Below are positions 1 through 64,000 of a DNA stretch of 64,000 nucleotides, one piece after another. Within the stretch, counting starts at the first letter, position 1, and each line of letters starts with the position of its first letter. A program made the position numbers and the translations under genes. The DNA is from Alcanivorax sp. DP30 (lineage in GTDB: Bacteria > Pseudomonadota > Gammaproteobacteria > Pseudomonadales > Alcanivoracaceae): positions 599,863 to 663,862 of the forward strand of contig NZ_WTUY01000005.1 of assembly GCF_009882945.1 (NCBI RefSeq). Reading direction: 5' to 3'. The notes under the pieces are model-generated. The model saw only the letters and a list, made by a program, of their open reading frames with translations, did no database searches and was not told the DNA's origin.

Positions 1-277
1 CCAGCTTGTCATCCAGCTGATCACGCGCAGTCATGAAAATGACCGGCATATCCAGGGTCAACTCTTCACGCAGAGAGCGGCAGAATTCAAATCCGCTTTC
101 TCCCGGTAACATGACATCCAGCAGCATCAGATCATAGTGATGCTCTTTCACCAGTTCCCGCGCCAGATGCGTGTTGCCGGCGTAGTCTACGGTGGCGCCC
201 TGTTGCTCCAGATATTCCAGCACCGTCTGGGCCAGTTGACGGTGATCTTCGACCAGCAAAATTGAGAGGTTGTCCAC
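1..277 (-). CDS. Response regulator, N-terminal receiver domain (partial)
   Basis: This is the first 92 residues of a two-component response regulator; the rest lies beyond the left edge. The receiver fold is recognisable: the acidic pair E10-D11 after the first beta strand, the phospho-acceptor D54 in LLDVMLPG, and T83 in the MTARD motif. The start is a GTG at 277, chosen because AGGAG lies about 7 nt upstream and the first strand (LSILLVED) begins immediately after. The output domain is not visible, so OmpR-type is only a guess. The segment upstream (278-414) carries a direct repeat that could be an autoregulatory site. A partner histidine kinase, if adjacent, would be outside the window. 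Confidence 0.85.
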   Translation of the reverse strand, partial: MDNLSILLVEDHRQLAQTVLEYLEQQGATVDYAGNTHLARELVKEHHYDLMLLDVMLPGESGFEFCRSLREELTLDMPVIFMTARDQLDDKL

Positions 278-288
278 GGTGCTGCTCC

Positions 289-313
289 TGTACAAATTTC
301 CGGTTTTGTACAA
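289..313. promoter_or_regulatory. TGTACAA direct repeat upstream of the response regulator
   Basis: Two identical copies of TGTACAA lie at 289-295 and 307-313, an 18-bp period, just upstream of the ribosome binding site of the response regulator gene. Direct repeats in this place are typical for autoregulating response regulators. No functional evidence. Confidence 0.3.
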
Positions 314-414
314 CCGAGATTGCCCTGACCATCGTCAACGGCGCGTCAACGTGCAGAAAGGTTAAGTGTCAGGCGGAATCAGGGTTATCGCAAGCTGGCC
401 CGGATGAACCGCCT

Positions 415-1407
415 TCAGTCGTTCAATGTGCCGGTGCGGGCGAAGCGCTGTCGGTAGTGGCTGGGCGACAACCCGGTATGCCGCTTGAACAGCCGGGAAA
501 AGCTGCTCACGTCCTGGTAGCCCACTTGTTCGGACAGTTTGGCCAGGTTTGATGAGCCGCGCTCCAGCATCTTGCGGGCGGCTTCAATTCGCACCCGCTG
601 CAGGTACTGCAAGGGAGGTTCCCCAAGCGCACTGGTGAAGCGACGCTGAAGCTGGCGAGGGCTGATGTGCACCATTTCAGCCAGCTGCGTCAGCGAGGTG
701 GCTTCATGAAAATGTTCGTGAATCCAGGCCTGCACGGTATGCACCTGGGCATCCTGGTGGTAGCTGTGTGCAGGCAGGCCGGCGTAGATACTTTGCAGGT
801 CATTGCGCACATCAATCACAAAGGCCCTTGCCAGCTCCCGAGCCAGGTCGGGGCCGCAATAGCGTTCCACCAACAAAATGCTCAGATCTCGCCAGGCCGT
901 ACCTCCTCCCGCGCAGAAGATATTGTCATCGCGAGTGATCAATTCTTTTTCGTTAAGTGCGACTTCGGGATAGCGGTGACGAAATTGCTGGCTGAAGCCC
1001 CAATGAGTCGTTGCGGTGCGCCCATCCAGTAGCCCGGCTTCGGCCAGCAGGAAGGCGCCAGTGCAATTACTGGCGAGATCTGCGCCATTGGCGTGCATCT
1101 GGCGCAGCCAGGGCAGCACATCCTTCTGTTGCTTGAGGACACTCTCAATCGGGGCGCCGATGGTTGGTACCACGACCAGATCCACTTTTTCGATCTGGTC
1201 GATGGAGGCGTCGACCGCAATCCGGATATTGGGCGTGCACCTGACCGGATTACCGTCGCGGGAAACGATTCGCACCCGAAACTGACGATTCAGCGGCTCG
1301 CCCTGGATGCGGTTCCAGGTGACACCGGTGAGGCCCAGTAAATCCACAATGCCGGTGAGAGCCGAGGCAAAGACGCCATCGTAGGCAAGAACAGCAACTT
1401 GATACAT
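415..1407 (-). CDS. GlxA-family transcriptional regulator (DJ-1/PfpI plus AraC HTH)
   Basis: Transcription factor of about 330 residues with an N-terminal DJ-1/PfpI amidase-like domain and a C-terminal AraC double helix-turn-helix. The amidase-like half contains the nucleophile-elbow segment SNCTGAFLLAEAG; the C-terminal half contains LAEMVHISPRQLQRRF and VGYQDVSSFSRLFKRHTG, typical of AraC DNA-binding domains. The start is placed at MYQVAVLAYDG (ATG 1407), where the conserved fold begins; the frame stays open to 1515, but that extension would overlap the divergent acyl-CoA dehydrogenase gene. Members often control catabolism of amines, carnitine or arginine. The divergent layout suggests it may control the neighbouring acyl-CoA dehydrogenase, which is inference. 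Confidence 0.85.
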   Translation of the reverse strand: MYQVAVLAYDGVFASALTGIVDLLGLTGVTWNRIQGEPLNRQFRVRIVSRDGNPVRCTPNIRIAVDASIDQIEKVDLVVVPTIGAPIESVLKQQKDVLPWLRQMHANGADLASNCTGAFLLAEAGLLDGRTATTHWGFSQQFRHRYPEVALNEKELITRDDNIFCAGGGTAWRDLSILLVERYCGPDLARELARAFVIDVRNDLQSIYAGLPAHSYHQDAQVHTVQAWIHEHFHEATSLTQLAEMVHISPRQLQRRFTSALGEPPLQYLQRVRIEAARKMLERGSSNLAKLSEQVGYQDVSSFSRLFKRHTGLSPSHYRQRFARTGTLND

Positions 1408-1501
1408 ATTGACGCAATCAACCATAAATGAGTCATAGGCGACAATGCCAGAGACCCTTCCGTAATGGCAAGCTGATTGGAAAATAAAGTGGAGCCTTTC
1501 T

Positions 1502-3289
1502 GTGACCGTTACCATTCTTGATCGCCGGGATTTGCGTTTTCAGTTGTTTGACGTGCTGGATACTGACGCGTTGCTGAGCCGCCCGCGTTTTAGTGAGCAC
1601 AGCCGTGAAACCATAGAGGCGGCCCTGGATACCGCAGAAAAACTGGCTCACGAAAAATTTGCCAACCACAACACGCTTGCCGACAAGGATGAACCGGCTT
1701 TTGTCGACGGCAAGGTGGTCATGCGACCCGAGGTGCAGGAGGCTTTTGATGCCTACATTGAGGCCGGGTTTCTTGCGGCCAGAGCCAGCTTTGAAGAAGG
1801 CGGCATGCAGTTACCGGAAACAGCTGTGGCTGCCTGTACCGGCATGTTCACCTGCGTGAATCCCAGTTCCACGGTCTATCCTTTTCTGACCGGGGCGGCA
1901 GGCAACGTGATCCGCAACTTTGCCAGCGAGATGCTCAAGGAACAGTTCCTTGTGCCGATGATGGCTGGCCGTTTCACGGGCACCATGGCGCTCACAGAGC
2001 CCCATGCAGGTTCGTCCCTTGCCGATATTCGCACCCGTGCGCTGCCTCAGGAGGACGGGAGCTATCGCATCAAGGGCAACAAGATCTTTATCTCTGCCGG
2101 TGAAAATGAGCTGGCTGAGAATATCGTTCATCTGGTGTTGGCCAAAATTCCTGGCGGTCCTGATGGGGTAAAAGGGATTTCCCTGTTCGTGGTGCCGAAA
2201 TACCGGCTCGATGCACAGGGGAAGCCGGTTCAGCGCAATGATGTAACCCTGGCCGGGTTGATCCACAAGATGGGTTATCGCGGCGCCAGTAGCACTGCGC
2301 TGACCTTCGGCGATAACGATGATTGTCACGGTTATCTGGTCGGCGAGCCCCATCAGGGCCTGCGTTACATGTTTCAGATGATGAACGAGGCCCGGGTGGC
2401 GGTGGGGTACGGCGCTGCACTACTGGCATACCGCGGCTACCGGTTTTCCCTGGATTATGCGCGCGACCGCACCCAGGGGCGTCATGCCGAGGAGCCGGAT
2501 TTCAGTCAGCCCATGGTGCCGATCATCGAGCATGCCGACGTGCGGCGCTTGCTGCTTACACAGAAATCCTATGCAGAAGCGGCGCTGGCCATGTGTTTTT
2601 ACGGTTACCGGTTGGTGGATGAAATTGAGAGTGGCGATGAGGCTGCTGCCTGTGAGGCGCAATTGCTGCTGGATCTGCTGACGCCGGTGATCAAGACCTG
2701 GCCATCAGAGTTTGGCGTCAAGGCCAACGATATGGCGATACAGGTGTTCGGCGGTGCCGGTTACACCCGTGAATATCCGGTGGAGCAGGTATGGCGTGAC
2801 AACCGGCTTAATCCTATCCATGAAGGTACCACGGGCATTCATGGCCTGGATCTGTTGGGCCGTAAGGTCTGGCAGGCGAAAGGGCAGGGCATGCAACTAC
2901 TGGTGGAGCGGATCATGGCGGATGTGGCCGCCACCAGCGATGCCCGTTGCGAACCGTTTGCAGAGGCACTTCAGACCATGCTGCCGAAAGTCGAAGCTGC
3001 AACCAGGGCGGCAGGTGCGTTGATGGCCCAGCAGGGCCCCACCGCGGGATTGTCCAACGCCAATGCGTACCTGCAGCTGGTTGGCCATGTGGTGGCCGCC
3101 TGGATGTGGCTGCGTCAAGCCAATGCGGCAGCGGCGCTCACTTCTGTGGAAGATGAAGACTTTGCCTGTGGCAAGCTCCAGGCTGCCCGTTACTTCTTTC
3201 AGTGGGAGCTGCCCCGGGTTGAACTGGAAGTTCAACGATTGCTTGAAGGGGACCGGACATTTCTGGAAATGGAGGATCGCTGGTTCTGA
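1502..3289 (+). CDS. Acyl-CoA dehydrogenase, long form with C-terminal extension
   Basis: Flavin-dependent acyl-CoA dehydrogenase of 595 residues, catalysing alpha,beta-desaturation of an acyl-CoA with electrons passed to ETF. It is about 200 residues longer than classic family members, matching the subfamily with an extra C-terminal domain. Visible motifs are the FAD-side segment MALTEPHAGSSLADI, the helical core with FGGAGYTREYPVEQVWRDNR, and HEGTTGIHGLDLLGRK carrying the likely catalytic glutamate. The start is GTG 1502, with GTGGAG about 8 nt upstream. It is divergent from a GlxA-type regulator and followed by a strong terminator. The substrate is unknown; beta-oxidation or DMSP-type acyl-CoA use are both possible from family knowledge. 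Confidence 0.9.
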   Translation: MTVTILDRRDLRFQLFDVLDTDALLSRPRFSEHSRETIEAALDTAEKLAHEKFANHNTLADKDEPAFVDGKVVMRPEVQEAFDAYIEAGFLAARASFEEGGMQLPETAVAACTGMFTCVNPSSTVYPFLTGAAGNVIRNFASEMLKEQFLVPMMAGRFTGTMALTEPHAGSSLADIRTRALPQEDGSYRIKGNKIFISAGENELAENIVHLVLAKIPGGPDGVKGISLFVVPKYRLDAQGKPVQRNDVTLAGLIHKMGYRGASSTALTFGDNDDCHGYLVGEPHQGLRYMFQMMNEARVAVGYGAALLAYRGYRFSLDYARDRTQGRHAEEPDFSQPMVPIIEHADVRRLLLTQKSYAEAALAMCFYGYRLVDEIESGDEAAACEAQLLLDLLTPVIKTWPSEFGVKANDMAIQVFGGAGYTREYPVEQVWRDNRLNPIHEGTTGIHGLDLLGRKVWQAKGQGMQLLVERIMADVAATSDARCEPFAEALQTMLPKVEAATRAAGALMAQQGPTAGLSNANAYLQLVGHVVAAWMWLRQANAAAALTSVEDEDFACGKLQAARYFFQWELPRVELEVQRLLEGDRTFLEMEDRWF

Positions 3290-3371
3290 TTGGCATGGAT
3301 CCATTTATGTGTGCAGTCGTCATGCGCTCAGGAGAGCTGCAACATGGCATCAAGCTATGACGACGTTTCAG

Positions 3372-3395
3372 GCCCCCGTTCAGGGGGCTTTTTTT
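3372..3395 (+). terminator. Rho-independent terminator after acyl-CoA dehydrogenase
   Basis: GCCCCC, a 5-nt loop, GGGGGC, then seven T residues. Confidence 0.9.
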
Positions 3396-3494
3396 GTTAA
3401 TCGACATTGATAGGGGCAGGTGGTCGGACGTCTGATGCCACAGACCGGGAGCCAAACCGAAATCCGCGAGCCGTAGTCACATTCTTAAGGTTTC

Positions 3495-3523
3495 TTGTTG
3501 CTGTCATTAAATAGTCATATATT
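3495..3523 (+). promoter_or_regulatory. Promoter and candidate Pho box upstream of the porin
   Basis: TTGTTG (3495-3500) and TATATT (3518-3523) are separated by 17 bp, a credible sigma-70 promoter. Inside it, CTGTCAT (3501-3507) and TAGTCAT (3512-3518) are two 7-mers separated by 4 bp, the layout and sequence of a PhoB box. The two readings partly conflict because a Pho box normally replaces the -35 and sits about 10 bp before the -10, so regulation by phosphate is only a candidate. Confidence 0.45.
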
Positions 3524-3565
3524 GCGGGGGCGTTTGAGGATTTTTATTCCAAGGAGAAAATTATA

Positions 3566-4612
3566 ATGAAGAAGCATTTGCTTGCGGTGGCGGTCAGCGC
3601 CGCCCTTCCTGTCACAGCTCTCGCAGCCCCAACTTTTTACGGCAAGATTAATCTGAGTGTGGACAAGACCAGTGATTATCCGGAAAGCCCTCTGGTATTT
3701 GCCGAGGACGATCTTTCTGATGCCTGGTTTGTGTCCAGTAATAGTTCCCGTCTTGGTGTGCGCGGTGAAGAGCCGCTGGATTTCGATAGTGTCTCCGTGA
3801 TTTATCAATATGAGGCGGGTTATGACGTGGACGGCGATTCCGGTTCCACGTTCAGCACCCGTAACAGCTTCCTCGGTCTGAACACCAATGCGGGTAAATT
3901 CTTTGCCGGTCGTTTCGATAGCGTGGTGAAAGACGCGGAAGGCTGGGTGGACCAGTTCAATGAAACGGTGGCCGATATGGAAGTGGTATTTATCAGCCAG
4001 AACCGTAACAACAATACCCTGAATTGGGAGAGCCCGGATTTTGGCGGTGTGGTTATCCGTGCCCAGATCGCGCCGGGTGAAGGGGAAACCATCGGTGCCG
4101 GTGCCAATACCGAGACCAAGGATGGCCTCACCGATACCTGGGGGGTTTCTGCTACCCTGGATAACGATGCGCTTTATGCGGCGCTGGCCTATGAAAGCTC
4201 CTATGATGAAGTCAGCATCGTCGGTGCCACGTTTGGTGGCGATCGGGATGCCCTGCGTGGCACTTTCGGTGTCCAGGCCACAGAGAGCGTTCAGCTGGGC
4301 GTCATTGCGGAACAGGCAACTTTTGATCCCATCGGTAGCGACGAAGCCGATCTGATGTCTTATCTGTTAAGTGGCCGTGTGGGGCTGAGTGATCGTCTGG
4401 GGGTTAAGGCGCAGGCTGGTGTCATGGACAGCAGCGACCTGGATCTGGACGTCCAGGTGCTTGCCGTCGGTGCAGATTACAAGCTTGGCGATCAGACCAC
4501 TGCTTATGGCGTTGTGTCAGCGTCGGATACAGAATATGACCCGCTCGGCACCGTTAACGACGTGGACGAATCCGGCATGGCTTTCTCTGTCGGCATGGTG
4601 CATAAATTCTAG
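3566..4612 (+). CDS. Outer-membrane porin (Gram-negative porin family)
   Basis: Outer-membrane beta-barrel porin of 348 residues. A signal peptide covers about residues 1-20 (cleavage near LAAPTFYG), and the mature protein starts with the typical FYGKINLSVDKT strand and ends in phenylalanine (GMVHKF), the usual BAM recognition end. Alternating hydrophobic strands and GRF, NSFLGL and WGVSATLDN segments fit 16-stranded general porins. AAGGAG precedes the start by about 8 nt. It is monocistronic, with its own promoter and a terminator shared with convergent fabB. A Pho-box-like element suggests phosphate control, but the protein itself resembles general porins more than OprP-type phosphate channels. 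Confidence 0.88.
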   Translation: MKKHLLAVAVSAALPVTALAAPTFYGKINLSVDKTSDYPESPLVFAEDDLSDAWFVSSNSSRLGVRGEEPLDFDSVSVIYQYEAGYDVDGDSGSTFSTRNSFLGLNTNAGKFFAGRFDSVVKDAEGWVDQFNETVADMEVVFISQNRNNNTLNWESPDFGGVVIRAQIAPGEGETIGAGANTETKDGLTDTWGVSATLDNDALYAALAYESSYDEVSIVGATFGGDRDALRGTFGVQATESVQLGVIAEQATFDPIGSDEADLMSYLLSGRVGLSDRLGVKAQAGVMDSSDLDLDVQVLAVGADYKLGDQTTAYGVVSASDTEYDPLGTVNDVDESGMAFSVGMVHKF

Positions 4613-4638
4613 CAACACGCGTTGTACAGAATAAAAAA

Positions 4639-4661
4639 GCCCGGCATTTGCCGGGCTTTTT
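4639..4661. terminator. Bidirectional terminator between porin and fabB
   Basis: GCCCGGC, ATTT loop, GCCGGGC, flanked by A residues on the left and T residues on the right, so it can serve both convergent genes. Confidence 0.85.
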
Positions 4662-4670
4662 GTTAGTGAG

Positions 4671-4698
4671 CTATTAACTGTTAATTATTAACTATTAA
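4671..4698. repeat. Heptamer tandem repeat (CTATTAA-type, 4 units)
   Basis: Four contiguous 7-bp units CTATTAA, CTGTTAA, TTATTAA, CTATTAA fill the space between the shared terminator and the fabB stop codon. Similar 7-bp arrays follow two other genes in the window (38151 and 61114). Confidence 0.6.
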
Positions 4699-4699
4699 T

Positions 4700-5914
4700 T
4701 TAGCCTTCCCACTTCTTCAGCAGCAGGCTGGCGTTGGTGCCACCAAAGCCGAAGCTGTTGCTCAGAACAACGCTGGGACCTGTATCTTTGCCTTTGACCA
4801 GAACTGGAAGGCCTTCGGCCTTTTCATCCAGGGTTTTAATGTTGGCGCTGATGGCGGTGAAGTCGTGTTGCATCATTAGCAGACTGTAGATGGCTTCGTG
4901 TACGCCAGCGGCACCGAGGCTGTGGCCGGTCAGGCTCTTGGTGGAGCCGATGGACGGACAGTGCTCACCAAACACCTCGCTGACGGCTTTCAGCTCGGCC
5001 ACATCACCCACCGGAGTGCTGGTGCCGTGGGCATTGATATAGTCCACCTGGCCATCGAAGTTGGCCAGCGCCTGGCGCATGCAGCGTGCTGCACCTTCGC
5101 CGTTGGGAGCGACCATGTCATGACCGTCGCTGGTGGCCCCATAGCCGATCACTTCAGCGTAGATTTTGGCGCCGCGGGCCTGGGCGGTTTCCAGATCTTC
5201 CAGTACCACCATGCCGCCGCCGCCGGCAATCACAAAGCCATCGCGGGTTGCATCGTAGGCTCGGGATGCCGTTTCCGGAGTGTCGTTATACTTGCTGGAC
5301 AGGGCGCCCATGGCATCGAACAGACAGCTCAATGCCCAGTGTTCTTCCTCACCACCACCGGCAAAGACACGGTCCTGCTTGCCCAACTGAATCTGTTCAA
5401 CCGCATTGCCGATACAGTGTGCGCTGGTGGCGCAGGCGGAGGTGATGGAGTAATTCACGCCCCGAATTTTAAAGGGGGTAGCAAGACAGGCGGACACGGT
5501 GGACGCCATCACCCGCGGTACCATATACGGGCCAATGCGTTTTACGCCGCGAGTACGGGCAATGTCAGCGGCTTCCACCTGGTTCAGCGAAGAGTGGCCG
5601 CCGGAACCGGCAATCAGACCGGTACGCTCATTGCTCACTTCGTCTTCGCTGAGGCCGGCATCGGCAATGGCCTGTTGCATGGCGACATAGGCATAGGCCG
5701 CGGAGTCGCCCATGAAACGTCTGGCCTTGCGATCAATGAAATCTTCAAGGTTGATTTCGGGAACGCCGGCCACCTGGCTGCGCATACCCATTTCCTTGTA
5801 GGTTTCGTTGAAACGAATACCGGAACGGCCTTCCTTCAAGGATTGAGTGACACTGTCGGCGTCGTTACCCAGACAGGACACGATACCCATGCCTGTAATT
5901 ACTACACGGCGCAT
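4700..5914 (-). CDS. fabB: Beta-ketoacyl-ACP synthase I
   Basis: Condensing enzyme of type II fatty acid synthesis, 404 residues, elongating acyl-ACP with malonyl-ACP and, with FabA, needed for the unsaturated branch. The Cys-His-His triad is visible: the cysteine in SACATSAHC, and histidines in [11 protein letters not shown] and [19 protein letters not shown] near the C-terminus is the conserved glycine-rich loop. It lies 11 nt downstream of fabA in a classic fabAB operon, convergent with the porin gene. Length and motifs match FabB rather than FabF because of the FabA coupling and the SACATS context. Confidence 0.96.
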
Positions 5915-5925
5915 GTTTTTAGCTC

Positions 5926-6453
5926 CTAGAATCCATCGGTGGAAGTGAACAGGCCCACCCGCAGTCCTTCTGCGGCATAGATTTCGCGGCCATCCACTTC
6001 CACCGTGGCGTCGGCGATGCCGAGAATCAGTTTGCGGGTGATGACGCGTTTCACGTCCAGGCGATAAGTGACTTTTTTGGCGGTGGGCAGGATCTGCCCG
6101 GAGAATTTCACGTTACCGACGCCGAGAGCGCGGCCGCGGCCTGGGTGCCCTTCGCGGCCAAGGAAGAAGCCAAGCAGTTGCCAGGTGGCATCCAGGCCCA
6201 GGCATCCGGGCATTACCGGATCGGATTCAAAGTGGCAGTCGAAGAACCAGAGGTCGGGGCTGATATCCAGTTCGGCAATGATTTCGCCTTTACCGTATTT
6301 GCCGCCCTGATCACTGATATGGACGATGCGATCCATCATCAGCATGTTGGGCAAAGGCAGTCGTGCGTTCCCGGGGCCGAACAATTCGCCATGGGCGCAG
6401 GCCAGCAGGTCGTCACGATCGTAGGAAGATTTCTTATCTGTTGTAGTGCTCAA
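5926..6453 (-). CDS. fabA: 3-hydroxydecanoyl-ACP dehydratase/isomerase
   Basis: Bifunctional dehydratase/isomerase of 175 residues, making trans-2- and cis-3-decenoyl-ACP at the branch point of anaerobic unsaturated fatty acid synthesis. The hot-dog active site is clear: His74 in [16 protein letters not shown] and Asp88 in LGLDATWQL. The start appears to be TTG at 6453, chosen because GGAGT lies about 6 nt upstream and no ATG occurs before the conserved region. It is first gene of the fabAB operon. A TATACT -10-like hexamer on the minus strand at 6490-6495 would give a leader of about 30 nt; its -35 is poor, as expected for an activated promoter. Confidence 0.95.
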
Positions 6454-6933
6454 GATCTTACTCCATGAAGGCCAGGGCGGCGCATTCCGAGTATATGGAT
6501 GATTTGTGTCATTTTTCCGTCAGCCCTGTGACGAGCTTCAAGAGTGACGGTGATACTAGCAAAGCCAAGTGAAAGCATACGAATAGCAAGCGTCTCAAAA
6601 TATGTCGGAGGGTCTGCTTTACCGAAAATGACCGATGAACGGACTTAAAAGGCCGTGGTCATACCGCCGGGAGGGTAATGGAGCCCGGTTTTGTCTGTCA
6701 GTAACCCTGTCGCACATTCCGGATGCCAGCATTGATCGGGGTCAGGTTATGGGCGGGGAAATGGCGAGCGTCTCCCTGTATCCTGCCCGTTCAGCGTAAA
6801 TTCCTCGCGTATCAGCATTCGGTGCAGCCATATACTTGCAATTGGTGGGCCATCTAAAGATGCTATGCGCGCGGTGCGTGGCGCAGCCCTGCCGGGCGTT
6901 GCGCCAGATGAACTAGCAGATTGAGGAGCTTTC
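6454..6933. other. Intergenic region between fabA and ccmF
   Basis: About 480 bp between divergent genes. It holds a candidate fabA -10 (minus strand, 6490-6495) and a 12-bp palindrome CATCTAAAGATG at about 6851-6862 in front of ccmF. I see no convincing coding frame or RNA. Confidence 0.5.
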
Positions 6934-8898
6934 GTGGCAGTAGAAATCGGGCACCTGTCCCTGTGGTTGGCTTTGGCCGCCGCCCTGTGCGTATCTGTCT
7001 TCCCGCTGGTGGGCATAGCCAAGGGCATTGCGTCCTGGCAATGGTATGCCCGGCCGCTGGCCTGGGTGCAGTGGCTGGCCATGACTGTGGCCATGATTGC
7101 CTTGGGCTACAGCTTCTATATCAATGATTTTTCCGTTACCTATGTAGCCAATCACAGTAATTCGGCGCTGCCACTGGGTTATCGTCTGTCGGCGATCTGG
7201 GGCGGACATGAGGGCTCGCTACTGCTGTGGGGCTGGATGCTATCTGCCTGGGGAGCCATGGTTGGTGTCCTGAGCCGCAGTGTGCCACAGGAAATGGTGT
7301 CCCGGGTGCTGGCGGTCATGGGCATGATTGCAGTGGGCTTTCTGCTGTTCATGCTGCTCACCTCCAACCCCTTTGACCGTACACTCCCCTGGTTTCCCCT
7401 GGACGGGGCGGATCTGAACCCGCTGTTGCAGGATCCGGGTCTGATCGTTCATCCGCCCATGCTATATATGGGCTATGTGGGCTTTTCCGTGGCCTTTGCC
7501 TTTGCCGTAGCCGGGCTGCTGGCGGGTAATCTGGATCCGGCCTGGGCCCGCTGGGCGCGGCCCTGGACCACCGTCGCCTGGTGTTTCCTTACGGTGGGTA
7601 TCGCTCTGGGATCCTGGTGGGCGTACTACGAACTTGGCTGGGGCGGCTGGTGGTTCTGGGATCCGGTGGAGAATGCTTCCCTGATGCCCTGGCTGGCGGG
7701 TACCGCGCTGATTCATTCCCTGGCCGTGAGTGAAAAACGTAACCTGTTCCGGGCCTGGACCGTCCTGCTTGCCATCATTACCTTTTCCATGAGCCTGCTG
7801 GGCACCTTCCTGGTGCGCTCCGGGGTGCTGACGTCTGTGCACGCCTTCGCCAATGACCCTACCCGTGGTGCCTTCATTCTTGGCTTCCTTGTGGTCGTGG
7901 CGGGTGGGGCCCTGACGCTGTTTGCGGTTCGCGCTTCGGCATTGCGCAGTGACGGTGGTTTCAAGCCGCTGTCCCGGGAAGCTTTCCTGCTGGGCAACAA
8001 CCTGCTGCTGCTGACCGCCATGGCCGTCGTGCTGGTGGGCACCATCGCGCCGTTGTTCTTCGAATGGATGGATCTGAAAATTTCCATCCGCAGCCCCTAT
8101 TTCAACGGGTTCTTTGTACCGTTGACCTTCGTTTTGATCCTGCTGCTTGTGCCAGGTGTTTTCAGTAACTGGAAGCGGCAGGAGGGCAACAGCCTGGTGA
8201 AACGCATCGCCCTGCTGATTCCAGCGGCAATGATCGCGGGCTGGTTTGCTGCCCGCATCCCCGAGCCTTCCCCCTGGCAGGGTGTGCTGGCCATCATGCT
8301 GGCTTCGTATCTGGTGCTGGCCCACGGTGATGATGTGTTGCGCCGTGCCCGTGCCTACAACCTGGGTCTGGTTGCAGGTTTGCGCAAACTGGCGCGCAGT
8401 TACTGGGGCATGGTGATTGCCCACTGTGGACTGGCAGTGATGGTGGCGGGCATTACAGTGGTCAGTTTCCACGAAGTGGAACGGGATATACGCATGGCAC
8501 CCGGCGATGAAGTTGAGTTGGGTGATTATCGCTTCGTTTTTGACAGCCTGGATGAGTATCGGGGGCCGAACTTCGATTCCACCCGCGGGCACTTTGATGT
8601 GTTCTGGAAGGGCGAAGCGGTAACACGTTTGAATCCGGAAAAGCGCACTTATCACGCCAGCCGCCAGGTGATGACCGAGGCGGCTATCGATGCCGGTTTC
8701 TGGCGTGATCTCTACGTGGCCATGGGTGAACCACTCAAGACCGGTGACGCCTGGGCTGTGCGAATTTATTTCAAACCGGGCATTCGCTGGATCTGGCTCG
8801 GTGCCCTGATCATGGCCCTGGGTGGTGCCCTGGCGCTGTCTGACAAGCGCTATCGCCGTCAGAAGTTCGCCGCCTCGCAAACCGGAGTCGCCCGATGA
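6934..8898 (+). CDS. ccmF: Cytochrome c maturation heme lyase subunit CcmF
   Basis: Large polytopic inner-membrane protein of 654 residues that attaches heme from holo-CcmE to apocytochrome c in the periplasm, together with CcmH and CcmI. The tryptophan-rich WWD signature is plain in WGGWWFWDPVENASLMPWL, with about 13-15 membrane segments and a periplasmic C-terminal domain (about residues 510-620). The start is GTG 6934 with TTGAGGAG upstream. It overlaps ccmG by 4 bp (ATGA). Unusually, ccmABCDE are not immediately upstream; fabA is, in the opposite direction. Confidence 0.96.
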   Translation: MAVEIGHLSLWLALAAALCVSVFPLVGIAKGIASWQWYARPLAWVQWLAMTVAMIALGYSFYINDFSVTYVANHSNSALPLGYRLSAIWGGHEGSLLLWGWMLSAWGAMVGVLSRSVPQEMVSRVLAVMGMIAVGFLLFMLLTSNPFDRTLPWFPLDGADLNPLLQDPGLIVHPPMLYMGYVGFSVAFAFAVAGLLAGNLDPAWARWARPWTTVAWCFLTVGIALGSWWAYYELGWGGWWFWDPVENASLMPWLAGTALIHSLAVSEKRNLFRAWTVLLAIITFSMSLLGTFLVRSGVLTSVHAFANDPTRGAFILGFLVVVAGGALTLFAVRASALRSDGGFKPLSREAFLLGNNLLLLTAMAVVLVGTIAPLFFEWMDLKISIRSPYFNGFFVPLTFVLILLLVPGVFSNWKRQEGNSLVKRIALLIPAAMIAGWFAARIPEPSPWQGVLAIMLASYLVLAHGDDVLRRARAYNLGLVAGLRKLARSYWGMVIAHCGLAVMVAGITVVSFHEVERDIRMAPGDEVELGDYRFVFDSLDEYRGPNFDSTRGHFDVFWKGEAVTRLNPEKRTYHASRQVMTEAAIDAGFWRDLYVAMGEPLKTGDAWAVRIYFKPGIRWIWLGALIMALGGALALSDKRYRRQKFAASQTGVAR

Positions 8899-9434
8899 AA
8901 GCAAATTCTCCCTGGGTTTTCCTGCCGCTGGCGGGTTTTGTGGCGCTGGCGCTGGTGCTGGCCAGCGGGCTTGGTCGTGATCCACAGGAGCTGCCGTCGG
9001 CACTGGTCGGCAAGTCGGTACCTGGTTTTAGCCTGCCATCTTTGCTCACCGGGGAAACCTTTACGGAGCAATCCCTCACCGGCCGTTGGCAGTTGCTGAA
9101 TGTATGGGCGACCTGGTGCCCGACCTGTCATGTGGAACATCCCTATCTGCTGACCCTGGCTGCTCAGGGCGTGCCGATTACCGGGTTGAATTACAAGGAT
9201 GAGCTGCCTGCGGCGAGGGCCTATCTCGCCAACATGGGCAATCCCTTTACCCATGTGATCGTGGATGCCGATGGCCAGCTGGGTCTGGATCTGGGCGTAT
9301 ACGGGGCGCCGGAAACCTTTTTGATCAATCCCGCAGGCGAGGTCGTTTTACGCCATGCGGGGGATTTGAATGAACGGGTCTGGCGTGAAAAGTTTCTGCC
9401 GTTGCTGCCATCCAGCCAGGGAGGTGACGCATGA
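8895..9434 (+). CDS. ccmG: Thiol:disulfide interchange protein CcmG/DsbE
   Basis: Membrane-anchored periplasmic thioredoxin-like protein of 179 residues that keeps the heme-binding CXXCH cysteines of apocytochrome c reduced. An N-terminal anchor covers about residues 7-25. The redox motif is WCPTC within NVWATWCPTCHVEHP, and the cis-proline loop is GAPETFLI with the usual family glutamate. It overlaps ccmF and ccmH by 4 bp each, so the genes are translationally coupled. Confidence 0.95.
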   Translation: MKANSPWVFLPLAGFVALALVLASGLGRDPQELPSALVGKSVPGFSLPSLLTGETFTEQSLTGRWQLLNVWATWCPTCHVEHPYLLTLAAQGVPITGLNYKDELPAARAYLANMGNPFTHVIVDADGQLGLDLGVYGAPETFLINPAGEVVLRHAGDLNERVWREKFLPLLPSSQGGDA

Positions 9435-9874
9435 TTTTTCTGAGAGCCTTGCTGTTGGTGTTGCTGCCGTTGCAGGCGCTGGCGGCCATTGATGTTTACC
9501 AGTTCGAAACCGAGCAGCAGGAGGCGCGCTTTCGCGTGCTGACCGACGAGCTGCGTTGCCCCAAATGTCAGAATCAAAGTATTGCCGACTCCGATGCGGA
9601 TCTTGCCCGGGACATGCGTGACCGTGTCCATAACATGATTCTGGAAGGCAAGAGTGATGCAGAAATCGTCGATTACTTTGTCTCCCGCTTTGGCGATTTC
9701 GTCAGCTATCGTCCGCCAGTCAATGTGCAGACGTCAGTGTTATGGCTGATTCCGCTGGTCATGTTGCTGGGGGGGGCGGCTCTGATCATTGTCCTGCTGC
9801 GCCGGGCCAGCGCCCGTGCCGACCTCAATGATGATGTGAATGATCGCAACAGTGACCAGGGGGGCACGCAATGA
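9431..9874 (+). CDS. ccmH: Cytochrome c maturation protein CcmH
   Basis: Short CcmH/CycL-type protein of 147 residues. A signal sequence covers about residues 1-19, followed by a periplasmic three-helix domain with the LRCPKCQNQSI redox motif that binds or reduces apocytochrome c, and one C-terminal membrane segment (about residues 103-124). The Cys pair is intact. This is the short form; the TPR half found fused in E. coli CcmH is here the separate next gene, ccmI. Confidence 0.95.
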   Translation: MIFLRALLLVLLPLQALAAIDVYQFETEQQEARFRVLTDELRCPKCQNQSIADSDADLARDMRDRVHNMILEGKSDAEIVDYFVSRFGDFVSYRPPVNVQTSVLWLIPLVMLLGGAALIIVLLRRASARADLNDDVNDRNSDQGGTQ

Positions 9875-10896
9875 TCTGGATTTTGTCTGCGGCGGTTTTT
9901 CTGCTGTTGCTGGCCGCTGCGCTGTGGTGGCAGTGGCGCCGTGAAGCGCGTCGAGCGGGCCGTGCCACTGCCGGGGGTGTGGGGATTCCCCTGATCGTGG
10001 TGTTGCTGGCGGCTGCGGGCTACCTGCTGATCGGCCGTAATGAACATACCGGTCCCTGGCTTGAGCATCAGCGCCTGTATGGTGATGCGGCCCGTTCCAT
10101 TATCGCCGGTGAAACACCGGCCATGGCCGCAGCGGATATTCCTGCCGGGGCCATGGTGCGGGTCCTGCAGGCGCAGTTGTCTCAGACCCCATCCGCCACG
10201 GGCTGGTATGCGCTGGGCAGTCTTTACGACCAACTGGGTGCACCGGCTCAGACCGAGGAAGCAGCGCACAAGGCGCTGGCCCTGGATCCGGAGGCGTCGT
10301 CCGCTCATTTATTGCTGGCTCGTGCCTTGATTGAACAGGCCGGCGGCAAGCTGACTGATGCGGCCCGCGAGCAGATTCAGTGGGTGCTGGATCGTGAGCC
10401 CCATCATGATGGGGCCTGGATGCTGCTGACCATGGCTGCGGACCGGGCAGGGCAGTACCCGCTGGCGATTGCTGGTTGGGAGTCGCTGCTCAGCCGTCAT
10501 GGCGATGGTGAAACCGCCGACTTGTTGCGGCGTGGCCTAGAGAATTCGCGGTTGCAACAGCAGCGTCAGGGAGTATTTGCGAATTTGAGTGCGGTTGTAG
10601 AAGGGCAGGGCTTGCCCGCCGGCGGAACCCTGTTTGTCTATATCCGTGAACAAGGCAGCACTGGTCAGCCACTGGCCGCCCGTCGCCAGGTGATTCCTGC
10701 TTTCCCTGCCACGCTGTCTCTGACCGCTGAGAACTGGCTGCAGGCCTATCCGTCCGGGGAGACATCCCTGGTGATGGGCGCGCGTTATACTCCGGCGCCC
10801 GGTGCTGCCGTGGATCAGGCCATGATCAGTGCACAACCGGTAGCCATGGCGCTACCCCAGCAGGAGCCAGTAACACTGAGGCTGAAGGCCAAATAG
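9871..10896 (+). CDS. ccmI: Cytochrome c maturation protein CcmI (TPR)
   Basis: Apocytochrome c chaperone of the System I heme ligation complex, 341 residues. Two N-terminal membrane segments (about residues 2-19 and 36-55) frame a cytoplasmic loop. TPR-like helices follow at about residues 100-220 (ALGSLYDQLGAPAQTEEAAHKALAL and similar), and a C-terminal beta-rich periplasmic domain with GTLFVYIREQGSTG, as in long CcmI/CycH proteins. It overlaps ccmH by 4 bp and is last in the operon. A perfect 26-bp palindrome begins 23 bp after its stop. Confidence 0.9.
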   Translation: MIWILSAAVFLLLLAAALWWQWRREARRAGRATAGGVGIPLIVVLLAAAGYLLIGRNEHTGPWLEHQRLYGDAARSIIAGETPAMAAADIPAGAMVRVLQAQLSQTPSATGWYALGSLYDQLGAPAQTEEAAHKALALDPEASSAHLLLARALIEQAGGKLTDAAREQIQWVLDREPHHDGAWMLLTMAADRAGQYPLAIAGWESLLSRHGDGETADLLRRGLENSRLQQQRQGVFANLSAVVEGQGLPAGGTLFVYIREQGSTGQPLAARRQVIPAFPATLSLTAENWLQAYPSGETSLVMGARYTPAPGAAVDQAMISAQPVAMALPQQEPVTLRLKAK

Positions 10897-10918
10897 CCCT
10901 TCCATCGCTTCAAATTTT

Positions 10919-10944
10919 GTGCGTGCGACCTAGGTCGCACGCAC
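10919..10944. repeat. Perfect 26-bp palindrome between ccmI and adk
   Basis: Two 13-bp arms (GTGCGTGCGACCT and its exact complement) meet with no loop. There is no T tract, so it is not a classical terminator; it could be an operator, a transcript-stabilising element or a protein-binding site. Confidence 0.7.
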
Positions 10945-10976
10945 CGTCCCTTGTGGAGAAACGGGCCTCAAGGTAA

Positions 10977-11813
<837 letters not shown>

Positions 11814-11833
11814 TTCATACCAGAATAAGGAAA

Positions 11834-11859
11834 GGGAGGCTTTGGCCTCCCTTTTTTTT
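11834..11859 (+). terminator. Rho-independent terminator of adk
   Basis: GGGAGGC, TTTG loop, GCCTCCC, then eight T residues. Confidence 0.92.
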
Positions 11860-11883
11860 GCGTCATTCTGGACTAGCGGAAAG

Positions 11884-11991
11884 CCACCGCTCCTGGTGTG
11901 CTGGCTGTATCCAACGTAAGTGCTGCGGAAGGGGCTTGCACGGGATCGCGTTGTCCGTAATGAGGAGCCATTCGCGTGCAAGCACGCTCCC
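11884..11991. repeat. Dispersed repeat of about 100 bp, copy 1
   Basis: Aligned by eye with 13939-14047. The two share blocks such as GTGCTGGCTGT/GTGTTGGCTGT, AAGTGC, GGATCG and CACGCTCCC/AACACTCCC in the same order over 100 bp in each. Its right end (GTGCAAGCACGCTCCC) also resembles the REP-like element at 49.6 kb. Confidence 0.6.
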
Positions 11992-13109
11992 ATATAGCCC
12001 TCCGCCCCCACGATGGAGGCCAGCAAGGCCTGCAGCGTTTCCGTAGTATGGCGGCCGTCCCCTTTATTACTCTACAGTCCAGGGTAAACCTTTTTGATTC
12101 AGCGTGGATTTAAGGGAGCGTCATGCCTGCTGTCCGGACGCCAGCAGTCTGACGCTCAACCCAACCCAGTGTGGCCGTGCGATACCAGGTTTGCGTAATG
12201 CTTGAATGGATTGGCGACAGCCTCCTGCGCTGACGTATGGATCGGTGGTCCTGGGTGTTGTCCGTGTTCTGTCTTTTGCTGCAGATCTCTTGCCTCCGAC
12301 TTCAGGCCAACCTGTATTCGTGCTAATCCGCGATGAGCCTTTTTCAGGCTGCGCTGCGGCAGGGGTACACCGCTCCGGGTTTGCTGACGGGAGGGTTGTC
12401 TTGATCATGCCCTTACTATGGCACTCCTGACGAAATCCCCCTGGAGGCGTGTTGTTGCCAGGTTGCGAGCTGTCCGGTCAGTAACTCTTTCATGGTGAAA
12501 GCACCACTTCAACGACATAACTCCTCGTTAAGCCGGGCAATGCGCTTTCTGCGCGAGCCAACACTTTCCTTGAATTGATTCGTCTACTTGATCCGGAATC
12601 CGGGTTTCAGTGTGCACGGAAATGCAGCCGAAAAAGCGCCGATGACTGTCACCGTTCTACTCATTTTTAATTCTTTGTATTGCGGTATGACGATGCAGGG
12701 GGCGGCACTGATCTTTTCAATTGTCTCGATAATTGTGTCCGGGAGGCTTGGGGGGTTTATCCCGAGAAACCTTTCACGGATAAAGACGGGTTCGCTTAGG
12801 GCATCGCGCCGGCGTCACCGCTTTACTTACCGAGTCCGTCGGAATATTCCTGTGAGAATGGTCAAAGGTTCCCGTTTTTCAGGGAAAAAAGGGGGGGGGC
12901 AGTGCGAATCAGTAAAAATTTTTAAATGCGTTAGATCGAAAAATACCGCCTGGATAAAACTGAAAAAAGTGATGCCAGGCCAGGGAAAAAATTAGTGAAA
13001 TGAAAAAGGAAAATTGAATTGATCAAATAATGTACCAACCGAATTTTTTTTATGCTATTTTTCCCTTGTCGCAGTAATGATGACAACGCTATAGCTTAGG
13101 AGATCAATC
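11992..13109. other. Gene-poor, partly AT-rich intergenic region
   Basis: Over 1 kb with no convincing gene. Open frames at 12206-12430 and 12588-12995 lack a good ribosome binding site and family resemblance. The region carries a run of six A then nine G (12885-12899), a GGAATATTCC palindrome (12841-12850), and becomes AT-rich from about 12900 to the H1-like gene, which may be its promoter and leader. Confidence 0.55.
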
Positions 13110-13871
13110 ATGGCTCGAGCAAAGAAAGCCGCCGCAAAAAAAACTGCGGCTCGTAAACCAGCAGCAAAGAAGACTGCAGCGGCCAAGGCTCCGGCCCTGC
13201 CGAAGTCTGTGACTAACGCTGAAGCTAAAGTGAAACTGCAGCAGAAGGCAGTGGATCAGGCACAGAAGAAAGTCGCCCAGGCTGAAAGCAAACTGGACAA
13301 GCATCGCACCAAGGTCGATGGCGAAAATGCCAAGCTGGCCAAACTGCGTGCTGATACCGCTGCCAAGCGTGACAAGGCGAAAGCCAAGCCCACTGCTGCA
13401 GCCAAGCGCGCCGTAGAAACTGCCCGTGGCAAGCTGAACACTGTTCGCCTGAAGCTTCAGGACATTCGTGCAGAAGCCAAGCTGATCCGTGCGGAAATCC
13501 AGGCTGCCAAGAAGGTTGTTACTCGCGAGCTGAAAAAGCTGCGCACCGCAGAGCGCAACATGAAGACCAAGCTGCGTGAGCACGAGCGCAAGCTGGCCAA
13601 GAAAGTCAAAGCCGAGCAGAAGAAGGCTGAAGCCAAGGCGAAGGCTGCGGCCAAGCGCGAAGCGGCGAAAGCCAAGCGCGCCGCCAAGAAAAAATCTGCC
13701 GCGCCGAAGCGCAAGAAGGCTGCAGCGAAAAAAGCTGCTACCCGTAAAGCGCCTGCCAAGAAGAAGGCTGCTGCCAAGAAAACTGCACCAAAGAAAGCAG
13801 CAACCCGCAAGGCCCCAGCCAAGAAAGCAGCGCGTAAGCGTCCTGCGGCCAAGGCCAAAGCGTCTTCCTGA
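13110..13871 (+). CDS. Histone H1-like / AlgP-type Lys-Ala-rich DNA-binding protein
   Basis: Very basic protein of 253 residues. Residues 1-30 and about 175-253 are low-complexity repeats of AAKK, KKAA, RKAPAKK type, like the C-terminal tail of histone H1 and Pseudomonas AlgP. The middle (about 37-175) is predicted as a long charged coiled coil (KVKLQQKAVDQAQKKVAQAE and following). Such proteins bind DNA non-specifically and may compact the nucleoid or affect transcription; that role is inferred from composition. TTAGGAG lies about 6 nt before the ATG. It has its own terminator. Low-complexity tails of this kind often vary in length between strains. Confidence 0.85.
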   Translation: MARAKKAAAKKTAARKPAAKKTAAAKAPALPKSVTNAEAKVKLQQKAVDQAQKKVAQAESKLDKHRTKVDGENAKLAKLRADTAAKRDKAKAKPTAAAKRAVETARGKLNTVRLKLQDIRAEAKLIRAEIQAAKKVVTRELKKLRTAERNMKTKLREHERKLAKKVKAEQKKAEAKAKAAAKREAAKAKRAAKKKSAAPKRKKAAAKKAATRKAPAKKKAAAKKTAPKKAATRKAPAKKAARKRPAAKAKASS

Positions 13872-13894
13872 TCCTTCGGGTTCTGGCAATAAAA

Positions 13895-13919
13895 AGCCCC
13901 GCATTGCGGGGCTTTTTTT
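13895..13919 (+). terminator. Rho-independent terminator of the H1-like gene
   Basis: AGCCCCGC, ATT loop, GCGGGGCT, then six T residues. Confidence 0.92.
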
Positions 13920-13938
13920 GTTTTATCGCGATTAGAAA

Positions 13939-14047
13939 CCACCTTCACGGCGTGTTGGCTGTGACAAAGGCAAGTGCAGCAGGATCGTTCTTGAACGCGG
14001 ATCGGTTGCAACTAGCGTCGTGCCATTAACGCCTAAGCAACACTCCC
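13939..14047. repeat. Dispersed repeat of about 100 bp, copy 2
   Basis: Second copy of the element at 11884-11991, in the same orientation. Both copies lie 20-30 bp beyond a terminator and flank the H1-like gene region. Confidence 0.6.
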
Positions 14048-14218
14048 ACAATAAATCCCCAGGTGATTAGCGTGATCCAGTTGCGCACAACCGGTGCTCT
14101 TTCGCGCTTCCGGAGGACAAGTGCTACCCCCGATGAAGGCAAGGCAAAATGCAATTATATGCATTTTCATTCTGCAGGCAGGACGAACAGGGGAAAGCCA
14201 TAATTCATAAAAGGTGTT

Positions 14219-14237
14219 GATAATGATTCGCGTTAGG
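14219..14237 (+). promoter_or_regulatory. Candidate Fur box upstream of bfd
   Basis: GATAATGATTCGCGTTAGG matches the 19-bp Fur consensus at 13 positions, including the full first nonamer GATAATGAT. bfd genes are usually derepressed under iron limitation, which fits. Confidence 0.6.
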
Positions 14238-14271
14238 GTTAGCATCGTCACCAGAGATTGAGGAATGGCGT

Positions 14272-14502
14272 ATGTACGTTTGTATCTGCAAGGGCATTAC
14301 TGACAACCAAATACGGGAAGCGGTCGAAAATGGCTGCGACAGCCTGCGTGATCTTCGTCGGGAACTTGGGGTTGGAAGTCAGTGTGGAAAATGTGCCCGC
14401 CACGCCCGCCAGGAGTTGCGTGAAGCCCGTAGCGCAAATCAGGCGACCTCTTTCTCTCACTCTTCCTCAGAGCCGGTAATGTTCTGGCCGCAAACGGCAT
14501 AA
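14272..14502 (+). CDS. bfd: Bacterioferritin-associated ferredoxin
   Basis: Small [2Fe-2S] protein of 76 residues that reduces bacterioferritin to release stored iron. The BFD fold motif is complete: MYVCICKGITDNQIREAV gives C4 and C6, and GVGSQCGKCARHARQ gives the second CxxC. The start is ATG 14272, with GAGGAAT upstream. A Fur-like site precedes it and bfr follows about 130 bp later, the classic partner arrangement. The C-terminal 20 residues are not conserved in type. Confidence 0.95.
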   Translation: MYVCICKGITDNQIREAVENGCDSLRDLRRELGVGSQCGKCARHARQELREARSANQATSFSHSSSEPVMFWPQTA

Positions 14503-14531
14503 CAATCGTTCTCATTTTCATAAGCGATTGT
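14501..14531 (+). promoter_or_regulatory. Fur-like site and inverted repeat between bfd and bfr
   Basis: Positions 14501-14519 match the Fur consensus at 12 of 19 bases. The same stretch begins a 7-bp inverted repeat ACAATCG (14502-14508) with CGATTGT (14525-14531). Either could regulate bfr; no direct evidence. Confidence 0.4.
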
Positions 14532-14633
14532 ATTGAAAGCGTTTTTCTTCCTTATTACGCCTTGTTTATGATGTCTCGATCCTGAACAATAGGGGCTTGT
14601 CAGCTTCCCTGATTCAACGGATGGAGAATCCCC

Positions 14634-15113
14634 ATGAAAGGCGACGCCAAGGCCATTGAGTTCCTTAACCGGGCACTCGGCAACGAACTGGTAGCCATCA
14701 ATCAGTACTTTTTGCACGCCAAAATGTACAAGGATTGGGGCCTGCATGCCCTTTATGAAAAGGAATACCACGAGTCCATCGATGAGATGAAGCATGCCGA
14801 TTGGCTGGTAGACAGGATCCTGTTTCTGGAAGGCATGCCTAACCTGCAGGATCTCGGCAAACTCATGATTGGTGAGAACACCAAAGAGATGCTTGAGTGC
14901 GATCTGAAACTGGAAAAGATTGCCGTACCCGATTTGCGTGAAGGCATTGCCTACTGCGAATCCATTCAGGATTACGTGTCTCGGGATTTGCTGAATCGCA
15001 TCCTGGAATCCGAAGAGGAACACATCGACTGGCTGGAAACCCAGCTCAATTTGATCGAGCTTGTGGGCATTGAAAATTACCTGCAAAAACAAATTGAGGC
15101 AGAAGAAGACTGA
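14634..15113 (+). CDS. bfr: Bacterioferritin
   Basis: Iron-storage protein of 159 residues forming a 24-subunit shell with heme at subunit dimers. All diiron ferroxidase ligands are present at the standard positions: E18, E51, H54, E94, E127 and H130. The heme ligand M52 is present in DEMKHADW. So this is an active, heme-binding subunit, not the Met-less partner found in some two-subunit systems. ATGGAGAATCCCC gives the ribosome binding site. It sits downstream of bfd. Confidence 0.97.
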
Positions 15114-15139
15114 TTGCTGAACTTTTGAGCGATTGGCGC

Positions 15140-15168
15140 TTGACTCCCCGAGGGTGTTTCGGAATAAT
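15140..15168 (+). promoter_or_regulatory. Sigma-70 promoter of tRNA-Arg
   Basis: TTGACT (15140-15145), a 17-bp spacer, AATAAT (15163-15168), 40 bp before the mature tRNA. A GC-rich stretch (discriminator-like) follows the -10, as in stable RNA promoters. Confidence 0.8.
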
Positions 15169-15207
15169 GCGCAGCCTCTCGGGGCGATACAGCAACGAGA
15201 TGAAAAA

Positions 15208-15284
15208 GCGCTGGTAGCTCAGCTGGATAGAGCATCTGGCTACGAACCAGAAGGTCGGGGGTTCGACTCCTCCCCAGCGCGCCA
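15208..15284 (+). tRNA. tRNA-Arg (anticodon ACG)
   Basis: A complete 77-nt cloverleaf ending in encoded CCA. The acceptor stem is GCGCTGG with CCAGCGC, the D stem GCTC/GAGC, the anticodon stem TCTGG/CCAGA with loop CTACGAA (anticodon ACG, whose A34 is deaminated to inosine by TadA), and the T arm GGGGG/CCTCC with TTCGACT. It stands alone with its own promoter and terminator. No integrated element is attached to its 3' end within the window. Confidence 0.98.
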
Positions 15285-15294
15285 TACAGACGAA

Positions 15295-15320
15295 GGGCTT
15301 GCAGAGATGCAGGCCCTTTT
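15295..15320 (+). terminator. Rho-independent terminator of tRNA-Arg
   Basis: GGGCTTGCA, GAGA loop, TGCAGGCCC (one G-U pair), then TTTT. Confidence 0.88.
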
Positions 15321-15683
15321 CTGTTTCTGGTGGCCTGAAAACCGGTCACCCTCCCGCACTTATCCCGCATACGTTATTTTATTCCCTTTAGCGTAAAGTT
15401 TAGCTGTCAGACAGATGTCTTGTGTCTTGCAGTGGGCAGAGTGAGTGCGCTTTGGTCGCACTGCTTGCGTGCGCTGTCAGGGGGATTGATCAAAACCACC
15501 AAAACCGCTTTCACCTAATACCCTTGCCTCATTGCGAATTGTCGACAATCCGCTTACATTCCGCGAAATCCTGACGTGAACCTGAAAGACCCACAAAGTC
15601 GAAGGGCAACGGTTTAACCGACTGTTATCCCGTTCACGGCTGCGGCAACTGAAACCGCTAACGGAACCGTAAAGGAGTGTTCC
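15321..15683. other. Intergenic region upstream of the oad operon
   Basis: About 360 bp without a gene. It contains the 12-bp palindrome at 15538-15549 and presumably the oad promoter. I see no remnants of an integrase or att duplication next to the tRNA. Confidence 0.5.
15538..15549. promoter_or_regulatory. Palindrome ATTGTCGACAAT, candidate GntR-type operator
   Basis: A perfect 12-bp palindrome, TTGTC-GACAA, resembling operators of the FadR/LldR branch of GntR regulators, about 135 bp before oadG. Confidence 0.35.
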
Positions 15684-15938
15684 ATGGATCCACTGATGTC
15701 CCAGGGCCTCGAGCTCATGCTGGTTGGTATGGGGGTGGTGTTTGTTTTCCTGATTGTCCTGGTGGGGATTACCACCTTGATGTCAGCGCTGGTACAGCGT
15801 TTTGGACAAGCTCCGATCGTCCCGGCAGTCGTTCCTGCTGCGACTCCGGCCTCTGCTGCCTCGGATGTTCCTCCCGCTGCAGTGATCAAGGCCATCGAGA
15901 AAGCCGTGCGTCAGCATCGGCAGTCTTCCCAGTCATAA
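15684..15938 (+). CDS. oadG: Oxaloacetate decarboxylase gamma subunit
   Basis: Small membrane subunit of 84 residues that assembles the Na+-pumping oxaloacetate decarboxylase and binds Zn2+ near its C-terminus. One transmembrane helix spans about residues 10-35 ([18 protein letters not shown]), followed by an Ala/Pro-rich linker and a basic tail with histidine (VRQHRQS). AAAGGAG precedes the start. It is directly upstream of oadA (13-bp gap), the standard gene order G-A-B. Confidence 0.92.
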
Positions 15939-15951
15939 TCCGGAAATCATC

Positions 15952-17745
15952 ATGAGTAAGAAACTTGGTATCACCGATGTGGTGCTCCGCGATGCCCACC
16001 AGTCCCTGTTTGCGACGCGTATGCGTCTCGATGACATGCTGCCGATTGCGGCCGCACTGGATGAAATCGGTTTCTGGTCCCTGGAATCCTGGGGCGGTGC
16101 GACGTTCGATGCCTGCATCCGTTACCTTGGCGAAGATCCCTGGGAGCGGATTCGTGAGCTGAAGAAGGCCATGCCCAACACGCCACAGCAGATGCTGCTG
16201 CGCGGTCAGAATCTGCTGGGCTACCGCCATTATGCGGATGATGTTGTGGATGCTTTTGTGGAGCGCGCAGCGGAAAACGGCGTGGATGTTTTCCGTGTCT
16301 TTGATGCCATGAATGACATGCGCAACATCGAACGCGCCATTGCGGCTGTGGTAAAGCAGGGCAAGCATGCTCAAGGCACCATTGCCTACACCGTTAGCCC
16401 CGTGCACACCCTGGATATGTGGGTAGAGCAGGGCAAGGTGATCGAACAAATGGGCGCGCAATCTGTGGCCATCAAGGATATGGCCGGCCTGTTACGTCCC
16501 GGCGATGCCTTTGAACTGGTAACCCGACTCAAGGCCGCGCTAACCATTCCGGTTCACATGCAGTGTCACGCCACCACTGGCTTGTCTACCGCCACGGCCT
16601 TGAAAGCAGCAGAAGCGGGTATCGACAACGTGGATACGGCGATTTCTTCCATGTCGATGACCTATGGCCATAGTCCTACCGAATCCGTGGTGGCCATGCT
16701 GGAAGGCACTGAGCGTGATACCGGACTTGATCTGAAAAAACTCAATAACATTGCCAGCTACTTCCGCGACGTCCGCAAGAAGTATGCGAAATTTGAAGGC
16801 AGCCTCCGTGGTGTGGATGCCCGCATTCTGGTGGCACAGGTGCCCGGCGGCATGCTCACCAATATGGAAAGCCAGCTCAAGGAGCAGGGCGCGGCGGATC
16901 GCTTCGACGAAGTGCTGGATGAGATTCCGGCGGTGCGCAAGGATCTGGGTTACATCCCGCTGGTAACGCCTACCTCGCAGATCGTTGGCACCCAGGCGGT
17001 ACTGAATGTGTTGTCCGGCGAGCGTTACAAGGTGCTCAGCAAGGAAACCCAGGGTGTGCTGCGTGGTGAATACGGTGCAGCACCTGCGCCGTTCAACAGT
17101 GAGTTGCAGGCTCGTGCCCTGAATGGGGATGAGCCTGTGACCTGTCGACCGGCGGATCTGATTGCCAATGAAATGGACAGCCTGCGTGAAGAAGTGGCCG
17201 GGCTGGCCAGTGAAAAAGGCCTTTCGCTGTCTGCCGGGGAGCGTCGTGATGATGACGTGCTGACCTATGCGCTGTTCCCGCAGATTGGCCTGAAGTTTCT
17301 GGAAAAGCGGGGCGATGCCTCAGCCTTTGAACCCGTTCCGACGGGCGAGGAGGCCCCTGCGGCTGCCGCAAACAGCGAAGGTATTTATACGGTGGACGTG
17401 GACGGCAGGCAGTACACCGTGAAAGTGAGCGATGGTGGTGATGTCACCGGCATCAAGTCTCTGGGCGGCGCTGTTGCAGACGCCGCTCCTGTGGCACCGG
17501 TAGTCGGTGATCCGGCCAACAGCATGCCGGTACCTGCGCCGCTGGCAGGCAATATCTTCAAGGTGCTGGTGAAGCCCGGTGATCGCATCGCTGAAGGCCA
17601 GAAGATCATGGTGCTGGAAGCCATGAAGATGGAAACCGACGTCTCCACCCCTGAAGCGGGCATCGTGACCGAGGTGCTGGTGAAAGAAGGCGATGCGGTA
17701 ACGGTGGGCCAGACCCTGCTGAGTGTGGAGCCAGCTCATGGATAA
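15952..17745 (+). CDS. oadA: Oxaloacetate decarboxylase alpha subunit (biotin carboxyltransferase)
   Basis: Cytosolic subunit of 597 residues that transfers CO2 from oxaloacetate to biotin. The carboxyltransferase barrel begins with [16 protein letters not shown] and contains the metal-site region MQCHATTG. A linker (about residues 460-525) leads to the biotinyl domain with the biotinylated lysine in [10 protein letters not shown]. The end overlaps the start of oadB by 8 bp. The domain order also fits pyruvate carboxylase subunit B, but neighbouring oadG and oadB settle the assignment. Confidence 0.96.
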
Positions 17746-19036
17746 ACTGGAAACCCTCTGGACCAGTACGGGTCTCTACCACATGAGCGCGGGCCAGCTG
17801 ATCATGATGCTGGTCTGCCTGGGCCTGCTGTGGCTCGCCGTGCACAAGAAGTTCGAGCCCCTGCTGCTGGTGCCGATCGGATTTGGTGGCATTCTTGCCA
17901 ATATCCCGGTGGCCGGGCTGGCGGAATCCGCTATCAGCCAGGCGCTGCATCTGGGCGATCAGCATTTGCTCGCCAGTATGGCTCAAGTGTTGGGCATGGA
18001 TGTGGAGGCTGGCCGTCAGGCGCTCTACAAGGCCGCGGAAGCGGCAGGCCCTGCGGTGCATGATCAGCTGCATTATCTGGCCACTAAGGCCAACTACGGC
18101 GACGGCATTCTTTACCTGATTTATACCGCCGGTCTGACCACGGGTATCTTCCCGCTCCTGATCTTTATGGGGGTGGGGGCCATGACCGACTTTGGCCCCT
18201 TGCTGGCCAACCCGCGCACCCTGTTACTGGGGGCGGCGGCACAGTTCGGTATCTTTGCTGCCTTGTTGGGCGCCCTGGCGCTGAATTGGTTGGGGCTGGA
18301 CTTCAGCCTTCAGGACGCCGCCGCCATTGGCATTATCGGTGGTGCTGACGGCCCCACTTCCATCTATGTGACCACCAAGCTGGCCCCGGAACTGCTCGGT
18401 GCCATCGCCGTGGCAGCCTATTCCTACATGGCGCTGGTACCCATCATCCAGCCGCCTATTATCCGTGCGCTTACCAGCAAAGAGGAGCGCGGAATCAAGA
18501 TGGAACAGCTGCGCCCTGTGAGTCAGGTGGAGAAGATCCTGTTTCCGGTCCTGTTGCTGATTCTGGTGGCGCTGGTACTGCCTGACGCTGCGCCGCTGCT
18601 GGGCATGTTCTGCTTCGGTAACCTGATGAAGGAATCCGGTGTGGTCAATCGCCTGGTGGATACCACCAGTAACGCCTTGATCAATGTGGTCACCATCATG
18701 CTGGGGCTGGCCGTGGGCTCCAAGCTCAGTGCTGAAAAATTCCTGGTGGTGGAAACCCTGGGCATTCTGGCCCTGGGGCTGGCGGCCTTCATGATTGGTA
18801 CTGCCACCGGTGTGATCATGGGCAAGATCCTCAATCGCCTCAGCCAACACCCGGTGAATCCGATTATCGGCGCAGCCGGTGTGTCTGCGGTGCCCATGGC
18901 GGCCCGCGTGGCCAACAAGGTGGGGCTGGAGTCCAATCCGCATAACTTCCTGCTTATGCATGCCATGGGCCCGAATGTGGCCGGTGTCATTGGTTCGGCG
19001 GTCGCTGCCGGGGTGCTCCTCAACTTCGCTGGCTGA
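17738..19036 (+). CDS. oadB: Oxaloacetate decarboxylase beta subunit (Na+ pump)
   Basis: Integral membrane subunit of 432 residues that decarboxylates carboxybiotin and exports Na+. The signature region [20 protein letters not shown] contains the essential Na+-site aspartate, and the second conserved segment [20 protein letters not shown] is also present. The start is ATG 17738 (MDKLETLW), overlapping oadA by 8 bp; the frame is open 15 nt further upstream without a better site. A complete pump suggests that sodium-coupled energetics matter here, consistent with a marine bacterium. Confidence 0.96.
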
Positions 19037-19211
19037 TTGTGTCTGGCGATGCAGGCCTGACCGGCATCGCCAACGTCCTTGCTCTTCTCTCGTTTCCCTC
19101 GTATATCCTCGCCAGAGGATGCCGGCGCGTGCGGATGGCGATCTTGTTTTCCGATTCCGCTACAATGTGTGCCCTCTCGCCCCGCACAGACCTCGGTAAA
19201 AAGGTGATTCC

Positions 19212-20246
19212 ATGACTGATACCCTGACCATTACCCGCCCGGATGACTGGCATCTGCATTTCCGTGATGGAGCCATGTTGGCGGAAACCGTGCCGGCCAC
19301 GGCAAACGTGTTTGGTCGGGCTATCGTGATGCCGAACCTGACGCCGCCGGTGACCACGGTGGCCGAGGCCCGCGCCTATCGGGAGCGGATTCTGGCCCAG
19401 GTGCCAGGTGGTGTGAGTTTCGAACCGCTGATGGTCCTGTACCTCACCGATCGCACCCCGGTGGAAGAGGTGGCGCGCGCTGCTGAATGTGAATTTGTCC
19501 ATGCCTTCAAGCTCTACCCGGCAGGGGCGACCACCAACTCGGACAGTGGTGTTACCGACCCGGGCAAGATCACCCATCTTTATGAGGCCATGGAAAAGCA
19601 CGATATCCCGCTGCTGGTCCACGGCGAAGTGACCGACGCCGATATCGATATCTTTGACCGTGAAAAAATCTTTATCGATCGTTACCTCTACGATATCCGA
19701 CGTCAGTTCCCGGCGCTGCGTGTTGTTTTCGAGCATGTCACCACGGCGGAAGCCGTCCACTTTGTACAGGAAGTGAATGACCTGACGGCGGCCACCATTA
19801 CCCCGCAGCATTTGCTCATGAATCGCAACGACATGCTGGTGGGCGGGGTGCGTCCGCACAATTACTGCCTGCCTATCCTGAAGCGCCGTCAGCATCAGGA
19901 AGTGATCCAGCAGGCTGTGCTGGAAGGGCACCACCGTTTCTTCCTGGGAACGGATTCTGCCCCCCATGCCCGTAACAAGAAGGAAGCCGCCTGTGGTTGT
20001 GCAGGCTGTTACTCTGCCCGTGCCGCCTTGCCGCTGTATGCCAGCTTTCTGGAACAGCATAACGCCCTGGACAAGCTGGAAGGTTTTGCCAGCCGCTTCG
20101 GTGCTGATTTCTACCGTATGCCCTATCACACCGATACCGTGACTCTGGTGCGCAAGCCCTGGTCGGTGCCGGAAGTGATTGATGCTGCTGGCGAGGCCAT
20201 GGTGCCGTTTTATGCCGGGCAGGAGCTGCCCTGGTCGCTGGCCTGA
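19212..20246 (+). CDS. pyrC: Dihydroorotase (class II)
   Basis: Zinc amidohydrolase of 344 residues, third step of pyrimidine synthesis: N-carbamoyl-aspartate to dihydroorotate. Metal ligands are visible: DWHLHFRDG, the carboxylated lysine in VHAFKLYPAGATTNS, the histidine of LLVHGEV, EHVTTAEAV and GTDSAPHARNKKE. Length and motifs match the short class II E. coli-type enzyme. It lies 2 bp before a COG0523 GTPase gene, which is notable because this enzyme needs zinc. A short ATCCTC/GAGGAT hairpin is found at about 19104-19121. Confidence 0.96.
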   Translation: MTDTLTITRPDDWHLHFRDGAMLAETVPATANVFGRAIVMPNLTPPVTTVAEARAYRERILAQVPGGVSFEPLMVLYLTDRTPVEEVARAAECEFVHAFKLYPAGATTNSDSGVTDPGKITHLYEAMEKHDIPLLVHGEVTDADIDIFDREKIFIDRYLYDIRRQFPALRVVFEHVTTAEAVHFVQEVNDLTAATITPQHLLMNRNDMLVGGVRPHNYCLPILKRRQHQEVIQQAVLEGHHRFFLGTDSAPHARNKKEAACGCAGCYSARAALPLYASFLEQHNALDKLEGFASRFGADFYRMPYHTDTVTLVRKPWSVPEVIDAAGEAMVPFYAGQELPWSLA

Positions 20247-20248
20247 GC

Positions 20249-21265
20249 ATGGACCGCATCCCGGTAGTGGTGCTGACCGGGTTCCTCGGCAGCGGCAAGA
20301 CCACCCAGCTCAATGCCTGGCTGGAACAGCGGCAAGATCTGGCGGTGTTGATCAATGAGCTGGGTGACATCGGCATTGATCAGCACCTTACCCGCAAGGC
20401 AGGGGTGCCGGTGACACTGCTGGCCGGGGGATGCGTATGTTGTGTGGTGCAGGGATCACTGTCTTCCACGCTGCGTAACCTGTTCATGGCACGCAAGAAT
20501 GGCGACATTCCTGAATTCTCCATGGTGGTACTGGAAACCACCGGTGCCGCAGAACCTTCCGGGGTGCTGGCGCCGCTGGAGCAGGATCCCTGGCTGCGCA
20601 AGCGATTTGTTTGCCAGTCTGTACTGACTGTGGTGGATGTGGCTGCCGGGGCGGCCTCCATTCAGCGCCACCCGGAATGCCTGGAACAGATACAGGGCGC
20701 AGATTTACTGTTGTTGTCCCGGGTGGATCAGGCAAAGAGCGATAGTCTGGTGCTGTTCAGGCAGCAGCTGTCGGCGCTTAATCCGACGGCGGAACAATTC
20801 CCAACGCCAGTCCCGCCCGATGTGCTGGATCGCCATTTTGCGCGGCGTTGCCGTGTCACCGGCCGCTTTCAATTTGCGCAGCCGCAAGCGTCATCGCTGT
20901 CGCCAATCACACAGGCAAAAAGGTCACCCTCTCGCCATCAGCTCTATAGTGCCTCTTTGGCCTGGCCTTATTCTCTCAGCTGGGAGCACTGGCAAGCGGC
21001 GCTGCGGCAACTGGCCGGCCAGTGTGGTGATGCACTGGTACGGGTGAAGGGCCTGCTGAAAGTGGAAAATCTGGATGGCCCGCTGCTGGTTCAGTGGACA
21101 GGCTCTGCCGATCCGGAGCTGACCCCCATGAATCAATGGCCGGATGAAGACACCCGTACCCGACTGGTGCTGATTGTGCGTCATGCAGACGCTGACTTTG
21201 TCCACCAACAGATGGCACACTGGAAGTCCTTGCTGTCGCAATTGCGCAGCGCACCCTCTGACTGA
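20249..21265 (+). CDS. COG0523 (CobW/ZNG1-type) G3E GTPase, putative metallochaperone
   Basis: P-loop GTPase of 338 residues of the G3E family, whose members insert metals into enzymes. Motifs are Walker A GFLGSGKTT, a NELGDIGID switch, the metal-binding CxCC motif GGCVCCVVQ, ETTGAAEPSG, and SRVDQA in place of the NKxD base-recognition motif. The C-terminal CobW_C domain is about residues 215-335. No His-rich tail. It is 2 bp downstream of pyrC, so probably co-transcribed; delivery of zinc to dihydroorotase is an attractive inference, not shown. The SRVD variation is worth noting. Confidence 0.88.
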   Translation: MDRIPVVVLTGFLGSGKTTQLNAWLEQRQDLAVLINELGDIGIDQHLTRKAGVPVTLLAGGCVCCVVQGSLSSTLRNLFMARKNGDIPEFSMVVLETTGAAEPSGVLAPLEQDPWLRKRFVCQSVLTVVDVAAGAASIQRHPECLEQIQGADLLLLSRVDQAKSDSLVLFRQQLSALNPTAEQFPTPVPPDVLDRHFARRCRVTGRFQFAQPQASSLSPITQAKRSPSRHQLYSASLAWPYSLSWEHWQAALRQLAGQCGDALVRVKGLLKVENLDGPLLVQWTGSADPELTPMNQWPDEDTRTRLVLIVRHADADFVHQQMAHWKSLLSQLRSAPSD

Positions 21266-21282
21266 TTCAGGGTTTCTCCTCC

Positions 21283-21612
21283 ATGGGGTATCTCTATCTG
21301 ACCATCGCCATCGTGGCGGAAGTTATCGCCACCTCGGCATTGAATGCCTCCCAGGGTTTTACCCGGCTCTGGCCTTCAGTGGTTACCGTCATCGGTTACG
21401 CCATCGCCTTCTACGCCTTGTCCCTGACTTTGCGCACCGTTCCCATGGGAATCGCCTATGCGGTCTGGGCCGGGACAGGTATCGTATTGATTGCCCTGGT
21501 GGGCCTGTTGGTCTTTGACCAGAAACCGGATCTGCCTGCGGTGATGGGGATGGGGTTAATCGTGGTGGGTGTGGTACTGGTGACGTTTGTGTCGAAAACA
21601 TCCTCGCACTAG
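21283..21612 (+). CDS. emrE: Small multidrug resistance transporter (EmrE-like)
   Basis: Four-helix SMR protein of 109 residues, a proton-coupled antiporter for lipophilic cations. The essential membrane glutamate is E13 (IAIVAEVIATS), and the GIAYAVWAGTGIVLIAL segment with its signature tryptophan matches EmrE/Qac-type exporters rather than the guanidinium-exporting Gdx type. It is in line with pyrC and the GTPase, with gaps under 20 bp on both sides, suggesting a loose operon. Confidence 0.88.
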   Translation: MGYLYLTIAIVAEVIATSALNASQGFTRLWPSVVTVIGYAIAFYALSLTLRTVPMGIAYAVWAGTGIVLIALVGLLVFDQKPDLPAVMGMGLIVVGVVLVTFVSKTSSH

Positions 21613-21625
21613 ATAAGGAGTCGTC

Positions 21626-23776
21626 GTGACAGAACGGATGGAAAGTGTTGAGCGCGCCGTGGATGCGGTGATTGAGAAAACCGGCGGGGAGATTCGTCTC
21701 GCCATGCCCCTCGGGCTGGGTAAGCCCAATCGTTTTGTCAACGCGCTTTACCGCCGTGTGGAGCAGGACTCGAGCCTGTCGCTGGATATCTTTACTGCCT
21801 TGTCTCTGGGCCGGCCCGGGGCAGGTAGCGAGCTGGAAAAACGTTTTCTGGAGCCCTTTGCCGACCGCGTGTTTGGTGATTATGAAGAACTGGCCTATCT
21901 CAAGCCCGTTAAGAAAAACGCGTTACCGGACAATATCCGGGTGTATGAATTCTTTTTTCAACCCGGCAGCATGCTCGGCAGCGACAGTGCCCAGCAGCAT
22001 TACATTTCCAGCAACTATACCCATGTGGCGCGGGATCTGAACGCCCGCGGGATCAATGTGGTGGCGCAACTGCTGGCCCACCGTAATGTGGATGGCGCAG
22101 ACGAGTACAGCTTTGCCTGCAACCCGGAAGTGACCCTGGATTTGATGCCGTTGTTGCTGGCCCGTCGGGAAGCGGGAGAAACCATCATCTCGGTGGGACA
22201 GGTACATCGCGATTTGCCCTTCATGGAAAACGATGCCCGAGTGGACGACTGGTTGCCGCACATGGATATGGTGGTCGATGACCCGGACGGCCATACCCGT
22301 CTGTTCAGCACCCCAAACATGCCGGTCAACATACAGGATCATTTCGTCGGGCTTCACGCCAGCACGCTGATCCGTGACGGCGGAACCTTACAGATCGGTA
22401 TTGGTGCCCTGGGTGATGCACTGGTGCATCACCTGCGGCTGCGTGACCAGGATAATGAGCGTTACCTGCAGCCTCTGAATGCATGGGGACTGCCGGCCAC
22501 CCAGCAGCAGATGATTGCTGCGGAAGGCGGCACTGAGGCATTCCGGGAAGGCCTGTATGGATGCAGTGAAATGGTTACGCATGGCCTGCTGCAATTAGTG
22601 CATGACGGGATTATTCGCCGCCCGGTGTATGACTGGGAGGCCCTGCAGCAGCTGGAAATGCACGAACCGGTACTGCCCGGGTTAGCCTTGCTGGACGCCC
22701 TGAGAGAGCAATCCGCCATCAGCCGCCGTCTGGATCGCGCGCAGCTGCGTACCCTCAAGCGCTTCGGCATTTTTCGCGATAACGTCAGCAAGCACGGTGA
22801 CCAGCTGGAGTTGCCTAATGGGGTGAAGGTAGCCAATGATCTGGATGACCGCACCACCCGTGAGGCCCTGAAAGCGGTGTTCGGGGACCGTCTGCGCGGC
22901 GGTATCGTTATGCACGGCGGGTTCTTTCTCGGTCCCAGGGCGTTCTATCAGCGATTGCGGGACATGGAACCTGCACAGCGCGCTGCTATCAATATGACCC
23001 GCATCAGCTTTGTGAATCATCTTTACGGCGAAGAAGGGCTCAAGCGCCTGCAGCGCCAGGATGCACGTTTTGTGAATACCGCCTTTACCGTCACCCTGCT
23101 GGGTGCCGGTGTGGCAGATCAGGTGGATGATGGTCGGGTGTTGAGTGGTGTGGGGGGGCAGTACAATTTTGTCAGTCAGGCCCACGAACTGGATCGGGCC
23201 CGTTCTATCCTCATGGTTCGTGCCTGGCGGGAACGGGCCAGCGAAGCCATGAGCAATGTGGTCTTTGGTTATGCCCACAACACGATTCCCCGACACTTGC
23301 GTGATGTGGTGGTGACGGAATACGGCGTGGCGGATCTGCGTGGCAAGACCGATGAAGAAGTGGTCATGGCCATGCTGAACGTGTCAGATAGTCGCTTTCA
23401 GGTCAGCCTGATGGAAGAGGCCCAGGCCGCAGGCAAACTGCGCAAGGATTACCAGATACCCGAACCGCATCGCCGGAATAATCCAGAGCATTTACACGAG
23501 ATTGCCGCCCGGTGTGGCGAGACCAGCTTCCCGTTATTCCCGCTCGGCGCAGATTTCACCGAAACGGAGCAGCGGCTTCTCAAGGCTCTGACCTGGCTGA
23601 AGGAAAAAGTCAGTCACAAGGAATATATGGAATTGGGCAACAAGGCTCTGTTCCATGAAGGTAGCGAAACCGAATTTGCCGAAGAGCTCGCGCGAATGGG
23701 GCTGAAGAAACCGGATGGAGTGAAAGAGCATGTGTACCAGCGGCTGCTGCTCACTGCCCTTGAAGTGGTGATCTAG
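21626..23776 (+). CDS. Acetyl-CoA hydrolase/transferase family protein (long form)
   Basis: Protein of 716 residues with the acetyl-CoA hydrolase/CoA-transferase C-terminal domain: SGVGGQYNFVSQAHELDRARS and VVTEYGVADLRGKTDEEVV are typical. The N-terminal half (about 1-350) looks like the paired CoA-transferase lobe (ISVGQVHRDLPFM, LQIGIGALGDALVHHL). At 716 residues it is longer than the usual 430-550, mainly because of an insertion in the middle and a longer C-terminus. The start is GTG 21626 with AAGGAG upstream. The substrate is unknown. A GC-rich hairpin follows. Confidence 0.85.
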   Translation: MTERMESVERAVDAVIEKTGGEIRLAMPLGLGKPNRFVNALYRRVEQDSSLSLDIFTALSLGRPGAGSELEKRFLEPFADRVFGDYEELAYLKPVKKNALPDNIRVYEFFFQPGSMLGSDSAQQHYISSNYTHVARDLNARGINVVAQLLAHRNVDGADEYSFACNPEVTLDLMPLLLARREAGETIISVGQVHRDLPFMENDARVDDWLPHMDMVVDDPDGHTRLFSTPNMPVNIQDHFVGLHASTLIRDGGTLQIGIGALGDALVHHLRLRDQDNERYLQPLNAWGLPATQQQMIAAEGGTEAFREGLYGCSEMVTHGLLQLVHDGIIRRPVYDWEALQQLEMHEPVLPGLALLDALREQSAISRRLDRAQLRTLKRFGIFRDNVSKHGDQLELPNGVKVANDLDDRTTREALKAVFGDRLRGGIVMHGGFFLGPRAFYQRLRDMEPAQRAAINMTRISFVNHLYGEEGLKRLQRQDARFVNTAFTVTLLGAGVADQVDDGRVLSGVGGQYNFVSQAHELDRARSILMVRAWRERASEAMSNVVFGYAHNTIPRHLRDVVVTEYGVADLRGKTDEEVVMAMLNVSDSRFQVSLMEEAQAAGKLRKDYQIPEPHRRNNPEHLHEIAARCGETSFPLFPLGADFTETEQRLLKALTWLKEKVSHKEYMELGNKALFHEGSETEFAEELARMGLKKPDGVKEHVYQRLLLTALEVVI

Positions 23777-23796
23777 AAGCTGGAATCCAGGCCAGG

Positions 23797-23821
23797 AGGG
23801 GGAGGGCAGACGCCTCCCCCT
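23797..23821. terminator. GC-rich hairpin between convergent genes
   Basis: AGGGGGAGG, 7-nt loop, CCTCCCCCT. No T tract on either side, so termination would be weak or Rho-assisted. Confidence 0.5.
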
Positions 23822-23832
23822 GAAGCTGGCAT

Positions 23833-24375
23833 TTACTCCGACTTGTCCTGCTTGTCCTTATCCTTGCGATTCTCATCCCTGCGAGCAGTCTTGCCGGTTT
23901 TCGGATCGATTGAGCGACCTGACAGCACTCGCCAGAACGGGATGCGCCGGGTTACCGAGACCATCTCATCCACCGTGTCACCAATGCCGGAAAGGCGGTC
24001 CACGGTATCGCGTAACCCGACCAGCTCATCCACGTGTTCTGAAATCTTGAACACCACCATGTAGAACTCGAGCAGGGCGCGTAGCACGGAGGCCAGCACC
24101 AGGAACGTCACCGGGGCGGCGATAAAGAAATAGAACAACCCTCGCCAGGTGGAAGCCATGAACGCTTCCACGCACAGGTATAACAGGCCCATGCCAATGG
24201 CGGTCAGGGCGATGCCATACACCCCCGGCAGTACCTGGATGATCATGTATTTGTCGAAGCGGAAATTGAACAGTTCTCGCCAGTACTGAACGATCCAGAA
24301 AATGCCGCGCCGCAGCTTTTCGTTCACTTTTTCCTGGTGAATATCCTGTGGTTCCTGATTGTTGTTTTCTACCAT
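23833..24375 (-). CDS. DUF4282-type membrane protein
   Basis: Inner-membrane protein of 180 residues with two transmembrane helices (about residues 50-72 and 82-108), a central motif RALLEFYMVVFKISEHVDEL, and a charged C-terminal tail of Lys, Asp and Arg. FRFDKYMIIQVLPGVYGI resembles DUF4282 proteins, whose function is unknown. It overlaps the upstream DUF2804 gene by 7 bp and is last in a four-gene operon with padR, DUF1853 and DUF2804. Confidence 0.7.
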   Translation of the reverse strand: MVENNNQEPQDIHQEKVNEKLRRGIFWIVQYWRELFNFRFDKYMIIQVLPGVYGIALTAIGMGLLYLCVEAFMASTWRGLFYFFIAAPVTFLVLASVLRALLEFYMVVFKISEHVDELVGLRDTVDRLSGIGDTVDEMVSVTRRIPFWRVLSGRSIDPKTGKTARRDENRKDKDKQDKSE

Positions 24376-25403
24376 TTTGCGTATTGCTCCTCGACAAAAC
24401 CATAGCGGCTATTGATGGCAATGGTGCTGCCGTCATCCAGACGTAGCTGGCCATCAAAACGACCGAAAAGTTGGTTGAAATTACTGGCGAACAAACCGAG
24501 ATTGAGGCGCTCGCGATGGTTGCCGCTTGGGGTAAACGTCAGTTCGACGCGGCCGCACAGGCTGCGGATACGCCAGGGTTGCATCAGATCATCGCGGTGG
24601 TAATCAAACATGACTCCACCGGTGGGGATCAGCGTGTCATCCACCCACAGACAGTTTTCCGAAAAGGTGGTTTCATTCACGCCACAGGACAGGTTGAGAC
24701 CAATGCGTTTTCCTTCTGCCTGGGTGGACAGGCAGGCCCAGTTCCAGAATGTCTCACGGCGCATGTAACCGGCCGAAAAATCATGGTGGCCGCAGGCATC
24801 CAGCGCTTCCAGGCACTGCGATTCACCTTTGCGGGTCAGGGTGCCGGTCACTGTCTTGCCGGCAACCTTGTTGGCGTAAACCCAGCCATTCACCCCGGTG
24901 CGTGTGCACAGGGACATGGGCTGGTAGTGATTCCCTTCGGACATGGTGGCCTGCAGCTGCAGGTCATCAAGGGTAACGGACAGGGTTTTGGTCAGGGTGT
25001 TGTTGTGTTCCTGATAGCCCAGTTCGATCTGAACGCCTTTCTGGCGGAAGTGACTGCTGCCCTGGCGGGGTGAGCTGGACATCTGCAGATCCCGTCCCAG
25101 CGGCGAGCGCCACGTGTATTCCTTCAGCGTGCCGGTACGCGGCTCGAAAATATAGAAAAACGCCATGCCAAGCCAGGCGGTATGGGCCAGTGCGCAGCCT
25201 GCCAGCAGCTCATCACTGATAATGCCGAAATACTGAAATTGCTTGTAATGGAAATGCCGCGCCATGGCGCTGGCACGGTTGCCCATGGGAGTGCGGTAAT
25301 CGGCATCGCGACCATTAACCTGTGACACCGTGTCGGGAAAAACGCCCAAGGCGACCTGTCCCCGGTCATCAACCAGAGAGAGGGGTTGAGGTTGAAAATT
25401 CAT
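24369..25403 (-). CDS. DUF2804 family protein
   Basis: Soluble protein of 344 residues matching DUF2804 in length and overall look, with no signal peptide. It is rich in aromatic beta-strand segments (FHYKQFQYFGIISDEL, FYIFEPRTG, ETFWNWACLS) and reads as a beta-sandwich, possibly lipocalin-like (known for relatives of this family). GLNLSCGVNETTFSENC is the most conserved-looking part. It overlaps both neighbours (4 and 7 bp). The function is unknown; a carbohydrate or lipid ligand is speculative. Confidence 0.75.
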   Translation of the reverse strand: MNFQPQPLSLVDDRGQVALGVFPDTVSQVNGRDADYRTPMGNRASAMARHFHYKQFQYFGIISDELLAGCALAHTAWLGMAFFYIFEPRTGTLKEYTWRSPLGRDLQMSSSPRQGSSHFRQKGVQIELGYQEHNNTLTKTLSVTLDDLQLQATMSEGNHYQPMSLCTRTGVNGWVYANKVAGKTVTGTLTRKGESQCLEALDACGHHDFSAGYMRRETFWNWACLSTQAEGKRIGLNLSCGVNETTFSENCLWVDDTLIPTGGVMFDYHRDDLMQPWRIRSLCGRVELTFTPSGNHRERLNLGLFASNFNQLFGRFDGQLRLDDGSTIAINSRYGFVEEQYAKW

Positions 25404-26212
25404 GAATTTGGCCAGCTGACTGGAACGATGAAACCCGGCTCAGGACGCAATGCTGAGAGCACCATAAGCGGGCGTGACTGCGACTCAACATAGTCAATCA
25501 GTTCTGGGGTATCAATAGAAGTGGTACTTTTGTCCGACATTATTGGCAGTGGCCAGTTTTTCTTATCAATGACGTGCCAGCATTGTTGAGGCAGGCTGTG
25601 GGTGGGTAGCCACCAGCCTCTTTCATGCTGCGGATGACGGGGCGGTGAGTCTGGATGTCCCTTACGATAAAACAGTCGCCCACGCGTGAGCAGGGCCTGG
25701 CCGTCAACCCGCAGGCCGCGTTGGGCCAATAATTGTTGGCACTCCGGCAGGGTGCTGCGAGGCAATTGTTGTTCCACCAGATGCCGGTATTTACGCGCCA
25801 GGGTGTCGCGACTGTTGGGCCCATACCAGTGGTCTGCGGTGCCAAGATAAAACTTCAGGGCCAGCTCCCAATGCCAAAGCTTGCCGCTGTCGCGGTCGCG
25901 CACCAGCATGTCGAGTTCGCCCAGAGTAGCCTGTTCGTGACGTATTGGCAGGTTGCGGTCCACCAGCTCCAGCCCTTCACTGACTGTGACCAGTGCTGCG
26001 ACCCATTGCTCAAAGGCCAGCCCGAGGCGCTGGGGTGGGTTGAGATCGTCTAGCCATGCTACGGCTTTACCGATCAGGCCGGGGTCCCTGAGCCATTCGC
26101 GTTTCAGCAGAGCGCCTGCATCCTCGAAAGGGGTGCAGGGGATCAGGGGCGGGGCCTGTATCAACCAGACGAGCTGATTGAACAGTGCCCCGGCCACGGC
26201 AATGGGGATCAT
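25400..26212 (-). CDS. DUF1853 family protein
   Basis: Protein of 270 residues resembling DUF1853. The segment LGELDMLVRDRDSGKLWHWELALKFYL has the look of a PD-(D/E)XK nuclease-like core: E-x-D then E-x-x-x-K. So a nuclease fold is plausible, but activity is unproven. Its ATG overlaps the padR stop as ATGA and its end overlaps DUF2804 by 4 bp, meaning tight translational coupling. Confidence 0.75.
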   Translation of the reverse strand: MIPIAVAGALFNQLVWLIQAPPLIPCTPFEDAGALLKREWLRDPGLIGKAVAWLDDLNPPQRLGLAFEQWVAALVTVSEGLELVDRNLPIRHEQATLGELDMLVRDRDSGKLWHWELALKFYLGTADHWYGPNSRDTLARKYRHLVEQQLPRSTLPECQQLLAQRGLRVDGQALLTRGRLFYRKGHPDSPPRHPQHERGWWLPTHSLPQQCWHVIDKKNWPLPIMSDKSTTSIDTPELIDYVESQSRPLMVLSALRPEPGFIVPVSWPNS

Positions 26213-26757
26213 GCAGAGGTGGGCAGATTTTCCCGTTTGTGCAGTTCGCTACGGACCTCGTCTGCCCAGCTCAGCCAGGCCTGCTGGTCGAGAATGCCGC
26301 GGCGCAAGGTCAAATAGGTGTACATGTCCTTTTCGGTATTGCGCTCCGACAGAGCCAGGGCAAGCGCTTCGAAGGTACTCAGACGTTCCCGGCGCAGGTC
26401 AGCCTGGTCTTCCAGTTCCCGCAATACGGCGGAAGGTTCACTCAAGGCGCCGCCGGCAATCTTCACCATGAAGGAATCACGAATGCGGGGGGGCGCTGCG
26501 GGTTTGCGCAACCAGCGAATCAGTTCATCGCGGCCGGTGTCGGTGATGCGGTAAAGCTTTTTGTCGGGCTTGCCGTCCTGGGGAATGTGACGGTACTTGA
26601 CCATGTCCTGTTCGTTTAGTTTGCCAAGTTCCAGATAGATCTGTTGATGGGTGGCATTCCAGACCAGCCCGATACTGTTGGCAAATTCGCGAGCGAGGTC
26701 ATAACCGCTGGCTTCTTGATCTTGTAGCAATACAAGTATGGCATGGCGCAAAGACAC
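26209..26757 (-). CDS. PadR-family transcriptional regulator
   Basis: Regulator of 182 residues. The N-terminal winged helix is SLRHAILVLLQDQEASGYDLAREF, followed by HQQIYLELGKLNEQDMV and the wing (DGKPDKKLYRITDTGRDEL). The C-terminal half (about 90-180) forms the helical dimerisation domain typical of long PadR (Vir-like) proteins. It is first in an operon with three genes of unknown function and probably regulates it; 200 bp of clear space lies upstream. Confidence 0.88.
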   Translation of the reverse strand: MSLRHAILVLLQDQEASGYDLAREFANSIGLVWNATHQQIYLELGKLNEQDMVKYRHIPQDGKPDKKLYRITDTGRDELIRWLRKPAAPPRIRDSFMVKIAGGALSEPSAVLRELEDQADLRRERLSTFEALALALSERNTEKDMYTYLTLRRGILDQQAWLSWADEVRSELHKRENLPTSA

Positions 26758-26964
26758 GGCTCACTCCTCGTCCTGATTAAATATGGCGAATACCAATTGA
26801 TAGTAGAGAGCCGTGTTATTGCTGCGCAATCCGTTGAATAAGTAGATTTGTAAAAAGTTGGTGAAGTTGCCCTTCAGTACTTTTCCTGTGTAAGTATTTG
26901 TTATTAAAAGACGTGCAGTCTGTAGGGCGAGTTATTCAGTCGGCAACCGCAGGTTGGCGCACTG

Positions 26965-27654
26965 TCAACGGTGTCGATCCTCGAACGCCATCAGCATACT
27001 GGCCTGATACTGTGACGAAGCCGTGAGCTGATCGTTATCCAGTTTGGGGATCAGGTTGTGGATCAGGCTGCGGGACGCCTTGCGGGTGGTTTCTACCCCC
27101 ACGCTGGCCAGCTTGCGCAGTACTGGGCCAAACCCCAGTAATGCCATGGGTTTTTCGAAGTACCAGTTGATGGCCTCATCAGTCACTTCCAGCAGGTACT
27201 CCTCAAGTTCCCTGCGCGCTTCCACATAGTCGCCGTTGGCGCACAGGTCGGGGAGATTGTTGCCCTTGATAGCCAGGCTTTCGCTCACGGGAAAAGCCAC
27301 GTACCAGCCTTCGCCTTCCGTTCCGGGCTGGCGAACGGCATCCATGTACTCGGCGGCTGCCTTGTTCTGCTTCAGGTCCATTTTCTTTGCGCTGCGGCCG
27401 ATCACGATTGAGGAGGCCTTGTTGATCGTCTGACAGGTCATGTTGACCACCCGGAACAGGCTCGAAGACAGCCCGGCAGCTTCTGCGGCGCGAACCATGA
27501 AGGCCTGCAGGGCCTCATCAAGGAAAATAGCCATGATGGACTCGATTTCCCGGGGTTCGGGTTTGCTGGCACCACCTCTCATGCGGGTGATGAAACCCTC
27601 GGTTTTCGTGTGCAGGGTGTCGCTGGACAGGAAGGCCACGTGGGGAATTGTCAT
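26965..27654 (-). CDS. Protein of unknown function (229 aa)
   Basis: I do not recognise this protein. The start is ATG 27654 (MTIPHVAFLSSD), with AGGAG about 7 nt upstream; the frame is open to 27669. It is soluble by composition, largely helical, with no signal peptide or membrane segment. Notable segments are FITRMRGGASKPEPREIESIM, SSIVIGRSAKKMDLKQNKAA and a C-terminal basic helix (RKASRSLIHNLIPKL). It stands alone between padR and the ybjN-like gene. Codon use looks like that of its neighbours, so it is probably a genuine gene. Confidence 0.65.
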   Translation of the reverse strand: MTIPHVAFLSSDTLHTKTEGFITRMRGGASKPEPREIESIMAIFLDEALQAFMVRAAEAAGLSSSLFRVVNMTCQTINKASSIVIGRSAKKMDLKQNKAAAEYMDAVRQPGTEGEGWYVAFPVSESLAIKGNNLPDLCANGDYVEARRELEEYLLEVTDEAINWYFEKPMALLGFGPVLRKLASVGVETTRKASRSLIHNLIPKLDNDQLTASSQYQASMLMAFEDRHR

Positions 27655-27794
27655 TATTGTTCTCCTCAAACTGGAAGAAAAGGATGATACGCATGGGCTT
27701 TCGCCGACCCAATGACCAAAATTGCCGGGTTTCTATTCCTTTTTGATTGCTGATAGCTGATGATTCGCGGCCATTGCCGGACAAGGGAGAAATC

Positions 27795-28262
27795 ATGTTA
27801 GGCGTTGTTCAGGCTGATGCGAACCAGATCAAGCAGTGGTTGCAGCAAGCCAATATCCAGCACTATATCTGCGAGCATTGTCATGGCCTGCATCTTTCCG
27901 AGTTGCAGGGACGTGAAGGCGTGGTCGATGCACGCCTGTTTGTGGAAGACGATGGCGTACTGCTGACCACAGAACTGGAAGTTCGTCCGGCTGCGCTTTT
28001 TGCCGTGCAGGCCGAACTCAGCCGCCTCAATATGGCGTACCCGTCAGTAAAGCTGTTCCTGGATGTGAACGATGACTCCCTGCCGCGGCTGGTGGCCTGT
28101 GATCTGTTGCTGAGCCGAAGGGGCATCAGTTTTGAGCAGTTCATTTATTTTGTTCAGGCCACCGTTGACGCGACCTTGCAGCTGATGGACGAATGTCAGG
28201 AATACAACTGGCTGATCTGGCCTGACGAATTCGACAGCGGTCCCGGTGAGGCGCTGCACTGA
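27795..28262 (+). CDS. YbjN domain-containing protein
   Basis: Protein of 155 residues with a YbjN/type III chaperone-like fold. It starts at ATG 27795, with GGGAG upstream. The strand-helix pattern (HYICEHCHGLHLSEL, VDARLFVEDDGVLLTTELEV, FEQFIYFVQATVDATLQLM) matches YbjN proteins, which act in stress and motility regulation in enterobacteria. A CEHCH motif near residue 26 could bind metal, which is not a standard YbjN trait. It lies immediately before the 2OG-oxygenase gene. Confidence 0.75.
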   Translation: MLGVVQADANQIKQWLQQANIQHYICEHCHGLHLSELQGREGVVDARLFVEDDGVLLTTELEVRPAALFAVQAELSRLNMAYPSVKLFLDVNDDSLPRLVACDLLLSRRGISFEQFIYFVQATVDATLQLMDECQEYNWLIWPDEFDSGPGEALH

Positions 28263-28263
28263 G

Positions 28264-28929
28264 ATGCAGGACAGCGCGGATCTCGTTGGCGGGGTAGGAG
28301 GGGGGCACCTTGATGGTCTGGTCGAGGGGCTGGTGCGTGACAGCTTTGCAGTGTCACCCGGCTTTGCCCCGCTTTCTCTGGTGCGCGCTTTGCGCAAGGA
28401 AGCCCGGGAACGTGATCGTCTGGGCGAGTTCCGCCTTGCAGGCATTGGCCGTCGTCAGGATTACCAGAAAGACACCCGTATTCGCAGTGACCGAACCTGT
28501 TGGTTGAAGGGCGACACCCTGGCCCAGTGCCAGTGGCTGGAATATATGGAAGCGTTGCGTATGGCTGTGAACCAGTCCCTGTTTATGGGGCTGTTTGAGC
28601 TGGAATCGCATTTTGCCATTTACGGGCCGGGTGATTATTACCAGCGCCACATGGATGCGTTCAACGGTAACAACGGTCGTTTGTTGTCCGTGGTGTTGTA
28701 CCTGAATGAAGGCTGGCAGAGTGACTGGGGTGGGCGCTTGCGTGTCTGGCCGGGCCCGGATGCCACCAGCATTGCCACCGAGGTAGAGCCCCGTGCAGGC
28801 ACCCTGGTAGCCTTCCTCAGCGAGAAAATCCCTCACGAAGTCTTGGCAGCCACCCACGAACGCTACAGTATTGCGGGATGGTTTCGATGCAACAACACTA
28901 CCGCCGACTGGCTCGATCCGCCGCGCTGA
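28264..28929 (+). CDS. 2-oxoglutarate/Fe(II)-dependent oxygenase
   Basis: Non-heme iron oxygenase of 221 residues of the prolyl 4-hydroxylase-like type. The HxD metal pair is in YYQRHMDAF, the distal histidine in KIPHEVL, and the 2-oxoglutarate-binding arginine in ERYSIAGWF. A GTG at 28246 gives an alternative start overlapping the previous gene; ATG 28264 directly follows the ybjN-like stop. Its end overlaps the next gene (28887). The target is unknown; the adjoining secreted Gly-rich protein is not an obvious hydroxylation substrate because it is exported. Confidence 0.85.
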   Translation: MQDSADLVGGVGGGHLDGLVEGLVRDSFAVSPGFAPLSLVRALRKEARERDRLGEFRLAGIGRRQDYQKDTRIRSDRTCWLKGDTLAQCQWLEYMEALRMAVNQSLFMGLFELESHFAIYGPGDYYQRHMDAFNGNNGRLLSVVLYLNEGWQSDWGGRLRVWPGPDATSIATEVEPRAGTLVAFLSEKIPHEVLAATHERYSIAGWFRCNNTTADWLDPPR

Positions 28930-30932
28930 TTCTGGCAGGCCTGCTGTTTGCAGGTGCCGTGCACGGGCAATTGTGTGCGGAGCCCGGGCGTGACGGTTCC
29001 TCGCCGGTGGGCGCGGTGGTCAATACCTACTTTACCGGGCCCGATTCCCAGGTGCTCACTGCCGGAACGCGTTCCTTCACGCTGAGCCGCGCCCGCGGTG
29101 CGTCCCCACTGATGCCCGGCGATCTTGCGCTGCTGCTGCAGGTTCAGGGCGCCACCATCCTCACCCACAATGATGCCCGTTACGGCCGGCTGCAGAGTCA
29201 CCAGCTGCACGCTGAATGGGTACGTATCGAACAGCTGGAAGGCAGCACCCTGCGGGTGCGTGGTGGTGGCGCTGGCGGCGGCCTGTTGCACAGTTATGTC
29301 AATCAGCCAGCGAGCAAGCAGCAGGGCCGGTTTCGCTGGCAGCTGATCCGGGTTCCCCAGTACGACACCTTGGCGTTGACACAGGACCTCAATGCGTTGC
29401 CCTGGGATGGGTATACCGGTGGGGTTCTGGCTCTGGATGTACGCCGCAAGTTATCTCTCAATGGCCATCAGCTGGATGTGTCAGCGAGTGGATTACGGGG
29501 CGCTCCGGCGTTGTCGTTGCTGGGCGCGCTGGGTAGCCCGGACGACTGGCGCTATACCAGCCCTGGCGAGGCAGACCGCAAGGTGGCCTATGGCCATCAT
29601 GCCAGCAAGGGAGAAGGCATTGCCGGTACCCCGGTATTGTTGTTGCCGTCCGAGCAGGGCTACCCGTCAGGAGACATGGCGCGGGGAGCACCGGCCACGG
29701 CGGGCGGGGGGGGCAACGCGCTGGATCTTTCCCACCGGGCACTGGCCAGTGGAGGAGGTGGTGGCAACGGCCGGGCAGGGCAGGATGGTCTGCCCGAGAG
29801 CGGCGGCGGCAAGGGCGGTGCCACTGCCCCTGCCGGGTTGCGCCTGGGCAGCGGTGGCGGTGCCGCCGCCCGTAGCAAGGGGGACGGCGGTGATGGAGGC
29901 AATGGCGGCGGTTTGCTGCTGGTGAGAGCGGCCGGCCTGCTGGGGCCGGGGACGCTATCCCTTGCGGGTGCCAGTGGAACGGTGGCTGGCCGGGCGGGCG
30001 GTGGAGGCGGCAGCGGAGGCTCGCTTTGGCTGGATATGCCGGCGGGCTCGCTGTTGCCGGTGACCCTGGATCTGGCGGGTGGAAAGGGGGCTGCCGGTGG
30101 AGGCGCCGGTGGCGCAGGACAGCGCCTGGCAGCCGCTGCCCAACCCTGGCCAGGATTCGCGATATTGGCTGTGCCCGGGGCGCAAGGGGGCTACCAGTGC
30201 CGGCCCGCCGGACATTGGGTGTCTGGTCTGGTGTTCGAAGATAACGGCGCAGGCAAGCCGTCCGGGGCCTTTAATGGCAAGCAAGATGATGGCGAGCAGG
30301 TTTTGCCCGGCGTGCCGTTCGTGCTGAAGGACAGCAAGGGGCTTGAGCTGCAGGCCGCCAGCGGAAAATCCGGTGGCATCAGTCTGCGGCTGTCGGAGGC
30401 ACAGAGTCAGGGCCAGGCCATGACGCTGTCGGCGGCCTTGCCGGAAAAGTACCTGCTGCCGCGAGTACCGGATATCCAGGGCGTAGCGGGTCAGCACCAG
30501 GGCCAGAAAGTGAGCTGGCCCCTGACTGCCCAGCCGGATCGCCATTCCGGGCCTCTGAATCTCGCTCTGGTGACAATGCCACTATGGCAGGCACCAGCTA
30601 CCCAGCGGGTCGCTGCGGGGGGCAAGGCAGTGGTGACCTTCCGCTATCACGCCACGCTTTCGGGTGAGGTGCGATTCATCAGCGAGACTCATGGTGTGAG
30701 TGGTTTGCTCATGGATCGAGCCTGTTCTGGTAATAGTGAGCGCTGGAACAGCGGCAGCAGCCCCCGCTGGACGGTCACCGCAGGGGAACAATTGTGTGTG
30801 CGCGTGCCGGTGGCGGTTGCGGATCAGCCTCTGGCGCTAGCGGTGAGTGCAGAGACCTATCCTGCCGGGGCACCGCAGGGCTTTGAGGTGCCCGTCTTGC
30901 AGGCGATTACCCGGCTCACCATTGCCCGTTGA
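28887..30932 (+). CDS. Secreted glycine-rich protein of unknown function
   Basis: Predicted exported protein of about 681 residues. The signal peptide covers about 1-28 (RSAALILAGLLFAGAVHGQ). The N-terminal region (to about 240) is beta-rich, starting with LCAEPGRDGSS. Residues about 265-420 are strikingly glycine-rich (AGGGGNALD, ASGGGGGNGRAGQDG, GGDGGNGGG, GGGGGSGGS), probably beta-helical or polyglycine-II-like. The C-terminal 250 residues look like Ig-like or SpaA-like beta domains (FEDNGAGKPSGAFNGKQDDG). It may be a surface or matrix protein. It superficially resembles PE_PGRS proteins in composition only. The start at 28887 is chosen for a GCGGGATGG stretch upstream. Confidence 0.75.
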   Translation: MQQHYRRLARSAALILAGLLFAGAVHGQLCAEPGRDGSSPVGAVVNTYFTGPDSQVLTAGTRSFTLSRARGASPLMPGDLALLLQVQGATILTHNDARYGRLQSHQLHAEWVRIEQLEGSTLRVRGGGAGGGLLHSYVNQPASKQQGRFRWQLIRVPQYDTLALTQDLNALPWDGYTGGVLALDVRRKLSLNGHQLDVSASGLRGAPALSLLGALGSPDDWRYTSPGEADRKVAYGHHASKGEGIAGTPVLLLPSEQGYPSGDMARGAPATAGGGGNALDLSHRALASGGGGGNGRAGQDGLPESGGGKGGATAPAGLRLGSGGGAAARSKGDGGDGGNGGGLLLVRAAGLLGPGTLSLAGASGTVAGRAGGGGGSGGSLWLDMPAGSLLPVTLDLAGGKGAAGGGAGGAGQRLAAAAQPWPGFAILAVPGAQGGYQCRPAGHWVSGLVFEDNGAGKPSGAFNGKQDDGEQVLPGVPFVLKDSKGLELQAASGKSGGISLRLSEAQSQGQAMTLSAALPEKYLLPRVPDIQGVAGQHQGQKVSWPLTAQPDRHSGPLNLALVTMPLWQAPATQRVAAGGKAVVTFRYHATLSGEVRFISETHGVSGLLMDRACSGNSERWNSGSSPRWTVTAGEQLCVRVPVAVADQPLALAVSAETYPAGAPQGFEVPVLQAITRLTIAR

Positions 30933-30950
30933 CCCGCTCTGTTACGCGCA

Positions 30951-30978
30951 CTTGAAAAGCGTTTTTCCGTCCCCATTT
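30951..30978 (+). promoter_or_regulatory. Sigma-32 (RpoH) heat-shock promoter
   Basis: CTTGAAA (30951-30957), a 13-bp spacer, CCCCATTT (30971-30978): a near-perfect match to the RpoH consensus, 130 bp upstream of the small heat-shock protein gene. Confidence 0.9.
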
Positions 30979-31111
30979 CTGGTTTTGTGACAAGACCGGT
31001 CTGAAGCGTTCTGCCACTCACGGCAGGCGCTTTCTGTCACGCGAATCTGATTGTTAACCATGATGCAGTGGATGCTTGCGGGGTCTGCTGTGGCTGATGA
31101 GGATGAGTGTG

Positions 31112-31561
31112 ATGAATACAGGTTTTTCCCTTGCGCCCCTGTTCCGCCATTCGGTGGGATTCGACCGCTTTGATGAATTGCTGGATGCTGCCCTGCGTGC
31201 GGACCAGTCCAGCAGTTACCCCCCCTATGACATTATTCGCGAAAGCGATGGCCGCTATCGCATCGTGATGGCGGTGGCAGGTTTCCGGCGCAGTGATATC
31301 GAGATTACCGTTCAGGAAAACGAGCTGCGTATCCGTGGTGGTCTGCCCAGCCAGCAGGATGACGAGCGAACCTGGTTGCATCGGGGCATCGCTCGCCGTG
31401 CTTTCGAGCGTACCTTCAAGCTGGCCGACCATGTTGAAGTGGCCTCGGCGGGACTGGATGACGGTTTGCTGACAGTGACCCTGGAGCGGGTTGTGCCGGA
31501 GGAAAAAAAGCCGCGCATTATCCCTGTGGATGGAGAGGCTGCACCTACAAAAAGCAATTAA
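31112..31561 (+). CDS. Hsp20 / IbpA-type small heat-shock protein
   Basis: Small heat-shock chaperone of 149 residues that holds unfolding proteins until DnaK/ClpB act. The alpha-crystallin domain (about 38-130) includes PPYDIIRESDGRYRIVMAVAGF, LRIRGG and ERTFKLADHVEVASAGLDDGLLTVTLERV. It is very like the IbpA/IbpB class. ATG 31112 is favoured over upstream ATGs because GAGG then lies about 9 nt before it. A sigma-32 promoter lies upstream and a terminator follows. Confidence 0.93.
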   Translation: MNTGFSLAPLFRHSVGFDRFDELLDAALRADQSSSYPPYDIIRESDGRYRIVMAVAGFRRSDIEITVQENELRIRGGLPSQQDDERTWLHRGIARRAFERTFKLADHVEVASAGLDDGLLTVTLERVVPEEKKPRIIPVDGEAAPTKSN

Positions 31562-31599
31562 TCGCTAACAGTTTGTGACGCGAATTTTGTGACACAGTA

Positions 31600-31623
31600 A
31601 AGGGGTCGGGCAGACCCCTTTTT
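31600..31623 (+). terminator. Rho-independent terminator of the hsp20 gene
   Basis: AAGGGGTC, GGGCA loop, GACCCCTT, then TTT. Confidence 0.85.
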
Positions 31624-31754
31624 GCTAATTTGGATTTGCAGAAAGCGGTTTCTGGCTTGTCCGGCAGGGCAGTCAGCCCCGCCTCAAGCGCCTCCGACCC
31701 CTGATCAGGACGATCAGGAGCGACCCCATTGTCAGCCATAGGGAGCGGCAAGCA

Positions 31755-32273
31755 ATGAAACGACTCTATTACTTCACCAAGTCACTGGCCTCAGTGAAGG
31801 GCATCACCAACGAGCTTCAGCAGGTCGGTATCGGTGAGAACCACCTCCATGTCATGGGTAATGACACCATGGCCATTGCCCAGGCCCATGTTCACGGTAC
31901 TACTCCCTGGGAAGAGACCGACATCATGCACTCCGGTTTTGTCGGTGCGCTTGCCGGTATGGGGATCGGACTGCTGTCCGGTTTTCTGCTGGCAGGCATG
32001 GATCCTTGGGGAATGCAGCTCGATACCGGTGCGATAATCGGTGCGACCCTGTTTGGCACCTGTTTCGGCGCCTGGCTCGGCGGTTTGCGTGGCGTCTCCA
32101 GCCAGAATCATCATCTGACACCCTATATGGACAGGGTGATGGAAGGTGACTACCTGATGATGGTTGATGCCGACGATGATAATCAGGCGGGCAAGATCGA
32201 GAGGGTCATGGCTGGTCATCGTCATGAAGCCGAAGAAGCCGGCCGCGAAGAGCACTTCAGCCCCTTCGACTGA
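31755..32273 (+). CDS. Membrane protein with Gly-zipper helices (DUF1269-like)
   Basis: Protein of 172 residues. The N-terminal 50 residues look like a small ferredoxin-like fold (MKRLYYFTKSLASVKGITNEL, HLHVMGNDT). Two glycine-rich transmembrane helices follow (FVGALAGMGIGLLSGFLLAG and GAIIGATLFGTCFGAWLGGL), then a soluble histidine/acid-rich C-terminus. Similar proteins are common in Pseudomonas and relatives and are usually annotated as DUF1269 or general-stress-like; the function is unknown. Proximity to hsp20 suggests a stress role, which is inference. Confidence 0.75.
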   Translation: MKRLYYFTKSLASVKGITNELQQVGIGENHLHVMGNDTMAIAQAHVHGTTPWEETDIMHSGFVGALAGMGIGLLSGFLLAGMDPWGMQLDTGAIIGATLFGTCFGAWLGGLRGVSSQNHHLTPYMDRVMEGDYLMMVDADDDNQAGKIERVMAGHRHEAEEAGREEHFSPFD

Positions 32274-32318
32274 TTACGTTTGAGCTCTTACGCAAAAGAC
32301 GAACGGTGGGGTTGCCTC

Positions 32319-32369
32319 AGAGGACACACAGACCAGACTGACTGTTTCCCAGCGGTCTGGGTGTCCTCT
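32319..32369. repeat. Long inverted repeat between convergent genes
   Basis: Two 16-bp arms (AGAGGACACACAGACC and its complement, one mismatch) around a 19-nt loop. It could fold in transcripts from either side and act as a terminator or RNA-stability element. Confidence 0.6.
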
Positions 32370-32399
32370 TCAGCGCTTCAGTGCTCTGCGGTGAACAGG

Positions 32400-33416
32400 C
32401 TAGAGCTGCATCCAGTAGTCCGCCACATCCAGCATACGCTGACTGAACCCCCATTCATTGTCGTACCAGGCCAGTAACTTGGTTTGCTGGCCGATCTGTC
32501 GTGTGTGGTTGGTATCGACAATGCAGGAGAAGGGCTGGTGATTGAAGTCTCCGGACACCAGCGGGATGTGGTTGATCGCCATGACGCCCTGCAGTGGGCC
32601 ATGGGCAGCATTGCTGAGCGCCTCGTGGATTTCCTCCATGCTGGCCGGCTTGTCCAGCAGTACGGTCAGATCCGTTAGTGACACGTTCAGCGTTGGTACC
32701 CGCACCGCCAGCCCATCCAGCCTGCCAGCCAGGTGGGGAAGCACCTTGCCCACAGCCTTCGCCGCACCGGTACTGGTGGGGATCATGTTCACCGCAGCCG
32801 CCCGCGCCCGCAACAAATCGCCGTGGGCCTTGTCCACCAGATTCTGATCATTGGTGTAACTGTGGATGGTGGTCATCAGTCCTTGCCGGACGGTAAAGGT
32901 CTGATCAAGCACATCCACCAGCGGCGCCAGACAGTTGGTGGTGCAGGACGCATTGGAGACAATCCTGTGCTCTGCACTCAGGCTCGCATGGTTCACCCCG
33001 TAGACCACCATGGCATCGGCATCTTCCACCGGATAACTGCACAGCACGCGCGGTGCCCCGGCCGTGAGATGCTCCTGCAGCGCGGCGCGTGTCTTGAATT
33101 TGCCGGCACACTCGATCACCAGATCCGGTTTGAGACTTTGCCAGGGCAGGTCGGACAATTCCTTGTGGGAAGAACAGGGAACGCGATGGCCATCGATTTC
33201 CAGATAACCGTTATCGTAATGGACGGAGTGCTCCCAGCGGCCGTGGGTGCTGTCGAAGGCCAGCAAGTGGGCCAGCACCTTGAAATCTGCCAGGTCATTG
33301 ATGCCGACAAGAGTAAAGCGGTCTCCTGCCGGGTGGTCGCTGAGGGCGCGGACAATACAACGCCCGATGCGGCCGAAGCCGTTGATGGCAATGCGAATTT
33401 GTCCTTTTCCAGCCAT
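32400..33416 (-). CDS. gap: Type I glyceraldehyde-3-phosphate dehydrogenase
   Basis: NAD(P)-dependent dehydrogenase of 338 residues. The Rossmann motif is INGFGRIGR, the catalytic cysteine is in SNASCTTNCLAPL, and the catalytic histidine region is TIHSYTNDQ. NDLADFKVLAHLL gives the NAD-ribose aspartate. The C-terminus carries WYDNEWGFSQRMLDV. ATG 33416 has GGAG upstream. Both GapA and erythrose-4-phosphate dehydrogenase (Epd) belong to this family; with no pgk or pdxB neighbour, the choice is uncertain, and glycolytic or gluconeogenic GAPDH is the default. Confidence 0.93.
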   Translation of the reverse strand: MAGKGQIRIAINGFGRIGRCIVRALSDHPAGDRFTLVGINDLADFKVLAHLLAFDSTHGRWEHSVHYDNGYLEIDGHRVPCSSHKELSDLPWQSLKPDLVIECAGKFKTRAALQEHLTAGAPRVLCSYPVEDADAMVVYGVNHASLSAEHRIVSNASCTTNCLAPLVDVLDQTFTVRQGLMTTIHSYTNDQNLVDKAHGDLLRARAAAVNMIPTSTGAAKAVGKVLPHLAGRLDGLAVRVPTLNVSLTDLTVLLDKPASMEEIHEALSNAAHGPLQGVMAINHIPLVSGDFNHQPFSCIVDTNHTRQIGQQTKLLAWYDNEWGFSQRMLDVADYWMQL

Positions 33417-33580
33417 GGTGCAGTCTCCGTCTACCCCGATATTTCAGTGTAGACCTGTGCGGGTGTTGATCAAGCTTTGTTCAGACGAACGGCAGCGTCT
33501 TGCAAAGCAACATCGCTTTGTCGCACAATGCGCCCTCGCTTCGTGGCCGCCAGGCCCGTGCGCGTTATGGTCGACCCGTC

Positions 33581-33678
<98 letters not shown>

Positions 33679-33841
33679 TCCTAATTTCGCTTCCCCTTCC
33701 TCGTTTCACGCAAAACCCAAATCCCGCTCCAGATTCGCACAACCTGCTCCTTGCACTGTCCTCCTTTCGGGAACTTCGCTAGCATAAGCGGCTGAATTTC
33801 AATTCCTTTGTCTTGGTGGCCAAGAAAGCCGCTGGAGTGCT

Positions 33842-35794
33842 ATGAGTTATCAGGTTCTTGCCCGCAAATACCGTCCCCGCACCTTTGATGAACTGGTGGG
33901 GCAGGAGCATGTCTCGCGGGCCCTGATGCATGCGCTGGATCAGGATCGTCTGCACCACGCCTATCTGTTTACCGGTACCCGTGGGGTGGGCAAGACCACC
34001 ATCGCGCGGATCCTGTCGCGCTGCCTCAATTGCGAGCAAGGTGTCAGTGCCCGTCCCTGTGGTGTCTGTCCCACCTGCCTGGAAATCAACGAAGGCCGCT
34101 TCGTGGATCTGATTGAGGTGGATGCGGCCAGCCGGACCAAGGTGGAAGACACCCGCGAGCTGCTGGACAACGTGCAGTACGCGCCTACCCGGGGTCGTTA
34201 CAAGGTGTACCTGATCGATGAGGTGCACATGCTCTCGGCGCATTCCTTCAATGCACTGCTCAAGACCCTGGAAGAGCCACCGCCCCATGTGAAGTTCCTG
34301 CTTGCCACCACTGATCCGCAGAAGCTGCCGGTGACAGTGCTGTCACGCTGTCTGCAGTTCAGTCTCAAGGCCCTGCCGCCGGAGCAGATTGCCGGTCACC
34401 TGAAGGCGCTGCTGGACAAGGAAATGATCCGTTATGACGAGCCGGCACTGTTATCTCTGGGCAGGGCCGCGCAGGGCTCCATGCGCGATGCCCTCAGCCT
34501 GACAGACCAGGCCATTTCCTTTGGCGGAGAACAGCTGGGCAGTGAGGCCGTCAATGCCATGCTCGGCACCGTGGATCGCAATCACGTGCTGACTTTGCTG
34601 GTGGCGCTGGCGGAACAGGAATCGGGAGGCGTACTCAAGGCGCTGGCGTCGGTGTGTGAACACAGCCCCGGTGAGCTGGCGCTGCTGGATGAACTGATCA
34701 GCCAACTGCACCAGATTGCGGTGTGTCAGGCGGTGCCCGGTGAGGCGGACGAGACCCTGATCAAGCTGGCTGCTGCGCTGACTGCAGAACAGGTACAGCT
34801 CTATTACGATGTGGCCCTGCGTGGTCGTCGTGACCTGCAGGATGCCCCGGATACCCGTGCGGCGCTGGAAATGTTGCTGCTGCGGATGGTGCTGTTTACT
34901 CCGAAAGGTGTGCTGCCCGCCCAGGGGGGCGGCGCAGCCCCTGCAAAAAAGCCTGAACCGCAAGCGCCGTCGGCTGAAGCCGATGGTCGTCCTGACTTGC
35001 GGGCTTTGCTGGATACTCCGAAGCCGGCCACGGTGGCGGCGCAGCCTGCGTCCCGGCCGGCGGCAAATCCGCAGCCACAACCGGCACCGACCCAGCCCCA
35101 GTCGGTGAATCAGGCGCCGGCCCCCGCGCCTGCCTTGGCGGCCAGTGAGCCCTCGCAAACGGTGGCCTCGGCACCGGCGCAGGATACCCCGCCCTGGGAA
35201 GAGGACGTCCCCCCCTGGGAAGACGAGCCGGCCAGTGGACAACAGCCTGAGGCAGTGAGCCCGGAGGCCGCACCGCAAGAGTCCCAGGCTGAAGCTCAAT
35301 CAGGGGAACAAAGCGGGAACCCGGATAATGGGCAGCCAGCTACGCCGACCGCAGAACCTGAGACACCGCTGGCGCCCCTGCCTGAACCCACAAGCGAAGC
35401 GGAAGTGGCCACCTGGTGGGCGGCGTTGCTGCTGCGGCTGGATCTGGATGGCACGGTGCGCAATATCGCCCGCAATGCGGTGCTGGTCAGTCGTGAACAG
35501 CACATCTGGACCCTGCGTATCAGCACTGGTCATCAGGTGTTGGTCAACCGTGAACGTCTCGATGAATTGTCAGCGGCCCTTGAAAATTATTTCCAGCGCC
35601 GCATCCAGGTTCAGGTGGAGTATGAGCAGAAGGCCGGGGATACCCCGGAGCTGATGGCCGAAGCCAAACGTCAGGAAATCCTGGCGGACGCAATACACAC
35701 CCTGCACCAGGATCCGGTGGTGCAGCAGCTGGTGGGCCGCTTCAACGGCCGCCTGGACGAAGACAGCGTGACCCCGAAACAGACAGTAGAATAG
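33842..35794 (+). CDS. dnaX: DNA polymerase III subunits tau and gamma
   Basis: Clamp-loader ATPase, 650 residues as tau. AAA+ motifs are Walker A GTRGVGKTT, a zinc module with cysteines in LNCEQGVSARPCGVCPTC, and Walker B LIDEVHML; the sensor arginine is near TTDPQKLPVTVLSRC. Domain III ends near residue 370. A Pro/Ala/Glu-rich linker (about 370-520) follows, then the C-terminal tau domains that bind DnaB and the polymerase alpha subunit. A slippery A-AAA-AAG heptamer (34945-34951) in the right frame predicts a shorter gamma form of 371 residues ending at TGA 34954-34956. It is upstream of ybaB-recR, the classic order. Confidence 0.96.
   Translation: MSYQVLARKYRPRTFDELVGQEHVSRALMHALDQDRLHHAYLFTGTRGVGKTTIARILSRCLNCEQGVSARPCGVCPTCLEINEGRFVDLIEVDAASRTKVEDTRELLDNVQYAPTRGRYKVYLIDEVHMLSAHSFNALLKTLEEPPPHVKFLLATTDPQKLPVTVLSRCLQFSLKALPPEQIAGHLKALLDKEMIRYDEPALLSLGRAAQGSMRDALSLTDQAISFGGEQLGSEAVNAMLGTVDRNHVLTLLVALAEQESGGVLKALASVCEHSPGELALLDELISQLHQIAVCQAVPGEADETLIKLAAALTAEQVQLYYDVALRGRRDLQDAPDTRAALEMLLLRMVLFTPKGVLPAQGGGAAPAKKPEPQAPSAEADGRPDLRALLDTPKPATVAAQPASRPAANPQPQPAPTQPQSVNQAPAPAPALAASEPSQTVASAPAQDTPPWEEDVPPWEDEPASGQQPEAVSPEAAPQESQAEAQSGEQSGNPDNGQPATPTAEPETPLAPLPEPTSEAEVATWWAALLLRLDLDGTVRNIARNAVLVSREQHIWTLRISTGHQVLVNRERLDELSAALENYFQRRIQVQVEYEQKAGDTPELMAEAKRQEILADAIHTLHQDPVVQQLVGRFNGRLDEDSVTPKQTVE
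34945..34985 (+). promoter_or_regulatory. Programmed -1 frameshift site in dnaX
   Basis: The heptamer A AAA AAG (34945-34951) is in the tau frame exactly as in E. coli dnaX. After a -1 slip, the ribosome reads AAA AAA GCC TGA and stops, giving gamma. A G-rich stretch upstream (34923-34929) could be the internal SD stimulator, and a 7-bp hairpin (34968-34974 with 34979-34985, TGAA loop) lies downstream. Confidence 0.75.
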
Positions 35795-35884
35795 TGATGC
35801 CCGACGCCTGACCCCGCGACACTTTTGTGTTTCAGCGTTGCGGATTCGGCGCCCAGCGCCAGGCGTATTTATTTGGAGACCCCC

Positions 35885-36202
35885 ATGGACTTTGATATCA
35901 ATTCTCTCATGCAGCAGGCCCAGGCCATGCAGGAGAAAATGAAGAAAATGCAGGAAGAGGCCGCCAACGCGGAAGTCACTGGCGAAGCCGGCGCGGGCCT
36001 GGTCAAGGTGACCATGAATGGTCGCCATGATGTGAAATCCGTGAGCGTGGATGACTCGCTGATGAGCGAAGACAAGGAATTACTGGAAGACCTGCTGGCT
36101 GCTGCAGTGAACGATGCCGTGCGTCGGGTGGAAAAACAGCAGCAGGACAACATGCAGAACATGGCCGGTGGTTTCCCGTTTCCGCCTGATTTCAAACTCT
36201 AG
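35885..36202 (+). CDS. ybaB: YbaB/EbfC nucleoid-associated protein
   Basis: Small dimeric DNA-binding protein of 105 residues. The long first helix [20 protein letters not shown] forms the tweezer-like arm, followed by the [18 protein letters not shown] sheet and a helical end. The start is ATG 35885, with TTGGAGA upstream; the frame extends further but without family resemblance. It lies between dnaX and recR as in most gammaproteobacteria. Confidence 0.95.
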
Positions 36203-36222
36203 TCCCTCTTTAGGATTTTGCC

Positions 36223-36825
36223 TTGAAGCACGCACCCCTGGTTGACCAGTTAATCAATGCCTTCACTTGCCTGCCCGGCGTGGGGCCGCGTTCTGCCCAG
36301 CGCATGGCCTATGCCCTGCTGGACCGTGGGCGTGAGCAGGGGCGCCGGCTTGGTGATGCACTCCATGCGGCCATGGACGGCGTGCAGCACTGTCAGCGCT
36401 GTCGTAATTATGCAGAAGCGGAGTTGTGTCCCATCTGCGAGAGCCCAAAGCGGGATGCTTCGCTGATCTGCATCGTTTCTACCCCTGCCGATGTGTTGGC
36501 GTTTGAGCAGTCAGGAGAATACCTTGGACACTATTTTGTGCTGATGGGGGAGTTGTCACCACTGGATGGCATCGGACCCCGGGAGTTGGGGCTCGATGTG
36601 CTGGAGCAGCGTCTCCAGGGCGGGGAAATTCGCGAGCTGATCCTGGCCACCGGCACCACCGTGGAAGGCGAAGCCACCGCGCATTATGTACTGGATCTGG
36701 CTCAGGATGCCGGGGTACAAGTGACCCGTATCGCCCAGGGCGTGCCCATGGGCGGCGATCTGGAATTTGTCGATGGCGCCACCCTGGCCCAGGCACTGCG
36801 CGCGCGCCGACCGTTCGAAAGCTGA
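36223..36825 (+). CDS. recR: Recombination mediator protein RecR
   Basis: Ring-forming protein of 200 residues that with RecF and RecO loads RecA on gapped DNA. Helix-hairpin-helix at LPGVGPRSAQRMAYALL, four-cysteine zinc finger CQRCRNYAEAELCPIC, and the Toprim domain (ICIVSTPADVLAFEQSGEYLG to ELILATGTTVEGEATAHY) are all in order. The start is TTG 36223, preceded by TAGGA-like sequence, 20 bp after ybaB. Confidence 0.96.
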   Translation: MKHAPLVDQLINAFTCLPGVGPRSAQRMAYALLDRGREQGRRLGDALHAAMDGVQHCQRCRNYAEAELCPICESPKRDASLICIVSTPADVLAFEQSGEYLGHYFVLMGELSPLDGIGPRELGLDVLEQRLQGGEIRELILATGTTVEGEATAHYVLDLAQDAGVQVTRIAQGVPMGGDLEFVDGATLAQALRARRPFES

Positions 36826-36949
36826 ATCCCCCATGACAAGCCCGTTGCAGGCGTTTTCTGACAAACGCCTGCGGCAAATCCCGTTCCGTTCAATCCACAT
36901 AACCTTTTCGGGTGTATAGCCTTTCTCCCTGCCTCTCTGCTAAGGTCTG

Positions 36950-36967
36950 ACCAAGCAAGCGCTTGGT
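36950..36967. promoter_or_regulatory. Inverted repeat ACCAAGC-N4-GCTTGGT, candidate TetR-type operator
   Basis: A perfect 7-bp inverted repeat separated by 4 bp, 28 bp before the acyl-CoA dehydrogenase start. ACCAAGC...GCTTGGT is typical of TetR repressors of fatty acid degradation genes. The regulator itself is not in the window. Confidence 0.5.
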
Positions 36968-36995
36968 TAATATCGTGACTAGAGAGGGAGCCCCT

Positions 36996-38138
36996 GTGAG
37001 CGCACTGGAATACTTCAATGAAACCCACCAGATGGTGCGGGCAACAGTTAAAAAATTTGTGGAACGGGAGATTCTTCCCCATGTTGATGACTGGGAAGAG
37101 GCTGGCGAGTTTCCCCGTGAGCTTTACGGGAAGGCGGCAGAGGCCGGGATTCTTGGTATCAATGCGCCGGAGCAATACGGTGGCACGGGTGAGGATGTGT
37201 TCATGAAGGTGGCGGCCTGTGAGGAGCTGGTACGTTGCTCTTCGGGAGGCCTGTGCGCCAGCCTGGGTTCACTGGATATCGGCCTGCCGCCAGTGTGGAA
37301 GTGGGGCAGCGAGGCCATGAAGGAGAAAGTAATTCCCGAAGTGATCGGTGGCGAGAAGATCTCTGCCCTGGCGATCACCGAACCCAACGGGGGGTCTGAC
37401 GTGGCCAACCTGCGGACCCGCGCGGTCCGTGATGGTGATCACTATGTGGTAAACGGGTCCAAGACCTTTATCACCAGTGGTGTGCGGGCGGATTACTACA
37501 CTGTAGCGGTGCGCACCGGTGATCAAGGCTACGGGGGTATCAGCCTGCTGCTTGTCGAGAAGGGCACACCGGGCTTCAGCGTTGGCCGTAAGCTGAAAAA
37601 GATGGGTTGGTGGGCCTCCGATACGGCAGAGCTGTTCTTCGAGGACTGCCGGGTGCCGGCGGAGAACCTGATTGGCCCGGAGAATGGTGGCTTCTACTGC
37701 ATCATGAGCAACTTCCAGATGGAGCGCCTGATTCTGGCGGTGACGGCCAACAGCACCGCCCAGCTGGCCCTGGATGAGTGCCTGCGCTATGTGAAGGAGC
37801 GGGAAGCCTTTGGCCGTCCGCTGGCCGGTTTTCAGGTCACTCGTCACAAGCTTGCGGAAATGGCTACCGACATCAAGGCGAGTACGGAGTTTACTTACCG
37901 GGTGGCGGCAAAAATTGCTGCCGGAGAGAACTGCGTGCTGGATGTGTCCATGGCCAAGAATGTGGCGACTCGCTGTTCCGACCGTGTGACCTATGATGCG
38001 GTGCAGTTATTTGGTGGCAGCGGCTACATGCGCGGCACCATCGTTGAGAGGCTATTCCGCGATAACCGTATTCTTTCCATTGGCGGCGGCACTCACGAGA
38101 TCATGAATGAGGTAATTGCGAAGCAGATGGGGTTGTGA
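36996..38138 (+). CDS. Acyl-CoA dehydrogenase (long-chain/branched type)
   Basis: FAD enzyme of 380 residues for alpha,beta-dehydrogenation of acyl-CoA. It contains ALAITEPNGGSDVANLRTRA (flavin and substrate site), the helical domain with FGRPLAGFQVTRHKLAEM, and FGGSGYMRGTIVERLFRDNR. The C-terminal motif reads GGGTHEIMNEVI: glycine stands where short/medium-chain enzymes have their catalytic Glu, so the base is likely on the earlier helix as in LCAD and isovaleryl-CoA dehydrogenase. The start is GTG 36996 with GGGAG upstream; the frame is open to 36963. A palindromic operator lies just upstream. Confidence 0.93.
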   Translation: MSALEYFNETHQMVRATVKKFVEREILPHVDDWEEAGEFPRELYGKAAEAGILGINAPEQYGGTGEDVFMKVAACEELVRCSSGGLCASLGSLDIGLPPVWKWGSEAMKEKVIPEVIGGEKISALAITEPNGGSDVANLRTRAVRDGDHYVVNGSKTFITSGVRADYYTVAVRTGDQGYGGISLLLVEKGTPGFSVGRKLKKMGWWASDTAELFFEDCRVPAENLIGPENGGFYCIMSNFQMERLILAVTANSTAQLALDECLRYVKEREAFGRPLAGFQVTRHKLAEMATDIKASTEFTYRVAAKIAAGENCVLDVSMAKNVATRCSDRVTYDAVQLFGGSGYMRGTIVERLFRDNRILSIGGGTHEIMNEVIAKQMGL

Positions 38139-38150
38139 GGGAACCGTTAA

Positions 38151-38206
38151 GTAACGAGTAACGAGAAAACAGCACGGTTTTTTTGGTTTCGAAACTCGTT
38201 ACTCGT
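38151..38206. repeat. TAACGAG heptamers and 12-bp inverted repeat
   Basis: Two tandem 7-bp units TAACGAG (38152-38165) are matched by a perfect inverted copy CTCGTTACTCGT (38195-38206), with a T run between. It lies directly 3' of the acyl-CoA dehydrogenase gene, like the heptamer arrays near fabB and ubiB. Confidence 0.6.
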
Positions 38207-38226
38207 GCCTCGCCTCCCGACAACGA

Positions 38227-38260
38227 AAGAGGCAGCGCTCATGCCTGGGCGCTGCCTCTT
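38227..38260 (-). terminator. Terminator hairpin downstream of binding-protein gene 1
   Basis: AAGAGGCAGCGC pairs with GCGCTGCCTCTT; read on the minus strand the stem is followed by a short T-rich stretch. It ends the solute-binding protein gene at 38304-39290. Confidence 0.7.
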
Positions 38261-38303
38261 ATCGTTCAGTCACTAACAAGCTTCAATCGCGTTGTAGCCT
38301 GTA

Positions 38304-39290
38304 TCAGGTGCATTCTGCGCGGCTCTGATCCAGCTTGCAGCGGATCTTGCGTAGCAGGGTCAGCATGTCCGGATCATAGTAACCCTCGATCTTAAGCTGG
38401 TTACGGGCTTCCTGCATCAGGACTTCATATTCGCCTTTGTCAGCATCGGGGATTTCTACCCACCACTTGGAATCCACCTTGGATTCTTCCTTCTTGAGCT
38501 GATCCAGAATACGGTCGAGATTGTTGTAGAAGTACTCGCGGGACTTTTGCGCCACTTCCGGGGTGAAGGCGTCTTTCTTGGCGATGAGCTGGATGGTCAG
38601 CTGTACCAGAGGGTAGTTGATGATGCCGCCGTCAGGGGACAGGCCCTTGTACAGCTCCAGTGCCTCATAGGCCGCCAGGGGAGCGGCAATTACATCGACC
38701 ACGCCATTGTTGAACTTGGTGGAGAAGTTGGTGATGTCGGAGGCTACCGGGGTAGCGCCTACCTGCGAAACCAGCTTGGCCTGGGTTTCATCATATTCCA
38801 GCACCGCAACACGCTTGCCTGCTGCCTTGGCGAGGGAATTGACCTCTTTATCGTTCACAAAAATATAGGCAGCACCCGCCGGGGCAATGCCCATTATCTG
38901 ATAAGAGCCCTGTGACAGTTTGGGCGCGCTCTGCGGCATGGAGAGCACCTGCAGGGCGATGCGCATGTGATCCAGAGTGGGGATGGAGCCGATGGAGTCC
39001 ACGGTGCCGGCAAATTTGTTAAAGCCGCGCCCGCGAATACCGGTCACCAGTGCAGCGTCACAGATGCCGGCTTTCAGGTCTTCGGCAGCGATGGCTTCGT
39101 TGGTGTAGGGAATCAGTTCTGCTTCCAGGCCCCAGCCCAGAGCAGCGGTTTGCCAGTCTTTCATGGCGCCCATCATGGGGCCAACATTACCGACGATGTC
39201 GAATACACAAATTTTGGTCGGTGCGGCCTGGGCCGTCACGGAGGTCGCCAGGGCACAAGCCGCCAGAGCGGCAGTCATCAGCTTCTTCAT
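38304..39290 (-). CDS. TRAP/TPAT-type solute-binding protein, paralog 1 (short form)
   Basis: Secreted binding protein of 328 residues with a signal peptide (cleaved near residue 22). It is one of five paralogs here. Shared signatures are KICVFDIVGN at the mature N-terminus, EDLKAGICDAALVTGIRGRGFNKF, GIAPAGAAYIFVNDKEV, KRVAVLEYDETQAKLVSQVGATPV, YEALELYKGLSPDGGIINYPL, and a C-terminal IRCKLDQSRAEC. The cysteines in ICVF and GICD and the C-terminal CK...EC pair recur in the other complete paralogs. It resembles P-components of TRAP transporters and is usually called putative solute-binding protein (DUF6091-like). It lies alone, 16 kb from the permease. Confidence 0.8.
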   Translation of the reverse strand: MKKLMTAALAACALATSVTAQAAPTKICVFDIVGNVGPMMGAMKDWQTAALGWGLEAELIPYTNEAIAAEDLKAGICDAALVTGIRGRGFNKFAGTVDSIGSIPTLDHMRIALQVLSMPQSAPKLSQGSYQIMGIAPAGAAYIFVNDKEVNSLAKAAGKRVAVLEYDETQAKLVSQVGATPVASDITNFSTKFNNGVVDVIAAPLAAYEALELYKGLSPDGGIINYPLVQLTIQLIAKKDAFTPEVAQKSREYFYNNLDRILDQLKKEESKVDSKWWVEIPDADKGEYEVLMQEARNQLKIEGYYDPDMLTLLRKIRCKLDQSRAECT

Positions 39291-39418
39291 GAATAATTCC
39301 TGCGTTTGTTATTACTGGTATCGCTGTTGTAAGACCGGATACTAGAGGGAAAGGTTCAGAAAGAAAAAGCCGCTCCCGTCAAATGCTCTGTATTTTGGGT
39401 CAATTCGTTCACAGGGGG

Positions 39419-40432
39419 CTATTGACGGTGGGCGCGGCGAACCTCTCCCGGGGTTTTGCCTGTCCAGGAGCGGTAGGCCTTGCTGAAGCTGGCCTGATCG
39501 CTGTAGCCGATATGTTCGGCAATTTTCTCAAGCGGCATGTCTGTATCTTGCAGGAACCGGGTTGCAAAGGTCTCTCGGACCTGGTTCCGAATGGTGCTGA
39601 ATCCGTATCCCGCCAGATTCAGATGCCGGCGTACCGAGCGGGAGCTCATGCCCAGTTGTTCGGCAACCCGTTCCAGGCTGCTGCTGCGCCCCGGTGAGGT
39701 CATGATCTGGTGACGCACCTGGGTCACCACTTTGAGGCTGTCGTTGCACTTCAGCTGCTCCTGGCTGCGGGCGGCAGCCAGATAATTGGCCATGCTGGCA
39801 TCATCATCACGCATCTGCCTGCCTACAAGCGGCATCAATACCCGGTTTTGTGGTTGATCAAACCGCATGGTCCCGCCTTTTGCCAATTGTTGCCATTGCA
39901 GTGATTTACCCGGGCAGGGGAAATCAAATTCGAAGGTGAAACGTTTGCTCACCAGCGACGCCAGCGAATAGATGCTGCCCATGTAGATGCCAGCGATGGT
40001 GGGTTTGAGATCACCGAATTCCCAGTTGTCATGGAGTTGGATGGAAATCTCTTCGCCGTTGGCCTTGATTTCCATGTCCATCAACGGGAGGGATACCCGT
40101 AGGTACTGCACCACCATATTGACCAGATGACGGTAATTTTTTTGCCTCAGAAGCGCGAAGCCGAATAAACCATGACCATGGAGATCCAGTTCCTGCCCGA
40201 AGCGGAAACCGGTGGTCTCATCATTGAGTAAACGGTTGCCGTGGCGAAGGATTTGGGAAACCTGCTTGATGGAGAGAAAACCTTCGGGATTATCAAGAAT
40301 GGCCGGATCGATGTCGGCATTTTCGAGCACTATCGTTCCATTGATTCCGTGTTTTTGTACAAACCGCAAATACCGGCGGGCATAGCGAACTGAAATGATG
40401 GGAACGTTCAGTGCCATTCCACTGTTTTTCAT
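39419..40432 (-). CDS. AraC-family transcriptional regulator
   Basis: Regulator of 337 residues: an N-terminal Arabinose_bd-type (OruR/ArgR-like) ligand domain to about residue 230, and a C-terminal AraC domain with LERVAEQLGMSSRSVRRHLN and the second helix-turn-helix IAEHIGYSDQASFSKAYRSWTG. ATG 40432 has CAGG about 8 nt upstream; an in-frame ATG at 40417 is an alternative. It is divergent from the GNAT-GH3-RND operon, and a perfect palindrome lies between them, so it likely controls that operon. Confidence 0.88.
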   Translation of the reverse strand: MKNSGMALNVPIISVRYARRYLRFVQKHGINGTIVLENADIDPAILDNPEGFLSIKQVSQILRHGNRLLNDETTGFRFGQELDLHGHGLFGFALLRQKNYRHLVNMVVQYLRVSLPLMDMEIKANGEEISIQLHDNWEFGDLKPTIAGIYMGSIYSLASLVSKRFTFEFDFPCPGKSLQWQQLAKGGTMRFDQPQNRVLMPLVGRQMRDDDASMANYLAAARSQEQLKCNDSLKVVTQVRHQIMTSPGRSSSLERVAEQLGMSSRSVRRHLNLAGYGFSTIRNQVRETFATRFLQDTDMPLEKIAEHIGYSDQASFSKAYRSWTGKTPGEVRRAHRQ

Positions 40433-40475
40433 TATCTGTACCTGGCCTTTGGCCTAATTCCTGTTGTTATTATGG

Positions 40476-40493
40476 GTGAGAACAGGTTCTCAC
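40476..40493. promoter_or_regulatory. Palindrome GTGAGAAC-AG-GTTCTCAC, candidate operator
   Basis: A perfect 8-bp inverted repeat with a 2-bp centre, between the AraC gene and the divergent GH3 operon. Its position suits shared control of both transcripts. Confidence 0.55.
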
Positions 40494-40527
40494 TATCTCG
40501 CGTATTAATGAAAAAAGAATCATTGTT

Positions 40528-40550
40528 GCCATTTTTAACAAAAAAATGGC
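40528..40550. repeat. AT-rich hairpin in the GH3 operon leader region
   Basis: GCCATTTTT, 5-nt loop, AAAAATGGC, about 85 bp before the first gene. It could be part of the promoter or a 5' leader structure; no T-tail on the coding strand. Confidence 0.4.
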
Positions 40551-40633
40551 CGCTTTAACCATTATGTAATTGGGGGGAGGTCGCGATTATGTGCGCCGCT
40601 TTTAACGAACAAAAATAAACACGGAGCGGAGAA

Positions 40634-41410
40634 ATGAAAAGGGAAAAATCGGCTTCTTTGAAGGCGCGCTATTTGCCTATTTCTAAAGTATCAGTTCTTG
40701 ATATGCGACGAATGTATGAGATCTATTCTGGCTACTACGAAAATATAAGTCTGGATCTTTTCTGTCGTGACATGTCCGAGAAAGATGGTGTGTTCCTCGT
40801 GGCAGAGCGTTCCACCAAGCGCGTGGTTGGTTTTTCCACCATGAAAACCCTGGATATGAAGGTGGATGGTCGCCCTGTTCGAGGAATATTCAGCGGCGAT
40901 ACCATCATCGAAAAAGAGTATTGGGGTAGCAAGGCCCTACACGTCGCATTTTTCTTTCGTGTTATTCGTGAAAAACTTCGTCACCCGGTTCGCCCGCTAT
41001 TCTGGTTGTTGATTTCGAAGGGCTATAAAACCTATTTGCTGATGGCGAATAATTTTCACAATTATTACCCGAATATTGAGGGTGACTGTGAAAAGCTGGC
41101 AGGGTTGGTCGATAATTATTGTGACACCCTTTTTCGCGACTATTACTGCTCGGAGAGGAAACTTCTGGATTTCGGTTCCGGTTATACCTACCTGAAATCT
41201 GATGTGGCCGGAATTACCGATGAAATGCGAAAAAATAATGAAAAAATTCAATTTTTTGAGTCGAGGAATCCAAGCTGGCAGCGGGGCACTGAATTGCCCT
41301 GTATTGGGGAAGTCAGCTATTCGCTGATGCTTGGTTACCCCATGGCGCTTTGGCTTAAGTTACGACGTAAAAGCGCGCAGGTCGCTGCACCAGTGATTGC
41401 CAATAACTAA
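40634..41410 (+). CDS. GNAT-like acyltransferase, first gene of the GH3 cluster
   Basis: Protein of 258 residues with a GNAT-like acetyltransferase look: FLVAERSTKRVVGFSTMKTLDM (strands beta2-3), GIFSGDTIIEKEYWGSKALHVAFFFRVI (beta4 and CoA-loop region), LFWLLISKGYKTYLLMANNFHNYYP (beta5). It probably transfers an acyl group to an amine or hydroxyl; the substrate is unknown. It is visibly less GC-rich than the genes around it, with AT-rich codons, suggesting a separate origin. It is followed after 16 bp by the GH3-like gene and preceded by a long AT-rich leader. The fold assignment is moderate. Confidence 0.65.
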   Translation: MKREKSASLKARYLPISKVSVLDMRRMYEIYSGYYENISLDLFCRDMSEKDGVFLVAERSTKRVVGFSTMKTLDMKVDGRPVRGIFSGDTIIEKEYWGSKALHVAFFFRVIREKLRHPVRPLFWLLISKGYKTYLLMANNFHNYYPNIEGDCEKLAGLVDNYCDTLFRDYYCSERKLLDFGSGYTYLKSDVAGITDEMRKNNEKIQFFESRNPSWQRGTELPCIGEVSYSLMLGYPMALWLKLRRKSAQVAAPVIANN

Positions 41411-41426
41411 AAGAAAAAGGCAGGCC

Positions 41427-43040
41427 ATGTTTGGACATCGATTGCTGAAATTGGCCACGTGGCCAGGGGAATCCCGATTTTCCGCTTCGCGCCGTTCTCT
41501 TGAGCAGGTGCAGCGGCAAAAGCTGGCTCAGTTGCTGACGCGGGTAGCGCGCCAGCCGTTTGGTCAGGCAACGGGGCTTGAGGCGGGAATGAGTTGGGAG
41601 CAGTTTGCCGCTACCCAACCCATCACGGATTATGATCATTGGCGGCAGGCTATTGAGGGGCACCGCCTACAAGGCCAGCCTGGCCTGATTGATTCTCCCC
41701 TGGTACGTTTTCAGCCCACCAGTGGTTCCACGTCTGCGATCAAGTGGGTTCCCTACACCAAACACTTTCTGGGTGAGCTTGATAACGCCATCAGTCCCTG
41801 GGTGGTTGATTTATATCGCCAGTATCCGGGCCTGATGAAAGGGCGTCACTACTGGTCCATGTCCTGGGTACCTACAGCCTTGCGTGCCAGCATGCGCGAG
41901 GATATCAATGATGATCTGCAGCTGATGTCATTTGGAAAACGGCTGGTGGCGGGCGCCACCCAGGCGGTACCCCAGAATGTTTCTCTGGCCAGCAGTTCTG
42001 ATGACTCCATGTTTGCCACCCTGGCTTATCTGGCTGCGGACCCTTCTCTGTCCATGATTTCTGTGTGGAGCCCCACCTTTGGGCTGGGCATGCTCAAATC
42101 CCTGTCCCACTGGCGTGAAGAACTGGCGGAAGCTCTTGCCACTGGGCATTGGGGGCAACGCATGCTGGGCGTGAATGCGCTGCCATGTCCGGTTTCTCAC
42201 CGTGCTGCGCAGTTGTTGCGTGAGTGGAACGGTGTTCTCGATTCCGAATTCTTCATTGCACTGTGGCCTTCCCTGGCCCTGGTGAGCGCCTGGGACACGG
42301 CCGCATCCGCGCCCTGGGCCAAACAGCTGCATCGTTTATTGCCGCAGGCGGCATTCCAGGGCAAGGGGCTATGGGCCACGGAGGGCGTCGTGACGTTGCC
42401 ATATCAGGGGCAGCAGACGCTGGCATACCGTAGCCATGTCTACGAATTTCAGGATCCGGATGACGGCTGTATCTACGCGCCCTGGGAGCTGGAAAAAGGG
42501 CAGGTGGTGATGCCGTTACTGAGCACCGGTAGCGGTCTGCTTCGTTATCAGCTCAAGGATCTGGTCCGGGTGGATGGTTTTAATGAAGGGGTGCCTGTGC
42601 TCACCTTCCTTGGCCGTTCAGGAACCACGGATCTGGTGGGCGAAAAAATGACCGCCCCGGTGATGGAAGAAGCCGTGACTCAACTGGTTCTGCCGGATGA
42701 TCTGACCACAGTCTGCACTGTGGCAGTGGATGACGCAGGGAACGGGATCCCGGGTTATATCCTCTTACTGGAAGGTACGCCGGGTGCGGGCGATGCGAGC
42801 CTTGCCAAACAACTGGATGGGATTTTACAGCGCCACTTTCATTATCAGCTGGCTAGAAATCTGGGGCAGTTGGCGCCGTTACGTTGTGTGGTTCACCCGG
42901 CCATGCGCGAACGGTATCTACATCAGTGTCTTCAGCGCGGCATGATTGAAGGCAACATCAAGATCGAATCCCTGCAGTACTGGAACGGCGAAGTCCCGTT
43001 GTGGATGACCCGTGCAGCCGAAGGGCAGGGGGTCTTGTGA
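41427..43040 (+). CDS. GH3-family acyl-adenylating enzyme (acyl-acid amido synthetase-like)
   Basis: Protein of 537 residues resembling the GH3 family, ANL-type enzymes that adenylate a carboxylic acid and in plants join jasmonate or auxin to amino acids. Motifs in order: FQPTSGSTSAIKWVPYT (phosphate loop), GLWATEGVVTLPY (acyl-binding and adenylate motif), STGSGLLRYQLKDLVRV (the third ATP motif), FLGRSGTTDLVGEKM, and the C-terminal lobe. The start is ATG 41427 (MFGHRLLKL). Its stop overlaps the next GNAT gene (GTGA). Bacterial GH3 proteins are mostly uncharacterised. No carrier protein is nearby, so the product would be a free conjugate. Confidence 0.85.
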   Translation: MFGHRLLKLATWPGESRFSASRRSLEQVQRQKLAQLLTRVARQPFGQATGLEAGMSWEQFAATQPITDYDHWRQAIEGHRLQGQPGLIDSPLVRFQPTSGSTSAIKWVPYTKHFLGELDNAISPWVVDLYRQYPGLMKGRHYWSMSWVPTALRASMREDINDDLQLMSFGKRLVAGATQAVPQNVSLASSSDDSMFATLAYLAADPSLSMISVWSPTFGLGMLKSLSHWREELAEALATGHWGQRMLGVNALPCPVSHRAAQLLREWNGVLDSEFFIALWPSLALVSAWDTAASAPWAKQLHRLLPQAAFQGKGLWATEGVVTLPYQGQQTLAYRSHVYEFQDPDDGCIYAPWELEKGQVVMPLLSTGSGLLRYQLKDLVRVDGFNEGVPVLTFLGRSGTTDLVGEKMTAPVMEEAVTQLVLPDDLTTVCTVAVDDAGNGIPGYILLLEGTPGAGDASLAKQLDGILQRHFHYQLARNLGQLAPLRCVVHPAMRERYLHQCLQRGMIEGNIKIESLQYWNGEVPLWMTRAAEGQGVL

Positions 43041-44131
43041 GTTATCAGATTCGCCCCGCACGGCAAGAGGATAACGCGGCCATTCTGGCGCTGCTTCAGG
43101 GAACCCCGCAGCCCGGGGCGGTAACGCTGAATTTCGAGCGTAACCCGGATTATTTTCGCGGTGCGAAAGTTGCCTGTGAACAGCCGGATGTGTGGGTGGC
43201 GGAAGCCCGTGATGCGCCGGGAAAAGTGGGTGCAGTCTATAACGTGGGCTGGCGCCATGTGTGGATCAATGGCGAAGTGAGGCCGATCCGTTACGCCCAT
43301 GATCTGCGTATCGCCCCGGAATTTCGCAATGGCATGATTCTCCATCGCATGTTTCGACACCTGCGCAAGCAGCTGGCCGAAGGGGAGTGGATGCAGACAA
43401 CGGTACTGCGCGATAACCAGGCTTCACTGGCCACGGTTGCCAGTGGCCGCGCCGGCCTGCCGGTGTACTACCCGGCCGGCACTATCGAAACCAGCATGCT
43501 TTACACACGCCAGCGTTATCCACGTCTGCCGGCTGATACCAGCATCCGCCAAAGTGGTTCTTCGGATCTGCCTGAAATAGCTGCGTTACTCAAACGTGAG
43601 GGCAGAAAAAAACAGTTCTTTCCCTATTGGGATGTGAATCGTGTGCATGGCGACGAGTATTGCTTTGGACTCAATGCCTCTAGTTTTTTGCTGTTGCGTA
43701 TAGGGGGGGAGCTCAAGGGTGTGTTGGGTTTCTGGGATCAGAAGCCAATCAAGCAAACCCGTGTGCTTGGTTATGCCCGTGGCATGGGCGTGATGCGTCA
43801 TCTCTACAACACCCATAGTGTGCTTCGTGGTGGCATGCGTTTGCCGCCGGCGGGTGGCGTGCTTTCCTATCTCTCACTGCATAGTTTGATCGTCGCTAAC
43901 GATGATCCGGACCTGTTGCGTTTGCTGATGGATTACGCAGTTGCCTATTTCCATGGCCGTTATGACGCCTTGATCTGTGGATTTTTCCAACAGGACCCAC
44001 TGGCTGGTGTGGCGGCGCGCTATCGTCGCCGGCTGCTGCTAAGCGAGCATTTTCTGGTCAGTTATGACGGGGATCCGCGGGGGGCGCTTGACGGAGAACG
44101 CCCCTGGTACGTGGAGGTTGCCCGTCTGTGA
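43037..44131 (+). CDS. GNAT acyltransferase, second of the GH3 cluster
   Basis: Protein of 364 residues. The first 150 residues are a GNAT domain: YQIRPARQEDNAAILALLQG, VWVAEARDAPGKVGAVYNVG, AHDLRIAPEFRNGMILHRMFRHL (the CoA-binding R/Q-x-x-G/A-like loop is RNGMIL). The remaining half (about 185-364) looks like a second, degenerate GNAT-type domain (IRQSGSSDLPEIAALLKREG). The start is GTG 43037, with AGGGGG upstream; it overlaps GH3 by 4 bp and the next gene by 4 bp. The substrate is unknown. Confidence 0.8.
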   Translation: MSYQIRPARQEDNAAILALLQGTPQPGAVTLNFERNPDYFRGAKVACEQPDVWVAEARDAPGKVGAVYNVGWRHVWINGEVRPIRYAHDLRIAPEFRNGMILHRMFRHLRKQLAEGEWMQTTVLRDNQASLATVASGRAGLPVYYPAGTIETSMLYTRQRYPRLPADTSIRQSGSSDLPEIAALLKREGRKKQFFPYWDVNRVHGDEYCFGLNASSFLLLRIGGELKGVLGFWDQKPIKQTRVLGYARGMGVMRHLYNTHSVLRGGMRLPPAGGVLSYLSLHSLIVANDDPDLLRLLMDYAVAYFHGRYDALICGFFQQDPLAGVAARYRRRLLLSEHFLVSYDGDPRGALDGERPWYVEVARL

Positions 44132-45084
44132 ATACTGGCATCATCGATTATATCGGTATGTGGTATCAGGCCCGTGCGAAGCTGGGCGTGGATGACCGTA
44201 TCGATTTCATGTTTGACGATCCTGCGACGGGCAAGCGCACCAATGTGATTTTGCGGCACCGTGATTACGATGGGGTGGGTGGCATTCTGGCCTCCGCCCG
44301 TCAGGTCGGCATGATCGAGCCGCTATTGCCCTCCGGGAAGCATCGCAAGCCACCCTCTTTCTGGCGGCGTTGGCAGCGAAAACCATTGAGCAGAGAAGCC
44401 GAAGCGCCGCAGTGGGAACATTTTGAAACGCAACAGGCGCCTTCCGTAGAGCCTCTGATGGGCTGGTTGACACGGGCTGAAACTCAAGGACTTCTGCGCT
44501 ATGCCGACAGCCAGCAAGTGTCCCTGAACAGCCTGTTGCTGCTGGCTCTGCACCGGGCTGTTTGCGACACCCTGATGCAGGGAAGGGCAGTGGGTAGCTG
44601 GTGTTTTCCCGTCAATATGCGTAATGCCATCACGATTCCCCGCCAGGAAATGAACTTGTCCAGCGCGTTTTATCTGACTGTTTCGCCGGATGATGCACCT
44701 GCCGACATTGACCGGGCCATTCGCGCCAATCTGAAAGCCAATGTGCACTGGCGCTTTTGGCATCTGGCGCGTGTTGGCCGGTTTATCGGTCAGCGCGGGG
44801 TGGATTGGTTGTGCGCGCGGATGCTTAACGGGAAACCCCATTGCGGTTCCTTTTCCAGCCTTGGCGAATGGCAGATGGATTTTATCTCCGCGGGGATGGC
44901 GCCAGATACGACGTTCTGTTGTTGTGGCCCCGGAAGCCCCAACCATCCAGTGGCCAACGGCGTCATGATCGTCAACGGACGCCTGACACTGGCGTTACGG
45001 CTGCACCCTTCTCTTGGTGCAGATCAAGCCCGGGCAGAACAGTGCCTGCAACACTGGAAAAATGGCCTGTTGGAGTGGATATGA
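44128..45084 (+). CDS. CAT/condensation-superfamily acyltransferase-like protein
   Basis: Protein of 318 residues. The segment VILRHRDYDGVGGIL carries an HxxxDG motif (H-R-D-Y-D-G), the catalytic signature of chloramphenicol acetyltransferase-like enzymes, condensation domains and wax ester synthases; the first His of the fuller HHxxxDG is replaced by Arg. GSWCFPVNMRNAITIPRQEMN resembles the xxPVxxR region of the same fold. The length of 318 is shorter than the usual 430-450, so part of the fold may be missing. It could join an acyl group to an amine or alcohol. It starts at GTG 44128 and overlaps both neighbours. Confidence 0.65.
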   Translation: MNTGIIDYIGMWYQARAKLGVDDRIDFMFDDPATGKRTNVILRHRDYDGVGGILASARQVGMIEPLLPSGKHRKPPSFWRRWQRKPLSREAEAPQWEHFETQQAPSVEPLMGWLTRAETQGLLRYADSQQVSLNSLLLLALHRAVCDTLMQGRAVGSWCFPVNMRNAITIPRQEMNLSSAFYLTVSPDDAPADIDRAIRANLKANVHWRFWHLARVGRFIGQRGVDWLCARMLNGKPHCGSFSSLGEWQMDFISAGMAPDTTFCCCGPGSPNHPVANGVMIVNGRLTLALRLHPSLGADQARAEQCLQHWKNGLLEWI

Positions 45085-46235
45085 CTTTTCCGAGCTTGCG
45101 TACCCTGGTTGCGCTGATCGCAGCGGCCGCAGTCACAGTGGCGGTGGCGATGCTTTACCTGGTACCTCCGGCACAGCCGGCCCAAAACGTACGCGACAAT
45201 ATTCTGGCCCTGGACACCTGGAAGGTAAGTTGGAGTGACCAGATTATTCCGGTTTATACCCAGGGTCAGGTTTCCGCCCGTCACCAGCTGCCGCTGAGTC
45301 TGGAAGTGTCTGGTCGGGTTGAAGAAGTGGCTCCGGCCTTTGCGGATGGTGGCCGGGTGATGGCCGGTGAAATCCTGTTGCGGCTTGACCCGGAGCCCTT
45401 CGAGCTGGAGGTGATCACGCAGCAGAACGCGGTGCAGGCAGCCCGTCTGCACCTGGCAGAAACCCGCGCTCGCGCCCGAGTCGCCGGCAGCGCCAGTCGC
45501 TCGTCGGCGCTGGGACGTTTTGAACCGCAAATGGATGAAGCGCGCAGCCGTCTGGCAGCGGCCCAGGCGGGATTACGCCAGGCCCAGCGGCAACTGGAGC
45601 AGACCGAGCTGGTGGCTGCGATCAGTGGGCGTCTCAAGGGCGTGCAAGTGATGCCAGGTCAGCATTTACAGGCTGGTACTGTGCTCGGGCAGCTCTATCA
45701 GGAAGATCTGGTAGAGGTACGGCTGCCGGTACGTGATGACTGGCTGGCCTTGCTGGGTATTGTCCCCGGTGATGACAGCACTCTGGAACCGGTGCAGGCC
45801 CGCTTGAGTGGGCGCTTTGCCGGTCGGACTGGCGAATGGCAGGGTAAGGTGGTGCGTCGCGAAGGGGGGCTTAACCGTAACCAGATGATGCATTTGATCG
45901 TCCAGGTGGCCAATCATGAACAGGATCTGCCGCTGGAACCGGGAGTGCTGGTACAGGCCGAGCTGCGCGGAGCGCCGACTCAGGCTGTGGCGGTGTTGCC
46001 GCGTTCCGCCCAGGCTGGAGAAGACAGCATCTGGGTGCTGGACGATGAACAGCGCCTGCGTCGACAGACCGTTGTTGTGCTGCATCATGATCGTGACAAC
46101 CTTTATGTCAACGATGGCGTCACCAGCTCCACCCGTGCCGTGCTGGCCGGGGATCTGCAATTGCTGGAAGGCATGCGCATCAACCCCAACCCGCCGGCGC
46201 CGGGACTGGCCAACATGAGCGGACCCCTGCAATGA
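45081..46235 (+). CDS. RND efflux periplasmic adaptor subunit (MFP)
   Basis: Membrane fusion protein of 384 residues. One N-terminal membrane segment (about 8-28) anchors it; then the barrel-sandwich half SLEVSGRVEEVAPAFADGGRV, a coiled-coil hairpin (VITQQNAVQAARLHLAETRA and SRLAAAQAGLRQAQRQLEQTE), the second lipoyl half ISGRLKGVQVMPGQHLQAG, and the beta-barrel. ATG 45081 overlaps the preceding stop by 4 bp. It pairs with the next RND pump. No outer-membrane channel gene is adjacent, so TolC from elsewhere is assumed. Confidence 0.92.
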   Translation: MTFPSLRTLVALIAAAAVTVAVAMLYLVPPAQPAQNVRDNILALDTWKVSWSDQIIPVYTQGQVSARHQLPLSLEVSGRVEEVAPAFADGGRVMAGEILLRLDPEPFELEVITQQNAVQAARLHLAETRARARVAGSASRSSALGRFEPQMDEARSRLAAAQAGLRQAQRQLEQTELVAAISGRLKGVQVMPGQHLQAGTVLGQLYQEDLVEVRLPVRDDWLALLGIVPGDDSTLEPVQARLSGRFAGRTGEWQGKVVRREGGLNRNQMMHLIVQVANHEQDLPLEPGVLVQAELRGAPTQAVAVLPRSAQAGEDSIWVLDDEQRLRRQTVVVLHHDRDNLYVNDGVTSSTRAVLAGDLQLLEGMRINPNPPAPGLANMSGPLQ

Positions 46236-49200
46236 ACCGTACCATCGCCTGGTTTGCAGGCAACAGCGCAGTAGCCAACCTGCTGATGATCACGTTGTTG
46301 CTGGCGGGCATAGTGGCGATTCCCATGACCCGACAGGAGACCCTGCCGAATGTGCCGCTGGATCGTATTGGTATCTACGTGGCCTGGCCCCAGGCCACCC
46401 CGGACAATGTGGAATCCCTGCTGTGCGGGCCGGTGGAAACAGCCCTTGATGACGTGGAAGGCGCCACCGACCTGATCAGTGAATCCCGTGAAGGATTGTG
46501 CTCTGTGCAGCTGGATGTGCTGGAAGGGCATGATACCCGCAAGGTCCTGGAGCTGGTGCGCTCTCGTCTGGATGCTCTGGATAACCTGCCAAAGGGGGCC
46601 GGACGGGCCCGGGTTCAGGAATTGATTGTTCGCAACCGGGTAGTGCGATTGATCCTCAGTGGTTCCCTGTCCCGCCATGACATTTATGAATTGGCCCAGC
46701 AGTCAAGGAGGGAGCTGCTGAATGATCCGGCAGTGTCCAGTGTCGACATTGAAAACCTGCCTGAGCGGGAGATGTCCATTGAGGTGCAGCGTGATGACCT
46801 TTATCGCTATCAGCTGACTCTGGATGGGATTGCCGCGGCGGCCAGTCAAAGTGTGCAGCGGACTGCCGGCGGGGTGTTGCGCAGTGACCGTGGTGACTGG
46901 ATGCTGCAGACCGGTCAGCAGCCAGGGGATGCCCAGGCCTATGAGCAGCTCGTGATCAGGCAGTCGGAGCAGGGAGATCTGCTGCGGCTGGGGCAGGTAG
47001 CAACGGTAAAAGACGGTTTCTCCCGCGATAATCTTGCCGCCTGGCTGAATGGGCATCCGGCGGTAGCGCTGGATGTGTACCGGGTCGGTGAGCAGAACGT
47101 GCTGGAAGTGGCCGATGCCGTGAAGGCCTGGGTGAACAATACGGAGCTGCCGAGGGGCGTCAGTGTTCGTATCTGGAGCGATGATGCGCGTCAGTTTCAG
47201 GAGCGCTCCAATCTGCTCTGGCGCAATGCCCTGCAAGGGCTGTTTTTGCTCACCATCATGCTGTCGATTTTCCTGACACTGCGCCTGGCCGGCTGGGTCG
47301 CACTGGGAATTCCTGTGTGTATGTTGGGCGCCTGTGCCCTGCTGCCCTTGCTGGGCGAATCCTTCAATACCATTTCGCTGTTTGCGTTCATTCTGGTGTT
47401 GGGCATCGTGGTGGATGATGCGGTTATCGTGGGAGAAAGTATTGATCAACAGCGTCGGCTCGGCTTGCCGGGCCCCCAGGCCGCGGTGACTGGCGCGCAA
47501 AAAGTTGCCAAACCGATTCTGTTTGCGGTCCTGACCACCTTGTTTGCATTCGCGCCCTTGCTGTTTCTGCCCGGACCGGAAGGGGCATTGATGCGGGTTA
47601 TTCCCATCGTGTCCATTGCCATTCTGGTGCTTTCGTTGCTGGAGTCATTGTGGATTTTGCCCGCGCACTTGAGTCACAGCCGTTCCCCGCGGGGGATCTG
47701 GCTCAAGTCTGAAAAACTGTCAAACCGGATCAACGATCGTCTGGAGCACTGGCTGGAAGAGAAGGCGCGGCCGTTGCTGAGAACGGCGCTGCGTTGGCGC
47801 TATGTCCTGGTTGTTGTCTTTGTCGGGCTATTCATGTTCTGCAGTGCGTTGGTAAGCAGCGGCTGGCTGACCATGGTGCTGTTTTCGCGGGTGGAAGGGA
47901 ATCGCGTTATGGCGGAAGTGGTCTTTCCCCAAGGCACGGGAGAAGCCCGACTCTACCGGGAGCTGCAATCCCTGGAGGGTTCTGCGCGGGCGTTGGCGGT
48001 AGCGCTTGAAGATGAACACGCGCCGATCACGGTGGAGGCAGTTTTTGCCGAGCAAGGCGTGCGCCAGAAAATCTCCAATGCCCGTGATCCAGCGGCGAGA
48101 TTCCGGGTGCGAGTAACACTGGCAGTGGAGGGCGATACCGGGGCCATGCCACCACGTGAACTTGCCGCTCGCTGGCGGGAATTGCACGGGTCTATTGCCG
48201 ATGCGCTGTCCGTGAAATTTCACGCCAGCCTGATGCAGGTGAAGCCGGATATTCATGTCAATATTTTCCATCCGGATATGGCGGTATTGCAGCGATTGAG
48301 CGATCAGGCCGCGCTGTCGCTGTCGCGCATGGACGGTGTGCATGAGGTTGCCAATAATCTCTACGCCAAACGGACCCTGGTGGACATTGCATTGCGCGAG
48401 CAGGGAGAGCTGGCCGGTTTACGTGCTGACCAGGTGGGTCTTCAAGTCCGCAATGCCTTCCACGGCATCGAACTGGATCGCTGGTTCGAACAGGATCAGG
48501 AAGTGCCGGTGATGCTGCGCCTTGCCGGGCAGGACAGTCAGCAACTGACGGATCTGGAGCGCTTGCCGTTGCAGCTCCCCAACGGTGACATGACGGTACT
48601 GGCGGCGGTGGCAGATCTGGAGCGCCGTCAGGTGCCAGCCATGATCAGTCACTATGATGGCCGACGCAGCGCCACAGTCAGCGCTTTTGTGGATGATCAT
48701 GTGACAACGCCGGGCCAGGTCATGGCAGTTCTGCGTGAGAGCGTCCTGGATCCCATGGTCGAGGTGGATGAACGTGCTGGCTGGACCGTTGCCGGCAAGC
48801 CCGCCGGGATCAAAGATTTTCTCGATTATCTTTCTGTCAGTTATCTCATTGCATTGGCGGCCATTTTCTTCCTTCTTACTGTTCTTTTTGGCGGTTATGG
48901 CCAACCGTTGCTGGTCATGGCAGCTATTCCGTTCGGCATGGTGGGAGCCTTCATGGGCCACTTTTTCCTCGGTTACAGCCTGACGTTGTGGTCTCTGGTG
49001 GGGGTGATTGCCGTGAGTGGTGTGGTGGTGAATGATAACCTGGTGTTGATTGATGCAATCAACACTGCCCGTGACAGGGGGTTGGCATTGCGCCAGGCGG
49101 TGGTGGAGGGTGTCAGTGGCCGGTTGCGGCCGGTCATGCTGACGTCCATTACCACTTTTGCCGGCGTTGCCCCGTTGATGTTCGAGACCAGTGTGCAGGC

Positions 49201-49513
49201 CCGTTTCCTGATTCCCATGGCCGTGTCCCTGGCTTTCGGGGTGATGTTTGCCACTCTGGTCAGCCTGTTACTGGTGCCTTGCCTGCTGGTGGTCGGGCAT
49301 GATGTAACCGTGGCCTGGCAACGCTGGCAGGCCCGCTGGCGAGCGCCGGAAGCATCAGAACTGGATAGCGTGGATGTGGCCTACGAACGCGGCCAGTTCA
49401 CCGCCTGGTGGAGCGCAAGCAATCCCTATGAAGACCCGGTACTGCGCTCCGCCTGGGAAGCCGGGCGGCAGGATCATGGCAGCCGTGAAGAGGGCGAGTT
49501 GCCGCATCCGTAG
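46232..49513 (+). CDS. RND-family efflux permease
   Basis: Inner-membrane pump of 1093 residues of the AcrB/HAE superfamily. A first helix (about 12-32), a large periplasmic loop, helices 2-6 (about 330-490) including GIVVDDAVIVGESIDQQ with the proton-relay aspartates of TM4, and the mirrored second half (about 865-1040) with GVIAVSGVVVNDNLVLIDAIN. The C-terminal 45 residues are a soluble tail (VAYERGQFTAWWSASNPYEDP) longer than usual. It overlaps the adaptor by 4 bp, and being last in the GH3 operon suggests it exports the pathway product. Confidence 0.93.
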   Translation: MNRTIAWFAGNSAVANLLMITLLLAGIVAIPMTRQETLPNVPLDRIGIYVAWPQATPDNVESLLCGPVETALDDVEGATDLISESREGLCSVQLDVLEGHDTRKVLELVRSRLDALDNLPKGAGRARVQELIVRNRVVRLILSGSLSRHDIYELAQQSRRELLNDPAVSSVDIENLPEREMSIEVQRDDLYRYQLTLDGIAAAASQSVQRTAGGVLRSDRGDWMLQTGQQPGDAQAYEQLVIRQSEQGDLLRLGQVATVKDGFSRDNLAAWLNGHPAVALDVYRVGEQNVLEVADAVKAWVNNTELPRGVSVRIWSDDARQFQERSNLLWRNALQGLFLLTIMLSIFLTLRLAGWVALGIPVCMLGACALLPLLGESFNTISLFAFILVLGIVVDDAVIVGESIDQQRRLGLPGPQAAVTGAQKVAKPILFAVLTTLFAFAPLLFLPGPEGALMRVIPIVSIAILVLSLLESLWILPAHLSHSRSPRGIWLKSEKLSNRINDRLEHWLEEKARPLLRTALRWRYVLVVVFVGLFMFCSALVSSGWLTMVLFSRVEGNRVMAEVVFPQGTGEARLYRELQSLEGSARALAVALEDEHAPITVEAVFAEQGVRQKISNARDPAARFRVRVTLAVEGDTGAMPPRELAARWRELHGSIADALSVKFHASLMQVKPDIHVNIFHPDMAVLQRLSDQAALSLSRMDGVHEVANNLYAKRTLVDIALREQGELAGLRADQVGLQVRNAFHGIELDRWFEQDQEVPVMLRLAGQDSQQLTDLERLPLQLPNGDMTVLAAVADLERRQVPAMISHYDGRRSATVSAFVDDHVTTPGQVMAVLRESVLDPMVEVDERAGWTVAGKPAGIKDFLDYLSVSYLIALAAIFFLLTVLFGGYGQPLLVMAAIPFGMVGAFMGHFFLGYSLTLWSLVGVIAVSGVVVNDNLVLIDAINTARDRGLALRQAVVEGVSGRLRPVMLTSITTFAGVAPLMFETSVQARFLIPMAVSLAFGVMFATLVSLLLVPCLLVVGHDVTVAWQRWQARWRAPEASELDSVDVAYERGQFTAWWSASNPYEDPVLRSAWEAGRQDHGSREEGELPHP

Positions 49514-49605
49514 GGGCGAGCTGAAAGTGAAAACGCGAATGACATGACCGGGTTGTGATGCCGAGCCCGCCCCATCCAAATGCCCAAGCCCATCCTGACC
49601 TCCTG

Positions 49606-49658
49606 TGGGAGCTTGCCTGCAAGCGATACCCCTGAGCCGGTCGTCTTTATCGCTTGCA
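49606..49658. repeat. REP-like element
   Basis: GTGGGAGCTTGCCTGCAAGCGATA forms a small inner hairpin (GCTTG/CAAGC), and TGCAAGCGATA (49618-49628) is repeated in inverted form at 49648-49658 with a 19-nt gap. This REP-pair layout is like Pseudomonas REPs. Confidence 0.65.
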
Positions 49659-49699
49659 TTCAACGCCAGCAGTGCAGGCGGGCCTCAGTGATGAACCAC

Positions 49700-49735
49700 A
49701 AAAAAGCCCGCCCCGGCAGACCGGGGCGGGCTTTT
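49700..49735 (-). terminator. Rho-independent terminator of gpmA
   Basis: AAGCCCGCCCCGG, CAGA loop, CCGGGGCGGGCTT; A residues on the + strand left side give the T tail of the minus-strand transcript. Confidence 0.9.
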
Positions 49736-49770
49736 GGCATCGGACATCCTGCCTCAGGCGTCTGGCGTCA

Positions 49771-50517
49771 TCACGCCTTGCCCTGGTTGGCCACTGCCTC
49801 AGCCGCCTTGGCCACTGCCTCTGCGTCGCCCAGATAGTAGTTTTTCACGGCTTTCAGGTTGTCATCCAGCTCATAGACCATGGGAACCCCAGTAGGGATG
49901 TTCAGCTTCACAATTTCTTCGTCGGAGATATCACCCAGGTATTTAACCAGCGCGCGCAAGCTGTTGCCGTGGGCACAGATCAGTACCTGTTTGCCAGACT
50001 CGATAACAGGCTTGATCTCGCTTTCGAAGTAGGGAATGAAACGGTCCACGGTATCCTTGAGGCTTTCGGAAAGCGGGATCTGCTCTTCGTTAAGATTCTC
50101 GTAGACGCGGAAGTTGCCAGCGTAACGCTCGTCGTCGCGCTCCATTTTCGGCGGCGGGGTATCGTAGCTACGACGCCAGATATGCACCTGATCATCACCG
50201 TACTTGGCGGCGGTCTCGGCCTTGTTCAGGCCCTGCAGAGCGCCGTAGTGGCGTTCGTTCAGACGATAGTCGCGGATCACCGGAATCCACATCTGATCCA
50301 TGGTGTCCATAATGGTCCATAGAGTGCGGATGGCGCGCTTGAGCACGGAGGTGTAAGCCACGTCGAATTCAAAGCCGGCTTCTTTCAGCAGTTCGCCTGC
50401 GGTTCTCGCTTCCTCACGGCCTTGATCGGTGAGATCCACGTCCTTCCAGCCGGTGAAGCGGTTTTCCTTGTTCCAAACGCTCTGGCCGTGGCGGACCAGT
50501 ACCAGTTTCGTGCTCAT
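49771..50517 (-). CDS. gpmA: 2,3-bisphosphoglycerate-dependent phosphoglycerate mutase
   Basis: Glycolytic/gluconeogenic mutase of 248 residues, interconverting 3- and 2-phosphoglycerate through a phosphohistidine. The active site is [18 protein letters not shown] with the phosphorylated histidine in [17 protein letters not shown] and [15 protein letters not shown] with the second histidine. Length and motifs match dPGM. It is monocistronic, divergent from rnd. Confidence 0.96.
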
Positions 50518-50666
50518 GCGGTGTTTCCTGTGCGGGTTTCAGTGCGGCGCAAAGCGTAGCAGAAAATCGTCCGGAAATTGAGCGTCGGCGACCATATTTC
50601 GCCCTGGTGGGCGGCTACGGAGGTGATTCCTTTGTCTGTTTGCTGAAATCTGCCTGCCCGAGCCCG

Positions 50667-50672
50667 TATAAT
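50667..50672 (+). promoter_or_regulatory. -10 element TATAAT of the rnd promoter
   Basis: A perfect TATAAT 28 bp before the rnd start codon. The -35 is weak (CTGAAA at 18 bp), so the assignment rests on the -10. Confidence 0.5.
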
Positions 50673-50700
50673 CATCGCCAATTCAGCTTCAGGCGGTTCC

Positions 50701-51774
50701 ATGGCTTATCTCTGGTGTGACACAAATGACGCAATCGGCAGCTGGCTGGCAGGCCTTGAGCCCGGCAGCCCGGTGTATCTGGATACGGAATTCATGCGTG
50801 AGCGCACCTTCTGGCCCCAGCTGGCGCTGGTGCAGGTCCACGATGGCCAGAACATCCGCCTGATAGACACCCCTCGTATCAGCCCGGACGTGCTGGCCCC
50901 GCTATTCAGTAAGCATACTCTGGTGATGCACGCCTGTTCCGAGGATCTGGAGGCCATTGCCAGCTTTACCGGGGCGTATCCTGCAGCCATTGAGGACACC
51001 CAGATCGCGGCAGCGTTGACCGGTGAGGACATGCAGCTTGGCTACCAGAAGATTGTGCAGATGCTGCTGGGGGTGGAGTTACCGAAGGGCGCAACCCGCA
51101 CTGACTGGCTCAAGCGGCCGCTCAGTGAAGAACAGCTGCACTACGCCGAAGACGACGTGAAGTACCTGCCTGAAGTGACCAATATCCTCCGTGACCGGCT
51201 GGCATCCCTGGGCCGTTTGGACTGGTGGGAGGAAGAGTGCGGCCGGCTGCTTGCCCAGGCCTGCCGCGAAGAGTTGCCGGAAGATGCCTGGCGGGGCGTC
51301 AAGGGGGCCGGACTGCTGCCGGACGAGGCCCGTGCCGTGCTGTCGGTGCTGGCCCCCTGGCGCAATCGTATGGCCCGTGAGCGCAATCTGCCGAAAAGCT
51401 TTGTCATCAAGGATGCCCAGCTGCTGGATCTGGCCCGCGCCCGGCGCAGTGATCGCGGTATGCTGGCCGAGGTGGGCCTGCATCCGAAAAGTATTCGTCG
51501 CGACGGTGATGCCTTGATCGCATTGATCGAGGAAGGGCACCGCGCCGCGCCGCCGCCACCATTGCCGGGGCCGCCGGATGCCCGCGAGAAAAAGTTGGCC
51601 AAGACATTACGTGGCAAGGTGGGGAAAATCGCCGATGATGTGGGCCTGAAACCCGACGTGCTGATGCGCCGCCGTTGGCTGGAATCCCTGATTCGGCACC
51701 CGGAGCGGGTGCCTGAACCCCTGACAGGCTGGCGCGAAGAAATCGTTACCAAACCCTTGCTGGAGTTGCTCTAA
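50701..51774 (+). CDS. rnd: Ribonuclease D
   Basis: 3'-5' exoribonuclease of 357 residues trimming tRNA and other stable RNA precursors. DEDD-type catalytic residues are visible: [10 protein letters not shown] (Exo I D and E), [12 protein letters not shown] (Exo II), and [10 protein letters not shown] (Exo III with Y and D). Two HRDC domains follow (about 205-290 and 295-357). It heads a run of short-spaced genes to the HIT gene: rnd, ycgL, ycgN, a membrane gene and HIT. Confidence 0.95.
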
Positions 51775-51775
51775 C

Positions 51776-52084
51776 GTGTTGAAAGGCAAGTTGTTCTGTT
51801 CGATTTACAAGACCCGCAAAAAGACCGGGATGTACCTGTTTGTAGACCGCCAGAAAGGCCTCAAGGAACTGCCTGAGGTGCTGTTGAACCAGTTTGGCCC
51901 TGCGGTACATGTGAATGACATGATCCTCTCACCCGACCGTCCGCTGGCCCGGGCCGATGTGCAGCAGGTCATGGACAGTATCCGTGAGCAGGGTTTCTAT
52001 CTGCAGATGCCGCCCCCGCCGGATGAAGATCTCTATCTGGCCGCCGGCCACCCTGATCGCCCGCGGACGCTAGATGACGACTAG
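51776..52084 (+). CDS. ycgL: YcgL domain protein (UPF0745)
   Basis: Protein of 102 residues matching Ycg[30 protein letters not shown], and [13 protein letters not shown] near the C-terminus are diagnostic. The function is unknown; genetic links to RNA or cell envelope stress in other species are tentative. The start is GTG 51776, 1 bp after rnd; it overlaps ycgN by 11 bp. The rnd-ycgL-ycgN order is conserved in gammaproteobacteria. Confidence 0.92.
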
Positions 52085-52526
52085 GTCCTTGCGTGAACGT
52101 TTCTGGGAGTTGCCCCTCGAAGCACTCAACGATGAGGAATGGGAGGCACTGTGCGATGGCTGCGGAGGCTGCTGTCTGGTTAAACTGCAGGATGAAGAGA
52201 GCGGTGAACTGGCATTCACCAATCTTGCCTGCCGGTATCTGGATGCCAGCAAGTGCCAGTGTCGGGTCTATGAAGAGCGTTTCAGCAAGGTGCCGGACTG
52301 CATTCGGGTAACCGAGGCTGTGGCCCGAAATACCGACTGGTTACCGTCCACCTGCGCTTACCGTCTGCGCGCCCATGGACAGCCTTTGCCCAGCTGGCAT
52401 CCATTGCTGAGTGGCGACAGGCGGTCCGTGCAGCAGGCAGGCGTCAGCGTGTCAGGTCGGGTAGTATCCGAGCAGTTGATTCCCGAGGAAGACTGGGAAG
52501 AACACATTATTCACTGGGTGGAGTAA
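52074..52526 (+). CDS. ycgN: YcgN family cysteine cluster protein (UPF0260)
   Basis: Protein of 150 residues with the CxxCxxCC-type cluster [12 protein letters not shown] and further cysteines in [24 protein letters not shown] and STCAYRL, as in the YkgJ/YcgN zinc- or iron-binding superfamily. The eight or so conserved cysteines are all present. The function is unknown. Start ATG 52074 lies inside the end of ycgL. Confidence 0.92.
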
Positions 52527-52557
52527 TCTCCGCTCACAGTAGTAGTCAGGAGTTGTC

Positions 52558-52917
52558 GTGACGACCAAAGCATTTCTGTGGGGCTGGTTCGCCTATCTCG
52601 TGGGTACAGTCGGTGTCCTGTTTGTCTGGTGGTGGCTTACCCGTTCACTGGCGGTGTGGGCCAAGGTGCCGTTGCGCATCGTGCTGACCGCCTTGCTGAT
52701 CACGCCCTGGTCGGTTTCGCCCGAACATGATGAGTGGGCGCCGGCCTGGGTGGTGAGCCTGTTTGATGGTCTTGCCCAGGAAGACATCAGTCTGTGGCGG
52801 GCTGGTGGACCGCTGGTGGCCATGTTGCTGGTGGCCATGGTCGTGGCGGTGCTGGAGGTCTGGCGGCAGCGGCGAAAGCAGACCCGCCTGGAAGCGGATA
52901 CGGCGCGACCAGAATGA
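52558..52917 (+). CDS. Small inner-membrane protein of unknown function
   Basis: Protein of 119 residues with three predicted helices (about 6-27, 38-52, 84-104) and a basic C-terminal tail (RQRRKQTRLEAD). The start is GTG 52558, with AGGAG about 7 nt upstream. It overlaps the HIT gene by 4 bp. I do not recognise a family; similar short proteins are common in this genomic place. Confidence 0.75.
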   Translation: MTTKAFLWGWFAYLVGTVGVLFVWWWLTRSLAVWAKVPLRIVLTALLITPWSVSPEHDEWAPAWVVSLFDGLAQEDISLWRAGGPLVAMLLVAMVVAVLEVWRQRRKQTRLEADTARPE

Positions 52918-53378
52918 GCCAGTGCATCTTCTGTCAGATACAGGCCGGAGAGCTGCCGGCCAGTGTGGTGTATGAGGATGACCGGGCCATGGTCATTCTC
53001 GACCTTTTCCCGGTCCGTGAAGGGCACTGTCTGGTGATCCCCAAGGTGCATGCGCCGCTGGTGGAAGAACTGACGGCCGATATGTCCAGCCATCTGATGG
53101 ATCTGGCTCGACGAACCATCAAGGCGCAGAAGCGCGCGGGTTTGCCGGTGAAGGCGCACAATCTGGTAATCAATGATGGCCGTGAGGCCAATCAGCATGT
53201 GCCCCACGTGCACCTGCATGTGATTCCCCGCAAGGGTGGCGATACACTCGCCACTGCCTTCACCTGGGCCACCCGCTTGTTGAATATCTTTGGCATGGGC
53301 AAGCGTCGCAACAAGCTGGACCGTCTGGCGGGCCTGCTCGCCGAGCACTTTCCCGATGCTTCTGATCGGCGCCCCTGA
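52914..53378 (+). CDS. HIT family protein
   Basis: Nucleotide-binding hydrolase/transferase of 154 residues. The histidine triad is in QHVPHVHLHVIPRK, and CIFCQIQAGELPASVVYED with a Cys pair is the typical HIT start. ATG 52914 overlaps the previous gene. Family members hydrolyse AMP-lysine or dinucleoside polyphosphates; the exact activity is unknown. Confidence 0.92.
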   Translation: MSQCIFCQIQAGELPASVVYEDDRAMVILDLFPVREGHCLVIPKVHAPLVEELTADMSSHLMDLARRTIKAQKRAGLPVKAHNLVINDGREANQHVPHVHLHVIPRKGGDTLATAFTWATRLLNIFGMGKRRNKLDRLAGLLAEHFPDASDRRP

Positions 53379-53447
53379 CAGCCGATAACCGCTCAGCGCA
53401 AATTGGCATGAACAGCTTTATTTCTGGTTCATCGCGGGATGTCGGGG

Positions 53448-54173
53448 TCAAGGTTTGCGCCAGGCTTTTACTCTTAACGGCCAGCGTGTCACCCGTGTTG
53501 TCTCTCCCCACGCATCAGCCAGTACAGGTGCGAAGCTTTTCAGAGGGTCTTCCCCCGCCTTGCGCGCTTTGACCAGTGCGGACCAGGTATCCAGATACCC
53601 CAGCATATCTTCAAGCTGCCAATGGCACTCGAGATAGTCTCCAGGAAACACCACCTGTGGCCAGGGCAGGGTGGCGTTGGGGTAATTGGCCATCAGCAAA
53701 GACCTTTCTCGCGGCCACCATGGCCCCAGCGGGCCATCATGATAATCCCCAATCAGGGAGCCCAGGCCTTCCACTTCGCAAAGACCGTAGCTGATAAGGG
53801 CAAGCATGCCGCCGGGGCGAAGGCAGCGGCCGGCCTCGACGAAAAAGGCTTGCGCATCAAACCAGTGGAAGGCCTGGGCAACGGTGATCAGATCCAGGCT
53901 GTTATCGGCCAGGGGCAGGGCAGAGGAGGTACTCGCCAGGTAGCAGGCCCGAGAGGCCGGAGCGGCATGGAGTTGCTTTAGGCTGAGATCTGCGCCAATG
54001 ACCTGTTCAAATCGGGGCTCAAGCCCCCGGCATGCCTGTCCGGTGCCGCAGCCCATATCGAGTACTCGTGTCGGGTCCGGGCAGTGCTGTGCAAGCCATT
54101 CAAACAGGGAGTCGGGGTAGTGGGGGCGGTGTTGCTGGTAAGCAGTGCCACGCTGGAATAACGGTTCAGTCAC
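53448..54173 (-). CDS. Class I SAM-dependent methyltransferase
   Basis: Methyltransferase of 241 residues. Motif I is VLDMGCGTGQACRGL, motif II region VIGADLS, and LADNSLDLITVAQAFHWFDAQAF resembles the UbiE/Tam-like group (Methyltransf_11). The substrate is unknown. It overlaps the PilZ gene by 8 bp, so both are probably co-transcribed. Confidence 0.88.
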   Translation of the reverse strand: MTEPLFQRGTAYQQHRPHYPDSLFEWLAQHCPDPTRVLDMGCGTGQACRGLEPRFEQVIGADLSLKQLHAAPASRACYLASTSSALPLADNSLDLITVAQAFHWFDAQAFFVEAGRCLRPGGMLALISYGLCEVEGLGSLIGDYHDGPLGPWWPRERSLLMANYPNATLPWPQVVFPGDYLECHWQLEDMLGYLDTWSALVKARKAGEDPLKSFAPVLADAWGETTRVTRWPLRVKAWRKP

Positions 54174-54534
54174 TCAAACTGCCATCATTGTCGAAATGGG
54201 CTGACCACAGTCTGCCGTCAGCCCGTTCAAGATCCAGCGCAATACCCGCCAGCAATTGGCCGTCCGGAGCGGCACACCAGGCGACGGTACCGTAAAGGTG
54301 GTAGGTGCCATGCTCTTCGAGCAGGGCAACCCAGAGCTCCACGTCGGTGTCGGGGCGAATCGGGGAGGGGAGCTCCACGCTGATGCCTGCCACCGAAACA
54401 TCTTGAGTGGTGAGGTACAGCCTGTCTTCCCGGCTGACAGAGGTGGAGCGCGCCGGCAGTAATGTCAGCGAGAGACTTTCTTCACGGTGTATGCGGGGAT
54501 AGCGTCGGTTTTCCATTGCCGTTGCCATAGTCAT
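54166..54534 (-). CDS. PilZ domain protein, putative c-di-GMP receptor
   Basis: Protein of 122 residues consisting of one PilZ domain. The c-di-GMP-binding arginines are in RRYPRIHR (RxxxR), and the second motif is DVSVAGISVEL (D/NxSxxG). Both are intact, so c-di-GMP binding is likely. A 50-aa membrane protein gene ends 2 bp upstream. Start ATG 54534; an ATG 6 residues in is also possible. Confidence 0.88.
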   Translation of the reverse strand: MTMATAMENRRYPRIHREESLSLTLLPARSTSVSREDRLYLTTQDVSVAGISVELPSPIRPDTDVELWVALLEEHGTYHLYGTVAWCAAPDGQLLAGIALDLERADGRLWSAHFDNDGSLSD

Positions 54535-54536
54535 CC

Positions 54537-54689
54537 CTATCCGTAGATTGCCCGGTCAACCAGGTATGAAGCGAGCGCAATAAAGCCTACCACCCCGGCC
54601 AGAAACAACAGAAAAAACAATGCCGGTTTGGCCGTTTTGGGCAAGGGCTCGGTGTTTCGTGGTAGTGGTGATGGTTCAGTTTTCGCCAT
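54537..54689 (-). CDS. Small single-pass membrane protein (50 aa)
   Basis: A 50-residue frame with good coding signs: ATG at 54689 with GGAG about 7 nt upstream, a Pro-rich polar N-terminus (about 1-22), one hydrophobic helix (ALFFLLFLAGVVGFIALASY) and a short charged C-terminus DRAIYG. The stop is 2 bp before the PilZ start, which argues for translational coupling. It resembles small DUF3094-type proteins, but I am unsure. Confidence 0.7.
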   Translation of the reverse strand: MAKTEPSPLPRNTEPLPKTAKPALFFLLFLAGVVGFIALASYLVDRAIYG

Positions 54690-54877
54690 CAGCGATCTCC
54701 CTGCAATAGCCTTTCCCCACAGTATCCGCTATTCGCAAGAATTTAGAAACCAGTGTGACAGTACCATGATTGGCGTTCCATGAAGCGGCAGTGAAAAGGG
54801 GCTCTGGCGCCAGGGGGGAGATATTTACAGATTGCCCTCTCGAAGCTGGCGTATGGACTCTGCGGCATGTGTAGAAC

Positions 54878-54905
54878 AAAAAAAGGGGCCCGAAGGCCCC
54901 TTTTT
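54878..54905. terminator. Terminator hairpin downstream of the TRAP permease
   Basis: GGGGCC, CGAA loop, GGCCCC flanked by A on the left and T on the right, so it works on both strands; it lies just after the permease stop. Confidence 0.88.
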
Positions 54906-54920
54906 CATACTGCGACGCTG

Positions 54921-57248
54921 TTACCCGTGCGCGATTTTCTGGAACAGATATTCGTGGAGATTATCTGACAGCAACGGCAGGTAGGACACCATCAGCAGGG
55001 CGGTCAGCATGACTGCGATAGGCAGCAGATACTTCTCGTAGCGACGGTAGAAGCTGCCACCGTGAACCTTGGCGGATTCCACTTCCTCGTCGCCCACTAC
55101 TTGCCTGGTTAACAAGTGGTTCAGGGCCACCGGTGGTGACAGATACCCGAGCTCGAAGGCCACCAGGGTGATCATCCAGAAGTGCAGTGGCGCAATGCCG
55201 TTGTCGAAGGCTATCTGGGCAATGGTTGCGTTCACCAGGATTACCGCCCCGTAGGGGTCCATGATCATGCCGATGATAACCATGGTCACTACCAGCAGCG
55301 TCATCGCAACCCAGATGTTCGGGAAGGTTTCCGGCAGCATTTCCATCATCCCGGAGCGCTCGATGATGCCGCCCACGCTCACAGACAAGGCCATCAGCAT
55401 CAGCAGAGCGCCGATGTGACCGGTGGTCTCATTGGTGGCAAAACGCAGGGAGGTTTCCAGTTTTTCGCCAACGCCGGGTTCCGGCTGGTAGTGCGGGTCC
55501 ATGTCCGGGGTCTTCACCAGATAGTGGATCACCAGGCAGGCGCCGAGAATCACGTTACGCCAGAACAGTCCCCAGAACAGGCTCTGCAGATCTTCTGCAG
55601 AGGTCCCGGTGGGGATGTTGCCGGAGCTGAGTGCTTCCTGCATACCAGCCATGTTGTAGAAGGAATAGAGGATCAGCGGTACCAACGCCAGAGTGAAAAC
55701 ATGCAGGCATTTGTTGCTCAGTTTCTCGTAGCCGAGAATGGCCAGCAGCATCACCGGAAGGATGATCGGTGCATAGATCTCGTTCAGCTCGGTGCTCAGC
55801 AGGTCGCGGAACACCACCACTACGGTACCCATGATGATGACATAGGGCAGCAGCGGGATCAGGCGCTTGAGGCTCTGGGGTACTGCTTCCGAGAACGGGG
55901 CGATACGGGCCGGTGCGGTACGGGCAAACTGGCTGTAGATGAAGAACAGCAGCAGCGACAGGCCAAAAATTTTCAGGCCGGAGGTGAAAAGTTCATCGGT
56001 GGTGACGCTGTTGTTGAGGGCGGCGATGATCACCACCAGCAGACAGGGGCGCAGTACCACACCCATGGAGCCCGACATGGCAGTGGCCGCCAGGGCGAGC
56101 TGTTTGCGTGCACCGGCACGAATCAGTTCGTTGTAGATGGTGGCACCGGCGGCGATAACGAAGATACCAGAGGCGCCAGTGTAGGCAGTGGGCACCGCAG
56201 CAACAGCAAGCACCACGAAACACATCAGTTCCGGGGACATCTTCCAGGGACGCAGTACATCAAACACCAGATGGGCCATCTTGGTCTGGCGCAGCAGCAT
56301 ACCGATCCAGATATACAGGGCCAGGCTCAGGAACAGGGTGGACAGCTCCATCATCATGCCCAGGTATACACTGATACCGTGGTAATACCCCTGGCTAACA
56401 AACTGGGCACCAGCGGTGAGACACATGAAGCTGTAGAGCGGAATGGTCAGCAGGGCCTTGCCCCAGGTGCCTCCTTCTTCCAGGTCCTTGGGCGGGCGTA
56501 CCAGCTGATACAGGGCAGCAAGCGACAGGATGATAAAGCCGCCGATCCAGAACTGGTGCAGGTAGAAATGGTTGACCTGTACGCCGTCGGCAACCGCAGA
56601 GACTTCCTCGCCACGGTAAATCCAGGCAGACGCCAGAAGCATCACGTTGGCGGCAAGCTGGCCAGTGGTAGCGACCAGGTGATCCTTGCGTGTGCGGGCA
56701 GGGCGCAGGGAAATGTGGTGACGGGTCAGTGTGGCAGTGGCCGCACAGATGATCACCAGAAGGCAGAGCAGAAGGCGCTTGTAGTTGCCCAGGGTAGTCA
56801 CGATCTTGGCCACGCCCCCTTCCACGTTACGGAAGGCGATGACCCCAGGGGTCACTTGTTCCTGGACCATCTTGTAGTCGGCCCACTTGTCGCGACAGAT
56901 CTGGCGGGACGCTTCCAGGGACTGGCGCAGGGCGCCTTCGTCCACGTCTGTGCCGAAGATGCCAGCCAGCGGGTCGTCAGCCATTTGGGCCTGCTTCTGG
57001 GCGACCGCTTTCTGCAGCTCATCGTCCAGATTGGGATCCGGGTTACAGGTTGGCTCCCCGATCAGGCCTGCTGTACGCAGCTTGAAGTAGCCCTCCCAGG
57101 TGTTTTCCCCGATCTTCAGGAGCTGGGAATGAATCACTTCCCCTGACGCAAGGAAAATGGTCAGCAGGAGGAGAATCAGGGTGGGGAGGGAAGATAGCCA
57201 TTCACCGACGGAGCGGTTGGCTACAGTCATACTAGAAGGTTTATCCAT
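54921..57248 (-). CDS. TRAP transporter fused permease (large subunit, TPAT-like)
   Basis: Polytopic membrane protein of 775 residues. A first helix (about 22-36) is followed by an extracytoplasmic stretch of about 110 residues (40-150) with two cysteines (C68, C118) and a helical QKAVAQKQAQMADD region, then helices from about residue 158 onward. The DctM-like core (about 330-770) has YTGASGIFVIAAGATIYNEL, GIIERSGMMEMLPETFPN and MIMDPYGAVILVNATIAQIAF. It looks like a DctQ-DctM fusion. It is followed upstream by binding-protein 2 and a TatT-like lipoprotein. The family moves substrates by Na+ or H+ symport with a separate binding protein. Confidence 0.85.
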   Translation of the reverse strand: MDKPSSMTVANRSVGEWLSSLPTLILLLLTIFLASGEVIHSQLLKIGENTWEGYFKLRTAGLIGEPTCNPDPNLDDELQKAVAQKQAQMADDPLAGIFGTDVDEGALRQSLEASRQICRDKWADYKMVQEQVTPGVIAFRNVEGGVAKIVTTLGNYKRLLLCLLVIICAATATLTRHHISLRPARTRKDHLVATTGQLAANVMLLASAWIYRGEEVSAVADGVQVNHFYLHQFWIGGFIILSLAALYQLVRPPKDLEEGGTWGKALLTIPLYSFMCLTAGAQFVSQGYYHGISVYLGMMMELSTLFLSLALYIWIGMLLRQTKMAHLVFDVLRPWKMSPELMCFVVLAVAAVPTAYTGASGIFVIAAGATIYNELIRAGARKQLALAATAMSGSMGVVLRPCLLVVIIAALNNSVTTDELFTSGLKIFGLSLLLFFIYSQFARTAPARIAPFSEAVPQSLKRLIPLLPYVIIMGTVVVVFRDLLSTELNEIYAPIILPVMLLAILGYEKLSNKCLHVFTLALVPLILYSFYNMAGMQEALSSGNIPTGTSAEDLQSLFWGLFWRNVILGACLVIHYLVKTPDMDPHYQPEPGVGEKLETSLRFATNETTGHIGALLMLMALSVSVGGIIERSGMMEMLPETFPNIWVAMTLLVVTMVIIGMIMDPYGAVILVNATIAQIAFDNGIAPLHFWMITLVAFELGYLSPPVALNHLLTRQVVGDEEVESAKVHGGSFYRRYEKYLLPIAVMLTALLMVSYLPLLSDNLHEYLFQKIAHG

Positions 57249-57402
57249 TGTGCACCCGGTTATTGTTATACCGACATGGTTTGGGTGGGAGAAGCATCTA
57301 ACGATGATTCAGCCCCAAGGAAAATCCCGTTTCATGGCAGTGTAAACACCTTGTCTTGCCGCCGCATTGGCAGAGAAGGCCATTGTTGAGATTGAAAGGG
57401 AA

Positions 57403-57426
57403 AACGGGGCCACTCCCGGCCCCGTT
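57403..57426 (-). terminator. Hairpin between binding-protein 2 and the permease
   Basis: AACGGGGCC, 6-nt loop, GGCCCCGTT; followed on the minus strand by TT and CCC, so termination may be partial, letting the permease be read at lower level. Confidence 0.6.
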
Positions 57427-57441
57427 CGCTAGCCCCGCTGA

Positions 57442-58455
57442 TTACTCAATGGGGTTGACACACTCTGCTCGGGAAGGCTCTTCTTTACAGCGAACCTTGC
57501 GCAGCAGGGTCATCATGTCCTTGCTGTAAACGCCATCTTTGGTCAGCTCAATTCGTGCTTCACGAAGCATTTGGTCGTACTTGAGCTTGTCGGCTTCGGG
57601 AATACGAATCCACCACTTCTTGTCGACTTCAGAGTTGGCGTTCTCGATGACCCGCATGGCGCGGTCAAACTGGCCGAGCATGTACTTGCGAGACTGCTGG
57701 GCGAAGCCATCCGGGAACTTGTCCTTGCGAATTACGACCTGGGCGGTCAGCTGGCCCAGTACATAATCGACAATGCCACCGCTGGGCTGCATGCCCTTGT
57801 AAAGCTCCAGGGCCGAGTAGGCGGCGATGGGAGCAAAGCAGATATCCACGGAACCGTTGTTGAAACGACCTGAGAAATTGGTGATGTCAGACATGACCGG
57901 GGACATGCCCACACGAGAGGCCATGCTGGCCTGAGCACTATCGTATTCGAGTACAGCAATGGACTTGCCGGACAACTCGCCCACGGTGTCGATGGTCTTG
58001 TCTTTCACGAACAGGTAGGCGGCTCCCATGGGGGCGATACCTGCCACTTCGTAGGGGCCGGATACCAGGTTCTGGTTAACGGAAGGGTTACCGCTGGCCA
58101 GAACCGTGATCACAGTGCGCATGGCGTCGTAGGAAGGAATCGCGCCAACGGAATCCAGGCTGCCAGTGTAGTTATTGAATTGACGACCACGAATGCCGGT
58201 CAGTACCGCAGCATCACACTGGCCTGCCTTCAGATCTTCTGAAGCGATTTTTTCATCAGTGTAGGGCTTGAGCTCCAAGTCCACGCCCATACCCAGAGCG
58301 GCAGTCTTGTAGTCTTTCATGATGTTGTAGATGTCGCCGTTGGCGCCAATGATATCGAACACACATAAAGTGCGTTTTTCGGCAGCCTGGGCGGGGGAAA
58401 TCGTCAATGCCAGAGCTGCGGTTGCCGCTGCACCCAATACTTTGAGATAGCGCAT
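57442..58455 (-). CDS. TRAP/TPAT-type solute-binding protein, paralog 2 (short form)
   Basis: Secreted binding protein of 337 residues, signal peptide to about residue 24 (SPAQA), then RTLCVFDIIGANGDIYNIM. It shares the family blocks with paralog 1: SEDLKAGQCDAAVLTGIRGRQFNNY, GIAPMGAAYLFVKDKTI, YSALELYKGMQPSGGIVDYVL and a C-terminal CK...EC pair. The start is ATG 58455, with AGGAG upstream; the frame is open to 58494. It is the paralog closest to the permease and TatT, and so the best candidate for the core P-protein. Confidence 0.82.
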   Translation of the reverse strand: MRYLKVLGAAATAALALTISPAQAAEKRTLCVFDIIGANGDIYNIMKDYKTAALGMGVDLELKPYTDEKIASEDLKAGQCDAAVLTGIRGRQFNNYTGSLDSVGAIPSYDAMRTVITVLASGNPSVNQNLVSGPYEVAGIAPMGAAYLFVKDKTIDTVGELSGKSIAVLEYDSAQASMASRVGMSPVMSDITNFSGRFNNGSVDICFAPIAAYSALELYKGMQPSGGIVDYVLGQLTAQVVIRKDKFPDGFAQQSRKYMLGQFDRAMRVIENANSEVDKKWWIRIPEADKLKYDQMLREARIELTKDGVYSKDMMTLLRKVRCKEEPSRAECVNPIE

Positions 58456-58543
58456 GGTGGTCTCCTGGTTACTTCCTGAAAGGTTCAAACTCAAAAATTA
58501 AAATGGAGCAAAAGCGGCCCGAGGGCCGCAAAAGAAGCCTTGC

Positions 58544-59572
58544 TTACAAAAGGTCGTTGATATCTACAGCTGGACCGGAGGTAGAAGCATCATCCCAGAA
58601 GGTGCCAATGCCACCAATGGGGGTACGCTTGCCAGTGTTTTCGGTCCACTCACGGTCGGAGATGCCTACGATGATGAAGCCGGCGATGGCATCCAGCATG
58701 GCGTAGTCCGGGTCCAGGTTCTTGTCGTTGGCGGCGTAGTCACGGATAGCCTTGCGAAGACGCTCATCATCGCCCTTGCTGAAGGCGCTCATGGCGTACA
58801 GGGCGCTGCCCAGACGGATGCCGTTGTCGAAGCCGGCCTTGGCGGATGCTTCGAGTTCGGCCCAGGCATCAGCATTCGGCGGCGCCAGCATCGGCAGCAG
58901 GTTCCATACTGCAGCGCGAACGCCACGGGGAACGCCCCACCAGGTTGCGTTATCCAGACACTTCATGTTCCGCTCAACCTTGGCGGCGATATCGCGGGGT
59001 ACACCAACGGCACCATCGGAGCTGCCGTCATTGAGCAGAGCAGTAACGCCGGAGATATTGCCGACCAGCCATACCATTTCATCGAACTCGGTCTTCAGTT
59101 TCGGGCACTCGCCCTCATCCGGTTCGCCGTAGGCTTCAAGCATGTAGTTGTAAGCGGTGTACTGACGCTGGGCGGCTACAGCAGACCAGCGCTTCTGTTC
59201 GATCCGGGCATCCTGGGCTTCGTTAACGCGGCCATCTTTCACGGCGCGCATGTAACGCAGTTCGGAATCCAGAGCGATCTGTTCAGCACAGGTGGCAGCC
59301 GTGGTGAATACCATGGTGCCGAGTTTGGCGGGATGAGAGCCGACACGTTCGAATGACATCAGCAGTGGCGTTTGCGCCTCGCCGGTGACACAGGCCATAC
59401 GAACATCGTTGTAGGTCATCATGTAGGGAAGCATTTCAGACCGGCCGAAGCTGATCAGAACGTCACCAGTGGTCTTGTAGATGACGCCACAACCCTGTAG
59501 AGCAAGAATCGCGCCCCCTATCAAGGCAAGGCGGGTTTGCCCGAGCAGTTTTTTCACGGAGAGAGAACGCAT
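58544..59572 (-). CDS. TatT-like lipoprotein (TPR-like TRAP-associated T component)
   Basis: Lipoprotein of 342 residues. A signal sequence with lipobox LQGC puts the lipidated cysteine at C28; the start is ATG 59572 with AAGGAG upstream. The mature part is mostly helical, with repeated helix pairs and VYALSA-like segments (GIRLGSALYAMSAFSKGDDERLRKAIRDYA), which resembles the TatT component that accompanies TPAT transporters in Treponema and several proteobacteria. It lies between binding-protein 2 and the divergent ubiB-like gene. The fold assignment rests on general likeness and context. It presumably anchors or docks the binding proteins in the periplasm. Confidence 0.7.
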   Translation of the reverse strand: MRSLSVKKLLGQTRLALIGGAILALQGCGVIYKTTGDVLISFGRSEMLPYMMTYNDVRMACVTGEAQTPLLMSFERVGSHPAKLGTMVFTTAATCAEQIALDSELRYMRAVKDGRVNEAQDARIEQKRWSAVAAQRQYTAYNYMLEAYGEPDEGECPKLKTEFDEMVWLVGNISGVTALLNDGSSDGAVGVPRDIAAKVERNMKCLDNATWWGVPRGVRAAVWNLLPMLAPPNADAWAELEASAKAGFDNGIRLGSALYAMSAFSKGDDERLRKAIRDYAANDKNLDPDYAMLDAIAGFIIVGISDREWTENTGKRTPIGGIGTFWDDASTSGPAVDINDLL

Positions 59573-59643
59573 TCGGTAGCTCCTTGTTATTGTTCTCAAA
59601 TTGCGCGGTCAAAGGTACGAAAGTCCGGGAATTGGCACAAGCG

Positions 59644-59676
59644 GCAATTACAAAAAAGCCTGCAAGCAATTACAAA
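59644..59676. promoter_or_regulatory. Direct repeat GCAATTACAAA upstream of tatT and ubiB genes
   Basis: Two identical 11-mers at 59644-59654 and 59666-59676, start to start 22 bp (two helix turns), in the 176-bp divergent region between the TatT-like gene and the ubiB-like gene. Tandem sites of this spacing suit a dimeric regulator. Confidence 0.45.
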
Positions 59677-59748
59677 CCATAAATTTGCTATATGATGTGT
59701 CAACGCTATGTTAAACGCCCGCACACTCACGGATAGTAAGACTTTATT

Positions 59749-61110
59749 ATGAGTAATAGCTCTGGCATCAAGGACATGAAGGCGTGGCTGGAAGGTGAAC
59801 GCAGCGGCCTGGCGCTTGCCCTGAATACGGCTCGCGGGGGTTTTCGTATCGCTGAGACACTGGGTGTAATCAGTCGTCAGGGGCTGGGCTGGCTTCTGGG
59901 TGATCGCCCGCCAGTACCGGCTTTGCTGCGTTCTACCTTCGAGTCGCTGGGAACCACTTACATCAAGCTTGGGCAGTTTATTGCCAGTTCCCCGTCCATC
60001 TTCCCTGAGGAATATGTGGAGGAATTCCAGCGTTGTCTGGACCGCACGCCTGCACTACCTTTTCATTACATCCGGCAGACCATCGAGCAGGAGCTGGGGC
60101 AGCCACTGGAGCAGCTCTACCAGTCCGTTGACCCCAAGCCATTGGCCAGTGCGTCTATTGCGCAGGTACATTCTGCCAAGCTCAAGAATGGTCAGGACGT
60201 GGTGATTAAGGTTCAGCGTCCCGGCGTGCGTAACGTTCTGCTCACCGATTTCAATTTTCTTTACCTGGCGGCGCGTATTACCGAGCGGCTGGCTCCCGGT
60301 TTGTCGAAGTCTGCCATTTCCGGTGTCATCGAAGAATTGCAGGCCGGCATGCTGGAAGAGTGTGACTTTATCAAGGAAGCCGGCAATCTGAAGGCGTTTA
60401 ATGCCTTTCTGAAAAATACCGGCAATACCTCTGCCGTGGCGCCGGAGCCGGTCATGTCCCATACCACTGGCAAGGTGCTGACCATGGAGCGCTTCTTTGG
60501 TGTGCCTCTGACGGATATGAATGTCCTTAGAAAGTATACCGATGACCCTGCCCAGACTCTGATTTCAGCCCTGAACACCTGGTTTTCCAGTCTGATGCTG
60601 TGTGATTTTTTCCATGCGGATGTGCATGCTGGCAATTTGATGTTGCTGGAGGATGGTCGGGTGGGCTTTATCGACTTCGGGATTGTCGGCCGCATTCGGC
60701 GGGAAGCCTGGGACGGTATGGCGAAATTCTTTGACGCCATTGGCCGCGGTGATATTCGCCAGATGGCTGAGGCCATGGCGATTATCGGCATGACCCGTGA
60801 AGAAGTAGATGTTGATGCCCTGACCCGTGATATCGAGCAACTGCAGGGGGCGCTGGGTCAGGTTGATCCGTCAGCCCTGATTCAGGCTGATCGCAATGAC
60901 AAGGAAGTGAATCGCCTGCTGATGGATCTGGTCAAGATCGGTGAAGGCCACGGCATTCGCTTCCCCCGCGAATTCGCCCTGTTGCTCAAGCAGTTCCTGT
61001 ACTTCGATCGCTATGTTCAGGTGCTGGCCCCGGAAATGGACATGTTCAGTGATAGCCGTCTGGATATGTTTGGCGGCGTCGATGAGCTGCCGGACGGGTT
61101 GCTGCACTAA
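59749..61110 (+). CDS. UbiB/ABC1 (AarF) atypical kinase
   Basis: Protein of 453 residues. Family features: the KxGQ motif LGTTYIKLGQFIASSPSIFP, the Ala-rich ASASIAQVHSAKL loop in place of the P-loop, VVIKVQRPGV with the invariant lysine, LEECDF, FFHADVHAGNLMLLEDG (catalytic loop) and FIDFGIVGRI (DFG). UbiB-type proteins support ubiquinone synthesis or lipid homeostasis, and the usual second membrane segment at the C-terminus is not seen here. It is on the opposite strand among the TPAT genes and divergent from the TatT-like gene. Confidence 0.9.
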   Translation: MSNSSGIKDMKAWLEGERSGLALALNTARGGFRIAETLGVISRQGLGWLLGDRPPVPALLRSTFESLGTTYIKLGQFIASSPSIFPEEYVEEFQRCLDRTPALPFHYIRQTIEQELGQPLEQLYQSVDPKPLASASIAQVHSAKLKNGQDVVIKVQRPGVRNVLLTDFNFLYLAARITERLAPGLSKSAISGVIEELQAGMLEECDFIKEAGNLKAFNAFLKNTGNTSAVAPEPVMSHTTGKVLTMERFFGVPLTDMNVLRKYTDDPAQTLISALNTWFSSLMLCDFFHADVHAGNLMLLEDGRVGFIDFGIVGRIRREAWDGMAKFFDAIGRGDIRQMAEAMAIIGMTREEVDVDALTRDIEQLQGALGQVDPSALIQADRNDKEVNRLLMDLVKIGEGHGIRFPREFALLLKQFLYFDRYVQVLAPEMDMFSDSRLDMFGGVDELPDGLLH

Positions 61111-61113
61111 TAA

Positions 61114-61148
61114 CTACAAGCTACGAGCTACGAGCTACGAGCTACAAA
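61114..61148. repeat. Heptamer tandem repeat (CTACGAG-type, 5 units)
   Basis: CTACAAG, CTACGAG x3, CTACAAA: five 7-bp units in a row directly after the ubiB-like stop codon and merging into the A stretch of the terminator. Same spacing class as the arrays at 4671 and 38151. Confidence 0.75.
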
Positions 61149-61150
61149 AA

Positions 61151-61178
61151 AACCGCGCCCATTGGGCGCGGTTTTTTT
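61151..61178. terminator. Bidirectional terminator after the ubiB-like gene
   Basis: AACCGCGCCC, ATT loop, GGGCGCGGTT and a T run; A residues on the left let it also serve the minus-strand binding-protein gene. Confidence 0.9.
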
Positions 61179-61260
61179 GTTTTCGGCTCCTGGAAGCGCG
61201 GGAACAAGTGGTTCCGGTTAGGCTGAATCTTTCTTGGCGTCGAAACGGGTAGCTCGTCAC

Positions 61261-62436
61261 TTATTCTACCGGATTGGCGCATTCCCCACGGGTTCCATCA
61301 ATCTTGCAGCGGATCTTGCGTTGCAGGGTAAGCATATCGGCGTCGTAATAGCCTTGTTCTCTCAAGGTCAGACGAGCTTCTTGCATCATTACTTCATATT
61401 CCTGCTTGTCATTGTCCGGGATCTCGATAAACCAGTGCTCAGGGACTTTCGCGGCCTCAATGTCCAGGCGTTCCTTGATCAGGTGATAGCTGTTGAAAAA
61501 CTCTTCGCGAACCAGCTGTGCCACCTCATTGGGGAACTTGTCCTTGCGGCCGATCAGTTGCATGGAAATCTGCGCCAGAGGGTAATTGATGATTCCGCCA
61601 TCCGGTTCCAGGCCCTTGTAAAGCTCCAGCACTTCATAGGCAACCAGGGGGGCAGGTAGCACATCCACCACGCCGTTATTGAACTTGTTGGGGGCTGAAA
61701 GGATGTCCGAAGCTACGGGGGTGGCACCGATCTGCGACACCATTTCTGCCTGAGTCGGGTCATAGTCGAGAACCGCAACCCGTTTACCGGACGCATTGGC
61801 AAGCGTGTTGATGGTCTTGTCGTTGACGAACACATAAGCACCGCCGGCGGGAGCAATGCCGAGAATGACGTATTCGCCACTGACCATCTTGTCGGCAGAT
61901 TTCGGACTGGCCAGTACCTGCAGCAGGATACGCATGTGCTCATCAGTCGGTAGACCGCCGACAGCATCAATCGTGCCGGTATAACGATTAAACAGGCGTC
62001 CACGCAGGCCGGTCATCAGTGCCGCATCGCAGATGCCTGCTTTAAGATCTTCGGCAATGACTGATTCGTTGGTGTATGCCTCTATATCCAATTCAACGCC
62101 GTATTCCAGCAGTCGGGTGCGCTGATCTTTTGCCGCCTGGTAAATCGGGCCTACCCGGCCAGCGACATCCCAGATGCAGATGCGACGTTTCAGCGGCTCG
62201 CCGGCACTGAACCCAGCCACTTTCTGCATGGCGTCAATCCGTTCATCCAGGCTGCGGCTTTGGTCATAAGCGATGGCACGAAGTTTTTTTACTAGTGCGG
62301 GTGTCAGGTTTACGCCTGGAGCAAAGCTTTCAAGTTCGGCCTGCTGGGCGGGCGTGAGATCTATGCTGTCCTCAGCGTGGACAAGGAATGAGCTGGCCAG
62401 CAGAGTGGCTGCGGTGAAAAATCGGAGGAAGCGCAC
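61261..62436 (-). CDS. TRAP/TPAT-type solute-binding protein, paralog 3 (long form)
   Basis: Secreted protein of 391 residues with a signal peptide to about residue 21. Unlike paralogs 1 and 2, it has a helical insertion of about 60 residues (DLTPAQQAELESFAPGVNLT and DERIDAMQKVAGFSAG) before the binding domain, which begins LKRRICIWDVAGR. The rest has the family blocks: EDLKAGICDAALMTGLRGRLFNRY, GIAPAGGAYVFVNDKT, YEVLELYKGLEPDGGIINYPL and IRCKIDGTRGEC. It follows paralog 4 with a gap of 108 bp. Confidence 0.82.
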   Translation of the reverse strand: MRFLRFFTAATLLASSFLVHAEDSIDLTPAQQAELESFAPGVNLTPALVKKLRAIAYDQSRSLDERIDAMQKVAGFSAGEPLKRRICIWDVAGRVGPIYQAAKDQRTRLLEYGVELDIEAYTNESVIAEDLKAGICDAALMTGLRGRLFNRYTGTIDAVGGLPTDEHMRILLQVLASPKSADKMVSGEYVILGIAPAGGAYVFVNDKTINTLANASGKRVAVLDYDPTQAEMVSQIGATPVASDILSAPNKFNNGVVDVLPAPLVAYEVLELYKGLEPDGGIINYPLAQISMQLIGRKDKFPNEVAQLVREEFFNSYHLIKERLDIEAAKVPEHWFIEIPDNDKQEYEVMMQEARLTLREQGYYDADMLTLQRKIRCKIDGTRGECANPVE

Positions 62437-62544
62437 GGAGACTCCAGTATTTATTGTTAGTCAGTTCATTGTGAACTGCATACTGCGGGAGTCTCTGGCT
62501 CCTGTGCCATGACCCGATGCGTCATGGTCAATATATCGTTCGGG

Positions 62545-63618
62545 TTATTCCGTTTCCTGGCTGCACTCGGGGCGCTGCGGGTCTTGGCTGCAGCGGATGC
62601 GCTTCATGATCGACAGCATGGTGGCGTCATAGTAACCCGTCTCCCGCAACTTGAGCCTTGCTGCGCGCATCATGCTGTCATATTCCTGTTGATTGTGCGC
62701 AGACACTTCGATCCACCACCGCTGGGGGATTTTGTCGGACTCCTTGTTCAGTGCGGTCTGGATGGAGGTAAAACTGTCTGCGGCCACCTCCCGGATCAGG
62801 GAGGCAATGGCTGGCGGGAACTTGTCTGTATGGGCAATCAGTTGGGCGGTGAGTTGCACAATGGGGTAGTTCACGATGCCGCCATCCGGGGACATGCCTT
62901 TGTACAGCTCCAGTACTTCATAGGCAATTAGAGGGGCGGGCAGGATATTGACAGTGCCGTTGTTGAACAGGTTGGGTGCGGTTGCCAGGGTAGTAGAAAC
63001 CGGTGCTGCGCCAATATGGGTGACCAGTTTCGATTGTCCCGGATCAAAATCCAGTACCGCCACTTTCTTACCTGCGGCCTGGGCAAGAGAGTTAAGGCGC
63101 TTGTCGTCCACAAAGAGATAAGCTGCACCGGCAGGGGCAACGGCGAGAGTCTGGTACTTGTTGCTGACCATGTGTTCACCCAGATTGGGATGGGCAAGGG
63201 TGCGCAACAAGGTTTTCATGTGTTCGAGATCGGGCAGGCCGCCGATGGCGTCAATGGTGCCGGTGAAACGGTTGAACTGGCGAGCGCGGAAGCCGCTCAT
63301 CAGCGCTGCATCGCAATGGCCGTTTTTCAAAGACGCAACCATGACGCCTTCGTTGGTGAAGGCTTCAAGGGATATGTCGATGTTATAGCGCAGCAGATCC
63401 AGGCGCAGATTGGTGGCGCCATTGAAAACCGGGCCGGACTGGCCAGAGAGGTCCCACAGGCAGATATGGCGTTTTAAGGGTTCGCCATCTTTCAGCCCCA
63501 TTTCTGCTCGAGCGGCCTGCAACTGTTTCTCCTGACTCTCAGTGAGGGCGAGAGCCCAGCTGTTGGCGCTCAGCAGGGTGAAAATAAATGCAATCAATAA
63601 TGTGTGTGGCGAAGCCAT
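62545..63618 (-). CDS. TRAP/TPAT-type solute-binding protein, paralog 4 (long form, short linker)
   Basis: Secreted protein of 357 residues, signal peptide to about residue 22, then a helical segment of about 30 residues (ESQEKQLQAARAEMGLKDGE) and the binding domain starting LKRHICLWDLSGQ. Family blocks include KNGHCDAALMSGFRARQFNRF, AVAPAGAAYLFVDDKRL, YEVLELYKGMSPDGGIVNYPI and IRCSQDPQRPEC. The EDLKAG motif is changed to ASLKNG, so ligand preference may differ. It is the middle gene of the tandem run at the right end. Confidence 0.82.
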   Translation of the reverse strand: MASPHTLLIAFIFTLLSANSWALALTESQEKQLQAARAEMGLKDGEPLKRHICLWDLSGQSGPVFNGATNLRLDLLRYNIDISLEAFTNEGVMVASLKNGHCDAALMSGFRARQFNRFTGTIDAIGGLPDLEHMKTLLRTLAHPNLGEHMVSNKYQTLAVAPAGAAYLFVDDKRLNSLAQAAGKKVAVLDFDPGQSKLVTHIGAAPVSTTLATAPNLFNNGTVNILPAPLIAYEVLELYKGMSPDGGIVNYPIVQLTAQLIAHTDKFPPAIASLIREVAADSFTSIQTALNKESDKIPQRWWIEVSAHNQQEYDSMMRAARLKLRETGYYDATMLSIMKRIRCSQDPQRPECSQETE

Positions 63619-63744
63619 GGATGTTCCTTCACGTTCATGTGGTTCGCTTATAACATTGAAAAAACGGTGAAAGTTTTATCTCTTGTATGACAATTGTACG
63701 CTGCGCCGGGATTGGCGCAGCGGGCATGTTCCGGAAAGAGGGGC

Positions 63745-64000
63745 TTACTGGCTGCACTCTGCTCTGGCGGGATCGAATTTACAGCGGATTTTACGCTGCA
63801 GGGTGAGCATGTCAGCACTGTAGTACTGGCGATCTTTCAGTGCATTACGGGCTTCCTGCATCATCACTTCGTATTCCTGTTTGTCCTTGTCGGGAATCGG
63901 AATCATCCATTTGGCCGGAACCCGGTCGGTTTCCTGTTTCAGTCGTGCCATGACTTGCGGATACGCTTCGAAGGAAGCTTCGCGAATCAGTTGGGCCACT
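63745..64000 (-). CDS. TRAP/TPAT-type solute-binding protein, paralog 5 (partial C-terminus)
   Basis: The last 84 or so residues of a fifth paralog; its start lies beyond the right edge. AQLIREASFEAYPQVMARLK, the PAKWMIPIPDKDKQEYEVMM block, YYSADMLTLQRKIRCKFD and a final RAEC are near-identical to paralog 3, pointing to recent duplication. More copies may follow outside the window. Confidence 0.8.
   Translation of the reverse strand, partial: VAQLIREASFEAYPQVMARLKQETDRVPAKWMIPIPDKDKQEYEVMMQEARNALKDRQYYSADMLTLQRKIRCKFDPARAECSQ

Follow-up and report, generated by a model that had tools for sequence, protein, structure and literature searches.

Organization of the operon

The window—the whole 64,000-nucleotide stretch of Alcanivorax sp. 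DP30 DNA that was analyzed—carries an operon of six genes on the same strand in the order GNAT1, GH3, GNAT2, condensation/PapA-fold enzyme, RND adaptor, and RND pump, with an AraC-type gene in divergent orientation (Table 1). All seven reading frames are found, GNAT1 and GH3 are spaced by 16 bases, and the remaining four operon junctions are 4-base overlaps, in agreement with the gene set and tight packing described in an earlier, sequence-only reading of this DNA. The start of GH3 is assigned to the ATG at 41427, backed by the starts in relatives; the listed frame begins with a TTG at 41397. The start of GNAT2 is a GTG overlapping the GH3 stop, the ORF start at 43001 being too early compared with relatives. 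No carrier-protein, NRPS, or PKS domain exceeds its cut-off in the seven locus proteins and the neighboring AdeT gene. The term "carrier-free" used in the sequence-only reading is thus apt for the operon proteins, but the GNATs may take acyl-CoA or acyl-ACP from general metabolism.

Table 1. Genes and sequence elements of the locus, with positions in the window
Feature	Position	Strand	Basis or remark
AraC-family regulator, PF12625 (Arabinose_bd) N-terminal domain	39419-40432	-	HTH_18 and Arabinose_bd matches
Inverted repeat GTGAGAAC-2-GTTCTCAC	40476-40493		Only partial conservation in relatives
Candidate operator, inverted repeat GCCATTTTT-5-AAAAATGGC	40528-40550		Divergent intergenic region
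GNAT1, 258 aa	40634-41410	+	Predicted GNAT fold, without named family
GH3-family adenylating enzyme, 537 aa	41427-43040	+	Pfam GH3 domains, plant GH3 structures
GNAT2, probable GNAT (possibly tandem), 364 aa	43037-44131	+	Profile link to GNAT1, gene linkage
Condensation/PapA-fold enzyme, HxxxDG (H44, D48, G49), 318 aa	44128-45084	+	Motif, predicted fold
RND periplasmic adaptor (membrane fusion protein), 384 aa	45081-46235	+	HlyD_3, RND_mfp
RND transporter permease, 1093 aa	46232-49513	+	ACR_tran

The AraC-type regulator scores 130 bits against the NCBIfam model QhpR (cut-off 250) and 104.8 bits against CypR (NF053784, cut-off 500). CypR is an alkane regulator; identity with it is rejected at this score, and for QhpR likewise only the broad family is retained. 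In an alignment of 12 Alcanivorax-type intergenic regions, most columns of the palindrome at 40528-40550 are invariant, and no further site in the window matches it with two or fewer mismatches (0.01 expected). It is regarded as a candidate operator, which the divergent regulator would presumably bind. Promoter and terminator scans remain at the level of shuffled sequence (7 versus 5.0 and 11 versus 12.1, respectively).

The GH3 enzyme

The GH3 protein features the N, M, and C domains of the Pfam GH3 family with 121, 40, and 27 bits—all above the cut-offs of 23.6—and is, as judged by these matches, a genuine member of the adenylating family to which it had been assigned. Residues T98, G100, K106, E319, D378, R397, K407, and K512 are invariant in 20/20 aligned sequences (20 of 96 matching loci, all GNAT-linked) and are those that we take to bind ATP. 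The profile matches plant GH3 structures with a best E of 2.9e-26, and the benzoate-glutamate ligase GH3.12 is among the solved relatives. Family and three-domain layout are shared with the plant acyl acid amido synthetases AtGH3.15, GH3.5/3.6, GH3.12, and JAR1. The plant enzymes serve hormone homeostasis and are not known to have operon partners or an exporter.

Bacterial GH3 enzymes had been described as largely uncharacterized, which is partly out of date: OlsH of Singulisphaera acidiphila, reported in 2025, is the sole characterized bacterial GH3 enzyme that surfaced in the literature search and joins a free fatty acid to ornithine using ATP, without ACP or CoA (PMC12493201). The joining of acid and amine with ATP is the likeness that we infer for the present enzyme. 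An O-acyltransferase step follows the GH3 step in that organism; the enzyme of this step, OlsI, is an α/β hydrolase O-acyltransferase, and the consulted excerpts of the report mention neither a GNAT pair nor an RND pump for OlsH/OlsI (PMC12493201). No hydrolase family, including one of OlsI type, is matched at E ≤ 1 by the seven operon proteins. Membership of the GH3 protein in the OlsH (lyso-ornithine lipid synthetase) group is ruled out by a score of 13.2 bits against an equivalog cut-off of 620 (NCBIfam NF052613); by this score, the nearest characterized bacterial GH3 belongs to another subfamily.

The putative acyltransferases

Neither GNAT1 nor GNAT2 matches a Pfam or NCBIfam family at E ≤ 1. 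The predicted model of GNAT1 (pLDDT 88) has a GNAT fold: GNAT structures occupy the top rows of the structural comparison with Z up to 12.3, reached for SpNatD (3.1 Å over 155 residues), and the model is about equally close to acetyl-, N-terminal, and AHL-synthase GNATs. PDB sequence matches of GNAT1 to plant N-glycosidases (E 0.02 and up) were set aside as chance. A profile comparison links the first half of GNAT2 to GNAT1 (hhalign E 6e-6, probability 85%). Its five PDB matches are all weak (best E 0.086); three of them bear acetyltransferase names (two AAC, which we take to denote an acetyltransferase, and Ta0821), and two are named "BH1408 protein". GNAT2 is thus probably a GNAT, possibly a tandem one. 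The alignments cover 19 of 65 loci for GNAT1 and 20 of 71 for GNAT2. Acyl transfer to amino acids is the point of likeness to GNAT-type N-acyl amino acid synthases, the GNAT enzymes so named in PMC11631085 (see also PMC6669457), and to OlsB (PMC12493201), as far as the excerpts of these sources go; GNAT1 and GNAT2 differ from them in lacking a named family and in occurring, within the class sample described below, only in genomes with GH3.

The 318-aa protein has PapA_C as its best Pfam match, a weak one at E 3e-5 and 23.9 bits (cut-off 30), and scores 15.5 bits against NCBIfam PapA5 (cut-off 396). Its HxxxDG motif is invariant in 13/13 aligned sequences (13 of 20 loci). The structure prediction recovers a condensation/PapA fold, so that the condensation/CAT-like assignment with HxxxDG made from the sequence appears justified. 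AzeD is the closest solved structure (Z 24.3, 3.9 Å over 302 residues), followed by TRI3, C domains, wax ester synthases, and PapA5 with Z of 15 to 21. The predicted fold and the motif are thus shared with PapA5, AzeD, and wax ester synthases, with the N-terminal part shortened compared with those enzymes. Because AzeD is a dehydratase, ester or amide formation by this protein is not assured. The top profile match, a repeat protein named MpAFP, was dropped as chance.

Co-inheritance of the operon genes

Two samples were analyzed: 369 Gammaproteobacteria genomes (class sample) and 46 Alcanivoracaceae genomes (family sample). In the class sample, 19 genomes have a GH3 of any kind, 9 have GNAT1, and 8 have GNAT2, and both GNATs are confined to GH3-positive genomes (9/9 and 8/8; P of 3e-13 and 1e-11 by a hypergeometric test that takes no account of phylogeny). 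Related species in these counts are not independent samples. GNAT2 shares a contig with GH3 in 8/8 genomes, at a distance of <3 kb. GNAT1 adjoins GH3 in 7/9 and, by inference across a contig break, in one more (G167); in G301, it is on a different contig. In a FastTree phylogeny of 30 GH3s, midpoint rooted, all GNAT-linked sequences (19/19) form one clade with a support of 0.992, and the 11 unlinked ones lie outside. The tree contains 9 GNAT-linked and 10 unlinked GH3s of the class sample, 10 from named loci—that of L059 being a fragment—and the second GH3 of G407. Among 53 GH3 loci, GNAT1, GH3, and GNAT2 are all detected in 51, and the remaining two are truncated by contig ends; GNAT2 of L007 is cut at a contig end, and GH3 of L049 aligns partially, in a single segment. 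The linkage of the genes at the locus is far beyond chance. Because they are near-strict partners of one GH3 clade, the GNAT1 and GNAT2 groups—without Pfam or NCBIfam match—gain a pathway.

In the family sample, the condensation-fold gene is present in 34/34 genomes with a near-full-length GH3 and in 0/12 of the others, except for one weak partial match at E 2e-5. An RND pump of at least 51% identity (matches at E ≤ 1e-100) accompanies GH3 in 30/34 genomes and is found in 0/12 others; the remaining 4/34 have only a pump of 33% identity beside the locus. Both the proposed recurrence of the six genes in Alcanivoracaceae and the tie of the pump to the locus are borne out by these counts. Internal stops, one each, occur in the GH3 matches of G375, G381, and G392 and in the RND match of G375; in the fragmented assembly of G379, GH3, condensation-fold, and RND matches are on separate contigs. 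The locus is retained in 15/16 sampled congeners of the window genome. In G369 (3,120,143 bp), the ~10.5 kb that hold all seven genes in L047 have shrunk to ~0.8 kb, in which remnants of GH3 (75 aa) and AraC are left as scars.

Two family genomes of genus g277 carry distant condensation-fold copies unlinked to GH3: G407 has GH3 on contig C2 and a copy on C39 (141 bits), and G408 has GH3 on C10 and copies on C11 and C12 (144 and 209 bits). These copies could be paralogs. The loci L039 and L041 would fall within g277 by their ~51% GH3 identity, and a true absence of the condensation-fold enzyme from genomes of their type is doubted.

The trio core and its clusters in other lineages

The trio GNAT1-GH3-GNAT2 occurs without the 318-aa, adaptor, and RND genes in 31/31 Burkholderiales-type loci, within the stretches examined, and 7 further class-sample genomes carry it without the 318-aa gene and, in the stretch read, without an RND gene. 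The six genes are therefore not one indivisible, minimal unit as had been supposed: the true core is the trio, and the condensation-fold enzyme and the RND pump are its partners in Alcanivoracaceae. That the trio is found apart from the 318-aa, adaptor, and RND genes goes partly against the sequence-only reading, which had named such GH3 homologs as evidence against it.

An HlyD adaptor and an ABC-2 permease directly follow GNAT2 in 12/31 Burkholderiales-type loci, and no exporter is seen beside the trio in the other 19/31 with the models tried. On the other strand, 26/31 carry a 469-residue condensation-like frame, aligned for 11 of the 26, in which HxxxDG sits ~110 residues farther from the N-terminus than in the 318-aa protein. 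The two are related by hhalign at E 1.9e-5 (probability 78%), and the homology is kept as weak; since those loci have neighbors in common, the linkage of the frame may be a single event.

Other trio clusters hold Rieske, B12-radical SAM, desaturase, AurF-type, and SnoaL genes, so that the products may vary widely among lineages. Such mosaic neighborhoods, together with the swapping of exporters between lineages and the roughly equal likeness of GNAT1 to three GNAT types, would also suit a pathway for a small-molecule antibiotic, metallophore, or signal, in which the RND system serves export or self-protection and the acyl moiety might be something other than a long fatty acid. We consider this unlikely: the presence in nearly all congeners is broader than expected for an antibiotic cluster, and no metal-related family is matched by the seven locus proteins.

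The putative exporter

The permease matches ACR_tran with 445 bits versus 30 bits for MMPL, and the adaptor matches HlyD_3 and RND_mfp (111 bits, cut-off 94.9); an ACR_tran permease with an RND_mfp adaptor defines an RND efflux system. The solved relatives of the pump bear the names of multidrug efflux pumps.

Alcanivorax degrade hydrocarbons (PMC5174103), and an efflux-type pump with an AraC switch in a locus whose GH3 has the benzoate-conjugating GH3.12 among its solved relatives could point to detoxification: toxic acids, either aromatic or derived from hydrocarbons, would be coupled to amino acids by GH3, much as GH3.12 couples benzoates in plants, and the conjugates would be expelled through the RND system. 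This would leave the co-inheritance of two GNATs and a condensation-fold enzyme unexplained, and the tailoring oxygenases and radical SAM enzymes of other trio clusters suggest biosynthesis; detoxification thus seems quite improbable.

In mycobacteria, PapA partners MmpL pumps, and among Pfam families the 318-aa protein matches PapA_C best. The product might accordingly be a structural outer-membrane aminolipid instead of a secreted surfactant, moved across the envelope by the RND system in the way of MmpL/HpnN-type pumps, and the OlsH product is a membrane ornithine lipid (PMC12493201). The far stronger match of the pump to ACR_tran than to MMPL argues against such a role, and a full-length GH3 is missing from 12 of the 46 genomes in the family sample (among them some incomplete assemblies and one Alcanivorax that retains scars), which speaks against an essential membrane lipid; we consider a structural lipid improbable.

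A putative acyl-conjugate pathway

The reading that we favor, with about even confidence, is that the operon is inducible and serves to make and export a small amphiphilic acyl conjugate, with a lipoamino acid as the most likely product. We infer substrates, step order, product, inducer, and export as follows. GH3 would use ATP to convert a carboxylic acid to an acyl-adenylate, and the acyl group would then pass to an amine; the acid would probably be a fatty acid of the kind plentiful in alkane-grown cells, and the amine probably an amino acid. With acyl-CoA or acyl-ACP as donors, GNAT1 and GNAT2 would attach or transfer additional acyl groups on the same scaffold, and in Alcanivoracaceae the condensation-fold HxxxDG enzyme would finish the molecule by O-acylation or by a related ester formation, dehydration, or cyclization. 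The adaptor and the RND pump would export the product from the cell, and the divergent AraC-type regulator would switch the operon via the conserved palindrome, perhaps on an aliphatic ligand. Of the sequence-only interpretation as a whole, the GH3 family, the recurrence within the family, the tie to the RND pump, and the condensation fold are kept; the six-gene minimal unit is given up, and the view of bacterial GH3 enzymes as largely uncharacterized is partly overtaken by OlsH.

The exporter swaps (RND versus HlyD with ABC-2) keep the export theme and speak for the pathway. With plant GH3 enzymes acting on auxin, benzoate, and jasmonate acids, it is not assured that the present enzyme takes a fatty acid, and the amino acid specificity of GH3 is not readable from the sequence here. 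Also counted against the pathway are the 13 bits of GH3 with the OlsH model, the fold match to the dehydratase AzeD, and the multidrug-efflux relatives of the pump.

Among the matches listed in the literature search, none describes the operon, in line with the sequence-only reading, which did not recognize it as a described system; the cited parts of PMC9788540 concern small RNAs of A. dieselolei. Marine Alcanivorax are reported to produce lipoamino acid or lipopeptide surfactants, and the consulted part of a 2019 review states that how marine bacteria make lipoamino acid surfactants was not described (PMC6669457). The proline lipid and lipopeptide surfactants of Alcanivorax (PMC6669457, PMC5174103) come from the same host group, and their class suits GH3 chemistry; the consulted excerpts tie no gene to them. 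The operon possibly represents the missing genes for the lipoamino acid surfactants, a link that we propose from gene presence alone. More tentatively, and with considerable doubt, the trio may be an undescribed transferable module that makes lipoamino acids or short lipopeptides independently of NRPS and carrier proteins. Each lineage would equip it with its own exporter (RND, or HlyD plus ABC-2) and tailoring enzymes (condensation-fold, Rieske, B12-radical SAM, desaturase). This module would be the missing proline lipid/lipopeptide surfactant pathway of Alcanivoracaceae, and its loss would go along with a different type of surfactant in A. borkumensis.

The operon adds a further well-bounded, testable bacterial GH3 system to OlsH and, in oil-degrading Alcanivorax, makes the question of lipoamino acid surfactant biosynthesis directly testable. 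A point against the favored pathway is that proline, in the excerpts of a 2024 aminolipid review, has not been found in membrane aminolipids, although N-acyl prolines seem common (PMC11631085).

Layout and regulation of the operon

The operon consists of GNAT1, GH3, GNAT2, the gene of a 318-aa protein and, as its final two genes by Pfam and NCBIfam search, an RND adaptor and an RND permease (the pump). GNAT1 and GH3 are spaced by 16 bases and the remaining four junctions are 4-base overlaps, which bears out that the six genes overlap or nearly touch and suggests that they are translationally coupled. The GH3 protein features the three Pfam GH3 domains, in line with the GH3-family enzyme of the sequence-only reading; for GNAT1 and GNAT2, neither Pfam nor NCBIfam gives a family at E ≤ 1. 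The host genome has 3.6 Mb, and the nearest named matches of GH3 in the GH3-based scan are Alcanivorax or Alcanivoracaceae, with up to 75% identity. The divergent intergenic region carries a perfect 9-bp palindrome that is unique in the window (0.01 expected) and mostly invariant by column among 12 aligned intergenic regions. The likeness of the AraC protein to QhpR and CypR is far below the NCBIfam cut-off; since CypR is an alkane regulator, an aliphatic inducer is plausible.

Features of the operon and its surroundings
Feature	Position	Strand	Remark
AdeT1/2-type solute-binding protein gene	38304-39290	-	just beyond the AraC gene; PF19582, 315 bits
Palindrome	40528-40550		
Six-gene operon	40634-49513	+	AraC-family gene divergent from it
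318-aa protein gene	44128-45084	+	
RND permease gene	46232-49513	+	
Operon deletion scar	L101:8917-9694		GH3 and AraC remnants

Linkage of GNAT1, GH3 and GNAT2

The GH3-based scan yielded 53 loci, which we grouped into an Alcanivoracaceae type (22 loci) and an Aquabacterium/Burkholderiales type (31 loci), assigning L005, L010, L022, L034 and L041 by similarity. The trio of GNAT1, GH3 and GNAT2 is detected at 51 of them, the other two (L035, L044) being cut by contig ends. Among 369 sampled gammaproteobacterial genomes, GH3 occurs in 19, GNAT1 in 9, GNAT2 in 8 and the 318-aa gene in 1, and every genome with GNAT1 or GNAT2 has GH3. The GNAT-linked GH3s (19 of 19) form one clade with a support of 0.992, outside which lie the GH3s of the ten genomes with neither GNAT. 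In a control run of this family search on 14 well-known genomes, GH3 was found in one, Bacteroides ihuae. The picture is loosened by G301, where GNAT1 is on a separate contig; in this genome and G154, two B12-radical SAM genes lie between GH3 and GNAT2. GNAT2 is on the opposite strand in G210 and was not found in G001, whose contig, with GNAT1 and GH3, stops 1.3 kb after GH3.

Partners and operon loss in Alcanivoracaceae

Among the 22 loci of Alcanivoracaceae type, 15 have all seven genes, AraC included, arranged as in the window; at one of these a contig end truncates the pump, and at four AraC is just 33–36% identical. Two further loci are cut by contig ends, two have no 318-aa gene at the locus, and three of Alloalcanivorax type have a pump of 32–33% identity convergent with the 318-aa gene. 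The proposed recurrence of the six genes as a set holds for most loci of this type but not for the trio at large, which also occurs without the 318-aa gene.

Of the 46 genomes of the family, 34 have a near-full-length GH3 (three of these matches contain one stop) and one has a fragment. The 318-aa gene is present in all 34, more distant and unlinked in G407 and G408, and missing from the 12 others save a partial match in G399 (E 2e-5). A pump of at least 51% identity (E ≤ 1e-100) occurs in 30 of the 34 and in none of the 12; in G385, G386, G396 and G397, a 33% pump adjoins the 318-aa gene instead. Fisher P for co-occurrence with GH3, ignoring shared descent, is 3e-11 for the 318-aa gene and 5e-8 for the pump. 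G407 also bears a second, distant GH3 (L104 on contig C37, ~24% identity) with a distant RND-like permease (~22%) less than 1 kb away. The AdeT1/2-type gene is beside AraC at 13 of the 22 loci (77–92% identity), several kb off at three (63–65%) and undetected at six.

Compared with locus L047, the block of ~10.5 kb is reduced to ~0.8 kb in the 3.12-Mb Alcanivorax genome G369, where 75 aa of GH3 and fragments of AraC are left. This deletion reads as the loss of a functional unit.

Predicted folds

The GNAT fold of the GNAT1 model (mean pLDDT 88) is clear because GNAT structures fill the top rows of its structure search (best match Z 12.3, rmsd 3.1, 155 residues); histone, N-terminal and LasI-type GNATs tie as best matches, which singles out no substrate. 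A profile alignment connects the first half of GNAT2 with GNAT1 (E 6e-6), and five PDB entries match GNAT2 weakly (best E 0.086), three of them named as acetyltransferases. The 318-aa model (pLDDT 88) has the condensation/PapA fold, in line with the CAT/condensation-like enzyme first proposed: the closest structure is the dehydratase AzeD (Z 24.3, rmsd 3.9, 302 residues), followed by the acetyltransferase TRI3, NRPS domains, wax ester synthases and PapA5. Its HxxxDG motif, invariant in 13 of 13 aligned proteins, lies at residues 44–49, compared with 158–163 in the 469-residue Burkholderiales frame; the N-terminal part is therefore shortened.

Proposed chemistry and relation to known systems

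Plant GH3 enzymes adenylate an acid and transfer it to an amine. The same is established for OlsH of the ornithine-lipid pathway of Singulisphaera acidiphila (PMC12493201). Among the characterised bacterial GH3s found, OlsH comes nearest, but it has another partner, and with 13 bits where the cut-off is 620, the window GH3 does not qualify as an OlsH. The evidence here covers only the operon's parts and their linkage; the chemistry we infer. GH3 would adenylate an acid, probably a fatty acid, and hand it to an amine, probably an amino acid. Attaching acyl groups or closing the molecule would fall to the GNATs and the condensation-fold enzyme, and export of the product to the pump.

The proposed product class fits published reports (PMC6669457, PMC5174103) of a proline lipid from A. 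dieselolei, a lipopeptide of unknown structure from A. hongdengensis and a glucose lipid from A. borkumensis. The A. hongdengensis A-11-3 locus (L011) has all seven genes. The trio and the 318-aa gene are present in a genome we take to be A. dieselolei B5, and the operon is deleted in G369, presumably A. borkumensis SK2; a sample of three species is much too small to test gene presence against surfactant type.

The individual gene families are already known. The sequence-only reading did not recognise a described system, and no paper on the operon is among the matches listed for Alcanivorax GH3, or for bacterial GH3 in combination with gene clusters, GNAT or N-acyl amino acids, in a search covering few subscription journals. 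We read the operon as a variant of a known process, amino-acyl lipid synthesis with export.

Exchanged neighbours of the trio

Of the 31 Burkholderiales-type loci, 12 have an HlyD-type adaptor and an ABC-2 permease after GNAT2, and 26 carry a condensation/PapA-like gene on the opposite strand of the stretch (three of the proteins encoded by it were scanned with Pfam). The trio thus looks like a biosynthetic module equipped with differing tailoring and export genes. In L064, L065 and L066, it stands between Rieske oxygenases and a fused membrane RnfD/FG-GAP/ASPIC protein, a neighbourhood that looks like an undescribed biosynthetic cluster; L064 and L066 also have fatty-acid desaturase-like, SnoaL-like or AurF-like genes, and L068 has Rieske and desaturase genes too. 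B12-binding radical SAM enzymes come straight after GH3 in L067 and L068 (two each) and in L092 (one before the contig end).
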